Assembly: GCA_002928875.1 (NCBI GenBank)
Contig: PERO01000008.1
Coordinates: 113,814-177,813 of the forward strand
Length of the DNA: 64,000 bases
Reading direction: 5' to 3'
From: Methylobacterium sp.
GTDB lineage: Bacteria > Pseudomonadota > Alphaproteobacteria > Rhizobiales > Beijerinckiaceae
Under the pieces are notes generated by a model. That model was not told the DNA's origin and did no database searches. It saw only the letters and a list, made by a program, of their open reading frames with translations. Below, piece by piece: positions 1 through 64,000 of this stretch (positions are counted from its first letter, which is position 1; every line of letters begins with the position of its first letter). Both the position numbers and the translations under genes were made by a program.

Positions 1-1
1 C

Positions 2-1677
<1,676 letters not shown>

Positions 1678-1678
1678 C

Positions 1679-3260
1679 ATGCATCTCACCGTCTGGACCT
1701 ATGAGGGACCTCCCCATGTCGGCGCGATGCGGATCGCCACCGCGATGCGCGGCCTGCATTATGTGCTGCACGCCCCGCAGGGCGACACCTATGCCGATCT
1801 GCTCTTCACGATGATCGAGCGGCGCAACAAGCGCCCGCCCGTCACCTACACCACCTTCCAGGCCCGCGACCTTGGCGGCGACACGGCGGACCTCTTCCAG
1901 ACCGCTTGCGCCGAGGCCTATGAGCGCTTCAAGCCGCAGGCGATGATCGTCGGCGCGTCCTGCACCGGCGAACTCATCCAGGACGATCCGGCCGGGCTCG
2001 CCCGCGCGCTGGGCCTGCCGATCCCCGTGATCCCGCTGGAGCTTCCGAGCTACCAGAAGAAGGAGAACTGGGGCGCGGCGGAAACCTTCTACCAGCTCGT
2101 GCGGGCGCTCGCGGGCCCGCATGTGCCGCCGCCCGGTTCGATTCGCGCACCGCGCCGGCCGGGCGAGCCTGCGCGCTGCAACATTCTTGGCCCGGCCGCC
2201 GTCGGCTTCCGCCATCGCGACGATCTCCTGGCCGTGAGCCACATCCTCGAGCGGATGGGTGTCGAAATCCATGTCGTCGCGCCGTGGGATGCAACCCCGG
2301 CCGATCTCGCCCATCTCGGCGAGGCCGATTTCAACATCGTGCTCTACCCGGAAATCGCGGGGCAGGCCGCGCAATGGCTGAAGCGCTCGTTCAACCAGCC
2401 GATGGTCACCACCGTGCCGATCGGCGTGGGGGCGACGCGCGATTTCATGGTCGAGGTCGCGCGCTGTGCCGGCATTGATCCCGCGCCCTTCCTCGCGGAG
2501 GAGCCGGGGCGGTTGCCGTGGTATTCGCGCTCGGTCGATTCGACCTATCTCACGGGCAAGCGCGTCTTCATCTTCGGCGATGCGACGCATGCGCTCGCCG
2601 CCGCGCGGATCTGCAAGGAGGAACTCGGCTTCGATGTCGTGGGCCTTGGCACCTATTCCCGCGAATTCGCCCGCGATGTCCGGCAGATGGCGACACGCCT
2701 CGGGCTCGAAGCGCTGATCACTGACGATTATCTCGAGGTGGAAGCGAAAATCGCCGAATTGCAGCCTGAACTCGTGCTCGGCTCGCAGATGGAGCGGCAC
2801 ATCGCCAAGCGCCTGCGCATTCCCTGCGCGGTGATCTCCGCGCCCGTGCATGTCCAGGATTTCCCCGCCCGCTACGCCCCGCAGATGGGCTTCGACGGCG
2901 CGGATGTGATCTTCGACACCTGGGTGCATCCGCTGATGATGGGGCTCGAGGAGCATCTCCTCGGCATGTTCCGCGACGATTTCGAATTCCATGACGGCGC
3001 GGGTTCGAGCCATCTCGGGCATGGCTCGCATGCAACCTCCCGCGAGCGCGCGGCCGAACCGGTCGCAGCCGTTCCGCAGGCGGATGTCGCCGTGGCGGAT
3101 TTGCCCGCAGCCGAACTCCCTGCCGGCGAGCCGGTCTGGGCGGCCGAGGCGGAAAAGGAACTGAAGAAGATCCCGTTCTTCGTGCGGGGAAAAGCCCGCC
3201 GGAACACCGAGAATTTCGCGCGCGAACGCAGCCTTCGCACCATCACCGTGGAGACGCTCT

Positions 3261-3289
<29 letters not shown>
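1679..3289 (+). CDS. bchB: BchB, dark-operative protochlorophyllide reductase subunit B
   Basis: 536-residue partner of BchN. The start [15 protein letters not shown] is the usual BchB start, and Asp36 ([11 protein letters not shown]) falls exactly where the unusual aspartate ligand of the [4Fe-4S] cluster is known in this family. A linker of Ala/Val/Glu residues (about 445-480) precedes the small C-terminal domain ([19 protein letters not shown], then [11 protein letters not shown]) that occurs in all DPOR B subunits. The last 29 nt overlap the bchH start, suggesting translational coupling. Confidence 0.97.
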
Positions 3290-8594
<5,305 letters not shown>

Positions 8595-8598
<4 letters not shown>

Positions 8599-10019
8599 AC
8601 GTCCAGCGCCTCCTCATCGACAGACTGAAGCGGATCGACCCGCGTTTCCTGCCCTTCGCGGATGCGGCTTCGGCCGAATTGCCGCTGGGCCGGCTAATGC
8701 GGCTTGCGCTGTTTCAGGTCTCGGTGGCGATGGCGTCCGTGCTGCTCCTCGGCACGCTGAACCGGGTGATGATCGTCGAACTCGGCGTCTCCGCCTCGCT
8801 GGTGGCGCTGATGGTGGCCTTGCCCTTCCTCTTCGCCCCGTTCCGGGCGCTGGTGGGATTCCGCTCGGATACGCATCGCTCGGCCTTCGGCTGGCGGCGC
8901 GTGCCTTACGTCTGGGCGGGCACGATGCTGCAATTCGCGGGGCTCGCGATCATGCCCTTCGCGCTGCTGCTGCTCGGCACGGACCATGATGCACCGCCGG
9001 TCATCGGGCATATCGGCGCGGCGCTCGCCTTCCTGCTCACCGGCGCGGGGCTTCACACCACGCAGACCGCCGGGCTCGCGCTCGCGACCGATCTCGCGAG
9101 CACCGAGCAGCGCCCGCGCGTCGTGGCGCTGATGTATGTGGTGTTCCTGGTCAGCATGATCGTGAGCGGCTACCTCTTCTCGTTCGTGCTCGCAGAATTC
9201 AACCCGATGCGCCTCATCCAGGTGGTGCAGGGCGCGGCGGTCACGACTTTCTTCCTCAACGTGGTCGCCCTGTGGAAGCAGGAGGCGCGCCGCCGGCCCG
9301 AGCCGCGCGAGGCGAGCCCAAGCTTCGGCCAGGCCTGGAAACGCTTCGCCGAGAAGCCGCAGGCGCGCCGCTTCCTCGTGGCCGTGGGCCTCGGCACGGC
9401 GGCCTTCAACATGCAGGACATCATCCTCGAGCCCTATGGCGCCGAGGTGCTGGGCCTTTCCGTGAGCTCGACGACGATGCTCACGGCGATCCTTGCCGCC
9501 GGCTCGCTCGCGGCCTTCTCGCTGGCGGCCGGCCTGCTGGCGAAAGGCCTGCATCCCTGCCGGCTGGCGGCGCTGGGCGTGCTCGTCGGCGTGCTCGGCT
9601 TCTCGCTGGTGATCTTCTCCGGGGCGTTCGGCGCGCCGCTGCTCTTCCGGGCGGGCGTCATCGCCATCGGCTTCGGGGCGGGGTTTTTCTCCGTCAGCAC
9701 GCTGATCGCGGCGATGAACCTCGATTCCGGCGAGCAGATCGGTCTCGCACTCGGCGCCTGGGGCGCGGTGCAGACGACGTCAGCCGGTATCGCCATCGGC
9801 CTCGGCGGCGTGCTGCGGGACAGCCTCGCCGCCCTGGGCGCCACGGGTCAGCTCGGCAAGGCGTTTCTCGCCTCATCCAGCGCCTATGGCGTGATCTACC
9901 ATCTCGAAATCCTGCTTCTCTTCCTCACCCTCGTCGCGCTTGGTCCGCTGGTCCGGGCGTGGCGGCGGGACGAGAGTATCGCGCCGGCCCGCATCCAGCT
10001 CGCCGAATTCCCCAACTGA
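8595..10019 (+). CDS. lhaA: LhaA/PucC-family light-harvesting complex assembly transporter
   Basis: 474-residue polytopic membrane protein (about 12 hydrophobic segments) of the major-facilitator-like BCD/PucC family, needed for assembly of light-harvesting complex 1. Family marks include the RALVGFRSDTHRSAFGWRRVPYVW stretch after the second or third segment (residues about 82-107) and FNMQDIILEPYGAEVLG near residue 275. It starts on the bchM stop (ATGA), immediately before puhA, the standard lhaA place in purple bacteria. LhaA rather than PucC is inferred from this position. Confidence 0.93.
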
Positions 10020-10029
10020 TTGACAATCC

Positions 10030-10035
10030 AGGAGG
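10030..10035 (+). promoter_or_regulatory. Strong Shine-Dalgarno of puhA
   Basis: Perfect AGGAGG placed 8 nt before the puhA ATG. Most neighbouring starts in this operon rely on stop/start overlap instead, so this site both fixes the puhA start and suggests independent, high translation. Confidence 0.75.
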
Positions 10036-10043
10036 ATCTTCTC

Positions 10044-10820
10044 ATGGAACCCGCCTCTCTGCATACCACCTTCGATCTCGCGCAGATCGCGCTCTACCTG
10101 TTCTGGATCTTCTTTGCCGGGCTGATCTACTACCTCCAGCGCGAGGCGCAGCGGGAGGGCTACCCGGTCGAGGTCGACGGCCCGACGACCGGGCAGTTCC
10201 GTGCGCAGAGCCTGCTCTTCTATCCGCCGCCGAAAACCTTCCACCTGCCGGACGGCACGATGCGGCAGGCCCCGGATGGCATGGCCGACATGCGCCCGAT
10301 CGCCGGCGCACCGACCTCGCGCCTGCCCGGCGCGCCGATCGAGCCGACCAACCCCATGCCGCTCGCCGACGGGATCGGCCCCGGTGCCTGGGCCGAACGC
10401 GCGGACAAGCCGGATCTGACCACGGCGCTGACCCCGCGCATCGTGCCGATGCGGGTCGCGACGACCTATGCCACCGCCTCGCGCGATCCTGATCCGCGCG
10501 GCTTCCCGGTCGTCGGCTGCGATGGTGCGACGGGCGGCACGGTGGTCGATATCTGGGTCGACCGCTCCGAGCATCTCGCGCGCTATCTCGAGGTCGAGAC
10601 GATGGGCAAGCGCCGCGTGCTGCTGCCGATCAACTTCTCGGTGCTGAAGAGCTTTCCGAACCGGGTGCAGGTCGATGCGATCACCGGCGGACAATTCGAG
10701 GGCGTTCCAGCCACCGCGAAACCGGACAGCGTGACGCTGCGCGAGGAAGACCGCATCTGCGGCTATTACGGCGCCGGCACGCTCTACGCCACGCCAGACC
10801 GTGCGGAGCCGCTGCTGTGA
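10044..10820 (+). CDS. puhA: PuhA, photosynthetic reaction centre H subunit
   Basis: 258-residue H subunit of the type II reaction centre. One N-terminal transmembrane helix (about residues 12-32, DLAQIALYLFWIFFAGLIYYL) is followed by the large cytoplasmic domain that caps the reaction centre. The ATG at 10044 was chosen because a consensus AGGAGG lies 8 nt upstream (10030-10035); an in-frame TTG at 10020 would add eight residues but has no ribosome site. The strong SD fits a structural subunit made in larger amounts than its neighbours. Confidence 0.97.
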   Translation: MEPASLHTTFDLAQIALYLFWIFFAGLIYYLQREAQREGYPVEVDGPTTGQFRAQSLLFYPPPKTFHLPDGTMRQAPDGMADMRPIAGAPTSRLPGAPIEPTNPMPLADGIGPGAWAERADKPDLTTALTPRIVPMRVATTYATASRDPDPRGFPVVGCDGATGGTVVDIWVDRSEHLARYLEVETMGKRRVLLPINFSVLKSFPNRVQVDAITGGQFEGVPATAKPDSVTLREEDRICGYYGAGTLYATPDRAEPLL

Positions 10821-11497
10821 GCCACGACGATTTCGCCTTCGAACCCGTTCCCGGCCTGCCGGCCAACCTGCCGGATGGCGAGAGGCTGCTCTGGCAGGGT
10901 GCACCCGCGTGGTGGCCCCTCGCCTGGCGGGTCTTCCACCTCCGGGAAGTGACGGCCTATTTCCTGCTGCTGATGGGCTGGACGGCGTTTTCGACCGCCT
11001 GGACCCACGGCACGGCGAAAGCGGTACTGGCCGGCCTGGTGCCGGTCACGATCGCCGCCTGCCTGGCCTTCGGGCTGATCGCGCTGATCGCGCGGTTCAG
11101 CGCGAGGACGAGCGTCTATTCCATCACCAGCGAACGCGTGGTGATGCGGATCGGCATCGCGCTGCCCATCACCTTCAACCTGCCCTTCGCCATCATCGAG
11201 ACGGCGGCTGTGAAGCAGAATCCCGACGGTTCCGGCGACATCTCGCTGGCGCTCTCGGCCGATAATCGACTGGCGTTCCTGGTGCTCTGGCCGCATGCCC
11301 GGCCCTGGCACGTGCGCCGGTCGCAGCCCAGCTTCCGTGCCCTGGGGAATGTCACGGAGGTTGCCCGCATCCTGGCCCGCGCGCTCGCAGCCCGGGCACC
11401 GGCCCATGCGGTGATCACCGAACTCGCGCCGAAGCCCGGTCCACACGAACAACCGGCCGGGCCCGTCTTGCCCGGCGCGGCGACGCCCGCCCACTGA
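10817..11497 (+). CDS. puhB: PuhB, photosynthetic complex assembly protein with PH-like domain
   Basis: 226-residue membrane protein required for reaction centre / LH1 assembly. It has an N-terminal region with LLWQGAPAWWPLAWRVFHLR, two transmembrane segments at about residues 46-95, then a bacterial PH-like domain (TSVYSITSERVVMRIGIAL) that is the PuhB signature. The GTG start overlaps the puhA stop (GTGA). The proline/alanine-rich C-terminal tail of about 25 residues looks disordered. Confidence 0.93.
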   Translation: MSHDDFAFEPVPGLPANLPDGERLLWQGAPAWWPLAWRVFHLREVTAYFLLLMGWTAFSTAWTHGTAKAVLAGLVPVTIAACLAFGLIALIARFSARTSVYSITSERVVMRIGIALPITFNLPFAIIETAAVKQNPDGSGDISLALSADNRLAFLVLWPHARPWHVRRSQPSFRALGNVTEVARILARALAARAPAHAVITELAPKPGPHEQPAGPVLPGAATPAH

Positions 11498-11516
11498 TCA
11501 GCTTTCGGGGGAAAGC

Positions 11517-12008
11517 ATGAGCAAAAGAAGCGAAGTCTCGATCTTTCCGCGCTGGTTCCTGCTGGGCGCCGCCGGCCTGATGATTTCGACGATCCTCTTC
11601 GCCTTCATCGCGCGGCAGACCGATGCCGGTGCGATGCGACTCACCCGGGCGCCGGACACGGTGCAACTCGCCATCCGCTTCGACGAACAGGCCGACGGCT
11701 CCGTGCTGGTACGCCGGGCCGCGGATGACACGGTGCTCGAGACCCTGCCCCGCGACGGTTCCACCTTCCTGCGCGGCGTGTTGCGCAGCCTCCACCGCGA
11801 ACGCGCGATGAAGCGCGTGGCGCGGGATGCTCCTTTCATCCTGGCGCGGCGGCCCGAGTCCCGCCACGCCATCATCGACCCCGTCACCGGTTCGCGCATC
11901 GAACTCGACGGGTTCGGCCCCAGTCACTCCGCCGCGATGGCACGGCTGATGGACAAGGGGCTTGCGACGGCCCGCTCGGCGATACCCGCCGCGCAGGCAA
12001 ACAACTGA
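11517..12008 (+). CDS. puhC: PuhC, photosynthetic complex assembly protein
   Basis: 163-residue protein with one N-terminal transmembrane segment (about 10-32) and a periplasmic domain (SVLVRRAADDTVLETLPRDG and FLRGVLRSLHRERAMKRV) typical of PuhC, which helps organise LH1 around the reaction centre. It lies 19 nt after puhB with a GGGGGAAAG-type ribosome site in the gap, and 20 nt before the next small gene. Identification is by motif and by puhA-puhB-puhC order. Confidence 0.9.
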   Translation: MSKRSEVSIFPRWFLLGAAGLMISTILFAFIARQTDAGAMRLTRAPDTVQLAIRFDEQADGSVLVRRAADDTVLETLPRDGSTFLRGVLRSLHRERAMKRVARDAPFILARRPESRHAIIDPVTGSRIELDGFGPSHSAAMARLMDKGLATARSAIPAAQANN

Positions 12009-12028
12009 CAACAGAGGGGGAATTGACC

Positions 12029-12373
12029 ATGCAGAACCATGTCGATCCCGGCCCAGCTGCGGCCGGTCCACCGATGGGAGCCTTGCCGGAAGGCCGGCGC
12101 TTCGAGGTGGGGTGCACGATCTTCGTGTCGCATACCTTCGAAAGCCTCCACGCCCATGTGGAACTCGACGGCAATATCCCGATCTACCCCGGCGATGAGG
12201 TGATCGTGCAGGGCGCGCCGGTGCGCGTGCCCTATGGCGAGACCGCCGAGATCCGCCGCAAGGCGACCGTCATGCGCGCAAGCCCGCTCGAGCGGCTCTG
12301 GACGCGCGCCACCGGCCGCCTCGAAGTGATGGAACTTCTCGAATTCAGCTTCTCGGAAAGGACACGGCTATGA
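12029..12373 (+). CDS. Small conserved protein of the photosynthesis cluster, function unknown
   Basis: 114-residue soluble protein between puhC and acsF. ATG 12029 follows an AGAGGGGGAA ribosome site; a TTG two codons earlier is less likely. It has no membrane segment. Visible features are a probable beta-rich core ([21 protein letters not shown], then [22 protein letters not shown]) and an amphipathic C-terminal helix ([27 protein letters not shown]). Small genes recur at this place in other purple bacterial clusters, but I know no assigned activity. It overlaps acsF by 4 nt, so it is probably co-translated with the cyclase and may act with it. Confidence 0.75.
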
Positions 12374-13452
12374 GCGCGACCACGATGGATGTGCGCGGCG
12401 CGGCCGCGATCGACACGACGGAAGCCACCCGCATCGCCCAATCCGATACGGTGCTGACTCCCCGCTTCTACACCACCGATTTCGACGAACTCGACAAGGT
12501 CGACGTCACGCCGGTGCGCGCCGAGTGGGATGCCCTGCTGGCGGAGATGAAAAGCGACCCGAACAAGGGCCATTTCACGCGCAACGAGGAGTGGAACTCG
12601 GATATGTCCCACCTCACCGGTCAGCTCCGCAAGGAGATGATCGACTTCCTGATCTCCTCCTGCACGGCGGAGTTCTCCGGCTGCGTGCTCTACGCCGAAA
12701 TGAAGAAGCGCGGGACGAACAAGGATATCTGCGAGCTCTTCAAATACATGAGCCGCGACGAGGCCCGCCATGCCGGCTTCATCAACGATGCGCTGAAGGA
12801 TTTCGGCATCGGCGTGGATCTCGGATTCCTGACGAAGTCGAAGAAATACACCTATTTCAAGCCGAAATACATCTATTACGCGACCTATCTCTCCGAGAAG
12901 ATCGGCTATGCACGCTACATCACCATCTTCCGGCATCTGGAACGGAACCCGGAAAAGCGCATCCACCCGATCTTCAAGTGGTTCGAGGAATGGTGCAACG
13001 ACGAGTTCCGCCATGGCGAGGCCTTCTCGCTGCTGATGCGCGCGAACCCGCATCTCCTGAAGGGCGGCAACAAGTACTGGATCCGCTTCTTCCTGCTCGC
13101 GGTGTTCTCGACCATGTATGTGCGCGACCATGCGCGCCCCGCCTTCCACGAGGCGCTCGGCATCGACCCGAAGGAATACGGTCTGCGCGTGTTCCGGGTG
13201 ACGAGCGAGATCTCGCGGCAGGTCTTCCCGGTCGAACTGGACATCGACCATCCCGCCTTCAAGGCCGGCCTCGAGAAGCTGCTGGTGCTGAACCAGCGCA
13301 TCGCCGATGCCGATGAGCAGGGCGGCATCACCGGCAAGCTGAAGCGCTATGCGGCCATGGCCGGTGTCGCGACCACGCTCGCCCGGATGTATTTCCTGCC
13401 GGTCAAGTCGAACGAGATCCCCGCCACCAGCCGGCTCTATCCGAGCTATTGA
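12370..13452 (+). CDS. acsF: AcsF, aerobic Mg-protoporphyrin IX monomethyl ester (oxidative) cyclase
   Basis: 360-residue di-iron oxygenase that forms the isocyclic ring E using O2. The di-iron ligands are in the expected helices: E in [14 protein letters not shown], the first ExxH-type motif [12 protein letters not shown] (about residue 130), and the second [13 protein letters not shown] (about residue 210). Presence of acsF means the pathway works aerobically. Start ATGA-overlaps the small upstream gene; puhE follows after 11 nt. Confidence 0.97.
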
Positions 13453-13463
13453 GGGGAAGCGAC

Positions 13464-14327
13464 GTGGAGCTTCTGGTCCCGGTCCTGCTCACGATCTTCG
13501 TCTGGTGGTTCGCCACGGGGGCGGTGCTGTATCTCAACGGCCTGCCCGCGTGCACCTTCCGCTGGAGCAACGGGATCACCGGGCTGATCGGGTTGTGCGG
13601 ACTTTTCGCCCTGCATCTCACCCGCGAGGACAACACGCCGACAGGGGCCTATACGGCCTTTTTCGGCGCGCTCGCGGTCTGGGCCTGGAACGAGATGAGC
13701 TTCCTGCTCGGCCACATCACCGGTTCCACCCGCGAGGAATGCCCGCATGATGCGCGGGGCCTCCGCCGATTCATCCTCGCGGTCCAGAGCATCATCTACC
13801 ACGAGCTGGTGATCCTCGCTTCCGCGGTGGCGATCGCGATCGTCACCTGGGGCGCGACGAACCGCTTCGGGCTCTACACGTTCCTCGTTTTCTGGGTGAT
13901 GCGGCTCTCGACCAAGTTCAACATCTTCCTCGGCGTGCCGAATATCACCGTGCAGTTCCTGCCCAAGCACCTGGCCTATCTCGCGACCTATTTCGCGCAT
14001 CGGCCGATGAACCTGCTCTTCCCGTTCTCGGTCACGCTCTCGACGCTCGCGGCCGCCCGGCTCACCCATCTCGCCATCAAGGCACCCGACGGGGGTTTTG
14101 AAAGCGTCGGGTTCGCGATGGTCGCCACCCTGCTGGTGCTCGGCGTGCTCGAGCACTGGTTTCTCGTCATCCCGCTGCCTTTCGGGGAACTCTGGTCCTG
14201 GGGGATGGGTGCGCGCGAAGGCCGCGTGCAGCCTCAGCATCACAAGCCCGACAAGATTGCGATTGCCTTGCCTTCCGCCATCGTCACCCCGCCTGTGGGG
14301 CCGCCGATCAAGACCAGCCGGACGTGA
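13464..14327 (+). CDS. puhE: PuhE, photosynthetic complex assembly protein 2
   Basis: 287-residue polytopic inner-membrane protein (about six to seven hydrophobic segments) matching the PuhE family found after puhC/acsF in purple bacteria, with conserved stretches [20 protein letters not shown] and [15 protein letters not shown]. The GTG at 13464 is preceded by GAGGGGAAG at proper distance; an in-frame TTG at 13449 lies in the acsF stop and is less likely. Role in reaction centre or pigment assembly is known only genetically. Confidence 0.9.
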
Positions 14328-14365
14328 AAGCCCGGCCCAACAGTATTGCTTTGGAGGACACGACC

Positions 14366-15577
14366 ATGAATTTCGAGCATTTCTTCCGTCAGGAACTGTC
14401 CTCGCTGAAGAAGGAGGGGCGTTACCGGGTCTTCGCGGATCTCGAACGGCAGGCGGGGCGCTTTCCGAAGGCCACGTTCCATGGCCCGCAGGGCCCACGC
14501 GAGGTCACGGTCTGGTGCTCGAACGATTATCTCGGCATGGGCCAGCACCCGGATGTGGTCGCCGCGATGCATGACGCGCTCGGCCGATGCGGTGCCGGTG
14601 CCGGCGGCACCCGCAACATCGCGGGAACCAATCACTATCACGTGATGCTGGAGCGCGAACTGGCAGATCTCCACGGCAAGGAAGCGGCCCTGCTCTTCAA
14701 TTCCGGCTACATGTCGAACTGGGCCGCCATCGGCACGATCGCTGCGAAGATCCCGGGCTGCGTCATCCTCTCGGATGCGCTGAACCACGCCTCGATGATC
14801 GAGGGCATGCGTCACAGCCGCGCGGAGAAGGTCGTCTTCGCCCATAACGATCCCGACGACCTGCGCCGCCAGCTCGCGCGGCTCGATCGCAAGGCGCCGA
14901 AATTCGTGCTGTTCGAGAGCGTCTATTCGATGGATGGCGACATCGCACCGGTCTCGGCGATGCTCGATGCCGCGGAGGAATTCGGCGCCTTCACCTATAT
15001 CGACGAGGTGCATTCCACGGGGCTTTATGGGCCACGCGGGGCCGGAATCGCGGCGCGGGACGGGCAATCGCACCGCCTCGACGTGATCGAGGGCACGCTG
15101 GGCAAGGCTTTCGGCGTGCTCGGCGGCTATATCGCCGGCACGGCGGCAATGTGCGATTTCGTGCGCAGTTTCGCCTCGGGCTTCATCTTTTCCACCGCCC
15201 TGCCCCCGGTGATCGCGGCCGGCGCGCTGGCGAGCATCCGGCATCTCAAGGCCAGCGATGTCGAGCGCCAGCAGCACCAGAGCCGCGTGCGCGAGGTGCG
15301 CGCGGCACTCGATGCAGCCGGTATTCCGCATATGATGAACCCCAGCCACATCGTGCCGGTGATGGTGGGCGATGCCGCCCTGTGCAAGCGCCTCAGCGAC
15401 GACCTCATCGCCGAGTTCGATATCTACGTGCAGCCGATCAACTATCCCACCGTGCCACGTGGAACGGAACGGTTGCGCATCACGCCGACGCCGTTGCACT
15501 CTGCGGAAGATATCGCTAGACTGGCCGAAGCGCTTTCGTCCATCTGGTCGACGATCGGTCTCAAGCGCGCCGCCTGA
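14366..15577 (+). CDS. hemA: 5-aminolevulinate synthase
   Basis: 403-residue PLP enzyme that condenses glycine and succinyl-CoA to 5-aminolevulinate, the first step of tetrapyrrole synthesis (Shemin pathway of alphaproteobacteria). The Schiff-base lysine is Lys247 in [13 protein letters not shown]; the [11 protein letters not shown] and [13 protein letters not shown] motifs are intact. ATG 14366 has a TTGGAGGA ribosome site; an upstream in-frame GTG at 14324 is not needed. Being the last gene of the cluster, it would tie precursor supply to bacteriochlorophyll synthesis. A second hemA elsewhere is possible. Confidence 0.95.
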
Positions 15578-15602
15578 ACGGGCGGTGAGGAAGCCGGGTT
15601 CA

Positions 15603-15624
15603 GCCTCTGTTCAGAGGCTTTGCC
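15603..15624 (+). terminator. Possible weak terminator after hemA
   Basis: GCCTCT-GTTC-AGAGGC hairpin (15603-15618) followed by TTTG, 25 nt after the hemA stop and upstream of the cytochrome gene. The short stem and short T-run make it a weak candidate. Confidence 0.35.
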
Positions 15625-15697
15625 CACTCATCCAAGCGGGTCGCCTATGCGTAGCGATGTCGCGAGCCCCAAACAGCCAATGTCTCGAGGAAATGCC

Positions 15698-16081
15698 ATG
15701 AGAATTGCTTTCTTTTCCCTTCTCGCCGCCGCCCTGTTGCCGGCCGCCGCGCAAGCGCAGGATGCTGCAGCCGGCGAGCGCACCTTTGCGCAATGCCGCA
15801 CCTGCCACCAGATCGGCGAGACGGCCAAGAACGGCGTTGGCCCCCAGCTCAACGGCCTGTTCGGCCGCAAGGCTGGCTCTATTGAGGGCTACAACTATTC
15901 GAACGCCTACAAAGCGCTCGACAAGGTCTGGAGCGAGGAGAATTTCACGGTCTACATCAAGGATCCGCGCGGCGTGACGCCCGGCACCAAGATGGTCTAT
16001 CCCGGACTGAAGGACGAGACCGCGATCAAGAACCTCATCGCGTTCCTCAAGCAGTACGACGCGACCGGCAAGAAGCAGTAA
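15698..16081 (+). CDS. Small soluble cytochrome c (cytochrome c2 type)
   Basis: 127-residue precursor with a Sec signal peptide (cleavage near AQA-QDAAAG, about residue 20). The mature class I cytochrome has CRTCH as the covalent haem motif (heme iron His) and Met in GTKMVYPG as probable second axial ligand. Its place behind the photosynthesis cluster suggests it carries electrons from the bc1 complex to the reaction centre and/or oxidases. ATG 15698 is preceded by CGAGGA; an in-frame ATG at 15680 would add six residues. cycA would be the likely name but I leave it open. Confidence 0.88.
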   Translation: MRIAFFSLLAAALLPAAAQAQDAAAGERTFAQCRTCHQIGETAKNGVGPQLNGLFGRKAGSIEGYNYSNAYKALDKVWSEENFTVYIKDPRGVTPGTKMVYPGLKDETAIKNLIAFLKQYDATGKKQ

Positions 16082-16106
16082 CCGGCGCGTTCCGGCCCGA
16101 ATCTGC

Positions 16107-16134
16107 GCCGTCCGGCCCTGCCGGACGGCTTTTT
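16107..16134 (+). terminator. Rho-independent terminator after cytochrome c gene
   Basis: Perfect 9-bp stem GCCGTCCGG / CCGGACGGC (16107-16115 and 16121-16129) with a 5-nt loop, followed by TTTTT, 25 nt after the stop codon. Confidence 0.9.
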
Positions 16135-16286
16135 CGTTTCTGCACGGCAAGGATCGTCCCCGGCTGTCGATCGAATGGCCCATCGGACCGGATTTCGCCG
16201 CATCGATGTGATCGACCGGTGACCACGGCCGCGTAAAGTGCTTAAAGGGTGGCCTCAGGTTCCGCTTCTGCATCCCCGGAGTTCCC

Positions 16287-17453
16287 ATGTCGATTGATCC
16301 GCGCATCCTGGCCCTGCAAGAGGAAGTTGCCGGCTGGCGCCGCGATTTCCACGCCCATCCGGAAGTGCTCTACGACGTGCATCGCACGGCGGGAATCGTG
16401 GCGGCGAAGCTCAGGGAATTCGGCTGCGACGAGGTGGTCGAGGGCATCGGCAAGACCGGAGTCGTCGGCATCATCCACGGGCGCAACGGCGCAGGCGGCC
16501 GCGTCGTGGGCTTGCGGGCCGACATGGATGCGCTTCCGATCGAGGAAGAAACCAACCTGCCCTATCGCTCGACCCAATCCGGCAAGATGCATGCCTGTGG
16601 GCATGACGGCCACACCGCCATGCTGCTCGGGGCCGCCAAGCACCTCGCCGAAACGCGGGACTTCGCCGGCACCGTCGCAGTGATCTTCCAGCCGGCGGAG
16701 GAAGGCGGCGCGGGCGGCAAGGCGATGGTCGATGACGGGATGATGGACCGCTGGAACATCCAGGAGGTCTACGGCATGCACAACATGCCGGGCATGCCGA
16801 CGGGCCAGATCGCGGTGCGGCCGGGCCCCATCATGGCAGCCGCCGACCAGTTCGTGATCCAGATCGAGGGCCGGGGCGCGCATGCCGCCGCGCCGCATCT
16901 CGGCGTCGATCCCATCGTCGTGGGCTCGCATATCGTGGCGGCGCTGCAATCCATCGCCTCGCGCAATGCCGATCCGCTGAAATCCGTCGTCGTCTCCACG
17001 ACGATGTTCCATGCCGGCACGGCCTTCAACATCATCCCGCAGCGCGCCGAACTCACGGGCACCGTGCGCACGCTGGAGGCCGGCATGCGCGATCTCGCCG
17101 AAAAGCGCCTGATCGAGATCGCCACCGGCACGGCGAAGATCTTCGGCGCCGTCGCCACCGTGAAGTATGATCGCGGCTACCCCGCGACGATCAACCACCC
17201 GAAGGAGACGGCCGAGGCGGTTGCGGTCGCGACCCGCCTGTTCGGCGCGGCGAATGTCGATGCCAACGTGGCTCCGATGATGGGCGGCGAGGATTTCTCC
17301 TTCATGCTCGAGGCGCGCCCCGGCGCCTATGTCTTCATCGGCAATGGCGAGACGGCGGGGCTTCACCACCCGGCCTATGATTTCAACGACGCCGCCCTGC
17401 CGCACGGCATCCAGTTCTGGGCCGAGATCGCGCGGGCGCGCACGGCCGCCTGA
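16287..17453 (+). CDS. M20D-family metal-dependent amidohydrolase (hippurate/N-acyl-amino acid hydrolase type)
   Basis: 388-residue cytosolic carboxypeptidase-like hydrolase. Metal-binding and catalytic motifs of the M20D family are in order: HAHPEVLYD (about 22), GLRADMDALPIEEE (about 75), MHACGHDGHTAML (about 100), FQPAEEGGAGG (about 135), a dimerisation domain (GRGAHAAAPHLGVDP, about 195) and MMGGEDFSFM (about 332). The family cleaves N-acyl amino acids, hippurate or amino-acid conjugates. It stands next to a peptide-type ABC importer, which may supply its substrate; this link is inference. Confidence 0.88.
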   Translation: MSIDPRILALQEEVAGWRRDFHAHPEVLYDVHRTAGIVAAKLREFGCDEVVEGIGKTGVVGIIHGRNGAGGRVVGLRADMDALPIEEETNLPYRSTQSGKMHACGHDGHTAMLLGAAKHLAETRDFAGTVAVIFQPAEEGGAGGKAMVDDGMMDRWNIQEVYGMHNMPGMPTGQIAVRPGPIMAAADQFVIQIEGRGAHAAAPHLGVDPIVVGSHIVAALQSIASRNADPLKSVVVSTTMFHAGTAFNIIPQRAELTGTVRTLEAGMRDLAEKRLIEIATGTAKIFGAVATVKYDRGYPATINHPKETAEAVAVATRLFGAANVDANVAPMMGGEDFSFMLEARPGAYVFIGNGETAGLHHPAYDFNDAALPHGIQFWAEIARARTAA

Positions 17454-17456
17454 CGA

Positions 17457-17708
17457 TCATCGCGTCAGGAGATCATGCGCGAATTTCAGCGCGAACATTC
17501 CGGCCGAAAGCGCGGTCGCCAGGGCCGCGCGCTGGTTCAGGAGCTGCGTGCGGTTGATGGCCGTGACGATGCGGTTGAGATCGAGCGAGTTGATGTCCTC
17601 GCTCTTGTTGACGCGGCGCACCTGAACGCTGCTCGCGCGAAACCAGAGATAGGCGGCAGCCATGGCGCTGGCGAGCGCCAGCAGGTCGAGGAGTAGGATC
17701 AGCGTCAT
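17457..17708 (-). CDS. Small membrane protein, function unknown
   Basis: 83-residue protein with an N-terminal hydrophobic segment (MTLILLLDLLALASAMAAAYLWF), a polar middle (RRVNKSEDINSLDLNRIVTAINR) and a second weak hydrophobic stretch (ALATALSAGMFALKFAHDLL). It is convergent with the amidohydrolase, stopping 3 nt after that gene, and lies downstream of the ABC ATPase on the same strand. Related small proteins are common in alphaproteobacteria, without known role. Confidence 0.6.
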   Translation of the reverse strand: MTLILLLDLLALASAMAAAYLWFRASSVQVRRVNKSEDINSLDLNRIVTAINRTQLLNQRAALATALSAGMFALKFAHDLLTR

Positions 17709-17770
17709 ACCTTAGCGAATAAGGGGCATGCGCCTCGGGTTTCAAGGGCCGGGATAAGGAAACCGGCGCG

Positions 17771-18649
17771 TCACGCCCCGGTCCGCCCCTCCTCCACCGC
17801 GTGGCAGGCCACGCCATCGATCATCGCCGGAGCCTCGCGCTTGCAGCGTTCGTTCGCGAGCGGGCAGCGCGGATGGAAGGTGCAGCCCGAGGGCGGGTTG
17901 ATCGGATTGGGGATTTCGCCCGCCACCATCTGCCGCTGCCGGCCGGTCATGCCGAGATCGGGCACGGCATCGAGCAGCATCCGCGTATAGGGATGGCGCG
18001 GCGCGCGGAACATCGCCTTGCTGTCGCTGACCTCCACGAGCCGGCCGAGATACATCACGCCGATGCGGTCGGCCATGTGCCGCACCACCGCGAGATTGTG
18101 CGAAATGAAGAGGTAGGTGAGCCCGAATTCCTTCTGCAAATCGCGCATCAGGTTCAGGATCTGCGCCTGCACGCTCACATCGAGCGCGGAGGTCGGTTCG
18201 TCGCAGACGATGAACTCGGCGCTGGATGCCAGCGCCCGGGCAATGGCGATGCGCTGGCGCTGGCCGCCCGAGAATTCGTGCGGGAATTTCTTCCCGTCAT
18301 CCGGATGCAGGCCCACCAGCGTGAGAAGCTCGCCGACGCGCGCCTCCACCGCCTCGCCCTTGAGGAGCCCGAAGGCATGGATCGGCTCGGCGATGATGCG
18401 CGACACCTTCCAGCGCGGGTTGAGGCTGGCATAAGGGTCCTGGAAGATCATCTGGATGCGCTTGCGCAGGGCCTGCCGCGCGGCGCTGTCCTTCACATCC
18501 GTCATCGAGACGCCGTCGATCGTCACGGTGCCCGAGGTCACCGGCAGCAGGCCCACGGCCATGCGCGCGACGGTGGATTTTCCCGAGCCGGATTCGCCGA
18601 CGAGCGCGAAGGTCTCGCCCTTGCGGATATCGACGCTCAACCCGTCCAC
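17771..18649 (-). CDS. Oligopeptide/dipeptide ABC transporter ATPase (OppF/DppF type), main part of a frameshifted gene
   Basis: 292 residues from a GTG at 18649. Contains the complete ATPase core: Walker A GESGSGKST, Q-loop MIFQDPYASLNP, signature SGGQRQR, Walker B FIVCDEPTSALDVS, switch His SHNLAVV, and the C-terminal oligopeptide-binding-ATPase domain with GCTFHPRCPLANERC (cluster-like cysteines). The normal N-terminus is in another frame because of a 31-bp tandem duplication at 18620-18681; deleting one copy gives an uninterrupted 343-residue frame from ATG 18833. No ribosome site precedes GTG 18649, so the importer may lack this subunit unless the duplication is an assembly error. Confidence 0.8.
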   Translation of the reverse strand: MDGLSVDIRKGETFALVGESGSGKSTVARMAVGLLPVTSGTVTIDGVSMTDVKDSAARQALRKRIQMIFQDPYASLNPRWKVSRIIAEPIHAFGLLKGEAVEARVGELLTLVGLHPDDGKKFPHEFSGGQRQRIAIARALASSAEFIVCDEPTSALDVSVQAQILNLMRDLQKEFGLTYLFISHNLAVVRHMADRIGVMYLGRLVEVSDSKAMFRAPRHPYTRMLLDAVPDLGMTGRQRQMVAGEIPNPINPPSGCTFHPRCPLANERCKREAPAMIDGVACHAVEEGRTGA

Positions 18650-18681
18650 GCTTGCGGATATCGACGCTCAACCCGTCCACG
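18620..18681. repeat. Perfect 31-bp tandem duplication causing a frameshift
   Basis: Two identical adjacent copies, 18620-18650 and 18651-18681, each beginning CTTGCGGATATCGACGCTCA. 31 is not a multiple of three, so the ATPase frame is broken. Either a recent slippage/duplication mutation or an assembly artefact. Confidence 0.97.
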
Positions 18682-18833
18682 GCCTTCAGGTAAGCCTTGG
18701 GCAGGTTCTCCAGCACGCGGTTCAGCCAGGGGCGCGAGACATCGAAGACGCGCTTCAGGTCGCGGATCTCGACGAAGGCGGCGGGCGCGGTGCCGGCGGC
18801 GATGGCCGGTTCCTTTGCGGGGGCAGCAATCAT
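18650..18833 (-). pseudogene. Displaced N-terminal part of the OppF/DppF-type ATPase
   Basis: From ATG 18833, which overlaps the stop of the preceding ATPase gene (ATGA), a frame encodes about 60 residues (AFVEIRDLKRVFDVSRPW ... KAVDGLSVDIRK) that are the normal N-terminus of DppF-type ATPases. After the second repeat copy the frame runs on in nonsense sequence (RGRVERRYPQG...) instead of KGETFALVGESG. Walker A is therefore out of frame with this start. Confidence 0.85.
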
Positions 18834-19846
18834 GGCGTGCCTCCGGTCTTCGCCGTGTAGAGATGGCAGGCGACCAGATGGCCGGGCATCAGGTTCTCGC
18901 GAGCGGCAGTGGCCGCATCGGGCTCGATCGGCTCGGGCTTGTCGACATGGCAGCGATCGAACACATGGCTGCAGCGCGGATTGAAGGCACAGCCCGGCGG
19001 AATGCGCGTGAGGCGCGGCATGGAGCCGGGGATCTGCAACAGGCGTTCGGATTCGGCCTCGAGCGTGGGAATGGCACCCATCAGCCCCTTGGCATAGGGG
19101 TGGAGTGGGTGCTTCACCACATCGCGCACCGGGCCGATTTCGGCGACGCGCCCCGCATACATCACGGCGACGCGGTCCGCCGTCTCGGCGATCACGCCCA
19201 TATCATGCGTCACCAGCATAACCGCGGTGCCGCGCTCGGCGCAGAGGCGCTTGATGAGCGCGATGATCTGCGCCTGCACGCTGACATCGAGCGCGGTGGT
19301 GGGTTCGTCCGCGACGATGAAATCCGGCTCGGCGGACAAGGCGAGCGCGATCACCACGCGCTGGCGCATGCCGCCGGAAAACTCGTGCGGATAGCCGTCG
19401 ATGCGCTTCTCCGGCGCGGGGATGCCCACTTCCGAGAGGAGGCCGATGGCCCGGTCACGCGCGGCGCGGGCCGAGAGATCCGTATGCGTGCGGATCGTCT
19501 CGATCAGCTGCTCGCCCACGCGATAGAGCGGGTTCAGCGAGGTCAGCGGGTCCTGGAAGATCATCGCGATCTTGCGGCCACGGATGCGGCGCATCGCATC
19601 GGGCGGCAGGTTGTCGATGCGCTGGCCATGCAGCAGGATCTCCCCGCCGGCGATGCGGCCGGGCGGCTCGATCAGCCCGATGATGGCCGCGCCGGTGACG
19701 GATTTGCCCGCACCGCTCTCGCCCACGACGCCCAACACCTCGCCGCGCGCGATATCGAAGGAGACGCCGTCGATTGCGCGGAGAATGCCCCGTCTGGTGG
19801 CGAATTCCACGCGCAGGTTTCGGACGGAAATGACCGGCTCACTCAT
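18830..19846 (-). CDS. Oligopeptide/dipeptide ABC transporter ATPase (OppD/DppD type)
   Basis: 338 residues, the partner ATPase of the importer. Walker A GESGAGKSV, Q-loop MIFQDPLTSLNP, signature SGGMRQR, Walker B FIVADEPTTALDVS, switch His THDMGVI, and the C-terminal extension GCAFNPRCSHVFDRC typical of peptide importers. Intact from ATG 19846. It follows the permease genes by 15 nt and its stop overlaps the start of the second ATPase gene. Confidence 0.93.
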   Translation of the reverse strand: MSEPVISVRNLRVEFATRRGILRAIDGVSFDIARGEVLGVVGESGAGKSVTGAAIIGLIEPPGRIAGGEILLHGQRIDNLPPDAMRRIRGRKIAMIFQDPLTSLNPLYRVGEQLIETIRTHTDLSARAARDRAIGLLSEVGIPAPEKRIDGYPHEFSGGMRQRVVIALALSAEPDFIVADEPTTALDVSVQAQIIALIKRLCAERGTAVMLVTHDMGVIAETADRVAVMYAGRVAEIGPVRDVVKHPLHPYAKGLMGAIPTLEAESERLLQIPGSMPRLTRIPPGCAFNPRCSHVFDRCHVDKPEPIEPDAATAARENLMPGHLVACHLYTAKTGGTP

Positions 19847-19861
19847 TACAAAACCTGCGGC

Positions 19862-20824
19862 TCAGCGGAGTTTGGGGTTCAGCGCGTCGCGCAGCCAGTC
19901 GCCCAGCAGGTTCACCGCCAGCACGAGGATGGCGAGCGTGGCGCCGGGAAAGGTCACGATCCACCAATCGCCCGAGAAGAGATACCTGTTGCCGATGGAG
20001 ATCAGCGTGCCGAGCGAGGGCTGCGTCGGCGGCAGGCCCACGCCGAGGAACGAGAGCGTCGCCTCGGTGATGATCGCGAGGCCGAGATTGATGGTGAGGA
20101 TCACCAGCACCGGGCCGATCACGTTCGGGAGCACGTGCCGGATCATGATGATCGGCGTCGGCAGGCCCACAAGGCGCGCGGCGGCCACGTAATCCTTGTT
20201 CTTCTCCACCATGGTCGAGCCGCGGATGGTGCGCGCATATTGCACCCAGAAGCTCAACCCGATGGAGATCACCAGCACCGGGATGGCGCTCGTCTCGCGG
20301 CTCATGCCCCGAAACAGGGCCTGCGCCACGCCATCGATCAGCAGCGCGATGAGGATCGCCGGGAAGGTCAGCTGCACATCGGCGATCCGCATGATGATGG
20401 CATCGACGCGCCCGCCGAGATAGCCCGCGAGCAGCCCGAGCGTGATGCCGATGCTCGCGGCCAGCAGCACGCCGAGGCCCCCCACCATCAGGCTGACGCG
20501 CAGGCCGTAGAGGATGGCCGAATACATGTCGCGGCCCTGGTCATCCGTGCCGATGATGAAGCGCGGATCACCCCCCTGCTGCCACATCGGCGGGATGGAA
20601 GCGTCCGAGAGGAACACCGTCGCGGGGTCGAACGGATCGGTCGGCGCGATCCACGGCGCGAAGGCCGCGCCGATGAAGCAGAGCGCGACGATGGCGGCGG
20701 CGATCATCGTCATCCAGGACGAGCGGAAGCTCGCATAGACGTCGGAATCGAGAAGGCGCGCGACGAGGCCGCTCTGGCCACCGGCCACAAGGCCCTTCAC
20801 CTCTTCTGGGGTGGGAGTGGGCAT
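19862..20824 (-). CDS. Oligopeptide/dipeptide ABC transporter permease (OppC/DppC type)
   Basis: 320-residue inner-membrane permease. An N-terminal extension and first transmembrane segment (about 40-60) are followed by the PDPFDPATVFLSDASIPP-type periplasmic stretch, the RHFIIGTD-like GTDDQGRDM motif of DppC, and five further membrane segments with the EAA loop (YVAAARLVGLPTPIIMIRHVLPN, about residue 210). It lies 12 nt downstream of the DppB-type permease in one operon. Confidence 0.93.
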   Translation of the reverse strand: MPTPTPEEVKGLVAGGQSGLVARLLDSDVYASFRSSWMTMIAAAIVALCFIGAAFAPWIAPTDPFDPATVFLSDASIPPMWQQGGDPRFIIGTDDQGRDMYSAILYGLRVSLMVGGLGVLLAASIGITLGLLAGYLGGRVDAIIMRIADVQLTFPAILIALLIDGVAQALFRGMSRETSAIPVLVISIGLSFWVQYARTIRGSTMVEKNKDYVAAARLVGLPTPIIMIRHVLPNVIGPVLVILTINLGLAIITEATLSFLGVGLPPTQPSLGTLISIGNRYLFSGDWWIVTFPGATLAILVLAVNLLGDWLRDALNPKLR

Positions 20825-20836
20825 GTTCGAACTCTC

Positions 20837-21814
20837 TCAGGTGCGCATCGCGACGCGCAGGCGCGGATCGACGAAGCCATAGGCGAGGTCGACCAGCAGG
20901 TTGATGGTGACGAACAGGAAGCCGATCAGCATCAGATAGGCCGCCATGATCGGGATATCGACGTTCTGCACGGCTTTCAGGAACAAGAGCCCCATCCCCG
21001 GCCAGTTGAACACCGTCTCGGTGATGATGGCGAAGGCGATGATCGAACCCAGCTGCAGGCCGGCGATGGTGATGACGGGGATCAGCGTGTTCTTCAGCGC
21101 ATGGCCGAAATGGATGGCGCGGGTGGTGAGGCCGCGTGCCTTGGCGAACTTGATGTAATCCGTGCGCATCACTTCCATCATCTCGGCGCGCACGAGCCGC
21201 ATGATCAGCGTCATCTGGAAAAGACCGAGCGTGATGGCCGGCAGCACCAGCGCCTTGAGGCCGGATGTGGTCAGCAGGCCCGTCGTCCACCAATTCCCGA
21301 TCTTCACCACCTGCCCGCGCCCGTTCGAGGGCAGCCAGCCGAGGATGACCGCGAAGAGGTAGATCAGCAGGATGCCGATGAGGAAGGTCGGCAGCGAGAC
21401 GCCGATGAGGCTCACGGCCTGGAAGAGCCGCGCGAGCCAGCTGTCGCGGCGCAGCGCGCAATAGACGCCCATCACCACACCGACAAACAGCGCGAACAGC
21501 GCGGCCGTCAGCGCGAGTTCCAGCGTCGCTGGCGCGCGTTCGGCGAGAAGCTGCGTCACCGGCAGCCGGAACTGGTAGGAGACGCCGAAATTGAAATGCA
21601 GGGCATTCCAGAGAAAGCGGCCGAACTGCACCAGGGTCGGGTCGTTCAGGCCCAGCGAGGCGCGCAGGCGCTCCACCTCGGCCTGCGGGGTATCCACGCC
21701 CACCATCTGGTTCACGGGGTCGCCCACGAACCGGAACATGACGAAGGCGATCAGCGCAACCGAGACCATGACGGCGATCGATTGCAGGATGCGCCGGATG
21801 ACGAAGGCCAGCAT
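20837..21814 (-). CDS. Oligopeptide/dipeptide ABC transporter permease (OppB/DppB type)
   Basis: 325-residue inner-membrane permease with about six membrane segments. N-terminus LAFVIRRILQSIAVMVSVALI and the EAA-loop region YIKFAKARGLTTRAIHFGHALKN (about residue 215) are standard for DppB. ATG 21814 is the family start; the frame is open 11 codons further up but that includes the terminator-like hairpin. It is separated from the substrate-binding protein gene by a hairpin, a usual arrangement that lowers permease expression relative to the binding protein. Confidence 0.93.
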   Translation of the reverse strand: MLAFVIRRILQSIAVMVSVALIAFVMFRFVGDPVNQMVGVDTPQAEVERLRASLGLNDPTLVQFGRFLWNALHFNFGVSYQFRLPVTQLLAERAPATLELALTAALFALFVGVVMGVYCALRRDSWLARLFQAVSLIGVSLPTFLIGILLIYLFAVILGWLPSNGRGQVVKIGNWWTTGLLTTSGLKALVLPAITLGLFQMTLIMRLVRAEMMEVMRTDYIKFAKARGLTTRAIHFGHALKNTLIPVITIAGLQLGSIIAFAIITETVFNWPGMGLLFLKAVQNVDIPIMAAYLMLIGFLFVTINLLVDLAYGFVDPRLRVAMRT

Positions 21815-21822
21815 GTGACGAA

Positions 21823-21860
21823 CCCCAAAAAGGAAAGGGCCGCGCAAAAGGCGCGGCCCT
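21823..21860 (-). terminator. Attenuating terminator between binding-protein and permease genes
   Basis: Perfect 10-bp inverted repeat AGGGCCGCGC / GCGCGGCCCT (21836-21845, 21851-21860), 5-nt loop, followed on the - strand by TTCCTTTTT. It lies 15 nt after the binding-protein stop. Inferred to uncouple high binding-protein levels from the permease genes. Confidence 0.8.
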
Positions 21861-21875
21861 CCCGGGAGAGACCGG

Positions 21876-23468
21876 TTACTTCTTGGTGGCCCAGTAGAGC
21901 AGCACGGAGTTGTCGGCGCGCTGCGTCAGCTGGACATCGCGCGAGACACCCCAGGCGAGCGCCTGCTGGTGCAGCGGAACATAGGCGAATTCCTTCGTCG
22001 TGATGTCGAAGGCCTGCTTGATCATCTGGTCGCGCTTGGCGTTGTCGCTCTCGACCAGGATCTTGTCGGTCAGGGCGTCGACGTCCTTGTTGCAATAGCC
22101 GCCGAGGTTCGATTCACCGCGCGGCGAGCCGTCGGCACGGCAGCCATGGATGTCGAACAGCACGTTGTGGCTGTCGAAGGTGCCCGGCGTCCAGCCCAGC
22201 AGGTAGAAGGAGGTCTTGTAGCCGCCCGCCTTCAGCACCTTGGCGAAATACTGCGCCTTGGGCTGGGCGTTGAGGTTCACCTTCACGCCGATGCGCGCAA
22301 GCATGCCGACCACCGCCTGGCAGATCTGGCCGTCATTCACGTAGCGGTCGTTCGGGCAATCCATGCCGACTTCGAACCCGTTCGGATAACCCGCATCCGC
22401 CAGCAGCTTCTTCGCGGCTTCGGGGTCGAATTTCGGGTTCTCGTAGGCCTTCGAGAAGGCGAAGAGCTCCGGCGCGATCATCAGGGCCGACGGCGTGGAG
22501 AGCCCGCGCATGACGCGCGCCTTGATGGTCTCCTTGTCGATGGCCATGTTGAAGGCCTGGCGCACCCGCACATCCTTGAAGGGGTTCTTGCCCTTCACGC
22601 TGGATTCGAGCAACTCGTCGCGGATCTGGTCATAGCCGAGGAAGATCGTGCGCAGTTCCGGGCCGGCGAGCACGCGGGCCTTGTCGGACTGGTTCACGCG
22701 CGGAATATCCTGGATCGGAACCGGCTCGATCACGTCGACTTCACCCGAGAGGAGTGCCGCCACGCGGGTGGCATCGTTCGGGATGGGCGTGAAGACGATC
22801 TCGTCGAGATTGTGCTCCTTCTTGCCCCACCAGTTGGCATTGGCCTTGAACACCGTGCGCACGCCCGGCTGATGGCTCTCGATGCGGAAGGGGCCCGTGC
22901 CGTTCGCGTTGAGCGCGATATGGCTCGGCGTCGTGGCCGAAGCGGGGGTCGGCGCGGCCGAATTGTTGGCTTCCGCCCATTTCTTCGAGACGATGTACCA
23001 GGTGTCCCACTGCGCGATCATGATCGGGTTGGGGCTCTCGAGCTCCACCTCGATCGTGTGATCGTCGATCTTGTTGAACTTCGCGCCCTTGGGAACGCGG
23101 GTCTGGAAGTTCGAGCCCTGGGCGCGCACGCGATCGGCCGAGAAGATCACGTCATCGGCGGTGAAGGGCTCGCCATTGTGGAATTTCACGTTCTTGCGCA
23201 GGTGGAAGCGCCATTTCTTCGCGCCATCGAGGATTTCCCAGCGCTCCGCGAGGCCGGGGCCGATCGCGAGGTTCTTGCCGCGCGAGGTGAGCCCCTCATA
23301 GACATGGCCGAGATGCGCGTTGGTCGTCGTTTCGTTCAGCGTGTACGGATCGAGCGACTTCAGGTCGCCCTGGTTCGCATAACGAAGGGTGACAGCCCCG
23401 GCCGGGGAAACCGCCATCTGCAGCGCCAGCGCGGTGCCGGCTGCGAGCAGCCATTTACGGATCGACAT
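21876..23468 (-). CDS. Family 5 extracellular solute-binding protein of the peptide ABC importer
   Basis: 530-residue periplasmic binding protein. Sec signal peptide at residues 1-26 (KWLLAAGTALALQMAVSPAGA), then the family 5 opening (VTLRYANQGDLKSLDPYTLNE), the FHNGEPFTADDVIFSADR motif and, later, VRQAFNMAIDKETIKARV. ATG 23468 has GGAGAG 4-5 nt upstream; the frame is open eight codons beyond. Two cysteines near residue 370 (DCPNDRY..DGQICQ) could form a disulfide. Substrate (peptides, nickel-like or other) cannot be told from the sequence. Confidence 0.92.
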   Translation of the reverse strand: MSIRKWLLAAGTALALQMAVSPAGAVTLRYANQGDLKSLDPYTLNETTTNAHLGHVYEGLTSRGKNLAIGPGLAERWEILDGAKKWRFHLRKNVKFHNGEPFTADDVIFSADRVRAQGSNFQTRVPKGAKFNKIDDHTIEVELESPNPIMIAQWDTWYIVSKKWAEANNSAAPTPASATTPSHIALNANGTGPFRIESHQPGVRTVFKANANWWGKKEHNLDEIVFTPIPNDATRVAALLSGEVDVIEPVPIQDIPRVNQSDKARVLAGPELRTIFLGYDQIRDELLESSVKGKNPFKDVRVRQAFNMAIDKETIKARVMRGLSTPSALMIAPELFAFSKAYENPKFDPEAAKKLLADAGYPNGFEVGMDCPNDRYVNDGQICQAVVGMLARIGVKVNLNAQPKAQYFAKVLKAGGYKTSFYLLGWTPGTFDSHNVLFDIHGCRADGSPRGESNLGGYCNKDVDALTDKILVESDNAKRDQMIKQAFDITTKEFAYVPLHQQALAWGVSRDVQLTQRADNSVLLYWATKK

Positions 23469-23671
23469 CTTACTCTCCCTGTTCTTGAGCATCGGCCGTT
23501 CTGTTCTGTTGCGGCAGAAGCTCCTGCTTGAACTTCAAGTCGAGCCCGCCGGGCTTGCAAAATCAAGCCAAAACGAAGTCGCGCCCCCGAAATTCGGCAT
23601 GACGCTAGCGCGTGCCTTGACATGAGGAAAGAGAATAAAGTTCATTCTGATATTCTTGATGGGAATAATGA

Positions 23672-24613
23672 ATGCCCCGCCGCAAGCTCCCGCCGCTTCA
23701 TGCGCTGGCCATTTTCGAGGAAGTGGCGGTGCGCCGTTCCTGTTCGGAGGCCGCCTTGCATCTCGGCCTCACGCAGAGCGCGGTGAGCAAGCAGGTGCAG
23801 GCGATGGAGCGGTTCATCGGCGCGCCGCTCTTCTCCCGCACCAAGGGCGGCCTCGTGCCCAACGCGGTCGGCGGGCGGCTGCTCTCGGATGTCCAGCCGA
23901 TCCTCGATGCGATGGAGCGCATCGTCAATCGCGCGATGCAGGAGAAATCGAACCGCCGCGTGGTGATTCTCCGCACCCTCGCCACCGTCTCCGATCGCTG
24001 GCTGCTGCCACGTCTGCGCGGCTTCAGCGAGGCGCATCCGGAAATCGAGATCCAGTTCTCCACCTTCCTGCTCAATTCCGAATATGATCGCGGCGGCGCG
24101 GAGGTGGAGATCCGCTATGGCTCCGGCCCCTGGCTCGACGCCGATGCGACGCCGATCACCGGCCGGCATGTGGTGCTGATCGCGCCGCCGGACACGCCCG
24201 CCGATTGCCCCCTGCCCGACCTTCTGAAGAAGCCGCTTTTCGTGCATGCCCAGGCGCGCGATGCCTTCGAGGAATTCTACACCGCGATGGGCCTCGAAGC
24301 CCCGACCCACTGGCCTTCCGGCTCCACCTTCGATGTCTACCAGGTGCTGGTGAAGGCGGTGACGGTGGGGCTCGGCGTCGGCCTCGTGCCGCGCTGTCTC
24401 GTCGAGGAGGAACTGGCCTCGGGCGCGGTGGTCAATCCCAGCGGCTACGGTTTCCGGAGCCGGCTCTGCTACCAGCTGCTCATCCCGCATCAGGCCAAGC
24501 CGCTGAGCCAGGCCGCACAGGCGCTGCACGACTGGATCCTCAGCCAGGCCGAGCCGGACGACCCGCCGACACGGCCATTTCCGCCGATCCAGCCACGCCT
24601 CGTCGAGGCTTGA
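23672..24613 (+). CDS. LysR-family transcriptional regulator (GcvA-like)
   Basis: 313 residues. N-terminal winged helix-turn-helix (LHALAIFEEVAVRRSCSEAALHLGLTQSAVSKQVQAME, residues 9-46), then the LysR effector-binding domain (about 95-300) with the VTVGLGVGLVPRCLVEEEL region that resembles GcvA/AmpR-type members. It is divergent from the peptide importer with a 203-bp gap, so it is the likely regulator of that operon; inducer unknown. Confidence 0.88.
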   Translation: MPRRKLPPLHALAIFEEVAVRRSCSEAALHLGLTQSAVSKQVQAMERFIGAPLFSRTKGGLVPNAVGGRLLSDVQPILDAMERIVNRAMQEKSNRRVVILRTLATVSDRWLLPRLRGFSEAHPEIEIQFSTFLLNSEYDRGGAEVEIRYGSGPWLDADATPITGRHVVLIAPPDTPADCPLPDLLKKPLFVHAQARDAFEEFYTAMGLEAPTHWPSGSTFDVYQVLVKAVTVGLGVGLVPRCLVEEELASGAVVNPSGYGFRSRLCYQLLIPHQAKPLSQAAQALHDWILSQAEPDDPPTRPFPPIQPRLVEA

Positions 24614-24671
24614 GAGGAAATCCCGGCGCTTTCCGCTTGGCGGATCGGGATGGCCCGGCTAGCAAGCGCGC

Positions 24672-26474
24672 ATGGCTCCTCCGCTCCTGCAACTCACCGG
24701 CATCGGCCTCACCTTCGGCGGCACGGCGCTGCTCGAAAAGGCCGACCTGTCCGTGGAGGCCGGCGAGCGGCTCTGCCTCGTCGGGCGGAACGGATCGGGC
24801 AAATCGACGCTGCTGAAGATCGCGGCGGGTCTCGTGGAGGCCGACCATGGCACGCGCTTCGCCCAGCCCGGTGCCACGATTCGCTACCTGCCGCAGGAGC
24901 CGGATTTCTCGGGCTTCGCGACCATCGAGGAGGCGGTGCTGGCGGGCCTCGGCCCCGGTGACGACCCTTACGCGGCGCAGACGCTGATGGAGGCCCTGGG
25001 GCTCGACGGATCGAAGGCGCCCGTGCCGCTCTCCGGCGGGGAGACGCGCCGCGTCGCGCTGGCGCAGACGCTCGCGCCCGATCCCGACATCCTGATGCTC
25101 GACGAGCCGACGAACCATCTCGACCTTCCCACCATCGAATGGCTGGAAACCGAGCTGAAATCCCGCAAAAGCGCCGTCGTGCTCATCAGCCATGACCGGC
25201 GCTTCCTCACGAACCTCACCCGCGCGACGATCTGGCTCGATCGCGGCGAGACGCAGAAGCTCAACGAGGGCTTCGGCGCCTTCGAGGCGTGGCGCGACAA
25301 GCTCCTCGCCGAGGAGGAGGAGGCGCAGCACAAGCTCGGCCGGAAAATCGCCGACGAGGAGCACTGGCTGCGCTACGGCGTCACGGCGCGGCGCAAGCGC
25401 AATGTGCGCCGCCTCGAGGGCCTGCGGGCGCTGAGGCGCGAGAAGCGCGATTATCGCGGCGCGCAGGGCAAGGCCGAGATCGAGGCGGCGGAAGCGGAGA
25501 AATCCGGCACGCTGGTCATCGAGGCGAAGGGTCTCGCCAAGGCCTATGGCGAACGCGCGCTCGTGAAGGATTTCTCGATCCGGGTGCATCGCGGCGATCG
25601 CATCGGCCTTGTGGGCGCGAATGGCTCCGGCAAGACCACGCTCGTGAACCTGCTCATCGGCACGCTTCAACCCGATGCCGGCAGCCTGCGCCACGGGGCG
25701 CGGCTCGAACTCACCTCGCTGGAGCAGAACCGCGACAGCCTCGACCCGAATTCCTCCGTCGCGGATATCCTGACCGGCGGCGGCTCGGATCAGGTGATGG
25801 TGGGCGGCAAGCCGCGCCATGTCGTGGGCTACATGAAGGACTTCCTGTTCCGTCCCGAACAGGCGCGCACGCCGCTTCGCGTGCTCTCCGGCGGCGAGCG
25901 CGCCCGGCTGATGCTCGCCCGCGCGCTGGCGATGCCGTCGAACCTGCTGGTGCTCGACGAGCCGACGAACGATCTCGACCTCGAAACCATGGACGTGCTG
26001 CAGGATCTGCTCGCCGATTATGCCGGCACGGTGATCCTGATCAGCCACGATCGCGATTTCGTCGATCGCGTGGTCGATCGCGTCATCGTGCCGGATGGGC
26101 AGGGGCGCTGGGTCATCCATGCCGGGGGCTATTCCGACCTGCCGCCGGATGCCCTGCCCGCTTCGCCGCGCCGCGAGGCTGAAACGCGCGCGAAAAGCGT
26201 AGCGCCCGGCTCCGGAACGCCGAAAGCCGCGGGCAAGCGCAAGCTGAGCTTCCAGGAGAAGCACCAGCTCGAAACCCTACCTGTCGCCATGGAGAAGATC
26301 CGCGGCGTGATCGGGAAGCTCGAGGCGAAGCTCGCCGACCCCGCGCTTTACACGCGCGATCCCAAGACCTTCGCCGATGCCACCGCCCTGCTCGCCAAGG
26401 CGCAGACGGAACTCGCGGGGCTGGAAGATCGCTGGCTGGAACTGGAGATCCTGCGCGAGGAAATCGGCGGCTAG
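24672..26474 (+). CDS. ABC-F family ATPase, Uup-like
   Basis: 600-residue soluble protein with two ABC domains and no membrane part. Domain 1: Walker A GRNGSGKST (about 38), signature LSGGETRR, Walker B ILMLDEPTNHLDL. Domain 2: GANGSGKTT (about 316), LSGGERARL, LLVLDEPTNDLDL. A linker of the ABC-F type separates them, and a C-terminal coiled coil (about 520-598, KLSFQEKHQLETLPVAMEK onwards) is the Uup mark. ABC-F proteins act on ribosomes or, for Uup, on DNA branch structures. Its last 4 nt overlap the convergent flavoprotein gene. Confidence 0.9.
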   Translation: MAPPLLQLTGIGLTFGGTALLEKADLSVEAGERLCLVGRNGSGKSTLLKIAAGLVEADHGTRFAQPGATIRYLPQEPDFSGFATIEEAVLAGLGPGDDPYAAQTLMEALGLDGSKAPVPLSGGETRRVALAQTLAPDPDILMLDEPTNHLDLPTIEWLETELKSRKSAVVLISHDRRFLTNLTRATIWLDRGETQKLNEGFGAFEAWRDKLLAEEEEAQHKLGRKIADEEHWLRYGVTARRKRNVRRLEGLRALRREKRDYRGAQGKAEIEAAEAEKSGTLVIEAKGLAKAYGERALVKDFSIRVHRGDRIGLVGANGSGKTTLVNLLIGTLQPDAGSLRHGARLELTSLEQNRDSLDPNSSVADILTGGGSDQVMVGGKPRHVVGYMKDFLFRPEQARTPLRVLSGGERARLMLARALAMPSNLLVLDEPTNDLDLETMDVLQDLLADYAGTVILISHDRDFVDRVVDRVIVPDGQGRWVIHAGGYSDLPPDALPASPRREAETRAKSVAPGSGTPKAAGKRKLSFQEKHQLETLPVAMEKIRGVIGKLEAKLADPALYTRDPKTFADATALLAKAQTELAGLEDRWLELEILREEIGG

Positions 26475-27682
26475 CGCGCCAGCCAGCGCAGCATGCCTTG
26501 CGCCGCCGCGTTCCCGGTCGCAAAAGTGGCCTGCAGCAGGTAGCCGCCCGTGGGGGCATCCCAATCGAGCATTTCACCCGCAACGAAGGTACCGGGCCGG
26601 ACCTGCAGCATGAAATCGGGGCTCAGCGCCCCGAAGCGCACGCCGCCCGCGGTGGAAATCGCGCGTTCGAGCCCCGCCATGCCGGTGATCGGCACGGGGC
26701 AGGCCTTGATGCGCCGCGCGAGACCCTGCGGCCCTTCATCCGCGAGCTTCTTCCCATCGCGAAACGCCGCCTCGTGGAGAAGCGCGACCTGCACGGCCGA
26801 GAGGCCCGCCCCTTTCCGCAGCCGGTTCGCGAGGCTGTCGCCCTTCCGGCCCTCCGAAAGCCGGCGCAGCAGCGCGGGATGTGTCAGATCGGGCCGAAAA
26901 TCCAGCATCAGCGTCACGCGACCCTGCGCGAGGCCGGCACGGATGGCGGACGAAAGCGCGTAGATCGCCCCGCCTTCGAGGCCTTTCTCCGTCACCACCG
27001 CCTCGCCGATGACGCCCGTCGCGCCAACCGCGAAATCCGTGCGCTTCAGCGGCTCACCCGCCCGTTCGCGCATCTTCGCGGTCCACGCGGCGAGCACCCC
27101 GACATTCGAGGCGAGCATCGGCGTGATTTCCACGCCAGCCCCGCCAAGGATCGTAGTCCAGCGCCCGTCCGATCCGAGGCGCGGCCAGCTCGCGCCGCCC
27201 AAAGCGAGCAGGGTCGCATCGGCCCGGATCGAAACCGGGCCATCGGGCGTCGCGAAGCTCAGCGCGCCGGTCTCGTCCCAACCCCGCCAGTCATGCCGGA
27301 AGCGGAACGCCACACGCAGCGATTCCAGCCGCCGCAACCAGGCGCGCAGCATGGGTGACGCTTTCATCGCTTGGGGAAAGACGCGGCCGCTCGTGCCGAT
27401 GAATGTCGTCTCGCCGAGGTCGCGCGCGAAATCGCGCAAGGCATCGGGTGGAAACGCGCGGATCGCCCGCTCCAGCGCATCGGGCAGATCCGGATAGCGC
27501 CCGAGAAAGCGTTCCAGAGGTTCGGAATGCGTGAGGTTCAGCCCGCCGCGCCCCGCCATCAGGAATTTCCGGCCGGGCGAGGGCATGCGATCGAACACCG
27601 TGACGCCAAGGCCGGCGCTGGCGAGCCGTTCTGCCGCGAAGAGCCCGGCCGGGCCGCCGCCGATGATGGCGATGGAAGACAT
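26471..27682 (-). CDS. FAD-dependent oxidoreductase of the HI0933/YhiN family (TIGR03862-like)
   Basis: 403-residue flavoprotein. Dinucleotide-binding motif IIGGGPAGLFAAERLASAG (residues 6-24), GRKFLMAGRGGLNLTHSEP (about 39) characteristic of the HI0933 family, second glycine motif LALGGASWPRLGSDG (about 165) and the C-terminal FVAGEMLDWDAPTGGYLLQ closing the FAD site. Length near 400 and an LTHSEP rather than LTHS-N segment fit the TIGR03862 branch. The physiological substrate of this family is not established. Convergent with, and 4 nt overlapping, the ABC-F gene. Confidence 0.85.
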   Translation of the reverse strand: MSSIAIIGGGPAGLFAAERLASAGLGVTVFDRMPSPGRKFLMAGRGGLNLTHSEPLERFLGRYPDLPDALERAIRAFPPDALRDFARDLGETTFIGTSGRVFPQAMKASPMLRAWLRRLESLRVAFRFRHDWRGWDETGALSFATPDGPVSIRADATLLALGGASWPRLGSDGRWTTILGGAGVEITPMLASNVGVLAAWTAKMRERAGEPLKRTDFAVGATGVIGEAVVTEKGLEGGAIYALSSAIRAGLAQGRVTLMLDFRPDLTHPALLRRLSEGRKGDSLANRLRKGAGLSAVQVALLHEAAFRDGKKLADEGPQGLARRIKACPVPITGMAGLERAISTAGGVRFGALSPDFMLQVRPGTFVAGEMLDWDAPTGGYLLQATFATGNAAAQGMLRWLAR

Positions 27683-27756
27683 CGGATCGCTCTCAGACCG
27701 AACAATGAAGCAAGGTCAAGGGCTTCACGGGAAAGGCCGAGCCCGGCCGGCACCGG

Positions 27757-28347
27757 TCATGTCTGCGCGCCATAGCGGGCGAAGGCCTGCGCGACCTGCT
27801 CATAGACGCCGCGCTTGAACGGCACGATGAGGCCCGGCAGGTTCTCGATGCGATCCCAGCGCCAATCCGCGAATTCCGGACGGTGCGAGCCGCCGCCCGG
27901 CGCCTGCACGTTGATTTCGCCTTCATCGCCCGTGAAGCGGAAGGCAAACCATTTCTGCGTCTGCCCGCGATAGCGGCCCTTCAGCGCCCGCCCCATCACC
28001 TCGAGCGGCAGATCGTAGCGATACCATTCGGGCGCTTCGGCGATCAGTTCCACGGAGCGGATGTTGGTTTCCTCGTAGAGTTCGCGCAAGGCGGCCTGCA
28101 GCGGATCCTCGCCGGGATCGATGCCCCCCTGCGGCATCTGCCAGGCGTAGCCGCCCTCATGCGCGGCCCCCATCTTGTCCGTCCGGCGCTTGCCCACGAA
28201 GACGAGGCCCGCCGCATTGAACAGGGCCACGCCCACGCAGGCGCGATAGGGGAGATGGGTGATGTCCCGAGCCATGGAATCTTTCTTCTTGATTTTCTTT
28301 TTGGCCTTCACAGCCACAAAATCAATGCGGGAAAAGACAGTCACCAT
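27757..28347 (-). CDS. rppH: RppH, RNA 5'-pyrophosphohydrolase (Nudix)
   Basis: Nudix hydrolase that removes pyrophosphate from mRNA 5' ends and so starts decay. Nudix box [22 protein letters not shown] (GX5EX7REUXEEXGU) is complete, and WQMPQGGID and [13 protein letters not shown] are RppH-specific. Start choice is uncertain: ATG 28347 has a strong GGAGGAG 7 nt upstream and adds a lysine-rich leader ([11 protein letters not shown]), giving 196 residues; ATG 28275 ([15 protein letters not shown]) gives the usual family length of 172. Same neighbours (deacetylase, S41 protease) occur beside rppH in other Rhizobiales. Confidence 0.9.
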
Positions 28348-28371
28348 GGCTTCTCCTCCGTTTTTCCGCAA

Positions 28372-29565
28372 TCAGGGCTTGCGCGCTCCGAGAATGGCGC
28401 TCAGCGGCGCGATCACGAGATTGCGCTGGGCAAGCTCGGCCTCCCAGTTCACCAGGGCTTCGATATTCGCCGCGAGCGCCGGCACGGTGATGACGGCCCG
28501 GCCCTGCCGCAGCGCGATCGCCTCGGCTTCGGCCAGCAATTGCGCCAGCGGGCGCGCGGCGCCGGTGGGATCGGTGGTGCGATCGGCGCGCAGGATCGGC
28601 AGATTGATGCGCGCGGCGATGTCGCCGGCCGCACTGCGGGCCACCGAACCATCATCGAGGAACAGGAGACCGCGCCGTCCGATTTCGTCCATCACCGGTT
28701 GCAGCGCCTGCGGGGTCGTCAGCAGCTTGCCGCCCATGTAGTTCATCAGGCCGACATAGCCGGGGAAACGCGTCATCAGCCAGTGCAGGCGGTCGATGTT
28801 CTCCTTCGCCGCGCTGCTCGCCTGCAGCGTGTGCGGGCCGGGATCGCTATCGGGAAAATCGAAGGGCTCCATCGGGACCTGGAGCAGGATTTCGTGACCA
28901 TCGCGCCGCGCCCGCGCGACCTGCGTCTCGAGGTCGCGGCCATAGGGGGCGAAAGCCAGCGTGAATTCGCCGGGCAGACGACCGATGGCATCGGCGGTCG
29001 TGCGGGCGCTGACGCCGACACCGGTGAGCACCACGGCGATGCGCGGTTTCGACGTCGCGGCGAAGGGGCGAGCGTAGTGCTGGCGCGGCGTGGTGCCATC
29101 CTCGGCGACGCGCGGCAGCAGGCCCAGCGGAATGCGTTCGGCGAGGCGCGGATCGGGCGCTGCCGCCAGCGTCACGCGATCGGATCGCGCGGCTTCGGGC
29201 ACACGGATGACGGAAGCGCCGGGCGCCTGCCCCCCATTCTGCCGGACGACACGCACGCCGCTTTCCGTTTCGACCTGCGCGGCGCTGGTGCGTCCACCCT
29301 CAGGGTTAGCGCTGGCGGGTGGGGCCGGAACCTCGACGCTGGCGCGGTCGGTGCGATCCGCCGAGGGCGTCCCGTTGCGCTCGATCGGCACGATCGCGAC
29401 CGGCAATCCGGCGCGGCGGCTGGACTGGATGGCGGCAAAGACCAGAAAGACGGCGATGCAGAGCGAGACGACGGCCAGCAACACCCGGCGCACGGCAAAA
29501 CCTTTCGGTTTTCCCGCCGCTTTCGACTTCGCGCCGAGCGGAGTTGCGAGGCTCTCGAACGCCAT
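28372..29565 (-). CDS. Divergent polysaccharide deacetylase family protein (YibQ-like)
   Basis: 397 residues. One N-terminal transmembrane anchor (about 28-48, VRRVLLAVVSLCIAVFLVF), a Pro/Ala-rich periplasmic linker to about residue 150, then the divergent deacetylase domain: RIAVVLTGVGVSARTTADAI, FTLAFAPYGRDLETQVARAR, HEILLQVPMEPFDFPDSDPGP, and LFLDDGS. The usual first-motif aspartates are largely replaced, as normal in this family. ATG 29565 has AGGAG upstream. Probably a cell-envelope protein acting with the adjacent peptidase genes; catalytic activity unproven. Confidence 0.88.
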   Translation of the reverse strand: MAFESLATPLGAKSKAAGKPKGFAVRRVLLAVVSLCIAVFLVFAAIQSSRRAGLPVAIVPIERNGTPSADRTDRASVEVPAPPASANPEGGRTSAAQVETESGVRVVRQNGGQAPGASVIRVPEAARSDRVTLAAAPDPRLAERIPLGLLPRVAEDGTTPRQHYARPFAATSKPRIAVVLTGVGVSARTTADAIGRLPGEFTLAFAPYGRDLETQVARARRDGHEILLQVPMEPFDFPDSDPGPHTLQASSAAKENIDRLHWLMTRFPGYVGLMNYMGGKLLTTPQALQPVMDEIGRRGLLFLDDGSVARSAAGDIAARINLPILRADRTTDPTGAARPLAQLLAEAEAIALRQGRAVITVPALAANIEALVNWEAELAQRNLVIAPLSAILGARKP

Positions 29566-29680
29566 GGGGCTCCTGTGCGCAACGCCGACACCGAAGGGTG
29601 CCACGCTGCTTCCACTCCAAGTGGTAAAGAGCCGTGGTTAATGATCGTTGAAGAAAGCGCGATCCGGACCGAGAATCTGG

Positions 29681-29718
29681 CCAAAAACGGCAACGGCCGG
29701 CTCGAGGAGAGCCGGCCG
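29681..29718 (-). terminator. Terminator after the S41 protease gene
   Basis: Perfect 10-bp stem CGGCCGGCTC / GAGCCGGCCG (29694-29703, 29709-29718) with 5-nt loop; on the - strand it is followed by GTTGCCGTTTTTGG. It lies 36 nt after the S41 gene stop. Confidence 0.7.
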
Positions 29719-29753
29719 CAGCAAATTCCGGATCAACCGACGAGAAAAGGCCG

Positions 29754-31124
29754 TCAGTTCTTCTTCTCGGCCGGCTTGCCGACATTGGCGCGCGCCTCGG
29801 GCTTCGCCGCCTTCGGCGTCACCGCCACGCCCTCGCCCGGGTTCTCGCGGCTCACCTCGCCGCGCAGGAACTTCGCGGCCCAGATGATCTGCGTATCCTT
29901 CGCGCGATCCGGCGGAACGTAGCCGGACGAACCGCCCTGCTCTTCCTCGTTGACCTTGATATGCCCGCGAATGCCGCTCTCGCCCTTGATTTCATAGCGG
30001 GCGCGATCGGCTTCCGGCACATCCTGCTGCACCACGAAATCCGGCGTGATGCCCTTGCCCTGGATGGAACGGCCGGACGGCGTGTAATAGAGTTGCGTCG
30101 TGAGCTTCAGCGCGAAATTGCCGCGCATCTGGAAGATCGACTGCACCGAACCCTTGCCGAAGGACCGCGTGCCGACAATCGTCGCGCGCTCCTGATCCTG
30201 CAGCGCGCCGGCGACGATTTCCGACGCCGAGGCCGAGCCGCCATTGATCAGCACCACCACCTTCTTGCCGCCGGTGACGTCACCGGGCTTGGCGAGCGCG
30301 CGGCTCGTCTGGTCGTTGGTCTTGCCGCGCGTCGAGACGATCTCGCCCCCTTCGAGGAAGCTGTCGGCCACGAAGATCGCCTGATCGAGCAGGCCGCCGG
30401 GATTGTTGCGCAGGTCGAGGATGAAGCCCTTGAGCTTGTCCGCGCCGATCTCGTTGGTGAGGCGGGTGATTTCCTTGCGCAGGCCCTCGTTGGTCTGCTC
30501 GTTGAAGGAGCCGATGCGCAGGTAGCCGATATCGTCGCCTTCCTTCTGGGCGCGCACGACCGGCGGCCGGATGATGTCGCGGACAATGGTGACATCGACG
30601 ACGTCGCGCTTGTTGCGCAGGAGCTTCAGCTTCACCTCCGTGCCGCGCGGACCCTTCATCTTGTCGACGGCCTGGGTGAGGGTGAGGCCCTGCACCTGCT
30701 CCTCGTTGATGTGGGTGATGAGGTCGTTCGCCTGGATGCCGGCTTTCGCCGCGGGTGATTCGTCGAAGGGCGTGACGACCTTCACGAGGCCCTCTTCCAT
30801 CTGCACCTCGATGCCGAGCCCGCCGAATTCGCCGCGGGTCTGCTGCTGCATCTCGAGGTTCGATTTCTGGTCAAGGAAGCTCGAATGCGGATCGAGCGAC
30901 TGGACCATGCCGTTGATGGCGGCCTCGATCAGCTTCGCTTCATCCGGCTTGTCCACGTAATCGGAGCGAATCTTGTCAAAGACTTCGCCGAACAGCGTCA
31001 GGCGGCGGTAGGTATCCGACGCCGCCGCATTGGCCGACATGCTGAACCGGACCTCGTCGATCGCCACGAGCGCGATCGCACCCAGCGCGGCACCGGAGAG
31101 GAAGAGAGGAAGTTTGCGCATCAT
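29754..31124 (-). CDS. ctpA: S41 family C-terminal processing peptidase
   Basis: 456-residue periplasmic serine protease. N-terminal signal/anchor (KLPLFLSGAALGAIALVAI), a PDZ domain (about 85-165, GIEVQMEEGLVKVVTPFDESPAAKAGI), then the S41 core: LRNNPGGLLDQA, catalytic Ser in NGGSASASEIVAGAL and catalytic Lys about 25 residues later in GTRSFGKGSVQ. It starts at ATGATG overlapping the stop of the EnvC-like gene, so both are co-translated; CtpA and EnvC-type proteins both act on peptidoglycan remodelling. Confidence 0.94.
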   Translation of the reverse strand: MMRKLPLFLSGAALGAIALVAIDEVRFSMSANAAASDTYRRLTLFGEVFDKIRSDYVDKPDEAKLIEAAINGMVQSLDPHSSFLDQKSNLEMQQQTRGEFGGLGIEVQMEEGLVKVVTPFDESPAAKAGIQANDLITHINEEQVQGLTLTQAVDKMKGPRGTEVKLKLLRNKRDVVDVTIVRDIIRPPVVRAQKEGDDIGYLRIGSFNEQTNEGLRKEITRLTNEIGADKLKGFILDLRNNPGGLLDQAIFVADSFLEGGEIVSTRGKTNDQTSRALAKPGDVTGGKKVVVLINGGSASASEIVAGALQDQERATIVGTRSFGKGSVQSIFQMRGNFALKLTTQLYYTPSGRSIQGKGITPDFVVQQDVPEADRARYEIKGESGIRGHIKVNEEEQGGSSGYVPPDRAKDTQIIWAAKFLRGEVSRENPGEGVAVTPKAAKPEARANVGKPAEKKN

Positions 31125-32425
31125 CCACGGGCCTTTTCGGCTGATTGGGGGAGCCACCATGGGGCCGGATCCACCGGCGCACCATCTTTCCGGAACTCAA
31201 CGTAAAGCGCCGGACGGGAAGACGCAACGTTCTCGCCGGGCTGTATGGCAGGAGAAAGGCCGAGATTGCCCAAGGGCTCTCCTGCCAGAACAAATTGCCC
31301 GATCTCGACCGAAAGGCGACCCAGCCCCGCCATCACAATGTGGTGACCCGCGCCGACATTGAGAATGACGAGCTGGCCATAACCGCGATAGGGCCCGGCG
31401 AAATGCACCCAGGCATCGGCCGGCGCCACCACGGTCGCATCGCGGATCGACTGGATGGTGATGCCGCGCTCCGTGCCGCCGACCGCGTCGGGCTGGCCGA
31501 ATTGCCGGATGATGCTGCCGGAAACCGGCATGGGAATCTGCCCGCGCAGTTCCGCGAAAGGCCGGCGCGGCTGCAGGCGGGTGCCGGCCGCGACGTTTGG
31601 CTGCAGGCTCGCGACCTGATCGGCGCCCCGCACCGGCGGCGGGGCACGGCGCGCGAATTCCACCGCCTGGGGCGAACCGACGATCTCGTTCTCCGAGCGC
31701 GCGATCAGATCCCGCAGCGAGCGCGCCTCGCGCGACAGCGTCGCGATCCGCTGCTTCTCCGCCTCGAGCTGGTTGCGGTTCAGGCCGATCTGTCGCTGGC
31801 GATTGTCGATGAGTTCGGCGAGCCTCGTGCGCTCGGCGGCGATCTGGTCGCGTTCGAGGGCGAGCCGCTGGCGCGTATCCGTGGCATCGCGACGCAGATC
31901 CGCCAGCAGCCTCAGATCCTTGACGAGCGCCAGCGCCTCGTCCCGCAATTCGGGCACGACGGCCCCGAGCAGGATCGCCGCGCGCATCGAGGAGAGCACA
32001 TCCTCCGGCGCGACCAGCAAGGCGGGCGGCGCGCGCCGGCCGATGCGCTGCATGGCCGCCAGCACCTCGACCGTTACCCGCTCGCGCGCGAGGAGCGAGA
32101 GGCGCAGGGCATTCTCCTGCGCGGTGATGCGTTCGAGCCGGCTTTCGGCCTCGGCCATGCGATCCTCGGCGGCGCGGACCTTGCGGGCCACGTCGACCAG
32201 CTGGCCGCGCATGGCCTGCGCCTCGTTGGAGAGGTTCTCGATCTCGTAGCCGAGGCGCTTCTGCTCGAAGGTGGAGCGCTCGATCTCCCGCTCGACGCCG
32301 AGCAGCTTGTCGGGACCCGGCGCGCTGGCGCCCTCCGCCGGTGCCGGCGCCTGGGCCATGGTGCGCGGCGCGATGGCGAGGAGCAGCGCGGCACAACAGG
32401 CGAAGCGATGGCGAATCACGCGCAT
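31121..32425 (-). CDS. EnvC-like murein hydrolase activator with degenerate LytM domain
   Basis: 434 residues: signal peptide (to about TMAQA), a long coiled coil (about residues 40-265) and a C-terminal M23/LytM fold (about 320-430). Zn ligands of active LytM enzymes are absent: the HxxxD position reads ERGITIQS and the final HxH strand reads LYVEFRK, though an HH pair remains in GAGHHIVMAG. This fits EnvC-type activators that switch on amidases instead of cutting peptidoglycan. ATG 32425 has GGGAG upstream. Genes rlmH and rsfS lie just upstream on the same strand. Confidence 0.88.
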   Translation of the reverse strand: MRVIRHRFACCAALLLAIAPRTMAQAPAPAEGASAPGPDKLLGVEREIERSTFEQKRLGYEIENLSNEAQAMRGQLVDVARKVRAAEDRMAEAESRLERITAQENALRLSLLARERVTVEVLAAMQRIGRRAPPALLVAPEDVLSSMRAAILLGAVVPELRDEALALVKDLRLLADLRRDATDTRQRLALERDQIAAERTRLAELIDNRQRQIGLNRNQLEAEKQRIATLSREARSLRDLIARSENEIVGSPQAVEFARRAPPPVRGADQVASLQPNVAAGTRLQPRRPFAELRGQIPMPVSGSIIRQFGQPDAVGGTERGITIQSIRDATVVAPADAWVHFAGPYRGYGQLVILNVGAGHHIVMAGLGRLSVEIGQFVLAGEPLGNLGLSPAIQPGENVASSRPALYVEFRKDGAPVDPAPWWLPQSAEKARG

Positions 32426-32453
32426 GCCGGCTCCCTTGCTCGCCCCCGGGGCA

Positions 32454-32936
32454 TCATGCCCGGTGATAGGGGTGGCCGGCAAGAATGGTTGCCGCGCGAT
32501 AGAGCTGCTCGGCCAGAAGCACCCGGACGATCTGGTGCGGCAGGGTCATCCGGCCGAAGGACAGGGCGAGATCGGCGTCGCGCAGCATCGACCCGGCGAG
32601 TCCATCCGCCCCGCCGATGACGAAGGCGATGCCCGGCACGTTGTCGGCCCGCCAATCCGCGATGCGGCCCGCGAAGGCCGCACTGTCGAGCGAGGGAGCA
32701 CGTTCGTCCAGCACCACGCGGCGATAGCCCGGCAGAATGGCCGCCCCGATCGCCACGGCCTCTTCGGCCTTGCGATCCTCATCGCGGCGCGCGGCGCTTT
32801 CGGAGAGTTCGACGACGCGGATGCCATCGAGCCCCAGCGCCCGGCCCAGCGGGCGGAAGCGTTCGAGATAGCGGTTCGAGAGGTCCCGCTCGGGCCCGGT
32901 CTTCATGCGCCCGATCGCCACGAGATCGATCTTCAA
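32454..32936 (-). CDS. rlmH: RlmH, 23S rRNA pseudouridine-1915 N3-methyltransferase
   Basis: 160-residue SPOUT methyltransferase, the normal RlmH length. SAM-binding and knot motifs are visible: FVIGGADGLAGSMLRDADLALSFG, then RMTLPHQIVRVLLAEQLYRAATILAGHPYHR, the invariant C-terminus. It modifies helix 69 of 23S rRNA on the assembled 70S ribosome. It follows rsfS by 12 nt, a common pairing. Confidence 0.96.
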   Translation of the reverse strand: MKIDLVAIGRMKTGPERDLSNRYLERFRPLGRALGLDGIRVVELSESAARRDEDRKAEEAVAIGAAILPGYRRVVLDERAPSLDSAAFAGRIADWRADNVPGIAFVIGGADGLAGSMLRDADLALSFGRMTLPHQIVRVLLAEQLYRAATILAGHPYHRA

Positions 32937-32948
32937 GGCGAATGGCCC

Positions 32949-33470
32949 TCAGCGGGGAGCCGCGTTCTTGCGGGCGGCTGTGCGGGCCGCCGGCTTGCGC
33001 ACAGGCGCCCGGCGCGGCTTGGCCGGGGCGTCGGCATCGCCGGCCGCCTCCGCCACGATCTTGCGCGCACGCTTGGGCTTTTCCGGCTCCTCGGGCGGCG
33101 CGCCCTCGAGCGGCCGGCCGATCCCCCAGAGTTTCTCGAGATTGTAGAAGCTGCGGACCTCCGGCCGGAAGAGATGCACGATCACATCGCCCGTATCGAT
33201 CAGCACCCAGTCGCAGACCGGCATCCCCTCCACGCGTGGCGAGGGCTGGCCCATCTCCTTGAGGGAGCCGATGATGCGTTCGGCGATCGCGCCGACATGG
33301 CGGTCGGACCGGCCCGACGCCACGATCATGGCATCGGCAATCGAGGTCTTTCCGGCGAGGTCGAGGGTGACGATGTCTTCGGCCTTGGCATCGTCGATGA
33401 TGCCATGCAGCGTCTCGGCGAGAGCCGCGGGCGACAGGGGCGCCACAGGGCGCTGGGGTGCGGGCTTCAT
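32949..33470 (-). CDS. rsfS: RsfS, ribosomal silencing factor
   Basis: 173 residues. The first 120 are the RsfS/Iojap fold with DIVTLDLAGKTSIADAMIVASGRSDRHVGAIAERI and DWVLIDTGDVIVHLFRPEVRSFYNLEKLW; this binds L14 and blocks subunit joining in starvation. A C-terminal extension of about 50 Lys/Arg/Ala/Pro-rich residues is added, which is common in Rhizobiales and probably disordered and RNA-binding. Lies before rlmH, and downstream of nadD and a DUF1217 gene. Confidence 0.95.
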   Translation of the reverse strand: MKPAPQRPVAPLSPAALAETLHGIIDDAKAEDIVTLDLAGKTSIADAMIVASGRSDRHVGAIAERIIGSLKEMGQPSPRVEGMPVCDWVLIDTGDVIVHLFRPEVRSFYNLEKLWGIGRPLEGAPPEEPEKPKRARKIVAEAAGDADAPAKPRRAPVRKPAARTAARKNAAPR

Positions 33471-33583
33471 CCCGGCTTCGGGCTTCGTGGTCAGGGTTCC
33501 GTTCTCCGGTTGCAGACGATCGAGCCGCGTCAGGCTACCCGATTCCTGCGCCTGACGGCACCGAAATTCAAGCCGGAAATGCC

Positions 33584-34318
33584 TCAGGCGAACATATCGA
33601 TGAGGCCGCCGCCCTCGTTCCGGCGCGTTTCGACATCCTTCAGCACCAGGAAGCGCTCGATCATGCTCTTCACATATTTGGTGTCGTTGAGCCTGGACAT
33701 ATCGACCTTGCTTTCGACGAGCACCTTCAGGCGTTCGATATTGGATCCGCTGACAGAGGCCGGCAGGCTGAGCGCGGTCTTCGCCACGTTGAACAGCACC
33801 GGATCGCCCAGGATCTCGTAGCCGTTCTTCACCTTGCCGATCTTCCGTTCGAAATAGAACGCTTCCTCGAGGTTAGGGCTCAGTCCGGCAATCTGATCCT
33901 CGTTCCGGGCGGATTGATAGCGCGCGATGATGTCCTTCTGCAGCGCCTCGCCCTTCAGCTTCGTGAGGCCTGACTTGAAGAAATCCAACGCCGAATTGAT
34001 CTCGCGGTAGCCGGGATTGGTCATGCGCTGCAGCAGCGCGCGGGGATCGCTGGGATCGTCTTTCATGATCTGCTTGATGCGCGCTGGGTACTGGATCTGA
34101 TCCTCGAGGTCATAGGCCTTGAGGACGAAGCGCATCAGCCGGCCGTCCTTGAAGACGTCATCGACCGATTGCAGGTTGGACACCTTGTTCCGGAAGTACT
34201 CGACCTCGCTCTTGATCGAGCTGCTCTTGGCGAGCTTTGCCGTGCTTTCGGCCATGTAGGCCGGCGTCAGCCGCTTGTAGACGGCAAACGAGGAAACAGA
34301 AACGCTCGACCCCAACAT
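33584..34318 (-). CDS. DUF1217 family protein
   Basis: 244-residue, mainly helical, soluble protein without signal peptide. Repeated elements KSEVEYFRNKVSNLQSVDDVFKDGRLMRFVLKAYDLE and the later FYFERKIGKVKNGYEILGDPVLFNVAKTAL match DUF1217, a family usually found in flagellar loci of Rhizobiales. The C-terminal third repeats the same theme (VDMSRLNDTKYVKSMIERFLVLKDVE). Here it sits between rsfS and nadD with no flagellar gene in view. Function unknown. Confidence 0.75.
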   Translation of the reverse strand: MLGSSVSVSSFAVYKRLTPAYMAESTAKLAKSSSIKSEVEYFRNKVSNLQSVDDVFKDGRLMRFVLKAYDLEDQIQYPARIKQIMKDDPSDPRALLQRMTNPGYREINSALDFFKSGLTKLKGEALQKDIIARYQSARNEDQIAGLSPNLEEAFYFERKIGKVKNGYEILGDPVLFNVAKTALSLPASVSGSNIERLKVLVESKVDMSRLNDTKYVKSMIERFLVLKDVETRRNEGGGLIDMFA

Positions 34319-34411
34319 TCGACCAATCCTTGATCTTGCTCCTTCCGTGATGCCAGACTTGGTTTAAGTTTCCCTTATCGGGATCGGCCGCATTTGCGAC
34401 GCAACGCCTTT

Positions 34412-35029
34412 TCAGCGATTTTTCGCGGTTTTCTCGCGAAGCGCCGTCGAGGATTGCGGCGAGCGCCTGCCGTGCAGGAACAGCCAGCGCGGTGCGGAGA
34501 GCCGGGGCAGCAGCCGCGCGTCGCTCTCGTCGATGCGGAAGCGCGCCAGCGCCCGCGCGGCGGGGCTCGCCGCCGCCTTCAGCGTGGAGCCGGGCCGATC
34601 GATGATCGCCATGGGCACGCGGGCGGCGATGTTCTCCCAGTTCTTCCAGCGGTGGAAATCCGCGAGATTGTCCGCCCCCATCAGCCAGACAAACCGCACC
34701 ATCGGCAGGCGCAGGCGCAGGAAGCGGATGGTCTGCTCGGTGTAGCGCGTGCCGATCTCGGCCTCGATGCCGGTGACGACCATGCGCCGGTCCGGCCCGA
34801 CGAGATCGCGGACAAGGGCCATGCGCGTTTCCTGCGCCGGCAGGCCGTTGGTCGATTTCAAGGGGTTGCCGGGCGTGACAATCCACCAGACCTGATCGAG
34901 CCCGAGGCGCCTGAGCGCCGTTTCGGCCACAAGCCGGTGCCCCTCATGCGGCGGGTTGAACGAGCCGCCGAACAGGCCGACGCGTAGGCCGGGCGATGTG
35001 GGGGGGAGGGAAATTCGACGGGTTATCAA
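34412..35029 (-). CDS. nadD: NadD, nicotinate-nucleotide adenylyltransferase
   Basis: About 205 residues; makes nicotinic acid adenine dinucleotide in NAD synthesis. The nucleotidyltransferase motif GLFGGSFNPPHEGHRL is complete, with VTPGNPLKS, FVWLMGADNLADFHRWKNW, but the C-terminal ISSTxIR motif is modified (RRSPQSSTALRE). No ATG or GTG precedes the domain: TTG 35029 overlaps the stop of the upstream AT-rich gene (TTGA), and TTG 35041 is the other option. The usual Rhizobiales start would be around RISLPP, where the codon is ATT. The start thus may have been altered by insertion of the AT-rich gene. Confidence 0.88.
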   Translation of the reverse strand: MITRRISLPPTSPGLRVGLFGGSFNPPHEGHRLVAETALRRLGLDQVWWIVTPGNPLKSTNGLPAQETRMALVRDLVGPDRRMVVTGIEAEIGTRYTEQTIRFLRLRLPMVRFVWLMGADNLADFHRWKNWENIAARVPMAIIDRPGSTLKAAASPAARALARFRIDESDARLLPRLSAPRWLFLHGRRSPQSSTALREKTAKNR

Positions 35030-35622
35030 GACGCAGCCCAATTGATGCCCGGCTGGTTCCGCAGTTTAAGGCGCGTGTAACGCGCTAAAGCATTAAGACC
35101 AATTGTCGCATCTTTATTTTGCTTCAATTTATGTCTTTTGGCATCGACGACAACATGACTGCTGAAAACAATTCGTTCAACACCATCCGAAAAAATGATT
35201 TTTTCCAATGGCTGCTCGATGTTCACAGACTTAAGGGCACTCCAAGATATTGTCCGCCGCCACAACAAAAACTGACGTTGCCGAATTTCGGCATTATCCC
35301 ACTCAATAGTGTTTTCAGTGAATTCAAATAGAAGGAGCACTGGAATAGCAATAAAAAAACTGTAAATATTTATTGATCCAAAATCATAGTTGTTTTGAAA
35401 AAATTTTATCAAAAAAATGGCGGCACAGCCACTGATACCGATGGCGTACTGCTCAAATCTAAATATTAATTTCCTAGATTTTGATTTTTTAATATGAAAA
35501 ACGCCAGATCTCATAAATAAACTTGGAAAAAACTTCTCAAGAAGTACTCCAAAGGCGCCAATAGCTATCATAACAAATAGTAATAAAAAGAAAATTTTAG
35601 CTAGATATAACAAATAATCCAT
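35026..35622 (-). CDS. AT-rich membrane protein gene inserted between proA and nadD, function unknown
   Basis: 198 residues with codons full of AAA, ATT and TTT, unlike any neighbour, so probably a recent arrival. It shows two or three transmembrane segments (about 5-28, 57-75, 85-102) and a soluble C-terminal part (EWDNAEIRQRQFLLWRRTISWSALKSVNIEQ ... IIFSDGVERIVFSSHVV) that looks like a bacterial PH-type beta domain. ATG 35622 begins one nt after the proA stop, and its stop overlaps the nadD start region, so it fits exactly in the operon. No transposase, repeats or att-like sequence is visible at its ends. I do not recognise a family. Confidence 0.7.
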   Translation of the reverse strand: MDYLLYLAKIFFLLLFVMIAIGAFGVLLEKFFPSLFMRSGVFHIKKSKSRKLIFRFEQYAIGISGCAAIFLIKFFQNNYDFGSINIYSFFIAIPVLLLFEFTENTIEWDNAEIRQRQFLLWRRTISWSALKSVNIEQPLEKIIFSDGVERIVFSSHVVVDAKRHKLKQNKDATIGLNALARYTRLKLRNQPGINWAAS

Positions 35623-35623
35623 T

Positions 35624-36922
35624 TCAAGGCCTCACCGTCCCCTCGCCTTTCACCACATATTTGAAGCTGGTGAGCTGCTCCACACCCACCGGCCCGCGTG
35701 CATGCATCCGGCCCGTGGCGATGCCGATTTCCGCGCCGAAGCCGAATTCCCCGCCATCCGCGAATTGCGTGGAAGCGTTGTGCAGCACGATGGCGGAATC
35801 CACCTCCGCGAGGAAGCGCCGGGCGGCGGCGTCATCCGCCGTGATGATCGCATCGGTGTGGTGGGAGCCGTAAGTCTCGACATGGCGGATGGCATCATCC
35901 AGCCCCTCCACCACCTTCACCGCGATGATTTTATCGAGGAATTCCGTGCTCCAGTCCTCCTCCGAGGCCGGGGTCACGCGCGGATCGACGGTCCGCGTGG
36001 CTTCATCGCCGCGCACGGCGCAGCCCGCATCGAGCAGGGCCGTCACCAGCGGGCCGAGATGGGTGGCCGCAGAGGCCCGGTCGACGAGCAGGGTCTCTGC
36101 CGCGCCGCACACCCCCGTGCGCCGGAGCTTCGAATTCAGCAGCACCGTGCGGGCCATGCCGAGATCGGCCTTTTCATGCACGTAGACGTGATTGTTGCCG
36201 TCGAGATGCGCGAAGACCGGCACGCGGGCCTCGGCCTGGACGCGCGCGACAAGGCTTCTCCCGCCGCGCGGCACGATAACATCGATCGCGCCATCGAGCC
36301 CCGCGAGCATGTGGCCCACCGCCTCGCGATCCGCGACCGGCACGAGCTGGATCGCGCCATCCGGCACGTCTTTCGTGGCGAGCCCGGCCTGCATCGCCTT
36401 CACGAGTTCGATGGCCGAGCGCAACGCACCCGATCCCGTGCGCAGGATCACCGCATTGCCCGCCTTCAGGCAAAGCGCACCAGCATCAGCCGTGACATTC
36501 GGGCGGCTCTCGAAGATGACGCCGATCACGCCGAGCGGCGTGCGCACCCGGCTGATCTGCAACCCGTTCGGCTGGGTCCATTCGGATGTCACCGCGCCAA
36601 CCGGATCGGGCAGAGCCGCGATCTCCTCGACCGAGACGGCGATGGCCTCGACCCGCTCCGGCGTCAGCAGCAGGCGATCGACGAAGGCGTCGGTCTGGCC
36701 GCTGCCGCGCGCCTCGGCGACATCGGCCGCATTGGCCTCGAGGATGTGCGGCAGTGCCCCGCGGATGGCGGAAGCGCAAGCCCGAAGCGCGTCCGACTTG
36801 GCCTCCGCGCTCATCAGCATCAGCGCGCGCTGCGCCGCGCGGGCCTTGCGGCCCATGGCCAGCAGGTCGGCGCGCAAACGCGTCTTGTCGGCATAGGGAA
36901 TGGTGTGGATCGTGGCGTTCAT
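35624..36922 (-). CDS. proA: ProA, gamma-glutamyl phosphate reductase
   Basis: 432-residue NADPH-dependent reductase giving glutamate 5-semialdehyde in proline synthesis. Aldehyde-dehydrogenase fold with the [24 protein letters not shown] motif (about 138), [18 protein letters not shown] with the catalytic Cys (about 277) and the C-terminal [29 protein letters not shown]. Start overlaps the proB stop by 4 nt. Confidence 0.97.
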
Positions 36923-38052
36923 GCGGAACTGCCCTCGCCGCTCATCACGAGATCGTCGCGATGGATGATTTCCTTGCGGCCTGCATAACCCAGAACCGCC
37001 TCGATGTCGCGGGTGGATCGCCCGGCGATCTGCACGGCATCCACCGCATCATAGGCCACGAGCCCGCGCGCGATCTCGCCGCCATCCACGGCGCGGACCA
37101 CGACGCAATCGCCCCGGTTGAACGAACCTTCCACGCGGCGCACTCCGGCCGGAAGCAGGCTTTTGCCCGCGCGCATCGCGCCGGCCGCGCCTTCGTCGAC
37201 GGTCAACGTGCCGCGCGGCTCGAGCGTGCCGCCGATCCAGCGCTTGCGGGCGGTGACAGGCGTCGAGGGCGAGAGGAACCAGGTGCAGCGCGCGCCGTCC
37301 TGCACCGCCTTGATCGGGTGGAGCCGCGTGCCGTTGGCGATCAGCATGGCCGCCCCGCCGGAGGTCGCGATCTTGCCCGCCTCGATCTTCGTCATCATGC
37401 CGCCGCGCGAGAGTTCCGAGGCCGCCCCGCCCGCCATCGCTTCGATATCGGCGGTGATGCGCGGCACGAGGGCTACGAATTCCGCCCTCGGGTCCTTCTG
37501 CGGCGGCGCGGTGTAGAGCCCGTCGATATCCGAGAGCAGGATCACGCAATCCGCGCTCGCCATGGTGCCGACGCGCGCCGCGAGCCGATCGTTGTCGCCG
37601 TAGCGGATCTCCTGGGTCGCCACCGTGTCGTTCTCGTTGATCACGGGGATCGCGCGATGGCCGAGCAGCGTGCCGATGGTCGCGCGGGCATTGAGATAGC
37701 GCCGGCGCTCCTCGGTATCGCCATAGGTCAAGAGGATCTGCGCGGCGGTGATGCCGTGCCCGGCGAGGCTTTCCGACCAGGCCCGCGCCAGCGCGATCTG
37801 CCCCACGGAGGCGGCCGCCTGCGCCTCCTCGAGTTCGAGCGCGCGCTTTCCCAGTTTCAGCACCGTTCGGCCCATGGCGATGGCACCGGAGGAAACGACG
37901 AGAATATCCGCACCGGCCCGGTGGAGGCCCGCGATATCCTCGACCAGGGCCTTCAGCCACGCCTCCTTCAGGCCGCCGGTCTTCTCGACGAGCAGCGATG
38001 AACCCACCTTGATGACGATGCGGCGAAAACTCGGCAATGCGGGGCTGTTCAC
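36919..38052 (-). CDS. proB: ProB, glutamate 5-kinase
   Basis: 377 residues; phosphorylates glutamate as first step of proline synthesis and is normally feedback-inhibited by proline. N-terminal amino-acid-kinase domain ([50 protein letters not shown]) and a C-terminal PUA domain (about 285-370). GTG 38052 with GGAAG upstream gives the family length; the frame is open 29 codons further but that part is not ProB-like. It is divergent from the coiled-coil gene. Confidence 0.96.
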
Positions 38053-38218
38053 GGCGGATCTTCCAACACGAACCGGTCCGGGTGAAACGCCTTGGCGCAC
38101 CCGATTTCTGCGGGGATGCCCGGGCAAATCCCCGTGCATGGATTGTGGCCGGAGGGGCCATCTGTTAAATAATCGTCAAAGGCATCTTTTGGCTAGAAGA
38201 GATCAGTTGAGGCCGAAC

Positions 38219-39643
38219 ATGAGTTGGGATTTCCTGCGCCTTCAACGCGAGACGAAAACCGCGAATCCGGCGCCCAATGCCACCAATCCTGCGCAACCGG
38301 TGCGGGCAAGCGAGGCGGAATCCGCCGCCGCGGAGGTGCATCTGCTGAAGAATTTCGATGCCCGCGCCCTGGGTGCGGCCCGCGATACCGTGCGCGCGAA
38401 GCTCGACGAATTCGAGAACTCGCTGCAGGCCCTCACCCAGCTGCCGGATCAGTTCCGCCAGGTGATGGCGCCGATCGAGAACGCCGTGAACTCGATGGCG
38501 CTGCTGCGCAATCGCCTCGAGGTCACCGAGGAGACGCTGAGCACCGAGCAGCAGAAGGCCGGCAGCCTCGGTCTCGAATTGTCGCGGGCGCTGGCCGAAC
38601 TCGAACGGGCGCAATTCCAGCTGAAGAGCGAGGAAAGCGCCCATGCGAGCCTGCGCGAGCGCGCGACCGCACTCGAGACGAGCCTCAACGATATCCGCCG
38701 CGAGCATGCCGACCTCACCGCCAAGGTGAACCGCATGGAGCCGCTGCTGCGGGAAGCCACAGCCGCGCGGGACGCTGCCGAGATCGAACTCAAGACCCTG
38801 CATGCCGCCAAGACGCAGGCCGATGACGAATTGCTGCTGCTGCGCCAGGAACTGACCAATGTCCGGCAGGATCTCGCGACCCAGCAGAACCTCCATAACG
38901 AGTTGACCCTCACCAACACGCGCAACCAGGAGCGGCTCGAGACAACGCAGGCCAGTATCGGCCAGCTCGAAGGCACGCTGGCTTCCGTCAACGACAAGCT
39001 CGCCAATGTCGTCGCCGCCCTGCAGAAGGAACGCAACACCTCGCGCCAGCTGCGCGCCGACAACGAACAGCTCCTGAAGGAGCGCGAGGAAACCAAGCTG
39101 CAATTCGAGACGCAGCTTGAAGCGTCACGCTCGCGCTACCAGTTCATCGAGACGATGCTGGAGGAATCCCGCGCGCGCTTCCACGAGGAGACGCGCCAGC
39201 TTTCCACCGCCCGCCGCGAGCGCGCCCAGCGCGACCGCGAGATCGGGCAGCTCACGCTCCAACTCGAAACGCTGCAGCGCGAGATGGCGGAACTGCGGGG
39301 CCAGGCGAATTCCAGCGGCGAGGCCCTCACCTCGACCAGCAGCCTGCTCGCGACCGAGGTGGAAAACCGCCGCAAGCTCGAACTCGAACTCGACGTGCTG
39401 CGCGCGGAGAATTCCAACCTGGTGCTGAAGCAGAAGTCGCTGACGGAAACCGCGCGCGCCAATCTCGCGACGATTTCCGAGGCCACCGCGAAGTTCCAGA
39501 ACAAGCTCGCAGCCCTGCGCGCCGAAAACGATCAGCTCCGTTCGGAACTGAACCTCCTGCGCAGCCGGCAGCCGGCCGAACTCGACGAGGATCTGGCCGA
39601 TCTTCTGGTTCCGCCGGAGGAGAACGTCGTGCCGCTGCGCTAG
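38219..39643 (+). CDS. Long coiled-coil protein, function unknown
   Basis: 474 residues. A short N-terminal region (MSWDFLRLQRETKT, then an Asn/Pro/Ala linker) is followed by an almost unbroken coiled coil from about residue 50 to 455, with heptad-like leucines and long Glu/Arg/Gln runs, and a short acidic tail (ELDEDLADLLVPPEENVVPL). No membrane segment or signal peptide. This resembles bacterial intermediate-filament-like or scaffold proteins, but no specific family is recognised. It is divergent from proB and followed by an intergenic palindromic repeat. Confidence 0.75.
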   Translation: MSWDFLRLQRETKTANPAPNATNPAQPVRASEAESAAAEVHLLKNFDARALGAARDTVRAKLDEFENSLQALTQLPDQFRQVMAPIENAVNSMALLRNRLEVTEETLSTEQQKAGSLGLELSRALAELERAQFQLKSEESAHASLRERATALETSLNDIRREHADLTAKVNRMEPLLREATAARDAAEIELKTLHAAKTQADDELLLLRQELTNVRQDLATQQNLHNELTLTNTRNQERLETTQASIGQLEGTLASVNDKLANVVAALQKERNTSRQLRADNEQLLKEREETKLQFETQLEASRSRYQFIETMLEESRARFHEETRQLSTARRERAQRDREIGQLTLQLETLQREMAELRGQANSSGEALTSTSSLLATEVENRRKLELELDVLRAENSNLVLKQKSLTETARANLATISEATAKFQNKLAALRAENDQLRSELNLLRSRQPAELDEDLADLLVPPEENVVPLR

Positions 39644-39745
39644 AGCATTTTCCGGCCAAGTGGATACCGGCTGGCCATCAGAAAATGCGACACAACCGAG
39701 AGATAGAGCGATCGATCTGATCAAGTCCGATCGGAAACCGCTCTC
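39644..39745. repeat. Palindromic intergenic repeat element, copy 1
   Basis: About 100 bp starting directly after the coiled-coil gene stop: GAGCATTTTCCGG ... CAGAAAATGCGACA ... GAGCGATCGATCTGATCAAG ... GATCGGAAACCGCTCTC. It holds two nested palindromes (GCATTTTC/GAAAATGC and GAGCG-TTTCC/GGAAACCGCTC type). A related copy lies inverted at 52692-52784. It looks like the RIME-type mosaic elements known from Rhizobiales. Confidence 0.85.
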
Positions 39746-39815
39746 AAGGGTGGCGCGAGGCTGATCCGCCCTTCAGGCTTGCGGATGGCCTCGCGCGGAA
39801 ATCAGGCCCGAAAAA

Positions 39816-40859
<1,044 letters not shown>

Positions 40860-40900
40860 CTAACGGCTCGCGGCCGAAAAGGCAAGGAACGCGCTTGGCC

Positions 40901-41437
40901 TCACGGGCGGATGGCGCGTGCGGCTTCCTCCGTGCGGGCGAAATTCACGTTCACCCGCGCCACGGGCAGGTGCCAGCGGCTCACCCAGGCTGTGTTGCGC
41001 AAAGTGCCGTCGCCGGGCAGGAACAGGGTGTCCGAGAAGCGCACGATGGTCGGCGCGGCCTTCGGCGTGAGGTTCACGTCATAGGCGAAGGTGGCGCGCG
41101 GGCCATCGAGCGTCACCACGGTCTCGCCGATCACATCCTCGCGCGTGCCGATATAGGTGGCAGGGCCCGTCTTGCGGAAGCGCCAGGTCTTCACGTCCTT
41201 CTCGCCATCCTCGTATTCGAAGGCCTCGCGCAGCGTCAGCACCTCGCCGTTCCAGCGCCCGTCGAGCACCACCTTGAAGCGGCGCGACGTGCCGTTGATG
41301 GCACCGAACCAGCCATAGGCGTAGGTGCGGCCCTTGAAGAATTCCTCGAGCCGGAGATCCGGGGCCTGCGCCCTGGCACCGGTCATGCCAAGCAGCAGCG
41401 AAAGGCCGGCGGCCAGAAAGGGAATGGTTCGAAACAT
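40901..41437 (-). CDS. DUF3833 family periplasmic protein
   Basis: 178 residues with a Sec signal peptide (cleavage near ARA-QAPDLRL, about residue 23). The mature part is beta-rich: LEEFFKGRTYAYGWFGAINGTSRRFKVVLDGRW, FEYEDGEKDVKTWRFRKTGP, YVGTREDV-like YIGTREDVIG, matching DUF3833. No lipobox cysteine is present. Function of the family is not known; a lipocalin-like barrel is plausible. Confidence 0.78.
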   Translation of the reverse strand: MFRTIPFLAAGLSLLLGMTGARAQAPDLRLEEFFKGRTYAYGWFGAINGTSRRFKVVLDGRWNGEVLTLREAFEYEDGEKDVKTWRFRKTGPATYIGTREDVIGETVVTLDGPRATFAYDVNLTPKAAPTIVRFSDTLFLPGDGTLRNTAWVSRWHLPVARVNVNFARTEEAARAIRP

Positions 41438-41499
41438 GGCTGATCCTTGCTGTCCTCTCTCCCCGCTGTTCCTACGCAGCCCGAGCGGGAACGGATGGA

Positions 41500-42060
41500 T
41501 CAGCCCGCGACGGGCCGGAAATCCGGGCGTTGAAGCAGGGTGTTGATATGCGCGAGCTCGGCGTTCCGCGGGGTGCAGAATTGCGGTACGCCCCCCAACG
41601 CGACGAAACCCAGCTTCTGCTGGATGCGCAAGGAGCCCTCATTGCCCTCGAAGACGCCGGAATAGATCGTGTTCGCGCCGGTATGCTCGAAGATCGCCGC
41701 GCAGAACAGGCTTGCCGCGCGCGTCATCACGCCCTGCCCCCAGAAGGGTTCGCCGAGCCAGTAGCCGATATGCGGGCCCGGAGCGGACTGGCGCGAACCT
41801 GCCGGCTCGATGGAGCCGGAAATGGCGCCGAGCACCACCCCATTGCGCTCGATGGCCCAGTATTGCGCGCTCTCCGGCCCGCGATTGGCCGCTTCGATGA
41901 ATTCCACCGTTTCCATGAAGGAAACGGGCCAGTTCGGGCGTGCCAGCCACTTCACCACGTTCCAGTTGTTGAACAGGGCGAACAGCGTGGCGCTATCGGC
42001 GGGGCTCGCCCGCCGAAGCTGGATTTCTCCCGTGCCGATGCGATCCGGCAGGCGATGCAT
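41500..42060 (-). CDS. GNAT family N-acetyltransferase (first of a pair)
   Basis: 186-residue RimJ/RimL-like acetyltransferase. IQLRRASPADSATLFALFNNWNVVKWLA at the start, PHIGYWLGEPFWGQGVMTRAASLF (acetyl-CoA loop, about 105) and NTIYSGVFEGNEGSLRIQQKLGFVALG near the end. ATG 42060 overlaps the stop of the upstream GNAT gene (TGATG). The two genes are diverged relatives in tandem. Substrate unknown; ribosomal protein N-termini or small amines are typical for this branch. Confidence 0.88.
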   Translation of the reverse strand: MHRLPDRIGTGEIQLRRASPADSATLFALFNNWNVVKWLARPNWPVSFMETVEFIEAANRGPESAQYWAIERNGVVLGAISGSIEPAGSRQSAPGPHIGYWLGEPFWGQGVMTRAASLFCAAIFEHTGANTIYSGVFEGNEGSLRIQQKLGFVALGGVPQFCTPRNAELAHINTLLQRPDFRPVAG

Positions 42061-42680
42061 CACGCGCTCTCGCGGAATTCCGGGCGCTCGGTGGGCAGCG
42101 GCGCGCGCCAGCCCTTCAGGGACGCCCAGAGCCGGCGAGAAAGGCGGTATTCGTCGGTATGCACCGTGTCGCCCCAGGCCGGGCGCTGGCTCATGCCGGA
42201 GCCGACATACTGGAAACCGCAGCGCTCGAGCACCGCGCGCGACCGATCGTTCGTGACGCGCACGCCGGCGATGATGGCCGGCGCGTTGGTGTAGAGAAAG
42301 GCCGCGTCGAGCAGCGCCTGCGCCGCTTCGGTCGCGTAGCCCTTGCCCCAATGCGACACGCCGAGCCAGTAGCCGAGCGAGACCTCGCCGGTCGGGCGCT
42401 GGCGCAAGGACGCCACGCCCAGGAGCCTTTCCTGATCCTTCCGCGCCGTGATGGCCAGATAAAGCCCCCGCCCCTCGAGGTTCTGGCTGCGCGCCTCGGA
42501 CACGAAGGCCACGGCATCCTCCGGCCGGTACGGATGCGGGATCACCGCATGGGACTCGGCGACCCGGCGGTCGCCCGCCTCGACGCAGAGGGTCGCAACA
42601 TCCTTCGCCTTGGGCCAGCGCAGGAACAGCCGCGCCGTCTCGAGTGTGAACACGTCATCGCGAAACAGATCAGGAAACAT
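42060..42680 (-). CDS. GNAT family N-acetyltransferase (second of a pair)
   Basis: 206 residues, RimJ/RimL-like. TLETARLFLRWPKAKDVATL, LGYWLGVSHWGKGYATEAAQALLDAAF (acetyl-CoA pyrophosphate loop, about 115) and RVTNDRSRAVLERCGFQYVG. ATG 42680 with GGAGG 8 nt upstream is chosen; a longer frame to 42845 includes the rpmA terminator hairpin and is rejected. Upstream member of the GNAT pair, downstream of rplU-rpmA. Confidence 0.9.
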   Translation of the reverse strand: MFPDLFRDDVFTLETARLFLRWPKAKDVATLCVEAGDRRVAESHAVIPHPYRPEDAVAFVSEARSQNLEGRGLYLAITARKDQERLLGVASLRQRPTGEVSLGYWLGVSHWGKGYATEAAQALLDAAFLYTNAPAIIAGVRVTNDRSRAVLERCGFQYVGSGMSQRPAWGDTVHTDEYRLSRRLWASLKGWRAPLPTERPEFRESA

Positions 42681-42739
42681 GGTGCGAAACCTCCGTCCAG
42701 TATCGCCGTTGGCTTGCAGGCCTAAAGCGACAGAAACGT

Positions 42740-42778
42740 GAAAAAAGAAGGGGGAAGTCTGGTTTCCCGGACTTCCCC
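42740..42778 (-). terminator. Second terminator downstream of rpmA
   Basis: GGGGAAGTC / GACTTCCCC stem (42751-42759, 42770-42778) followed on the - strand by CCTTCTTTTTTCAC. It stands between rpmA and the GNAT pair. Confidence 0.75.
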
Positions 42779-42856
42779 GCTTGCGGTTTCGCTTTTTGTG
42801 AGAGATTTCAGGCCTTTGGCCTTTCCCCCCTCGCTCACCCGCCATTGGTTCTCTTC

Positions 42857-42892
42857 CGAGAAACCCGGCGGGGAGGTTTGGCTCCTCGCCGG
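42857..42892 (-). terminator. Terminator right after rpmA
   Basis: CCGGCGGGGAG / CTCCTCGCCGG near-perfect 11-bp stem (42865-42875, 42882-42892) with a 6-nt loop and GGTTTCTC downstream on the - strand; it begins 1-2 nt after the rpmA stop. Confidence 0.7.
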
Positions 42893-42893
42893 T

Positions 42894-43163
42894 TTATTCT
42901 GCCGCCTTGGCAGCGACCGGTACGACATGAACGTATTGACGCGGGCCTTTCTGTTTGAAGACGACCGTACCGGTGGCCGTGGCAAACAGGGTGTGGTCGG
43001 TGCCCATGCCGACATTCGTGCCGGCATGCCAACGCGTGCCGCGCTGGCGCACGATAATGTTGCCCGCGAGAACGGCTTCGTTGCCGAACTTCTTCACGCC
43101 AAGACGCTGGGCGTGAGAATCACGACCGTTGCGCGACGAACCGCCTGCTTTTTTGTGAGCCAT
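42894..43163 (-). CDS. rpmA: Ribosomal protein L27
   Basis: 89 residues beginning [29 protein letters not shown], the invariant L27 N-terminus that reaches into the peptidyl transferase centre (no Firmicutes-type cleavable leader). [28 protein letters not shown] follows. Second gene of the rplU-rpmA operon. Confidence 0.99.
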
Positions 43164-43279
43164 GGAAGCGCTCCTGAGATCCCAAAGAGGGCGCGGGAAA
43201 CCTATTGACGGAATCCCTACCCTAGAATTGTCACGAAATCACGCGAAAAAATGTCAGCGCTGCTGACACATTCCGATGA

Positions 43280-43891
43280 TCAATAATCCTTGCCCGAAGC
43301 GAGCTCGGCCTGGTCGGCCTTCGCGCGCGGCGGCTTGCCGGCGAGAAGCTCCTTCGCCTGCTCCACCCATTCCTCGCGGGTGATGCGGCCACGCAGCTTC
43401 AGTTCCTCATCCCACTTCGCGATATCGGCCTCGCCCCAGGCGGCGATGTCCGACCAGCTGGTGATGCCGGCCGCGCGGAGCTTCTTCTCGATCGTCGGAC
43501 CGATGCCGGCGATGAGCGAGAGGTTCGAGGGATCCACCGAAGCGGCCGGTGCCGCCTTGGCCGTCATGGCCGGCTTCGCGCCGCCCGTCAGGATTTCGGT
43601 GATGCGGACGATCGTCAGATCCTGGCGATGGCCCTTCTTGCGCTTGGAATTCTGGCGGCGGCGCTTCTTGAAGGAGATGACCTTCGGGCCGCGGGCCTGC
43701 TCGACCACCTCGCCGGCGACCGTGGCGCCCGCCACCGTCGGCGTGCCGACCGTAACGGTGTCGCCACCGAGCATGAGAACCTGCTCGAAGGCGATCACGT
43801 CGCCGGCCTCGGCTTCGAGGCGCTCGATCGTGATGACGTCGTTGGCGGCAACCTTGTATTGCTTGCCGCCCGTCTTGATGACTGCGAACAT
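43280..43891 (-). CDS. rplU: Ribosomal protein L21 with C-terminal helix-hairpin-helix extension
   Basis: 203 residues. Residues 1-103 are a normal L21 ([45 protein letters not shown]). An Ala/Pro linker leads to an about 70-residue tail with [29 protein letters not shown], a helix-hairpin-helix (HhH5) motif, followed by charged helices. Such tails are known on L21 of several Rhizobiales. ATG 43891 is the L21 start; the long open frame upstream is not coding. Confidence 0.95.
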
Positions 43892-44310
43892 AAAAACGTC
43901 CTTTTCTCGCACCGCCTTCAGGGCCTGGCCCCGGGCAGCCTTTTTGGTTTCTGTCCGGTGGCTTTTCCGCGGAAGATATCCACGGCCCGGATCGTTGCCG
44001 GTGTCTTCGAAAGACGTTCGCCACAAAACGAAAAGGCGCGGTTCTTCGCCGCGCTTTGCAGAAGCAGCGCTTAAGCCGGAGCAAGACAGGAAAGTCAAGC
44101 GGAAAGGGCGCGTTTTCGCCGCGCGAGCACCCTTCAGGCGCCGTGCTTGGCCTTCCGCCCTCCCCGATATCACGTCAAGCGCCGCCCTGCCGTTCCACCC
44201 GCCATTCGTCCCGAACAGGGCCGCGAATGGCCGTTCTGCGCAAGCCTCCTCTTGCACTTCGCCGCGCGCTTCTGTATCGGGCCTGCCAGACCACGCGTTC
44301 GCGCGTCCAC
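43892..44310. other. Intergenic region upstream of rplU
   Basis: 419 bp without a convincing gene; it must hold the - strand rplU promoter and leader. A hairpin GCGCGG-(7 nt)-CCGCGC at 44036-44054, followed on the - strand by CTTTTCG, could be a leader attenuator. Open frames here have no ribosome sites and are shadows. Confidence 0.45.
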
Positions 44311-44400
44311 GGAGAGGTGGCAGAGTGGTCGATCGCGCCGCACTCGAAATGCGGAGTCCGTGCAAGCGGACCGGGGGTTCGAATCCCTCCCTCTCCGCCA
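44311..44400 (+). tRNA. tRNA-Ser (anticodon CGA)
   Basis: 90 nt with encoded CCA. Acceptor stem GGAGAGG pairs with CCTCTCC; long variable arm as expected for serine; anticodon stem CCGCA/TGCGG with loop CTCGAAA gives anticodon CGA at 44345-44347 (reads UCG codons); T-arm contains GGTTCGAATC. Confidence 0.97.
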
Positions 44401-44693
44401 TTTGATTGCCCAAAGTGCTGGAAAACAACAGATACTTTTCCGTATCTCGAGTTTCATCCACGGGCCCGCAATGGCGATCTCGCGGGAGGCCGTTTCCGCC
44501 CCGCGCCTGCTTTCTCGCCCCCGCATCAACCGAATGCCCTGATCACACCGTTTGCCCGTACGGCAAGTGCGATTGCCCGGGCACGCAAGGGGATGTTCCT
44601 GCGCGACGCCGCCGTTGAAGCAGCGACGTTCCGCTGGCTTTACACCGATGCGACGCACAGCCGAGAATATCCCGCCTTCCCTCGGCGGTCGGT
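44401..44693. other. Gap between tRNA-Ser and the sigma-controlled block
   Basis: About 290 bp with no supported gene. Directly after it comes the first of five shared ECF-type promoters. No attachment-site-like repeat of the tRNA 3' end was recognised here. Confidence 0.4.
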
Positions 44694-44719
44694 GTAACGA
44701 GACGGTGCCTGCATTCGAA
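44694..44719 (+). promoter_or_regulatory. ECF-sigma promoter 1 (radical SAM gene)
   Basis: GTAACG (44694-44699), 16-nt spacer, CGAA (44716-44719). Identical architecture to four other sites in this block and to the promoter of the ECF sigma gene at 54.9 kb; resembles the published Caulobacter SigF consensus as I recall it (GTAACC-N16-CGAA). Start codon lies 41 nt downstream. Confidence 0.85.
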
Positions 44720-44759
44720 TGTCTGAAGGCAGGTCACATTAATTCCGGAACGCAAAGAC

Positions 44760-45707
44760 ATGGACTTTGGAACGCTCGGCAGAGCCAAATTTGACGATCC
44801 GCTTTTCACGGCCAAGGGGGAGCGACGCGCCCATGTCGCCCTCACCGCGCTCGAAACGCTGTGGTTCAACACGGGCACCTTGTGCAACATCACCTGTCAG
44901 AATTGCTACATCGAGAGTTCGCCCCGAAACGACAGGCTCGCCTATCTCTCGCTGGACGACGTGCGCTCCTATCTCGACGAGATCCGTGCGGACAAACTTC
45001 CCGTCCGGATGATCGGCTTCACGGGCGGCGAACCGTTCATGAATGCCGCCATGCCCGCCATTCTGGAGGAAACCCTCGAGCGCGGCTTCGAAGTGCTCGT
45101 GCTCACCAACGCGATGCGCCCGATGATGCGCCATCAGAAGGCGCTCAGGCGGCTGCAGGCGGCCCATGGCGGCTTGCTGCGCTTTCGGGTATCGCTGGAT
45201 GACCACCGGCCGGACATCCATGATGCGGAGCGCGGAAAGGGGTCCTTCGCCAAGGCGATGGAGGGGTTGCGCTTTCTCTCCCGCGAGGGCTTCCAGGTGG
45301 AGATCGCCGGCCGTCGCCTCGGCAAGGAACCGGACCATCTGGCGCGCGCGGGTTACAAGGCGCTGTTCCAGGCGGAGGGCATCGCCATCAATTGCGATGA
45401 TCCGGTTCAGCTCGTCATCTTTCCGGAAATGAGCCCGGAAGCCGACCCGCCGGAAATCACGGAAGCCTGCTGGGGCATTCTCCACAAGAGCCCGGAGGAT
45501 GTGATGTGCGCCACATCGCGCATGGTCGTGCGGCGGAAGGGCGAGGATCGTCCCAAGGTCGTGGCCTGCACGCTGATTGCCTATGACGAGCGCTTTGAAA
45601 TGGGCTCGACGCTTGCCGAGGCGAGCGCGCCGGTCGCCCTCAATCACCGGTATTGCGCGACATTCTGTGTCCTCGGTGGCGCGGCTTGCGGGACAACCAA
45701 GGGCTGA
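44760..45707 (+). CDS. Radical SAM protein with C-terminal cysteine motif
   Basis: 315 residues. The radical SAM [4Fe-4S] motif is CNITCQNC (CxxxCxxC, about residues 43-50) with following aromatic Tyr; GFTGGEPFMN (about 86) is the SAM-binding GGE motif and FRVSLDDHRPDIHD the next strand. The C-terminus has conserved-looking cysteines (MCATSRMVV, VACTLI, YCATFCVLGGAACG) that may bind an auxiliary cluster. It does not look like ArsS (DUF3641), the radical SAM enzyme of known arsenosugar synthesis. First gene of the sigma-controlled block; substrate unknown. Confidence 0.85.
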   Translation: MDFGTLGRAKFDDPLFTAKGERRAHVALTALETLWFNTGTLCNITCQNCYIESSPRNDRLAYLSLDDVRSYLDEIRADKLPVRMIGFTGGEPFMNAAMPAILEETLERGFEVLVLTNAMRPMMRHQKALRRLQAAHGGLLRFRVSLDDHRPDIHDAERGKGSFAKAMEGLRFLSREGFQVEIAGRRLGKEPDHLARAGYKALFQAEGIAINCDDPVQLVIFPEMSPEADPPEITEACWGILHKSPEDVMCATSRMVVRRKGEDRPKVVACTLIAYDERFEMGSTLAEASAPVALNHRYCATFCVLGGAACGTTKG

Positions 45708-45757
45708 GGGGTGCTCCGGATTACGGGCGAGCGGACGTGAATGCGCGGGACGCTCCC

Positions 45758-45783
45758 GTAACGTTACAACCGCTTCCCGCGAA
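45758..45783 (+). promoter_or_regulatory. ECF-sigma promoter 2 (phosphoesterase gene)
   Basis: GTAACG (45758-45763), 16 nt, CGAA (45780-45783), 28 nt before the start codon. The -35 element is part of a palindrome GTAACGTTAC. Confidence 0.85.
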
Positions 45784-45811
45784 GACAGGATGATGACTGG
45801 GGGATCACGTC

Positions 45812-46663
45812 ATGCTTGACCGCACCTGGCTCCTTTTCGGGGGCCCCTATGGAAACCTCCAGGCCACCCAGGCCTTGCTGGCCGAAGCCGGATCGCTCGG
45901 GATTTCTCCGGACCGCATGCTCTGCACGGGAGATCTCGTCGCCTATTGCGGTGATCCGGTGGCCACGATCGATCTGATCCGCGAGGCGGGAATTCCGGTG
46001 GTGATGGGCAATTGCGACGAGCAACTGGCGGCAGGCGCGGCAGATTGCGGCTGCGGCTTTGATGAAGACAGCGCCTGCGCCCGCCTTTCGGCGGATTGGT
46101 ATGCCTATGCCGACAGCGTTGTCCGCCCCGATCAGCGGGCCTGGCTCGCAACCCTGCCCAAGCGGATCGACCTCGAAATCGGCGGGCGGTCGCTGGCAGC
46201 GATCCACGGATCGGCGCACCTCATCAACGCCTTCGTCTTTGCCGGAACCCCTGTCGCCGCCAAGGAGGACAGCCTCGATGCGCTGGGATGCGACGGGGTC
46301 ATCGGCGGGCATTGCGGCCTTCCCTTCACGGAGAAGCTCGGTCATCGGCTCTGGCACAATCCCGGCGTGATTGGCATGCCGGCGAATGATGGAACGGCCC
46401 GGGTCTGGTTCAGCCTGATCACGCCCGGTGAAGATGGCCTGAGCATCGAGCATCGCGCGCTGCGCTACGATCATGAGGCCGCGCAAGCCGCGATGCATCG
46501 GGCCGGCCTGCCCGCCTGCTATCGCGAGGCGCTCGCGACGGGGCTCTGGCCCAATCTCGATGTCCTGCCGCAACGCGAGCGCGACGAGACCGGCATTCCC
46601 CTGCTGGCGGCGCAGAATTTCTGGCGAAATCGGGAAGCGCGCCGCGTCTCGGATGCGGCATGA
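45812..46663 (+). CDS. Metallophosphoesterase-like protein with altered first metal motif
   Basis: 283 residues, calcineurin-like fold by motif order: CTGDLVAYCGDP (GD, about 39), VVMGNCDEQL (GNxD/E, about 67), AIHGSAHLINAFVF (about 130) and IGGHCGLPF (GHT-like, about 168). The usual first motif DxH reads FGGPYGN, so two metal ligands are absent or replaced; the middle has a CGCG pair (ADCGCGFDEDSAC). It may bind a different metal or have lost activity. It has its own sigma promoter and follows the radical SAM gene. Confidence 0.78.
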   Translation: MLDRTWLLFGGPYGNLQATQALLAEAGSLGISPDRMLCTGDLVAYCGDPVATIDLIREAGIPVVMGNCDEQLAAGAADCGCGFDEDSACARLSADWYAYADSVVRPDQRAWLATLPKRIDLEIGGRSLAAIHGSAHLINAFVFAGTPVAAKEDSLDALGCDGVIGGHCGLPFTEKLGHRLWHNPGVIGMPANDGTARVWFSLITPGEDGLSIEHRALRYDHEAAQAAMHRAGLPACYREALATGLWPNLDVLPQRERDETGIPLLAAQNFWRNREARRVSDAA

Positions 46664-46666
46664 TCC

Positions 46667-47314
46667 TCATCCGAGCGGCTGCATCGCCTGTCGAACGGTC
46701 AGCCGCAGGTGGAGCCATGTGGTGCGGAACCAGCCGTTCCGGCGATACTTGCGTGCGCTGGTGAGGATTCTTGCGCCAACGGGTTCGACAGCCAGCCCCT
46801 TGCGCCGGGCCTTCCGGACGAGAAGGTGGTCTTCGCCGTGGATCGCGCTCTCATCATATTGCCCAAGCGCACGAAAATTGTGCCGGGACAGGCAGAGTGC
46901 CTGATCGCCAAAGGGCAGCCGCATCAGCCGCGACCGGATGAGAACACCCAGTTCCGTGAGGCGCATCAGCAATCCGCCATCGAAACGCAGGTCGAAATAG
47001 AGGATGGCCCGATCATTGGGGAGCTTGCCGATCAGCGCGCGGATCGCCGCCGGTTCGAGGCCCGAATCGGCATGGACGAACCAGAGATATGCCCCCGCCG
47101 CGATCGCCGCCGCGTGGTTCATGCTCGTGGCCCGCGTGCCGCCCCGCGCCAGGATGATTTCGACATCATCCGGCATGGCAGCGAGCAGTTCACCCGGTTC
47201 CGCTTCGCCGTTCGCCAGCGGAATGATGACGCTGATCAGCACCCCGGCTTCGCGCTGAGGTCGCCAGATCTCAAGGGTCACGGGCGTGCCGGGCGGAATG
47301 GAAGGAATTGCCAT
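46667..47314 (-). CDS. Glycosyltransferase family 2, rSAM/selenodomain-associated (TIGR04283-like)
   Basis: 215-residue soluble GT-A transferase. LISVIIPLANGEAEPGEL (start of Rossmann part), IILARGGTRATSMNHAAAIAAG, LWFVHADSGLEP (DxD-like HADS), and LPFGDQALCLSRHNFRALGQYDE, then GEDHLLVRKARRKG. The FGDQ segment and short length fit TIGR04283 ('transferase 2, rSAM/selenodomain-associated'), now often labelled arsenosugar biosynthesis glycosyltransferase. It is the only biosynthetic gene of the block on the - strand before the sigma operon, and has its own matching promoter. Confidence 0.82.
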   Translation of the reverse strand: MAIPSIPPGTPVTLEIWRPQREAGVLISVIIPLANGEAEPGELLAAMPDDVEIILARGGTRATSMNHAAAIAAGAYLWFVHADSGLEPAAIRALIGKLPNDRAILYFDLRFDGGLLMRLTELGVLIRSRLMRLPFGDQALCLSRHNFRALGQYDESAIHGEDHLLVRKARRKGLAVEPVGARILTSARKYRRNGWFRTTWLHLRLTVRQAMQPLG

Positions 47315-47415
47315 TGTGCCTCATGTGGCTGGGTTCGGTCATCGGATGGCGGGTCTTGCGCGGGTCGGCGCGCCTTGGTCGCCTTCGTCGAAGCGGCATG
47401 CACCTTGATTTGAAT

Positions 47416-47441
47416 TTCGCCGCCGGCGGTGCGTCCGTTAC
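47416..47441 (-). promoter_or_regulatory. ECF-sigma promoter 3 (TIGR04283-like glycosyltransferase)
   Basis: On the - strand GTAACG (47441-47436), 16 nt, CGAA (47419-47416). About 100 nt upstream of the glycosyltransferase start, back to back with promoter 4. Confidence 0.82.
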
Positions 47442-47599
47442 AATCCTTCCTGTCCTGCGTCTCACCCGATCCGACAACCGACAGATGGCCGGAATGATCG
47501 CGTCTGGCTGGTATAGTCAAACCCGGCTTTGCCCGCGAGACCGGGCGTGCCACACCGGCATGGAACGGATGATCGCGATCGGCGATCATCGCAGGTCCT

Positions 47600-47625
47600 G
47601 TAACAAAGGGGGCCGGGCATCCGAA
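47600..47625 (+). promoter_or_regulatory. ECF-sigma promoter 4 (oxidoreductase-VTT-DUF547 operon)
   Basis: GTAACA (47600-47605), 16 nt, CGAA (47622-47625), 39 nt before the oxidoreductase start codon. One base differs from the other four sites at the last -35 position. Confidence 0.82.
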
Positions 47626-47663
47626 TATGTCCGGGTAGCCCTCGAATCCGTCCCGGAGTTTCC

Positions 47664-49139
47664 ATGGCTGGTCCTCTGCCCTCGCTTCCGCCCAAGCGCC
47701 CCGACATCCGGGGGGATGTCATCCATGCGGATCTCTGCATCATCGGCGCGGGTTCGGGCGGGCTTTCCGTGGCGGCTGGTGCCGTGCAGATGGGCGCGTC
47801 GGTGGTGCTCATCGAGAAGGGCGAGATGGGCGGCGATTGCCTGAACACGGGCTGCGTGCCCTCCAAGGCGCTGATTGCCGCGGCCCATATCGCCCACACG
47901 CACCGGATCGGCGACCGTTTCGGCATTCACGGCGGCGAGCCCGATGTGCGGTTCGCGGAAGTGCATGACCATGTCCACGGCGTCATCGGCGCGATCGCTC
48001 CGCATGACAGTGTGGATCGCTTCGAAGGCCTGGGTGTCATGGTCATCCAGGCGAAGGCGCAATTCGTCGATCGGGAAACGGTCGAAGCGGGCGGCCGGCG
48101 GATCAAGGCGCGGCGCTTCGTCGTCGCCACCGGCTCGCGGGCAGCCGTTCCGCCCATCCCCGGCCTTGCCGGTTCGGGTTACCTCACGAACGAGACGATC
48201 TTCGATCTCCGGGAACGCCCGCAGCATCTCATCGTCGTGGGGGGCGGGCCGATCGGGCTGGAGATGGCGCAGGCCTTCCGGCGCCTCGGCTCGGAGGTCA
48301 CCGTCATCGAGAAGTTCGGGATCCTCGCGCGGGATGAACCGGAGGCGGTCGAGGTCGTGCGTGCCTCGGTGCTGAAGGACGGCGTGCGCCTGATCGAGAA
48401 GGTCGGCGTCAGCGAAATCCGGCCAGCGGATGGCACAATCACGGTCGTGCTGGATGGCGAAAGCGCGTTCGGGCGCGACATTGTGGGCACGCATCTGCTT
48501 GTTGCGACGGGCCGGCGGCCGAATATCGAGGATCTGGGGCTCGAAGCCGCCGGCATTGCTCATACGCCAAAGGGCATCACGGTCGATGCGCGGCTCCTCA
48601 CCAGCAATCGCAAGGTCTTCGCGATGGGTGATGTGGCGGGCGGGCCGCAATTCACGCATATCGCGGGCTATCACGCGGGGATTGTCATCCGGAATGCCTT
48701 GTTCTGGCTGCCGGCCAAGGTCGATTACCGGGCCCTGCCCTGGGTGACCTATACCGACCCGGAACTCGCCCATGCCGGCTTGACCGAAGCCGAGGCGCGC
48801 AAGGCCGGCCATGCGGTGGAGGTGCTGAACTGGTCCTTTGCGCTCAATGATCGCGCCCAGGCCGAGCGGGCGACCGAGGGCCTTGCCAAGGTCATCCTCG
48901 GTCCGAAGGGCAAGATCCTCGGCGCGACGATCGTGGGCCCGCGGGCGGGCGAACTGATCGGGACCTGGGGCCTCGCGATCTCCGCCGGGCTGAAGATCGG
49001 CGCGATCGCATCGGCCATCCTGCCCTATCCCACCCTCTCGGAAATCTCGAAACGCGCTGCGGGAAGCTATTACACGCCGAAGCTGTTCGGCGCCTTCACC
49101 CGCCGCATTGTCGGGCTCATCCAACGATTTCTCCCCTGA
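47664..49139 (+). CDS. Pyridine nucleotide-disulfide oxidoreductase family protein (mercuric reductase-like)
   Basis: 491 residues. FAD motif DLCIIGAGSGGLSVAAGAVQMGA (about 24), redox pair CLNTGCVPSKAL (about 58), NAD motif LIVVGGGPIGLEMAQAFRRLG, and FAMGDVAGGPQFTH. In lipoamide dehydrogenase and MerA the dimer interface supplies a catalytic His in HxHPTxSE; here it reads ILPYPTLSEIS, so the base is Tyr. The N-terminal metal-binding and C-terminal Cys pair of MerA are absent. Members of this type commonly stand beside, or are fused to, VTT proteins, as here (11 nt gap). Substrate unknown. Confidence 0.85.
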   Translation: MAGPLPSLPPKRPDIRGDVIHADLCIIGAGSGGLSVAAGAVQMGASVVLIEKGEMGGDCLNTGCVPSKALIAAAHIAHTHRIGDRFGIHGGEPDVRFAEVHDHVHGVIGAIAPHDSVDRFEGLGVMVIQAKAQFVDRETVEAGGRRIKARRFVVATGSRAAVPPIPGLAGSGYLTNETIFDLRERPQHLIVVGGGPIGLEMAQAFRRLGSEVTVIEKFGILARDEPEAVEVVRASVLKDGVRLIEKVGVSEIRPADGTITVVLDGESAFGRDIVGTHLLVATGRRPNIEDLGLEAAGIAHTPKGITVDARLLTSNRKVFAMGDVAGGPQFTHIAGYHAGIVIRNALFWLPAKVDYRALPWVTYTDPELAHAGLTEAEARKAGHAVEVLNWSFALNDRAQAERATEGLAKVILGPKGKILGATIVGPRAGELIGTWGLAISAGLKIGAIASAILPYPTLSEISKRAAGSYYTPKLFGAFTRRIVGLIQRFLP

Positions 49140-49150
49140 AAGAGACCGGC

Positions 49151-49867
49151 ATGTCGTTCTCCTCGCTCCTGAAGGATCGCCGCGTCTGGCTGGTGCTCGT
49201 GGCCATCGGGGCCTTCCTGTTGCTGCGCTGGTCGGGCCTGGCGAGCTACCTTTCCCTTGATACGCTGAAAAACCATCGGGAGGCGCTGACGGGCTGGGTG
49301 CAGGGCAGCCTCGTGCTCGCAAGTCTCGCCTATGTCGGGGTCTATGTTGTGGCCGTGGCCTTTTCCCTGCCGGGGGCCGTCTTCCTCACCCTCGCGGGGG
49401 GATTCCTGTTCGGCGCGACACTGGGAACCCTGCTGACCGTGACGGGCGCCACGATTGGCGCGACGCTGGTCTTCCTCTTCGCCAAGGTGATCTTTGGCGA
49501 GAATGCGCTGGATCGTTTCGGAGCGCCGGCGGCGAAGCTGGCCGAGGGCATCCGGCGCAATGCCGGCTCCTATCTGCTCGTGCTGCGTCTCGTGCCGCTC
49601 TTCCCGTTCTTCCTCGTCAACCTCGTGCCGGCCTTCGTCGGCGTGAAACTGCCGACCTATGTGCTGACCACGTTTTTCGGGATCATTCCCGGCACCGCCG
49701 TCTTCTCGCTCGCCGGAGCGGGCCTCGGTTCCGTTCTGGATCAGGGCGGTGCCATCACGCCGGGCTCGATCCTGACGCCCGAGATCATCGCGGGCCTCGT
49801 CGGGCTCGCCTTGCTGTCGCTGGCAGCCATTCCGCTGCGCAAACGCTTCGCCAATCGGGGCGGTTGA
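49151..49867 (+). CDS. TVP38/TMEM64 (VTT) family membrane protein
   Basis: 238 residues with about five to six hydrophobic segments. The VTT core is FSLPGAVFLTLAGGFLFGATLGTLLTVTGATIGATLVFLFAK (about 72-115) followed by NAGSYLLVLRLVPLFPFFLVNLVPAF. VTT proteins are membrane proteins of the DedA superfamily linked to lipid handling. It lies between the oxidoreductase and the DUF547 gene, both nearly overlapping, so it belongs to the sigma-controlled operon. Confidence 0.88.
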   Translation: MSFSSLLKDRRVWLVLVAIGAFLLLRWSGLASYLSLDTLKNHREALTGWVQGSLVLASLAYVGVYVVAVAFSLPGAVFLTLAGGFLFGATLGTLLTVTGATIGATLVFLFAKVIFGENALDRFGAPAAKLAEGIRRNAGSYLLVLRLVPLFPFFLVNLVPAFVGVKLPTYVLTTFFGIIPGTAVFSLAGAGLGSVLDQGGAITPGSILTPEIIAGLVGLALLSLAAIPLRKRFANRGG

Positions 49868-50736
49868 TGGTCGAGCCCCGGATTTCCATGGAGACACGAT
49901 CGATGCATACCCTGTCCCCGCATGTCTCTCGTCCTGTCTCCCGCCGGATGGCCCTCGGGCTTGGCCTCACCCTTGTGCTGGCGCAGGGATCGCGCGCGCT
50001 GGCGCAGGGCGATGCCGATGCCCCCTATGATGCGCTTCTGCGCCGCTATGTGAAGCCGGGCGCGGATGGCGTGACGCGCGTCAATTATGCCGGCTGGCGC
50101 GCCAATGCCGCCGACCGTGCGGCGCTCGATGCCTATCTTGCCGAACTGGCGCAGCGTCGGCCCTCTGCCATGGCCCGGGGCGAGGCCCTGGCCTATTGGG
50201 GCAATCTCTACAATGCCGTCACCCTGAAGGTCGTGATCGACCGGTATCCCGTGGCCTCGATCCGCGACATCAAGAGCGATTCCTGGCTCGATCCGAAGGC
50301 CTTTGCGGGGCCGTGGCGGCAGCCGCGGGTCACGGTGGAGGGGCGCAAGCTCTCGCTCGATGATATCGAGCATGCCATCATGCGCCCCACATTCAAGGAC
50401 CCGCGCATCCATTATGTGGTGAACTGCGCCTCCTATGGCTGCCCCAATCTTTTGAACCGGGCTTGGCGCGCCGCCACACTCGAGGCTGACATGGATGCCG
50501 CCGCGCGCGCCTTCATCAATCATCCGCGCGGGGTCACGGTGCTCCCCACGGGCGGGCTCAGGGTGTCGTCGATCTACAAATGGTTCATCGAGGATTTCGG
50601 CGGCAACGATGCCGGGCTCCTCGCGCATTTCAACCGCTTTGCCGGACCGGCGCTGAAACAGCAGCTCGCGGCATCGCCGCAGATCGTGGCCGATGCCTAT
50701 GACTGGTCGCTCAACCGGATCAGCCCCGGTTCCTGA
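49867..50736 (+). CDS. DUF547 family exported protein
   Basis: 289 residues. The N-terminal region has SRRMALGLGLTLVLAQGSRALAQ (about 20-42), an export signal with a twin arginine, possibly Tat. The mature part is DUF547: VNYAGWRANAADRAALDAYL, ALAYWGNLYNAVTLKVVIDRYP, LSLDDIEHAIMRPTFKDPRIHYVVNCASYGCPNL (with a Cys pair) and VSSIYKWFIEDFGG. DUF547 proteins carry a papain-like-looking Cys/His arrangement but no activity is established. ATG 49867 overlaps the VTT stop by one base. In several bacteria DUF547 genes accompany TIGR04282/04283 genes. Confidence 0.82.
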   Translation: MVEPRISMETRSMHTLSPHVSRPVSRRMALGLGLTLVLAQGSRALAQGDADAPYDALLRRYVKPGADGVTRVNYAGWRANAADRAALDAYLAELAQRRPSAMARGEALAYWGNLYNAVTLKVVIDRYPVASIRDIKSDSWLDPKAFAGPWRQPRVTVEGRKLSLDDIEHAIMRPTFKDPRIHYVVNCASYGCPNLLNRAWRAATLEADMDAAARAFINHPRGVTVLPTGGLRVSSIYKWFIEDFGGNDAGLLAHFNRFAGPALKQQLAASPQIVADAYDWSLNRISPGS

Positions 50737-50836
50737 GTATGGCGAGATCGCAGCTACCGAGCGGGCCAGGGGGCGAGATCCTCCGGGTGACGGGTCACGA
50801 GGCCCCGCATGCGCGTGGCCTTGAAAGGTCCGGGCC

Positions 50837-51541
50837 GTGACCCCCGCTCCGATTGCACTCGGGCTGATGTGCAAGCCGCCGCGCCCCGGCACCAGCAAGA
50901 CTCGCCTTGCGGCCCGCATCGGGCCCGAAGCTGCGGCACGCCTCTCCCGCGCCTTCCTCGAGGATACCGCGCGGACGGTGCAGGCCGCCGCCTTTCGGGC
51001 GAGGATCGAGCCCCGCGCCTATTTCCGGCCGGCCGATGCGGCACCGGAGATCGCGGCGATCCTTGGCCCGGAATGGCACCTTGCCTTTGCGGATGCCGGC
51101 GAACTCGGCGCGACCATGCAGGAGGTTCTGGCGGCGGGCCTGCGGCATTGTCCGGCCGGCGCGATGATCATTGGTGCGGATGTGCCGCTCCTGAGCAGCG
51201 ATATCCTCGTCGAGACGGCGGATTGCCTTCGAGACGGCGATCCCGATCAGGTCGTGATCGTCCCGAGCGTCGATGGCGGCTACTGCCTGCTCGGACTGCG
51301 CCGCCCGGATGCTGCCGCCACGCTCTGCGCGCCGATGGCCTGGAGCACATCAGGGGTGCTGGATGAAACGTTGCGTCGTGCATCAAGGGCCGGTCTGACC
51401 GTCCGGCTTTTCCCCGCGCAGCGGGACATCGACGAGCAAGCCGATCTCGACTGGCTGCGCGGCCAGCTCGCGCGCGAAGACGGCAAGGCCCCGAACACGA
51501 GGGCGGTTCTGGCTGAATTCGGGGAGGCCCTGTTCCGATGA
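50837..51541 (+). CDS. DUF2064 glycosyltransferase-like protein, rSAM/selenodomain-associated (TIGR04282-like)
   Basis: 234-residue CofC/MobA-like nucleotidyl- or glycosyltransferase. LGLMCKPPRPGTSKTRLAARIGP (nucleotide-binding, about 8-30), MIIGADVPLLSSDILVE (DxP metal site, about 112) and VVIVPSVDGGYCLLGLRR. This fits TIGR04282 ('transferase 1, rSAM/selenodomain-associated'). GTG 50837 chosen as first start after a 100-nt gap; the stop overlaps the next gene (ATGA). Works presumably in series with the TIGR04283-like transferase. Confidence 0.83.
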   Translation: MTPAPIALGLMCKPPRPGTSKTRLAARIGPEAAARLSRAFLEDTARTVQAAAFRARIEPRAYFRPADAAPEIAAILGPEWHLAFADAGELGATMQEVLAAGLRHCPAGAMIIGADVPLLSSDILVETADCLRDGDPDQVVIVPSVDGGYCLLGLRRPDAAATLCAPMAWSTSGVLDETLRRASRAGLTVRLFPAQRDIDEQADLDWLRGQLAREDGKAPNTRAVLAEFGEALFR

Positions 51542-52674
51542 GCCGGAAGCTGGTGCTGGTCGGCGGCGGCCACGCGCATGTCCAGGTCATCCGCGCGCTG
51601 GCGGAACACCCGGAGCCCGATCTTTCGGTGACGCTGGTGACCGACCGGTTGCTCACGCCCTATTCGGGCATGCTGCCGGGGTATATTGCCGGGTTCTACA
51701 GCCATGCCGGGATGCATATTGATCTCGGGCGTCTCGCCCGGGTTTCGGGCGTGTCGCTGGTGCCATCCGCCGCGAACGGGATCGATCGCGCGAGCCGCCA
51801 TGTGCGCACCGACGATGGCCGCACGATCCCCTACGACATTCTCTCGCTCAATACAGGGGTCACGCCGGATCTCTCGGGAATCGCGGGGGCCGGGGAACAT
51901 GGCATCGCGGTCAAGCCCATCAGCACGTTTCTCGAAAGGCTCGATGCGCTTCTCGCAGATGCCACGCGCCTAGATGGGCCACGGCGGATCGTGGTGGTGG
52001 GCGGCGGTGCCGCCGGGATCGAACTGGCCTTCGCGCTCAAGGCGCGGCTGCGCCGGATCGAGACCGCCCGACGCCCGTTCTGGATTGCCATCGCCGCCGG
52101 CAGCCGGCTCGTCCCGACCCTGAATGCGGGTGTCCGCCTGCGTGTCCGCGCTGCATTGGCGCGCCAGGGCGTCACCGTGATTGATGCCTTTCGTGTCGTC
52201 GACATCAATGCCGATGGCATCCGTGCCGCGGATGGACGCTTCATCGAGGCCGATGCGGTGCTGATCTCGACGGCGGCCAAGGCCCCGGACTGGCTGGGCG
52301 AGACCGGGCTCGCGACGACCACTGGCGGTTTTCTCGCCATTGCGCCCACGCTTGCCTCGATCAGCGATCCCGCGATCTTCGCCGTCGGGGATTGCGCGAC
52401 CGTGATATCCGATCCCATGCCGAAGGCCGGGGTCTTTGCCGTCCGGCAGGGTCAAGCCCTGACCGGGAACATCCGCCGCGCCTTGCGGGGCGAACCCCTC
52501 GCGCCGCACCGGCCGGACCGGAACTTCCTGACGATCCTGATGACCGGGGATGGCTCGGCCATTGCCGGCCGCGGTGCCTGGCTCGCCGTGGAAGGGCGCT
52601 GGGTCTGGCGCTGGAAGGACTGGATCGACCGGCGCTTCATGCAGCGGTTTTCGGAATTCCGGCGCGAGCGCTAA
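51538..52674 (+). CDS. Stand-alone SelD-N-terminal-type FAD/NAD(P) oxidoreductase (TIGR03169-like)
   Basis: 378 residues. LVLVGGGHAHVQVIRALAEHPEPD (residues 5-28), TDRLLTPYSGMLPGYIAGFYSHAGMHIDLGRLAR (about 42-75), RIVVVGGGAAGIELAFALKAR (about 150) and IFAVGDCATVI (about 280). The HAHVQVIRAL and TPYSGMLPGYIAG signatures are those of the domain that in some bacteria is fused in front of selenophosphate synthetase SelD; no kinase domain is present here. This is the 'selenodomain' after which the neighbouring transferases are named. Last + strand gene of the operon; faces a repeat and the - strand phosphorylase. Confidence 0.83.
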   Translation: MSRKLVLVGGGHAHVQVIRALAEHPEPDLSVTLVTDRLLTPYSGMLPGYIAGFYSHAGMHIDLGRLARVSGVSLVPSAANGIDRASRHVRTDDGRTIPYDILSLNTGVTPDLSGIAGAGEHGIAVKPISTFLERLDALLADATRLDGPRRIVVVGGGAAGIELAFALKARLRRIETARRPFWIAIAAGSRLVPTLNAGVRLRVRAALARQGVTVIDAFRVVDINADGIRAADGRFIEADAVLISTAAKAPDWLGETGLATTTGGFLAIAPTLASISDPAIFAVGDCATVISDPMPKAGVFAVRQGQALTGNIRRALRGEPLAPHRPDRNFLTILMTGDGSAIAGRGAWLAVEGRWVWRWKDWIDRRFMQRFSEFRRER

Positions 52675-52691
52675 ATCCGCGCCGGCTGCTG

Positions 52692-52784
52692 GAGCGGTTT
52701 CCGATCGGCCTGAATCAGATCAACCGCTCTCTCTCTGTCTTGTCGCATTTTCTGATCGCCCGCCGATATCCGCGGGAAAATGCC
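52692..52784. repeat. Palindromic intergenic repeat element, copy 2 (inverted)
   Basis: Begins GAGCGGTTTCCGATCGGC and ends GGGAAAATGC; its reverse complement aligns with the element at 39644-39745 over nearly the full length (GCATTTTC ... TCAGAAAATGCGACA ... GATCTGAT ... CCGATCGGAAACCGCTC). It fills the gap between two convergent genes. Confidence 0.85.
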
Positions 52785-52790
52785 CGAGCC

Positions 52791-53660
52791 CTATCGCAGA
52801 ACGCGCCCCGCCACCGCATCCAGCCTCGCCACGAGGGCGGGATCGCGCGCGTCCGGCGCGGTGATGATCGCGAAATCGAGTGCGCGATGCGAACCGACCG
52901 GGCATTCCTCGCGCTGAAGCGGAAAATCGGCGGCCATTTCGGCCAGAACGCGGCGCGCGGCCTGCGTGTTGTCGTGCACCTGCCGCAGGATCAGCTCGAT
53001 ATTGACGTCGCCGTGATCCGGATGCCAGCAATCGAAATCCGTCACCATCGCGCACATGCAATAGGTGATCTCGGCCTCGCGCGCGAGCTTGGCCTCGGGC
53101 ATCGAGGTCATGCCGATCACGTCATGGCCCTGCCCCTTGTAGAAGAGGCTTTCGGCCCGCGTCGAGAATTGCGGCCCTTCCATGCAGACCGCCGTTCCAC
53201 CCTCGCGGATCGTCACGCCGGCCCGGCGCGCCGCCGCGGCCACCCTTTGCCTCAGACGGGGCCCGAACGGATCGCCAAACGGGACATGCGCGACGCATCC
53301 ATTGCCGAAGAAGCTGCTCTCGCGCGCAGAGGTCCGATCCAGCAGCTGGTCGGGCAGCACGAAGGTGCCGGGCGGCAGTTCCTCCCGGTAGGACCCCACC
53401 GCCGAGAAACTGACGATATCGGTCACGCCCGCCCGCTTCAGCGCATCGATGTTCGCCCGGTAGTTGATCCCGGTGGGCGAGAAGCGATGGCCATCGCCAT
53501 GCCGGGGCAGGAAGACGATCTCGGTGGTGCCGATGCGCCCGAAACGGAGCGCCGCGGAGGGTGCCCCCCAAGGCGTCTCGACCATCTCCTCGCGGCGATC
53601 CTCCAGACCTGGCAGGTCGTAAAGTCCTGAACCACCGATGACACCCAGCCGAGCCTTCAT
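52791..53660 (-). CDS. 5'-methylthioadenosine phosphorylase family enzyme
   Basis: 289 residues. MTAP motifs: GVIGGSGLYDLPGL (phosphate Ser), RHGDGHRFSPTGINYRANI, FSAVGSYREELPPGTFVLPDQLLDRT, GGTAVCMEGPQFSTRAES, IGMTSMPEAKLAREAEI and TDFDCW; the Asp-x-Asp there is the adenine-recognition pair. It would cleave 5'-modified adenosines with phosphate to adenine and ribose-1-phosphate derivatives. ATG 53660 chosen with AGGGA upstream. It lies downstream of the anti-sigma gene on the same strand, so it may serve this block's pathway as well as, or instead of, methionine salvage (mtnP). Confidence 0.88.
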   Translation of the reverse strand: MKARLGVIGGSGLYDLPGLEDRREEMVETPWGAPSAALRFGRIGTTEIVFLPRHGDGHRFSPTGINYRANIDALKRAGVTDIVSFSAVGSYREELPPGTFVLPDQLLDRTSARESSFFGNGCVAHVPFGDPFGPRLRQRVAAAARRAGVTIREGGTAVCMEGPQFSTRAESLFYKGQGHDVIGMTSMPEAKLAREAEITYCMCAMVTDFDCWHPDHGDVNIELILRQVHDNTQAARRVLAEMAADFPLQREECPVGSHRALDFAIITAPDARDPALVARLDAVAGRVLR

Positions 53661-53719
53661 GATGCAATTCCCTGATACAGCGTGTTGAAGATGGGTCTTT
53701 ATGGCAAAGCCTGCCGGGC

Positions 53720-54355
53720 CTACCAGCGCAGCAGGTTTCGCCCGAGAATCGCGCCCAGAGCCGCGACCAGAACCGCCGCGAGCGAATACCACGTCGCGAC
53801 GAAGACCGGGTTGTCCTCGGTGCAGAAAACGCCATAGGCGATGATCGCCAAACCCGCCGAAGCGAGGCCCGCAAGGCCGCCGGAAAGGGCGGGAGCGGTC
53901 GTTGCTCCGCCCCGCAAGGCGCAGAGCGACACGATCAGCGGCAGCAAGGCGAGCGATGGGATGATCGTCAGGCAGGCCACGACGCTGCTGCCGAACATGC
54001 GAAGAAACCAGCCATCCGCGCCGCGAAACATCAGGTCCGCGCCGAGGAGAACCGCCAGGAAGACCGCGATGGTCGCCAGACGCCGCAAGGGCTCGTCGAT
54101 CGAGACTTCCGGCCGGATGAGTGTCCTTGCCCCCGGGATGGCTGCCCAGGCCAGCAAGGCGCCGAGGATCATCTTCATGAGCGTTGGCAACAGGCCATCA
54201 CCGAGCAGGTCCGCGCGCGCGCCTGCAAGCAGCAGGAAGGCGCTGCCGGTCAGGATCGCGGTCGGCAGCATCCAGCGCATCAGTGCCGTGCCCGGATGTC
54301 CGGGTCGGGACGGCAGATCCTCGGCCAGGAGCTGGATGAAATGTTCAGTTTTCAT
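53720..54355 (-). CDS. nrsF: NrsF (DUF1109) family anti-sigma factor
   Basis: 211-residue membrane protein: short cytosolic N-terminus (TEHFIQLLAEDLPSR) then six hydrophobic segments. Two cysteines conserved in this family, in VACLTIIPSLALLP and VFCTEDNPVFVATWY, are present; in Caulobacter NrsF they are needed to sense metals such as chromate/cadmium. ATG 54355 overlaps the end of the sigma gene by 11 nt, so the pair is translationally coupled. Expected to hold the sigma factor inactive at the membrane until the signal arrives. Confidence 0.88.
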   Translation of the reverse strand: MKTEHFIQLLAEDLPSRPGHPGTALMRWMLPTAILTGSAFLLLAGARADLLGDGLLPTLMKMILGALLAWAAIPGARTLIRPEVSIDEPLRRLATIAVFLAVLLGADLMFRGADGWFLRMFGSSVVACLTIIPSLALLPLIVSLCALRGGATTAPALSGGLAGLASAGLAIIAYGVFCTEDNPVFVATWYSLAAVLVAALGAILGRNLLRW

Positions 54356-54926
54356 GGGTTCCGGTTCCATCGGGCCCGGCCCTGAAGCTTGCCGCGAGTT
54401 TCCTGAGTGCACGATGGAGAGCGACGCGAACCGCGCCTTCGCTCATCCCGAGCGCGCGGCCCACTTCCGATGCCGAGCGGCCCATCAGCATGATCTGTTC
54501 GACGATCTCGCGCTGGCGGGCGTCAAGCGCATCCAGCAGGCGCCGGCTGTCCAACGCGTCATCCCCGTGTCCCTCCGGCGCGGGAAGGGCGTCCTCCAGC
54601 CCGTCGAGTTCAACCTCCTTGCGCAGGCCAGACCGGCGCAAGGCATCGATCGTCTTGTAGCGTGACACGGCGTTCAGCCATGGCGTGAACGGCAGAGTCC
54701 GGTCCCAGGTCGCCCGCTTGAGATGGATGGCGAGCAGGGTCTCCTGGACGATATCCTCGAGATCGGCCGTGCCCCGCCCGGCCCGCATCAGCACGCGCCG
54801 GACGTCATTGCGCAGATGCGGCGTGATCGCACCGAGCAGGGTCCGATAGGCGTGGGCATCCCCGTCAAGAGCCAGGCGCATCAGGCGGCTCCATTCCTCT
54901 TCGTGTCCGGACTGGCGTTCCTGCAC
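54345..54926 (-). CDS. sigF: ECF RNA polymerase sigma factor, SigF (ECF16-like)
   Basis: 193 residues. Region 2: EEEWSRLMRLALDGDAHAYRTLLG and LEDIVQETLLAIHLKRATWDRTLPFTPWL; region 4: LDARQREIVEQIMLMGRSASEVGRALGMSEGAVRVALHRALRKLA. The GTG at 54926 lies just downstream of a matching promoter; ATG 54878 (MRLALDGD) is the alternative. Coupling to an NrsF-type anti-sigma factor places it with Caulobacter SigF. Its promoter matches four others in the block, so it should activate itself and the biosynthetic genes. Confidence 0.9.
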   Translation of the reverse strand: MQERQSGHEEEWSRLMRLALDGDAHAYRTLLGAITPHLRNDVRRVLMRAGRGTADLEDIVQETLLAIHLKRATWDRTLPFTPWLNAVSRYKTIDALRRSGLRKEVELDGLEDALPAPEGHGDDALDSRRLLDALDARQREIVEQIMLMGRSASEVGRALGMSEGAVRVALHRALRKLAASFRAGPDGTGTHEN

Positions 54927-54940
54927 ATGTCATCCTGTCA

Positions 54941-54966
54941 TTCGGACTTCGGGAGGCATCCGTTAC
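54941..54966 (-). promoter_or_regulatory. ECF-sigma promoter 5 (autoregulatory, sigF-nrsF-phosphorylase)
   Basis: On the - strand GTAACG (54966-54961), 16 nt, CGAA (54944-54941), about 15 nt before the GTG start. Exact match to promoters 1-3, which links this sigma factor to the rest of the block. Confidence 0.87.
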
Positions 54967-55210
54967 AGGGTTCCGACGACATCCGGCAAATGGCGTTTGC
55001 GCGAGAATGCTCGATCCGCAGATCCATGAAACAGCCGCTCGAAAAGTAACGGAACGTCCCATTTGCCAGCCTTGCGGTTCCGTGTCAGCTTCAGGGTCCG
55101 GCTGCAGACCTGCCAGCCGAAACCTCGCGGGGCGTCCTGTTCCGCTCGTGCCGTTCGTGCAGCTCGTGCCGTTCGTGCCTGCGCCGAACCGCAACAAGCC
55201 GGGAAACACC

Positions 55211-55495
55211 ATGATCCTCTGCACAGACCGGGGCACCATTCTGGTGCGCAATCAAATTCCGCCGCCGTTGCGCAAACGAACCGAGAGTTATTTCGTCTTG
55301 CGGAAGGATGGCGACGAATGGACCGTCAGTGGTGAAGTCATCACGCCGGAGGTCCTGCACATCGTTTCGGAGACATGGCATCCGGGCCTGCGGGAGGCGC
55401 TTGCCGCCATCATTCCCTACCATCAGGCCTACCCGATTCAGCAGATCTACGTGATCGATCAGGATGCGAGCAGCTTCAACTGCCTGATGCAGTAG
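55211..55495 (+). CDS. Small hypothetical protein
   Basis: 94 residues, soluble, no known motif: MILCTDRGTILVRNQIPPPLRKRTESYFVLRK at the start, then WTVSGEVITPEVLHIVSETWHPG and a C-terminal YQAYPIQQIYVIDQDASSFNCLM-like end. Start ATG 55211 is weakly supported (CGGGAA upstream). An open frame runs further upstream through a 9-bp repeat region but has Pro/Val repeats unlike a protein N-terminus. Function unknown. Confidence 0.5.
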   Translation: MILCTDRGTILVRNQIPPPLRKRTESYFVLRKDGDEWTVSGEVITPEVLHIVSETWHPGLREALAAIIPYHQAYPIQQIYVIDQDASSFNCLMQ

Positions 55496-55630
55496 GCTCC
55501 GGACCCGGCCTGGATCGGATCGCGTCGGACCCAGCCGTCCAGCGATCGGCCTGTGGAGGTATCACCGCAACGCGCAACAGGGAAACGCCCCGCACCGGAG
55601 GGTGCGAGGCGCGGATGGGTACATCCCGGT

Positions 55631-55894
55631 TCACATCGCCGAGATCGGCGGTGCCGGCGGGTCACCGGGCACGATCGATCCCGGCGGCATGGGATCATGC
55701 ACGGGAACGGGCGGTTTCGGGTCCGGCCCCGGCTGGCCCGGTTCCGGCACCGGGGGCACGGGCGGGACCGGGTGGGGCGGCACCGGTGGATCGGCCGGGG
55801 TGGGCGGAACCGGCGTGGCCGCCGGCGGGCCCAACCGCCAGATCGCGTCGAGGGGCTCGTCCGGACGGGCGGGCTCGATCGGGAATGCGGTCAT
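55631..55894 (-). CDS. Proline-rich small protein, function unknown
   Basis: 87 residues, about 40% proline, with PVPP/PPVP repeats from residue 28 to 85; surely disordered. ATG 55894 has AAGGAG 5 nt upstream and follows the membrane protein gene stop by 9 nt, which favours this strand over the Gly-rich mirror frame on the + strand. Probably co-transcribed with the single-span membrane protein upstream. Confidence 0.5.
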   Translation of the reverse strand: MTAFPIEPARPDEPLDAIWRLGPPAATPVPPTPADPPVPPHPVPPVPPVPEPGQPGPDPKPPVPVHDPMPPGSIVPGDPPAPPISAM

Positions 55895-55903
55895 GCCGGC
55901 TCC

Positions 55904-56203
55904 TTAGCCTCCGCCACTGCGGGGCGGTGCGACCTGCGGATTCGGCTGCGGTGACAGCTGATCCGGAGCCGTCTGCTGCGACGGGGTCAGCGGCGGCGGT
56001 GCGACGGTCGGCGGGTTGCTCGACGGCTGCGACTGGACCGTTCCGGTGGTGGTCCGATCCGGGCTCGATTCCCCCCACATCATCATGCCTGCCGTGTAGA
56101 TCACCGCGAAAACCAGCACGGCCACCAGCACGGCCACGATGGATTGGGACGAAATGCCCTGCCATTGCCGCTTGGGATGGGCGTTGTGTTCATCATTGGC
56201 CAT
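55904..56203 (-). CDS. Single-span membrane protein with Pro/Gln-rich tail
   Basis: 99 residues: a polar N-terminus (MANDEHNAHPKRQWQGISSQ), one transmembrane helix (IVAVLVAVLVFAVIYTAGMMMWG, about 22-44) and a Pro/Ser/Thr/Gln-rich periplasmic tail. ATG 56203 has GGAGG at a good distance. A perfect EcfG-type promoter lies 30-54 nt upstream. Unknown function; likely stress-induced envelope protein. Confidence 0.72.
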   Translation of the reverse strand: MANDEHNAHPKRQWQGISSQSIVAVLVAVLVFAVIYTAGMMMWGESSPDRTTTGTVQSQPSSNPPTVAPPPLTPSQQTAPDQLSPQPNPQVAPPRSGGG

Positions 56204-56232
56204 GTCACGGCCCTCCTTTTCTGTCTGGAGGT

Positions 56233-56257
56233 AACGCCGTCCAGTCAGAGAGGTTCC
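56233..56257 (-). promoter_or_regulatory. EcfG-type stress promoter A (membrane/proline-rich pair)
   Basis: On the - strand GGAAC (56257-56253), 16 nt, CGTT (56236-56233). It overlaps the 3' end of the glycosyltransferase gene. GGAAC-N16/17-CGTT is the established consensus of the alphaproteobacterial general stress sigma factor EcfG. Confidence 0.8.
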
Positions 56258-57501
56258 GGCCGCGAGGCGGTCGGAGCGGTCCCGGTTCCGGCCACGAGCC
56301 GGGGCGCAAGGGGGTGCTTGCGGGCCGCAGTGGCGTGCAGGATCGTCGACATCCGGTGCCAGGTTTCGTTCCAAGAGCCTTGCGCCAGCGCGGCATCGAC
56401 GCGTGCGAGCCAATTCGCGGGCGGGCCTTCGAGCCATTGCTCGAGGCTCGCAACGAAGCCCTCCGCATCCGGCGCAATCGCGACGAGCCCGGCTTCGCCA
56501 TAGCTGCGCACGACGTCCCGCACGGGGGTCGAGACGACCGGCAGGCCGGCCGCCAGGAATTCCGGCGTCTTCGTCGGGCTGATGAACCGGGTGGCGGCGT
56601 TGATGGCGAAAGGCATGATGCCGGCCGAGGCATGCGCGAGATAGGCCGGCAGTTCCGTGTAGGGCTTCATGCCCAGCCAATGCATGTTCGGCCGGTTCGG
56701 CAACCCATTGGGGTCGATCTTGACGACAGGGCCGATCATCAGCACCGACCAGTCCGGACGCAATCGCGCCAGTTCGTCCAGCAGCGCGAGGTCGAGGCGC
56801 TCGTCGATCACCCCGAAATAGACGAGGCGCGGATGGGGAATCTCCGCAAGATCGGCCGGCTCCGGCACGTCGTCCCGGCGGGCCTGGCCGAAATGGCCTG
56901 AATCGATGCTGCTCGGGAAGGCGTGGATGTTGCCGTGACGCCCGCGCTTCGCCTCGAACAGGCTGAGGCCTCCGGTGAAGACGACATCCGCTTCCTGCAT
57001 CAATTCCTGCTCCAGCGCCACGAGCGCGGGCGGCGCGCCGAGGAAGCCGCTGAGCTCATCCATGCAATCATAGACGCGCAGGCCGCAGGCGATGTGTCGG
57101 CTGATCGGCAGGGCCATGGGCGTGTAATACCAGACGATGTCCGGTTCGCCCCTCTCCTCGGCGAGCCTCGCGTCGAGAAGCTGGCGCTGGGCTTCCACGA
57201 TGGCCATCGGGGAAAGCCCCTCCGGCAGAAGCGGGGTCAGCACCTCGATATTGGGTAACACGAGGCGGCGACGCAGTTCGGGGACCGTGCGATCGGCCGA
57301 GAAGACCGGCTCCTCGAAGAACAGGACATGCCATGCCTCAGCCGCGCGCGTCAGCAGGTGCTGCGGGCGCTGGAACACGAAATCCCAGCGCAGATGCGAC
57401 AGGCACAGCAGGACCGGAAAGGGGGCGCGCGCATTCGATTCCCGCTCCGCCGAGACGACAGGGGCGGATCCGGGCAGGCGCACGGAAACGGATGTGTTCA
57501 T
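56245..57501 (-). CDS. Glycosyltransferase
   Basis: 418 residues. VLLCLSHLRWDFVFQRPQHLLTRAA near the start (about 32-56), RVYDCMDELSGFLGAP (about 145), LVYFGVIDERLDLALLDELARLRPDWSVLMIGPV and SPTKTPEFLAAGLPVVSTPVRDVV (nucleotide-sugar site, about 305) show a GT-B fold, GT4-like. ATG 57501 chosen over an upstream frame. Possibly adds galactofuranose or another sugar together with the glf product encoded 2.4 kb away; both carry the same class of stress promoter. Confidence 0.83.
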   Translation of the reverse strand: MNTSVSVRLPGSAPVVSAERESNARAPFPVLLCLSHLRWDFVFQRPQHLLTRAAEAWHVLFFEEPVFSADRTVPELRRRLVLPNIEVLTPLLPEGLSPMAIVEAQRQLLDARLAEERGEPDIVWYYTPMALPISRHIACGLRVYDCMDELSGFLGAPPALVALEQELMQEADVVFTGGLSLFEAKRGRHGNIHAFPSSIDSGHFGQARRDDVPEPADLAEIPHPRLVYFGVIDERLDLALLDELARLRPDWSVLMIGPVVKIDPNGLPNRPNMHWLGMKPYTELPAYLAHASAGIMPFAINAATRFISPTKTPEFLAAGLPVVSTPVRDVVRSYGEAGLVAIAPDAEGFVASLEQWLEGPPANWLARVDAALAQGSWNETWHRMSTILHATAARKHPLAPRLVAGTGTAPTASRPEPL

Positions 57502-57605
57502 TGAGAAATCCTCGCGATCAGGGCGGGCAGGAGCGAAGGCGGGCAGGAGCAAAGGCGAACGCGGGGAATTTCGAGAAAAAGGGCATCCGGTCCGGCTGGC
57601 CGCTC

Positions 57606-57630
57606 AACGTGCGGCCGGGCGGAATGTTCC
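57606..57630 (-). promoter_or_regulatory. EcfG-type stress promoter B (glycosyltransferase)
   Basis: On the - strand GGAAC (57630-57626), 16 nt, CGTT (57609-57606), about 105 nt upstream of the glycosyltransferase start. Confidence 0.82.
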
Positions 57631-57743
57631 TTGCGCCCCGCTCCCGCTCACCGTTCGCGGCACGGCGAAAGGGAAAGGCTCGCACAGGCGGAAGTTGCCC
57701 TGCACGTCCCGGCGCGTGCCGCGCCCGGCAGATGCACGCGGCG

Positions 57744-58172
57744 TCAGCGGCGCAGGGCGGCGCGGACACAGGCGGAAAGCACATCCGGCGGCACCGGCTT
57801 CTGCAGGAAGACATGGCGGATATCCGCGAGTTCCGTCGGCAGGACCTGCGAACCCGAGCAGACGATGATGTCGACGCCGCGCTCGTGGAGCGCCCGCGCC
57901 GTCTCGATGCCGGAGCGGCCATCGGCCAGGTGGAGATCGATCACCGCCACACGGGCCGGTTCGGCCGCATGGGCTTCAAGCGCCGCCTCGGCGGTGGCGA
58001 AGGGGCCCAGGGCATCCACCCCGCCCTCGCGCAAGGCTTCGGCATAGGAAAAGCCGATCAGCCAATCATCCTCGCAGATCAGCGCCGCGGGACGCCCGGC
58101 GCGGGAAAGCAGGGCGTGGGCGTTTGCAAATTCGGACTTGCTGAGATGGGACGACTTGCTGACATGTGACAT
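57744..58172 (-). CDS. Single-domain response regulator
   Basis: 142 residues: a short leader (MSHVSKSSHLSKSEFANAH) then a receiver domain. Acidic pocket ICEDDWLIGF (about 32), phosphoacceptor Asp in VAVIDLHLADGRSG (about 80), Ser in IIVCSGSQ and Lys in VFLQKPVPP. No output domain, so it acts by protein contact or as a phosphate sink. No histidine kinase is next to it. ATG 58172 is uncertain because no good ribosome site is seen and the leader repeats SKSSHLSKS. Confidence 0.75.
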   Translation of the reverse strand: MSHVSKSSHLSKSEFANAHALLSRAGRPAALICEDDWLIGFSYAEALREGGVDALGPFATAEAALEAHAAEPARVAVIDLHLADGRSGIETARALHERGVDIIVCSGSQVLPTELADIRHVFLQKPVPPDVLSACVRAALRR

Positions 58173-58359
58173 GGCAGGAAGACGCCGATCCCATGGTCCC
58201 GGTTCCCTTGCTCGTGGTTCCCATTCTCCCGTTTCCCATGGTCCCGTTTCCTGCGATTCTCCCGGCAACAGCCCTGCAACCTTCACGGCCCATGCCGCGT
58301 TACCTCCGTGCCGCTCCGCCCCCGGAGCATGTTTTTCCCTTGTCACACGGAGCAGGGCC

Positions 58360-58848
58360 ATGCCGATCAAGACCATGGACGATCTCTTTCTTCACACCCT
58401 GAAGGACATCTACTACGCCGAACGGCAGATCCTGAAGGCGCTGCCCAAGATGGCGAAGGCCGCGACTTCGCAGGAATTGCGACAGGCTTTCGAACAGCAT
58501 CGCACCGAGACGGAAGGCCAGATCGAGCGCCTGTCGCAGGTCTTCGAGATGCTCGGCAAGCCGGCGCGCGGCGTGAAATGCGAGGCGATCGAAGGCATCA
58601 TCGACGAGGGCCAGTCCATCATGGAAGAGGTGGAGGATCCCGAGGTGCGCGATGCCGCCATGCTTGCCAGCGCGCAGGCGGTCGAGCATTACGAGATCAC
58701 CCGCTACGGCACGCTGATCGCATGGGCGCGGCAGATCGGCCACGACGACGCCGCGACGCTTCTCGAACAGTCGCTCGAGGAGGAGAAATCCACCGATCAG
58801 CTCCTGACCGAACTCGCCGAGGAATCGCTGAACCAGGCCGCCGCCTGA
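58360..58848 (+). CDS. Ferritin-like DUF892 (YciE/YciF) family protein
   Basis: 162-residue four-helix protein. MPIKTMDDLFLHTLKDIYYAERQILKALPKMA is the standard start; EQHRTETEGQIERLSQVFE and AVEHYEITRYGTLIAWARQIGHD supply the ferritin-type Glu/His positions; TLLEQSLEEEKSTDQLL closes. DUF892 proteins are stress-induced in many bacteria. ATG 58360 with GGAGCAGGG upstream. Followed after 73 nt by a BON-domain gene, probably the same transcript. Confidence 0.88.
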   Translation: MPIKTMDDLFLHTLKDIYYAERQILKALPKMAKAATSQELRQAFEQHRTETEGQIERLSQVFEMLGKPARGVKCEAIEGIIDEGQSIMEEVEDPEVRDAAMLASAQAVEHYEITRYGTLIAWARQIGHDDAATLLEQSLEEEKSTDQLLTELAEESLNQAAA

Positions 58849-58921
58849 CGCGAACCGGCACCCCAACCGCTGCCCGCCCGTGCGAAACGGGCGGGTGGCC
58901 TTCCCTGCAGGGAGACCCGCC

Positions 58922-59182
58922 ATGGTATTCAAGGACGCGCGATTCCACGGCGAGAAGCGCGCACAGATGCTGCCGGTCGTGGCGGTGACGGAGGCGCGCG
59001 TCGCGACTTTGCTGGCTTCCGCGCCCGATCTCGATGGTTCGTCCATCACCGTCACGGCGATGGATGACGGCATCGTGCTCGCAGGCTTCGTCACTTCCGA
59101 GGGCGAGCTTCGCCGGGCCGCCGAGCTGGCGCAGGCGGTGGAAGGCGTGGCCTTCGTCGACAACCGCATCGCGCTGCGCTGA
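58922..59182 (+). CDS. Small BON-domain-like protein
   Basis: 86 residues, no signal peptide. The ITVTAMDDGIVLAGFVTSEGELRRAAELAQAVEGVAFVDNRIAL stretch (about 42-86) is a BON repeat (alpha/beta, GxV followed by hydrophobic VxNxI). ATG 58922 with AGGGAG upstream. BON proteins are often osmotic or envelope stress products; here it sits between DUF892 and MgtC genes. Confidence 0.7.
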   Translation: MVFKDARFHGEKRAQMLPVVAVTEARVATLLASAPDLDGSSITVTAMDDGIVLAGFVTSEGELRRAAELAQAVEGVAFVDNRIALR

Positions 59183-59222
59183 ACGCCCACACGGCACCGG
59201 AACGCGCGCCGAAGCGTAGCCG

Positions 59223-59247
59223 GGAAACATCGGCCCGGTTGAGCGTT
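59223..59247 (+). promoter_or_regulatory. Near-consensus EcfG-type promoter before mgtC-like gene
   Basis: GGAAA (59223-59227), 16 nt, CGTT (59244-59247): one mismatch to GGAAC-N16-CGTT. Correct spacing and position (about 84 nt before the start), but a single imperfect site is weak evidence. Confidence 0.35.
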
Positions 59248-59330
59248 GAGGGATGGCCGGCTGCAAGGCCGGCGCCGCCTTTTTGCCGCCTGCCGTCTGG
59301 CGCTTTGCCCTCCTGCTCCCGGATGATGTC

Positions 59331-59819
59331 ATGATCGATCTTGAATCCCTCGCCGCCTCGTCGCTTCTGGGGCACGGAGTCGTCGCCGCGCGATTGGCCA
59401 TGGCCGGGCTGCTCGGGGCCGTGATCGGCATCGACCGCGAGGTGAACCAGCGTTCTGCCGGCTTGCGCACGCATATGCTTGTCGGCATGGCCTCAGCCTT
59501 CTTCGCCATTCTCGCCACAGAGATCGTCGGGCGCATCCCCGAGAATACCGGGGCGACGGGCGATCCCGTGCGCATCATCGAGGCGGTGACCGCCGGCGTC
59601 GCCTTCCTCGCGGCAGGCGCGATCATCCGTTCGGGCGGCATGGTGGAGGGAGTGACGACCGCCGCCGGGTTGTGGTTGGCCGGCGCGGTGGGGCTCGCCT
59701 GCGGGCTGGGCCTCTGGACACTCGCGACGATTGCCGCGGTGCTCGGCTTTCTGGTGATCACCGTGCTCGGCTGGGTCACCTACCGGCTCGGCCCCAAGCG
59801 GGAGAGCGGTTCCGACTGA
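59331..59819 (+). CDS. MgtC/SapB family membrane protein
   Basis: 162 residues with four to five hydrophobic segments. ARLAMAGLLGAVIGIDREVNQRSAGLRTHMLVGMASAFFAIL (about 17-60) and AVTAGVAFLAAGAIIRSGGMVEGVTTAAGLWLAGAVGLACGLG are the conserved MgtC core. The soluble C-terminal domain of MgtC proper is lacking, as in the short SapB-type members. Role of such proteins is in Mg2+ limitation or envelope stress; not tested here. Confidence 0.9.
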   Translation: MIDLESLAASSLLGHGVVAARLAMAGLLGAVIGIDREVNQRSAGLRTHMLVGMASAFFAILATEIVGRIPENTGATGDPVRIIEAVTAGVAFLAAGAIIRSGGMVEGVTTAAGLWLAGAVGLACGLGLWTLATIAAVLGFLVITVLGWVTYRLGPKRESGSD

Positions 59820-59851
59820 CGGAAACCCTTCCTCCTCCGGCGGGACATGAA

Positions 59852-59880
59852 AAAAGGCGCCCCGCGAGAGGCGCCCTTTC
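59852..59880. terminator. Bidirectional terminator between mgtC-like gene and glf
   Basis: GGCGCC / GGCGCC stem (59856-59861, 59870-59875) extended by A/T pairing, flanked by AAAAAA on the left and CTTTCTTCT on the right, between two convergent genes. Confidence 0.75.
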
Positions 59881-59906
59881 TTCTGATCGCGCGGTGATAC
59901 GCCGTC

Positions 59907-61109
59907 TCAGAGATCGGCCGGATTGCCCGTCACCGAAGCCTGGCCGAGCGTGCCGGTCGCGCCGGTTCGCGGCAGGGCACGCGCGGCACCGGGCGCAAAC
60001 ACTCCGGTCGTCACCGGCACCGTCTCCTGGATGCGGCGGAAGGTCGAAAGCGCCTGCCCCACCACCTGGTCCATGTTGTAGTAGCGATAGGTGGCGAGCC
60101 GCCCCACGAACCACACGTCGCGCGTTGTGCGCGCCAGTGCCTCGTAGCGCTTGTAGAGTTCCGCATTTTCCGCGCGGGGAATGGGGTAGAAGGGGTCGCC
60201 CGTCGCGCTGGGATATTCATAGGTCAGCGCCGTATGGCGATGCCTCTGCCCGGTGAGGTGCTTGTATTCGGTCACGCGGGTGTATTCTTCCGTCTGCGGA
60301 TAGTTCACCACGCCCACGGGCTGGTGCCATTCCACCGGCAGCGTCTTCTGGACGAAGCGCAGCGAGCGATAGGGCAGGCGCCCGTAGCGATAATCGAAAT
60401 ACTCGTCGATCGGACCGGTGAAGATCACCCGGCGGAACAGCCCGCTGTCGCGGATTTCGGAAAAATCCGTGCCCAGCATCAGCTTGATCCGGGGGTGGTC
60501 GAGCATGCGCTCGAACATTGTCGTATACCCCTCGAGCGGCATCTGCTGGTACTTGTCGGTGAAGTAGCGGTCATCCGTATTGAAGCGCACCGGGATGCGC
60601 GCGGTGACGGATTTGTCGAGCTCGGAGGGGTCCATGCCCCATTGCTTGCGGGTGTAGCCGCGGAAGAACTTCTCGTAGAGTTCGCGGCCGACCTGGCTCA
60701 CGATCACGTCTTCCGAGGTGCGGATCTCCGCGACCTTTTCGGCGCGGCCCGCGAGGAACCGCTCCACGCCCGCCTCGTCGAGATCGAGGCCATGGAGCCG
60801 GTTCACGGTCGTCCGATTGATGGGGATCGGCACGAGTTGGCCGTCGACCTGCCCGAGCACCCGGTGCTCATAAGGCCGCCAGCGGGTGAAGCGCGAGAGA
60901 TAACCGACGATCTGCTCCGAATTCGTATGGAAGATGTGCGGCCCGTATTTGTGCACCAGCAGCCCTTCGGCATTGGTGCAATCATAGGCATTGCCGGCAA
61001 TATGCGGACGGCGATCGATCACGAGCACGCGCTCGTTGCGTTCCCGCGCGATCCGCTCGGCCAGCACCGAACCGGCAAAGCCGGCACCCACGACCAACCA
61101 GTCAAACAT
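59907..61109 (-). CDS. glf: UDP-galactopyranose mutase
   Basis: 400-residue flavoenzyme that converts UDP-galactopyranose to UDP-galactofuranose. FAD motif LVVGAGFAGSVLAERIA (residues 5-21), RRPHIAGNAYD, YGPHIFHTNSEQI, RGYTRKQWGMDPSEL and FVGRLATYRYYNMDQVVGQAL near the end are standard. ATG 61109 follows GGGAGG. A perfect EcfG-type promoter about 135 nt upstream suggests galactofuranose glycans are made under stress. Confidence 0.95.
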   Translation of the reverse strand: MFDWLVVGAGFAGSVLAERIARERNERVLVIDRRPHIAGNAYDCTNAEGLLVHKYGPHIFHTNSEQIVGYLSRFTRWRPYEHRVLGQVDGQLVPIPINRTTVNRLHGLDLDEAGVERFLAGRAEKVAEIRTSEDVIVSQVGRELYEKFFRGYTRKQWGMDPSELDKSVTARIPVRFNTDDRYFTDKYQQMPLEGYTTMFERMLDHPRIKLMLGTDFSEIRDSGLFRRVIFTGPIDEYFDYRYGRLPYRSLRFVQKTLPVEWHQPVGVVNYPQTEEYTRVTEYKHLTGQRHRHTALTYEYPSATGDPFYPIPRAENAELYKRYEALARTTRDVWFVGRLATYRYYNMDQVVGQALSTFRRIQETVPVTTGVFAPGAARALPRTGATGTLGQASVTGNPADL

Positions 61110-61243
61110 GAGAACCTCCCTTGGCGAGAGGACAAGCGGAATGCGCTGCGCGCGCGGAGGACGACGCCATGGCAGAAACCTTTCGGGAAAAGCCCGTTGC
61201 CTGCCTGAAAAGGAGCGGAGCGCGGGGGCTGTTATGAAGCGGC

Positions 61244-61269
61244 AACGTCGCAACGGGCGTCGCGGTTCC
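61244..61269 (-). promoter_or_regulatory. EcfG-type stress promoter C (glf)
   Basis: On the - strand GGAAC (61269-61265), 17 nt, CGTT (61247-61244). Back to back with promoter D, 12 nt away. Confidence 0.82.
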
Positions 61270-61281
61270 CGCTGCCCTGGC

Positions 61282-61306
61282 GGAACCGGGCCGGAAAGCC
61301 GGCGTT
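61282..61306 (+). promoter_or_regulatory. EcfG-type stress promoter D (family 1-like glycosidase)
   Basis: GGAAC (61282-61286), 16 nt, CGTT (61303-61306), 40 nt before the glycosidase start. Confidence 0.82.
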
Positions 61307-61346
61307 CCGGAAGGGTGCCCGTGCCGGCTGAGGAGCCCTATTCCGC

Positions 61347-62492
61347 ATGCCAGACCTGTTTCAGAGCTTCATGCAGGGCGGGTTCGAATGCTCGACCCAT
61401 CGCCGGCGCGACGGCCGTCGTCTGGATGTCCTCGCGGCGACGCGCCACGACCGGATGACGGCCGAGGATTATGTGCTGCTCGGCTGGCATGGCATCCGCA
61501 CCGTGCGCGACGGGTTGCGCTGGCACCTCATCGAGCGCCTGCCCTATGTCTATGACTGGTCGAGCGCCCTGCCGATGCTGCGCGCGGCCCGGGTCACCGG
61601 CACGCAGGTGATCTGGGACCTGTTCCATTACGGCTGGCCCGACGGGCTCGATATCTGGTCGCCGGCCTTCGTCCACCGCTTCGCAGGCTTCGCCCGGGCG
61701 GCGGCGCGCGTGGTGCAGGCCGAGACGAACGGCGCGCCCTTCTTCGTTCCGATGAACGAGATCTCGTTCATGGCCTGGGCGGGCGGGCAGGAGGGGGTAT
61801 TCAATCCGTTTGCGCACCGGAAGGGCGATGCGCTGAAATTGCAGCTCGCCCGGGCCTGCATCGCCGCCATGCACGCGATCCGCGAGGTCGCTCCCCTCGC
61901 GCGCTTCCTGCTGGCCGAGCCGATCATCCGTGTCGTGCCGCGCCGCCACAACCCCGGCAGCGTGGAGCGCGCCGCCCGGCACAACGAGGCCCAATATCAG
62001 GCCTGGGACATGATTGCCGGTCGGCTCAACCGCGAACTCGGCGGCGCGGAAAGCCTGCTCGATATCATCGGCGTGAACTATTACTGCCACAACCAGCGGC
62101 AGGAGGAAGGCTCCCCCATCCCGTGGGATGGCAGCGACCCGGCCTATCGCCCCTTCTCCGAATTGCTGCGCGCCAATTACGAGCGCTACAACCGCCCGAT
62201 CCTGATCTCGGAAACCGGCATCGAAGCCGAATTGCGACCGCTCTGGCTGCGCCATGTCGCGGACGAGGTCGGCAAGGCCATCGAGGAAGGCATTCCCGTC
62301 AGGGGAATCTGCCTGTACCCAGTGCTGAACCATCCCGGCTGGGAAGATGACCGGCATTGCCCCAATGGCCTGCTCGATTACTGCCCTGCCCGCTTCGATC
62401 GCTCGATCTATGCCCCTCTGGCCGAGGAGGTGAACCGGCAGCGGGCGCGCTTCCTGTCGCTGGCGGAGCGCGCGCCCCTTCTCCAGGCATGA
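61347..62492 (+). CDS. Glycoside hydrolase family 1-like protein
   Basis: 381 residues, a TIM-barrel glycosidase by motifs: YDWSSALPMLRAARVTGTQVIWDLFHYGWP (about 70-98), acid/base Glu in FVPMNEISFMAWAGG (about 137), IIGVNYYCHNQ (about 240) and nucleophile Glu in RPILISETGIE (about 290). Shorter than usual family 1 beta-glucosidases (about 450), no signal peptide. Divergent from glf with shared stress control; could trim or rearrange the same glycan. Confidence 0.8.
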   Translation: MPDLFQSFMQGGFECSTHRRRDGRRLDVLAATRHDRMTAEDYVLLGWHGIRTVRDGLRWHLIERLPYVYDWSSALPMLRAARVTGTQVIWDLFHYGWPDGLDIWSPAFVHRFAGFARAAARVVQAETNGAPFFVPMNEISFMAWAGGQEGVFNPFAHRKGDALKLQLARACIAAMHAIREVAPLARFLLAEPIIRVVPRRHNPGSVERAARHNEAQYQAWDMIAGRLNRELGGAESLLDIIGVNYYCHNQRQEEGSPIPWDGSDPAYRPFSELLRANYERYNRPILISETGIEAELRPLWLRHVADEVGKAIEEGIPVRGICLYPVLNHPGWEDDRHCPNGLLDYCPARFDRSIYAPLAEEVNRQRARFLSLAERAPLLQA

Positions 62493-62498
62493 GCCCAC

Positions 62499-62534
62499 AA
62501 AAAAACCGCCCCGGAGGCAAGGTCTCCGGGGCGG
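62499..62534 (-). terminator. Strong terminator after the small acidic protein gene
   Basis: Perfect 11-bp stem CCGCCCCGGAG / CTCCGGGGCGG (62506-62516, 62524-62534) with 7-nt loop, followed on the - strand by TTTTTTT. It may also stop the convergent glycosidase transcript. Confidence 0.88.
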
Positions 62535-62562
62535 CGCATCGATCGTGCATGCCGGTCACCGC

Positions 62563-62820
62563 TTAGCGGTAGCCGCGCTGCTGGGTCCGATCGGGAATGC
62601 GTTCGTGGTCTTCGCCGCTGCCCAGTTCCTCGGGCTCGTCCGCGTCCAAAGCCGCGACGGCATCCTCGAGATCCATCGGATCGTCGGTGGCGAAGCGGGC
62701 ATTCGGCTGGACGGCGCGCTCGTCACGGAGATTGTCGAGCCCTTGTGTCTTCTCGTGGAAGGCGAGGTTTTCCTCGTCCTCGTTCTCGATCGGGTTCGGT
62801 GTCCTCGGGTTCTGGGTCAT
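62563..62820 (-). CDS. Small acidic hypothetical protein
   Basis: 85 residues, very hydrophilic, rich in Glu/Asp/Asn (NPIENEDEENLAFHEKTQG, then DPMDLEDAVAALDADEPEELG), no membrane segment. ATG 62820 preceded by GAGGAG. Likely disordered. A near-match EcfG site (GCAAC-N16-CGTT, 62894-62918) lies upstream. No known family. Confidence 0.65.
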   Translation of the reverse strand: MTQNPRTPNPIENEDEENLAFHEKTQGLDNLRDERAVQPNARFATDDPMDLEDAVAALDADEPEELGSGEDHERIPDRTQQRGYR

Positions 62821-63020
62821 GTCTGTCTCCTCTCAGGGACTGCACTGCATGGACCGCGTTTTGCGGCGCGATCGCGACGATCGCCGGAAGGTAAACGTGC
62901 GGATCAGGCATCGGTTGCCTGTCCGGCTGGCAGGAATTTCCGGAAGCGCCGGTCGAGGAAAACCGGGAATCGCTGCGCCTCGCCGGTTCGGGCGGGCGAT
63001 TGCGGCAGGTTTGGGCGCAC
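62821..63020. other. Divergent gap
   Basis: Together with the promoter and leader of the DUF1236 gene this makes a 311-bp gene-free stretch. Apart from one near-consensus EcfG site on the - strand (62894-62918) nothing is recognised. Confidence 0.5.
62894..62918 (-). promoter_or_regulatory. Near-consensus EcfG-type promoter (small acidic protein)
   Basis: On the - strand GCAAC (62918-62914), 16 nt, CGTT (62897-62894). One mismatch in the -35 element; about 75 nt upstream of the ATG. Confidence 0.35.
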
Positions 63021-63045
63021 GGAACCGCGCCGGTTTTGCCGCGTT
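63021..63045 (+). promoter_or_regulatory. EcfG-type stress promoter E (DUF1236 gene)
   Basis: GGAAC (63021-63025), 16 nt, CGTT (63042-63045), about 85 nt before the start codon. Confidence 0.8.
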
Positions 63046-63131
63046 GTCGACAGGTCAACCGACACACACAGCGACGGACGCCGCCGCCCCTTTCGGGCGG
63101 CCCGGCTCCCCATTTCGGATTGGAGACGATG

Positions 63132-63512
63132 ATGAAGAAACTCCTTTGGACCACCGCCCTGCTGGCGGTTTCGGCCCTTCCCCTGTCGGCGCAGCAGATC
63201 CAGCAGCGCGCGCCGCAGCCGATCCCCGAAGTGGGTGGCTCGGCCGGCGCGCTGACGGGCGGCAATGTGGGCAACGCGCCTTCGGCAATCAGCGATGCCG
63301 AACGGCAGTATTTCCGGGAGGTCATGGCCCGGCAGACCGTGCCGTCCGTGCGCTATGACGGCACCTTCGTGGTCGGCGCGGAGCTGCCCGGCACGGTGCG
63401 CTACTACGACGTGCCGAACGACCCGCGTTTCAGCAATTATCGCTACACGCGCCTCAATGAGCGCTACCTGCTGGTCGATCGCAACAACCGCATCGTGGCC
63501 GTGTTCGATTAA
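63132..63512 (+). CDS. DUF1236 family exported protein
   Basis: 126 residues with a Sec signal peptide (KKLLWTTALLAVSALPLSAQQ). The C-terminal half (VVGAELPGTVRYYDVPNDPRFSNYRYTRLNERYLLVDRNNRIVAVFD) is DUF1236, a small periplasmic domain very common in Rhizobiales. ATG 63132 has GGAG 6 nt upstream; ATG 63129 is too close. Carries a perfect EcfG promoter and a strong terminator, so it is a single-gene stress transcript. Confidence 0.82.
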   Translation: MKKLLWTTALLAVSALPLSAQQIQQRAPQPIPEVGGSAGALTGGNVGNAPSAISDAERQYFREVMARQTVPSVRYDGTFVVGAELPGTVRYYDVPNDPRFSNYRYTRLNERYLLVDRNNRIVAVFD

Positions 63513-63537
63513 GCCACCCGGCCGGCTTGCGAATCCG

Positions 63538-63570
63538 GGAGCGCAACCCAGAAGGTTGCGCTCCTTTCTC
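63538..63570 (+). terminator. Terminator after DUF1236 gene
   Basis: GGAGCGCAACC / GGTTGCGCTCC perfect 11-bp stem (63538-63548, 63554-63564) with 5-nt loop, then TTTCTC. Confidence 0.85.
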
Positions 63571-63598
63571 GTTGCGGTTGGCTGAACGGGTATCGGGC

Positions 63599-63817
63599 CT
63601 AGCTCTTCCCGGCATCCGGCTTCGAAGGCCGATCGTCACCGGTCCTGCCCTTCAGGCGCCCCCCGGCTTTGCCGCCTCCATCCTGCTTGTTCACCGTTGC
63701 CCAGGCTCGTGCCTCGGCTTCGTCGCGCCCGACACCGCGTTCGGCAGAGCCATCCGCGATGTGCTGGGCCTTGCGCTTCTGCTTTGTCGTGTACTTGGAT
63801 TTGTCACCGGCCGGCAT
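63599..63817 (-). CDS. Small hydrophilic KSKYT-type protein
   Basis: 72 residues, MPAGDKSKYTTKQKRKAQHIADG then ERGVGRDEAEARAWATVNKQDGGGKAGG and a Lys/Arg/Asp tail. This is a widespread small family (sometimes labelled plasmid stabilisation protein) in soil alphaproteobacteria, of unknown function. GGGAGG lies upstream of ATG 63817 and a perfect EcfG-type promoter about 40 nt further up, pointing to general stress control. Confidence 0.78.
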   Translation of the reverse strand: MPAGDKSKYTTKQKRKAQHIADGSAERGVGRDEAEARAWATVNKQDGGGKAGGRLKGRTGDDRPSKPDAGKS

Positions 63818-63855
63818 GGCCTGCCCTCCCCTGGATCGTGATTGGTCCGGGACGA

Positions 63856-63880
63856 AACGCCCGCCTCGCGCAGCCGTTCC
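63856..63880 (-). promoter_or_regulatory. EcfG-type stress promoter F (KSKYT-type protein)
   Basis: On the - strand GGAAC (63880-63876), 16 nt, CGTT (63859-63856), about 40 nt before the start codon. Confidence 0.82.
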
Positions 63881-64000
63881 GGCGGGCCGGCCATGGAACG
63901 ATCGCCCGGACGCGAACCGCGCGGCTGTCTCGGCGGTGCTCCGGGCGAACCTCGAATTGCGCGAGCACCGCGCCCCCGAATTGTGTCCAAAACCTGACGA

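What the first reader, a model, noticed from the sequence alone, without database searches (positions are those of the whole stretch)
44694..54966. Five identical-architecture ECF promoters define an autoregulated regulon over an 11-gene block
GTAAC(G/A)-N16-CGAA occurs at 44694, 45758, 47441 (- strand), 47600 and 54966 (- strand), each just upstream of a gene start, always with exactly 16 nt spacing, and once before the ECF sigma gene itself. Nine fixed bases plus fixed spacing five times within 10 kb is far beyond chance in this composition. As I recall it, Caulobacter SigF uses GTAACC-N16-CGAA, and this sigma factor is likewise paired with an NrsF anti-sigma. So the sigma factor should control the radical SAM, phosphoesterase, both glycosyltransferases, oxidoreductase/VTT/DUF547 genes and the phosphorylase.
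Basis: partly seen in the sequence, partly recalled or inferred. Interest (0 to 1): 0.93.

Follow-up and report, generated by a model that had tools for sequence, protein, structure and literature searches.

The report
Stress sigma factor with unusual regulon
Five copies of one promoter-like sequence, found at matching places in related bacteria, stand before a stress sigma factor gene and four neighbouring gene units that it is predicted to switch on together; in many other bacteria the same sequence stands before copper-binding-peptide or protein-repair genes instead.

Summary
GTAAC-N-N16-CGAA occurs exactly five times in the window (shuffle expectation 0.05), at the stated places, 14-101 nt before start codons. 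The assembly holds ten matches, five of them here; the backwards control gives 17, so the other five are background level. The adjacent genes are an ECF sigma factor and the assembly's only NrsF anti-sigma factor. In 80 loci around relatives of the radical SAM gene, 36 of 174 upstream regions carry GTAAC-N16-CGWA; other spacings give 0-3. So this is, very probably, an autoregulated ECF16 (Caulobacter SigF-type) regulon of five units and 11 genes. What is new is the target set. Around 80 NrsF genes across the class, the commonest families behind the motif are MNIO/bufferin, DsbD/thioredoxin and methionine-sulfoxide-reductase genes; 2 of 80 stretches carry the radical SAM, phosphoesterase and oxidoreductase set, and no MNIO gene was found in this (84% complete) assembly. 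The chemistry is unsolved. Some relatives place the radical SAM gene with arsenite-methyltransferase-like, arsenate-reductase-like and phosphate or phosphonate importer genes, hinting at organoarsenical or similar chemistry, but ArsM was not found here or in 14 other cluster genomes. No expression data exist here.

The parts
44694..44719 (+). ECF16-type promoter P1, before the radical SAM gene
   Evidence: same distance (-67 in the count) in L011 and L012
44760..45707 (+). Radical SAM protein, 315 aa, CxxxCxxC plus six conserved C-terminal cysteines
   Evidence: PF04055 4.8e-19; cysteines
45758..45783 (+). ECF16-type promoter P2, before the phosphoesterase gene
   Evidence: -55 here, -56 and -54 in L011 and L012
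45812..46663 (+). Calcineurin-like metallophosphoesterase
   Evidence: PF12850 9.1e-8
46667..47314 (-). GT-A-like glycosyltransferase, TIGR04283-related
   Evidence: TIGR04283 134.8 bits, cut-off 182
47416..47441 (-). ECF16-type promoter P3, before the glycosyltransferase gene
   Evidence: -127 here and in L011; L012 has a CGTA form at -151
47600..47625 (+). ECF16-type promoter P4, before the oxidoreductase operon
   Evidence: exact site before PNDR in 9 other loci (L011, L012, L023, L025, L039, L052, L054, L065, L067)
47664..49139 (+). MerA/RclA-like pyridine nucleotide-disulphide oxidoreductase (PNDR)
   Evidence: PF07992 2.4e-56; MerA 378.5 bits, cut-off 454.45
49151..49867 (+). VTT/TVP38-type membrane protein
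   Evidence: PF09335 4.1e-19
49903..50736 (+). DUF547 protein (start at the ATG at 49903 is my choice; the ORF opens at 49864)
   Evidence: PF04784 3.5e-22
50837..51541 (+). DUF2064/TIGR04282 CofC-like protein
   Evidence: TIGR04282 142.9 bits, cut-off 134
51538..52674 (+). FAD oxidoreductase, TIGR03169 type, free-standing
   Evidence: 415.1 bits, cut-off 310
52791..53660 (-). Methylthioadenosine phosphorylase (MTAP)
   Evidence: PRK08931 468.7 bits, cut-off 437
53720..54355 (-). NrsF membrane anti-sigma factor, Cys 128, 145, 178
   Evidence: PF06532 6.7e-37; only copy in the assembly; cysteines
54345..54926 (-). ECF16 (SigF-type) sigma factor
   Evidence: PRK12512 212.7 bits, cut-off 198
54941..54966 (-). 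ECF16-type promoter P5, before the sigma-nrsF-MTAP unit (autoregulation)

Best explanation
The five GTAAC-N16-CGAA sequences match the published promoter consensus of ECF16 sigma factors, and through them the SigF-type sigma factor encoded in the same cluster is predicted to switch on itself and four neighbouring units. By analogy with Caulobacter, NrsF would hold the sigma factor at the membrane until metal or oxidant stress alters its probably periplasm-facing cysteines; the freed sigma factor would then transcribe P1 radical SAM, P2 phosphoesterase, P3 glycosyltransferase, P4 PNDR-VTT-DUF547-TIGR04282-TIGR03169 and P5 sigma-nrsF-MTAP. The enzymes likely form a small-molecule detoxification or conversion pathway. 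My working model (about 30%) is that the radical SAM enzyme transfers a 5'-deoxyadenosyl-type group to a metalloid or similar acceptor, MTAP exchanges the adenine for phosphate, and the TIGR04282/TIGR04283 pair activates and transfers the resulting sugar. Sites, genes and conservation are shown; transcription, signal and chemistry are inferred. The confidence given is for the regulon, not for the chemistry.
For: Five of the assembly's ten matches lie in one 10-kb block. Sigma and NrsF profiles are above cut-off, and this is the only NrsF in the assembly. 174 regions upstream of cluster-gene homologues outside the window: strict CGAA form in 18, against a mean of 0.1 over 720 letter permutations (the real one included; next best 3); CGWA form at N16 in 36, other spacings 0-3. 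Sites stand at nearly the same distance from the same gene in L011 and L012. Site-bearing loci fall in four separate supported clades of the radical SAM tree. Published ECF16 systems use the same motif (PMC3511200, PMC6180224, PMC8315932, passages), and so do 53 of 80 NrsF loci of the class. For the chemistry: ArsM-like genes lie in the same gene run as the radical SAM gene in L014 and L015 (four genes downstream), directly beside it in L017 and L078, and next to PNDR beside it in L073, and 60 nt downstream of it in G140.
Against: No transcript data. Internal operon genes rest on spacing alone (100 nt before TIGR04282, 59 nt before MTAP). In Caulobacter the sigF promoter was not exclusively SigF-dependent (PMC3511200, passage), and S. 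meliloti RpoE7 reporters were not induced by H2O2, cadmium or chromate (PMC6180224, passage), so autoregulation and signal cannot simply be carried over. The radical SAM scores 64 bits against the ArsS cut-off of 300, and the window's TIGR04283 protein is below cut-off. No ArsM above cut-off in this assembly, 84% complete, and none at E 1e-25 in the 14 of 19 cluster genomes that had none in the locus (their completeness is not told). The radical SAM gene is common without ArsM: 61 of 192 genomes against 3 of 192 for the L014-type ArsM, two of those three also having the radical SAM gene. MTAP is the only copy above cut-off, so it may serve ordinary salvage. The 36 conserved regions are not independent (L014/L015 near-copies, four related Roseomonas).
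Confidence: 0.8

Rival explanations
1. About the function: the regulon is a redox or reactive-chlorine/copper response. PNDR works like RclA/MerA-type reductases on oxidised thiols or copper, and the rest repairs or buffers damage, as other ECF16 regulons do.
For: PNDR is RclA/MerA-like; ECF16 systems in Bradyrhizobium and Brucella answer H2O2 or HOCl and control methionine sulfoxide reductases (PMC3420878, PMC8315932, passages); MsrAB, DsbD and thioredoxin families occur among class-wide ECF16 targets.
Against: Does not explain the radical SAM, TIGR04282/TIGR04283, phosphoesterase and MTAP genes; PNDR is below the MerA and RclA cut-offs.
Confidence: 0.35
2. About the function: the cluster is an organoarsenical (arsenosugar-like) pathway fed by methylated arsenicals from outside, with the radical SAM protein doing the ArsS step.
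For: Hyphomicrobium L014/L015 have ECF16-NrsF-radicalSAM-PstSCAB-ArsM-ArsC-like in one run, in the same supported clade as the window protein; ArsM-like genes also adjoin it in L017 and L078, lie beside PNDR in L073 and adjoin it in G140; other loci carry a PhnCDE-like importer beside it; TIGR04282 is above cut-off.
Against: No ArsM in the window assembly or at E 1e-25 in the 14 other cluster genomes examined; ArsS profile far below cut-off. The ArsM-like proteins themselves score 158-183 bits against a cut-off of 263, and the ArsC-like one 61 against 174. The closest relative in the window assembly of the L012 phosphonate-type binding protein is only 30% identical.
Confidence: 0.25
3. The sites are a chance or composition artefact.
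For: Short pattern; five further matches exist in the assembly.
Against: Shuffles, spacing and permutation controls on other genomes and conserved positions.
Confidence: 0.01

Closest known systems
Caulobacter crescentus SigF-NrsF (ECF16)
   Same: Sigma/NrsF operon, GTAACC-N16-CGAA promoters, promoter before its own gene, two conserved NrsF cysteines (PMC3511200, passages)
   Different: Caulobacter targets are CC2905-2907, CC3254-3257 (orthologous to the S. meliloti DUF692 operon) and CC2748; here a radical SAM/PNDR/TIGR04282 cluster, and no MNIO gene found in the assembly
Sinorhizobium meliloti RpoE7-EcfR7
   Same: ECF16 with the same motif before its own operon and a divergent operon (PMC6180224, passages)
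   Different: Targets are a DUF692/DUF2063 operon
Brucella BcrS-AbcS and Bradyrhizobium EcfF-OsrA
   Same: ECF16 with a membrane anti-sigma factor and a GTAAC-type motif (PMC8315932, PMC3420878, passages)
   Different: Targets include methionine sulfoxide reductases (and a methionine-rich peptide in Brucella); motif spacings are given as N17 and N14-15
Arsenosugar pathway (ArsM, ArsS, TIGR04282, TIGR04283)
   Same: TIGR04282 above cut-off, TIGR04283-related protein, a radical SAM protein
   Different: No ArsM found; radical SAM far below the ArsS cut-off

Membership tests
ECF16 (SigF-type) sigma regulon | ECF sigma factor of the SigF kind | tested here: met
   PRK12512 212.7 bits over cut-off 198; that this model stands for ECF16 is recalled, not from a call
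ECF16 (SigF-type) sigma regulon | Adjacent NrsF/DUF1109 anti-sigma factor | tested here: met
   PF06532 6.7e-37, ORF overlaps the sigma gene
ECF16 (SigF-type) sigma regulon | Six transmembrane helices and two conserved cysteines in the anti-sigma factor | tested here: inconclusive
   Cys 128 and 178, close to 131/181 and 129/179 in print, but not aligned to those proteins; hydropathy gives about six segments, some merged
ECF16 (SigF-type) sigma regulon | GTAAC-N16-CGAA before target genes and before its own gene | tested here: met
ECF16 (SigF-type) sigma regulon | Transcription depends on the sigma factor | not testable with these tools
   Needs RNA data
ECF16-bufferin regulon | MNIO (PF05114) gene under control | tested here: not met
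   No PF05114 in the assembly, 84% complete
Arsenosugar biosynthesis | ArsS radical SAM (TIGR04167) | tested here: not met
   64.4 bits, cut-off 300, for the cluster's radical SAM protein; the rest of the genome was not searched for ArsS
Arsenosugar biosynthesis | ArsM methyltransferase | tested here: not met
   Best 68 bits, cut-off 263, assembly 84% complete; L014-type ArsM not found either
Arsenosugar biosynthesis | TIGR04282 and TIGR04283 proteins | tested here: inconclusive
   TIGR04282 over, TIGR04283 under cut-off; in the Caulobacter sp. cluster L040 both are over
MerA mercuric reductase | Profile above cut-off | tested here: not met
   378.5 bits, cut-off 454.45

The most novel reading that the evidence does not exclude
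An ECF16 sigma factor, of a group best known for copper-binding bufferin peptides and methionine repair, has been re-wired in several alphaproteobacterial lineages to a radical-SAM pathway that builds metalloid-sugar conjugates from imported methylated metalloids without its own ArsM: radical SAM adenosylation, MTAP phosphorolysis, nucleotidyl activation by the TIGR04282 protein, and transfer by the TIGR04283 protein.
Probability: 0.17. Interest if true: 0.75.

Novelty: new variant of a known kind. Interest (0 to 1): 0.5.

Why it matters
It gives a sequence-defined regulon, with site positions nearly the same in close relatives, for a set of uncharacterised genes (a radical SAM family matched in 61 of 192 alphaproteobacterial genomes sampled; TIGR04282/TIGR04283, VTT, DUF547). 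It indicates that ECF16 sigma factors may control more than bufferin and Msr genes, and it makes the function of these enzymes testable with one sigma-factor overexpression and one panel of metals and oxidants.

Tried and rejected
Selenocysteine in the radical SAM protein: the in-frame TGA reported in three genomes suggested it. In the 80 loci the two stops found (L066, L086) lie at the natural C-terminus, so I rejected it; the three genomes themselves were not read out.

Arsenosugar pathway as plain membership: rejected, because the ArsS and ArsM tests failed. Kept only as a mechanism hypothesis.

tRNA-Ser integration island: 293 nt separate the tRNA-Ser end from P1, but no direct repeat of the tRNA end was among the 20 largest repeat families shown (at least 60 existed), and a homologue of the right-hand flanking gene was not found in G158 or G058, so no empty site could be read.

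CGTA variant of the -10: frequent in relatives (14 of 36 distinct sites) but absent from this window.

Fold search with the radical SAM model (pLDDT 78.6, radical SAM loop under 50): the best matches are general radical SAM kin, BlsE and SkfB, TM about 0.5; gives no substrate.

Literature: searches for ECF16/arsenosugar/radical SAM/NrsF, arsenosugar/ArsS/glycosyltransferase/phosphorylase (12 of 157 listed) and TVP38/DUF547/ECF/radical SAM/mercuric reductase listed no paper on this cluster; the DUF547 papers listed were mostly on plants. One passage in PMC8801600 puts a TIGR04282 gene beside moaA on a predicted mobile island in Aromatoleum. All this covers open-licence PMC only.
Full report
Observation. 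The pattern GTAAC-N-N16-CGAA occurs five times in the window, at the coordinates given, and nowhere else in it; shuffles give 0.05 on average. The assembly that holds the window (3.24 Mb, 21 contigs, 84% complete) has ten exact matches, of which these are five; the same pattern read backwards has 17. The remaining five are therefore at background level. By a simple ORF caller four of them overlap an ORF and are not just upstream of another, and one (L001) lies 11 nt before a 150-aa ORF. Five or more in 10.3 kb has a probability of 1e-11 to 4e-9 under these densities, uncorrected for the choice of region. The CGTA form occurs twice in the assembly, outside the window. With one mismatch to the CGWA form the window has 15 sites against a shuffle mean of 6, so degenerate sites say little.

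Genes. Profiles identify a radical SAM protein, a metallophosphoesterase, a TIGR04283-related glycosyltransferase, a MerA/RclA-like PNDR, a VTT protein, DUF547, a TIGR04282 (DUF2064) protein, a TIGR03169 oxidoreductase, MTAP, NrsF and an ECF sigma factor. Spacing suggests PNDR-VTT-DUF547-TIGR04282-TIGR03169 as one unit (gaps 11, about 38, 100, -4) and sigma-nrsF-MTAP as another (gaps -11, 59), so five promoters can cover eleven genes. Sigma-70 and terminator scans were uninformative.

Sigma group. The motif is the one defined for Caulobacter SigF by 5'-RACE and lacZ fusions (PMC3511200, passages and abstract), reported for S. meliloti RpoE7 (PMC6180224, passages) and, as N17, for Brucella BcrS (PMC8315932, passages), and in a shorter-spaced form for Bradyrhizobium EcfF (PMC3420878, passages). 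Two cautions from the same passages: the Caulobacter sigF promoter was not exclusively SigF-dependent, and RpoE7 reporters did not answer H2O2, cadmium or chromate. The assembly has one NrsF, with cysteines at 128, 145 and 178; Caulobacter's key residues are C131 and C181.

Conservation. In the 174 regions of up to 250 nt upstream of homologues of the eleven genes, window excluded, the strict motif occurs in 18; 720 letter permutations, the real one included, average 0.1, next best 3. With CGWA, N16 gives 36 regions, N17 3, all other spacings from N7 to N25 0 or 1. The hits spread over 14 of 80 loci: L011 (titled Methylobacterium) and Rhabdaerophilum L012, Devosia-titled L013, Hyphomicrobium L014/L015, seven Roseomonas, Roseococcus and other Acetobacteraceae loci, a Caulobacter sp. 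(L040) and a Qipengyuania (L054). They are not all independent. In L011, L012 and the window the sites stand at nearly the same distances: -67 three times before the radical SAM gene; -55, -56, -54 before the phosphoesterase; -127 in the window and L011 before the glycosyltransferase (L012: CGTA form at -151); -65, -65, -63 before PNDR. On the radical SAM tree these loci lie in four separate supported clades; whether by gain, loss or transfer was not resolved.

How unusual. A class-wide search found NrsF in 87 of 387 genomes (82 over the cut-off). I took stretches of 4 to 20 kb around 80 of the 89 over-cut-off places outside this assembly (nine of them and seven weaker places left out). The strict motif occurs 76 times in 53 of these 80 loci and the CGTA form 10 times in 8; CGWA controls at other spacings or permuted give 7-21, so some sites are background. 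Only 2 of 80 (L154, L178) have the radical SAM, phosphoesterase and PNDR genes in the stretch. Of 86 sites, 15 precede the sigma/NrsF genes by my rule; 67 other proteins (first, and at times second, gene after a site) from 35 loci were called as targets. All 67 were scanned: 16 match MNIO (PF05114), 11 DUF2282, 6 DUF2063, 4 DsbD, 3 SelR, 2 PMSR, 2 DoxX, 2 thioredoxin; three NrsF and one sigma factor slipped in (25 of 32 families shown; my ORF rule is rough and found no target in L178). Bufferin clusters with sigma and NrsF genes are described in PMC12452194 (passages). This assembly has no PF05114 gene. So the targets here are rare for the group.

Function. The radical SAM protein has CxxxCxxC and six conserved C-terminal cysteines, which suggests auxiliary clusters; solved relatives are distant. 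It is matched in 61 of 192 class genomes. Of 74 entries that my neighbour count could use, within eight ORFs on either side PNDR lies near it in 15, TIGR04283 in 14, TIGR04282 in 13, VTT in 11, DUF547 in 8, phosphoesterase in 7, MTAP in 5 (7 entries without a called radical SAM ORF dropped; the window itself is one of the 74), so in most loci it stands without them. Some loci add a PhnCDE-like importer between the radical SAM and phosphoesterase genes. In Hyphomicrobium L014/L015 the order is sigma-NrsF-radical SAM-PstSCAB-ArsM-like-ArsC-like, and these radical SAM proteins lie in the same supported six-row clade as the window's. ArsM-like genes also adjoin the radical SAM gene in L017 and L078, lie next to PNDR in L073, and follow the radical SAM gene by 60 nt in G140. 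For one search I chose 19 cluster genomes: the 14 site-bearing loci (two of which, L014 and L015, have ArsM), the three further ArsM loci, and L022 and L084. The five with ArsM in the locus were found again; the other 14 have none at E 1e-25. In the 192-genome sample the L014-type ArsM occurs in 3, of which 2 have the radical SAM gene. This ties the enzyme to methylated arsenic in some lineages, but not in most. I therefore put the arsenic reading at about 0.25 and a redox/copper reading at about 0.35.

Verdict. A real, autoregulated ECF16 regulon by sequence, untested in expression, with a target set that is rare for the group and of unknown chemistry.

Noticed in passing
window 44311-44400: tRNA-Ser (CGA) lies 293 nt before the first promoter; another genome of the same genus (G158) had no match to the radical SAM protein (E <= 1e-60) or to NrsF (E <= 0.001), so the cluster may be accessory, but no repeat or empty site was found.
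   Followed up: partly
L014 8055-15181, L015 1622-8748: Hyphomicrobium run of ECF16, NrsF, radical SAM, PstSCAB-like importer, ArsM-like and ArsC-like genes, with a CGTA-type site before the sigma and the radical SAM genes.
   Followed up: partly
L012 10986-13548: Phosphonate-type ABC importer genes lie between the radical SAM and phosphoesterase genes; a minus-strand ECF16 site at 13494, next to the phosphoesterase's own site, falls inside the 5' end of the binding-protein ORF as called and would be upstream if translation starts at a later ATG. In L011 the same stretch is called only as fragments.
   Followed up: no
L035, L058, L078: Records titled Klebsiella, Latescibacterota and Elusimicrobia carry this mainly alphaproteobacterial radical SAM gene; mislabelled or mixed assemblies are likely for some.
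   Followed up: no
L039 7822, L052 7823, L065 7823, L059 2358 (- strand): Conserved exact ECF16-like site in Roseomonas, inside or antisense to a called ORF beside a family of about 450-550 aa whose L011 member has no Pfam match; target unclear.
   Followed up: no
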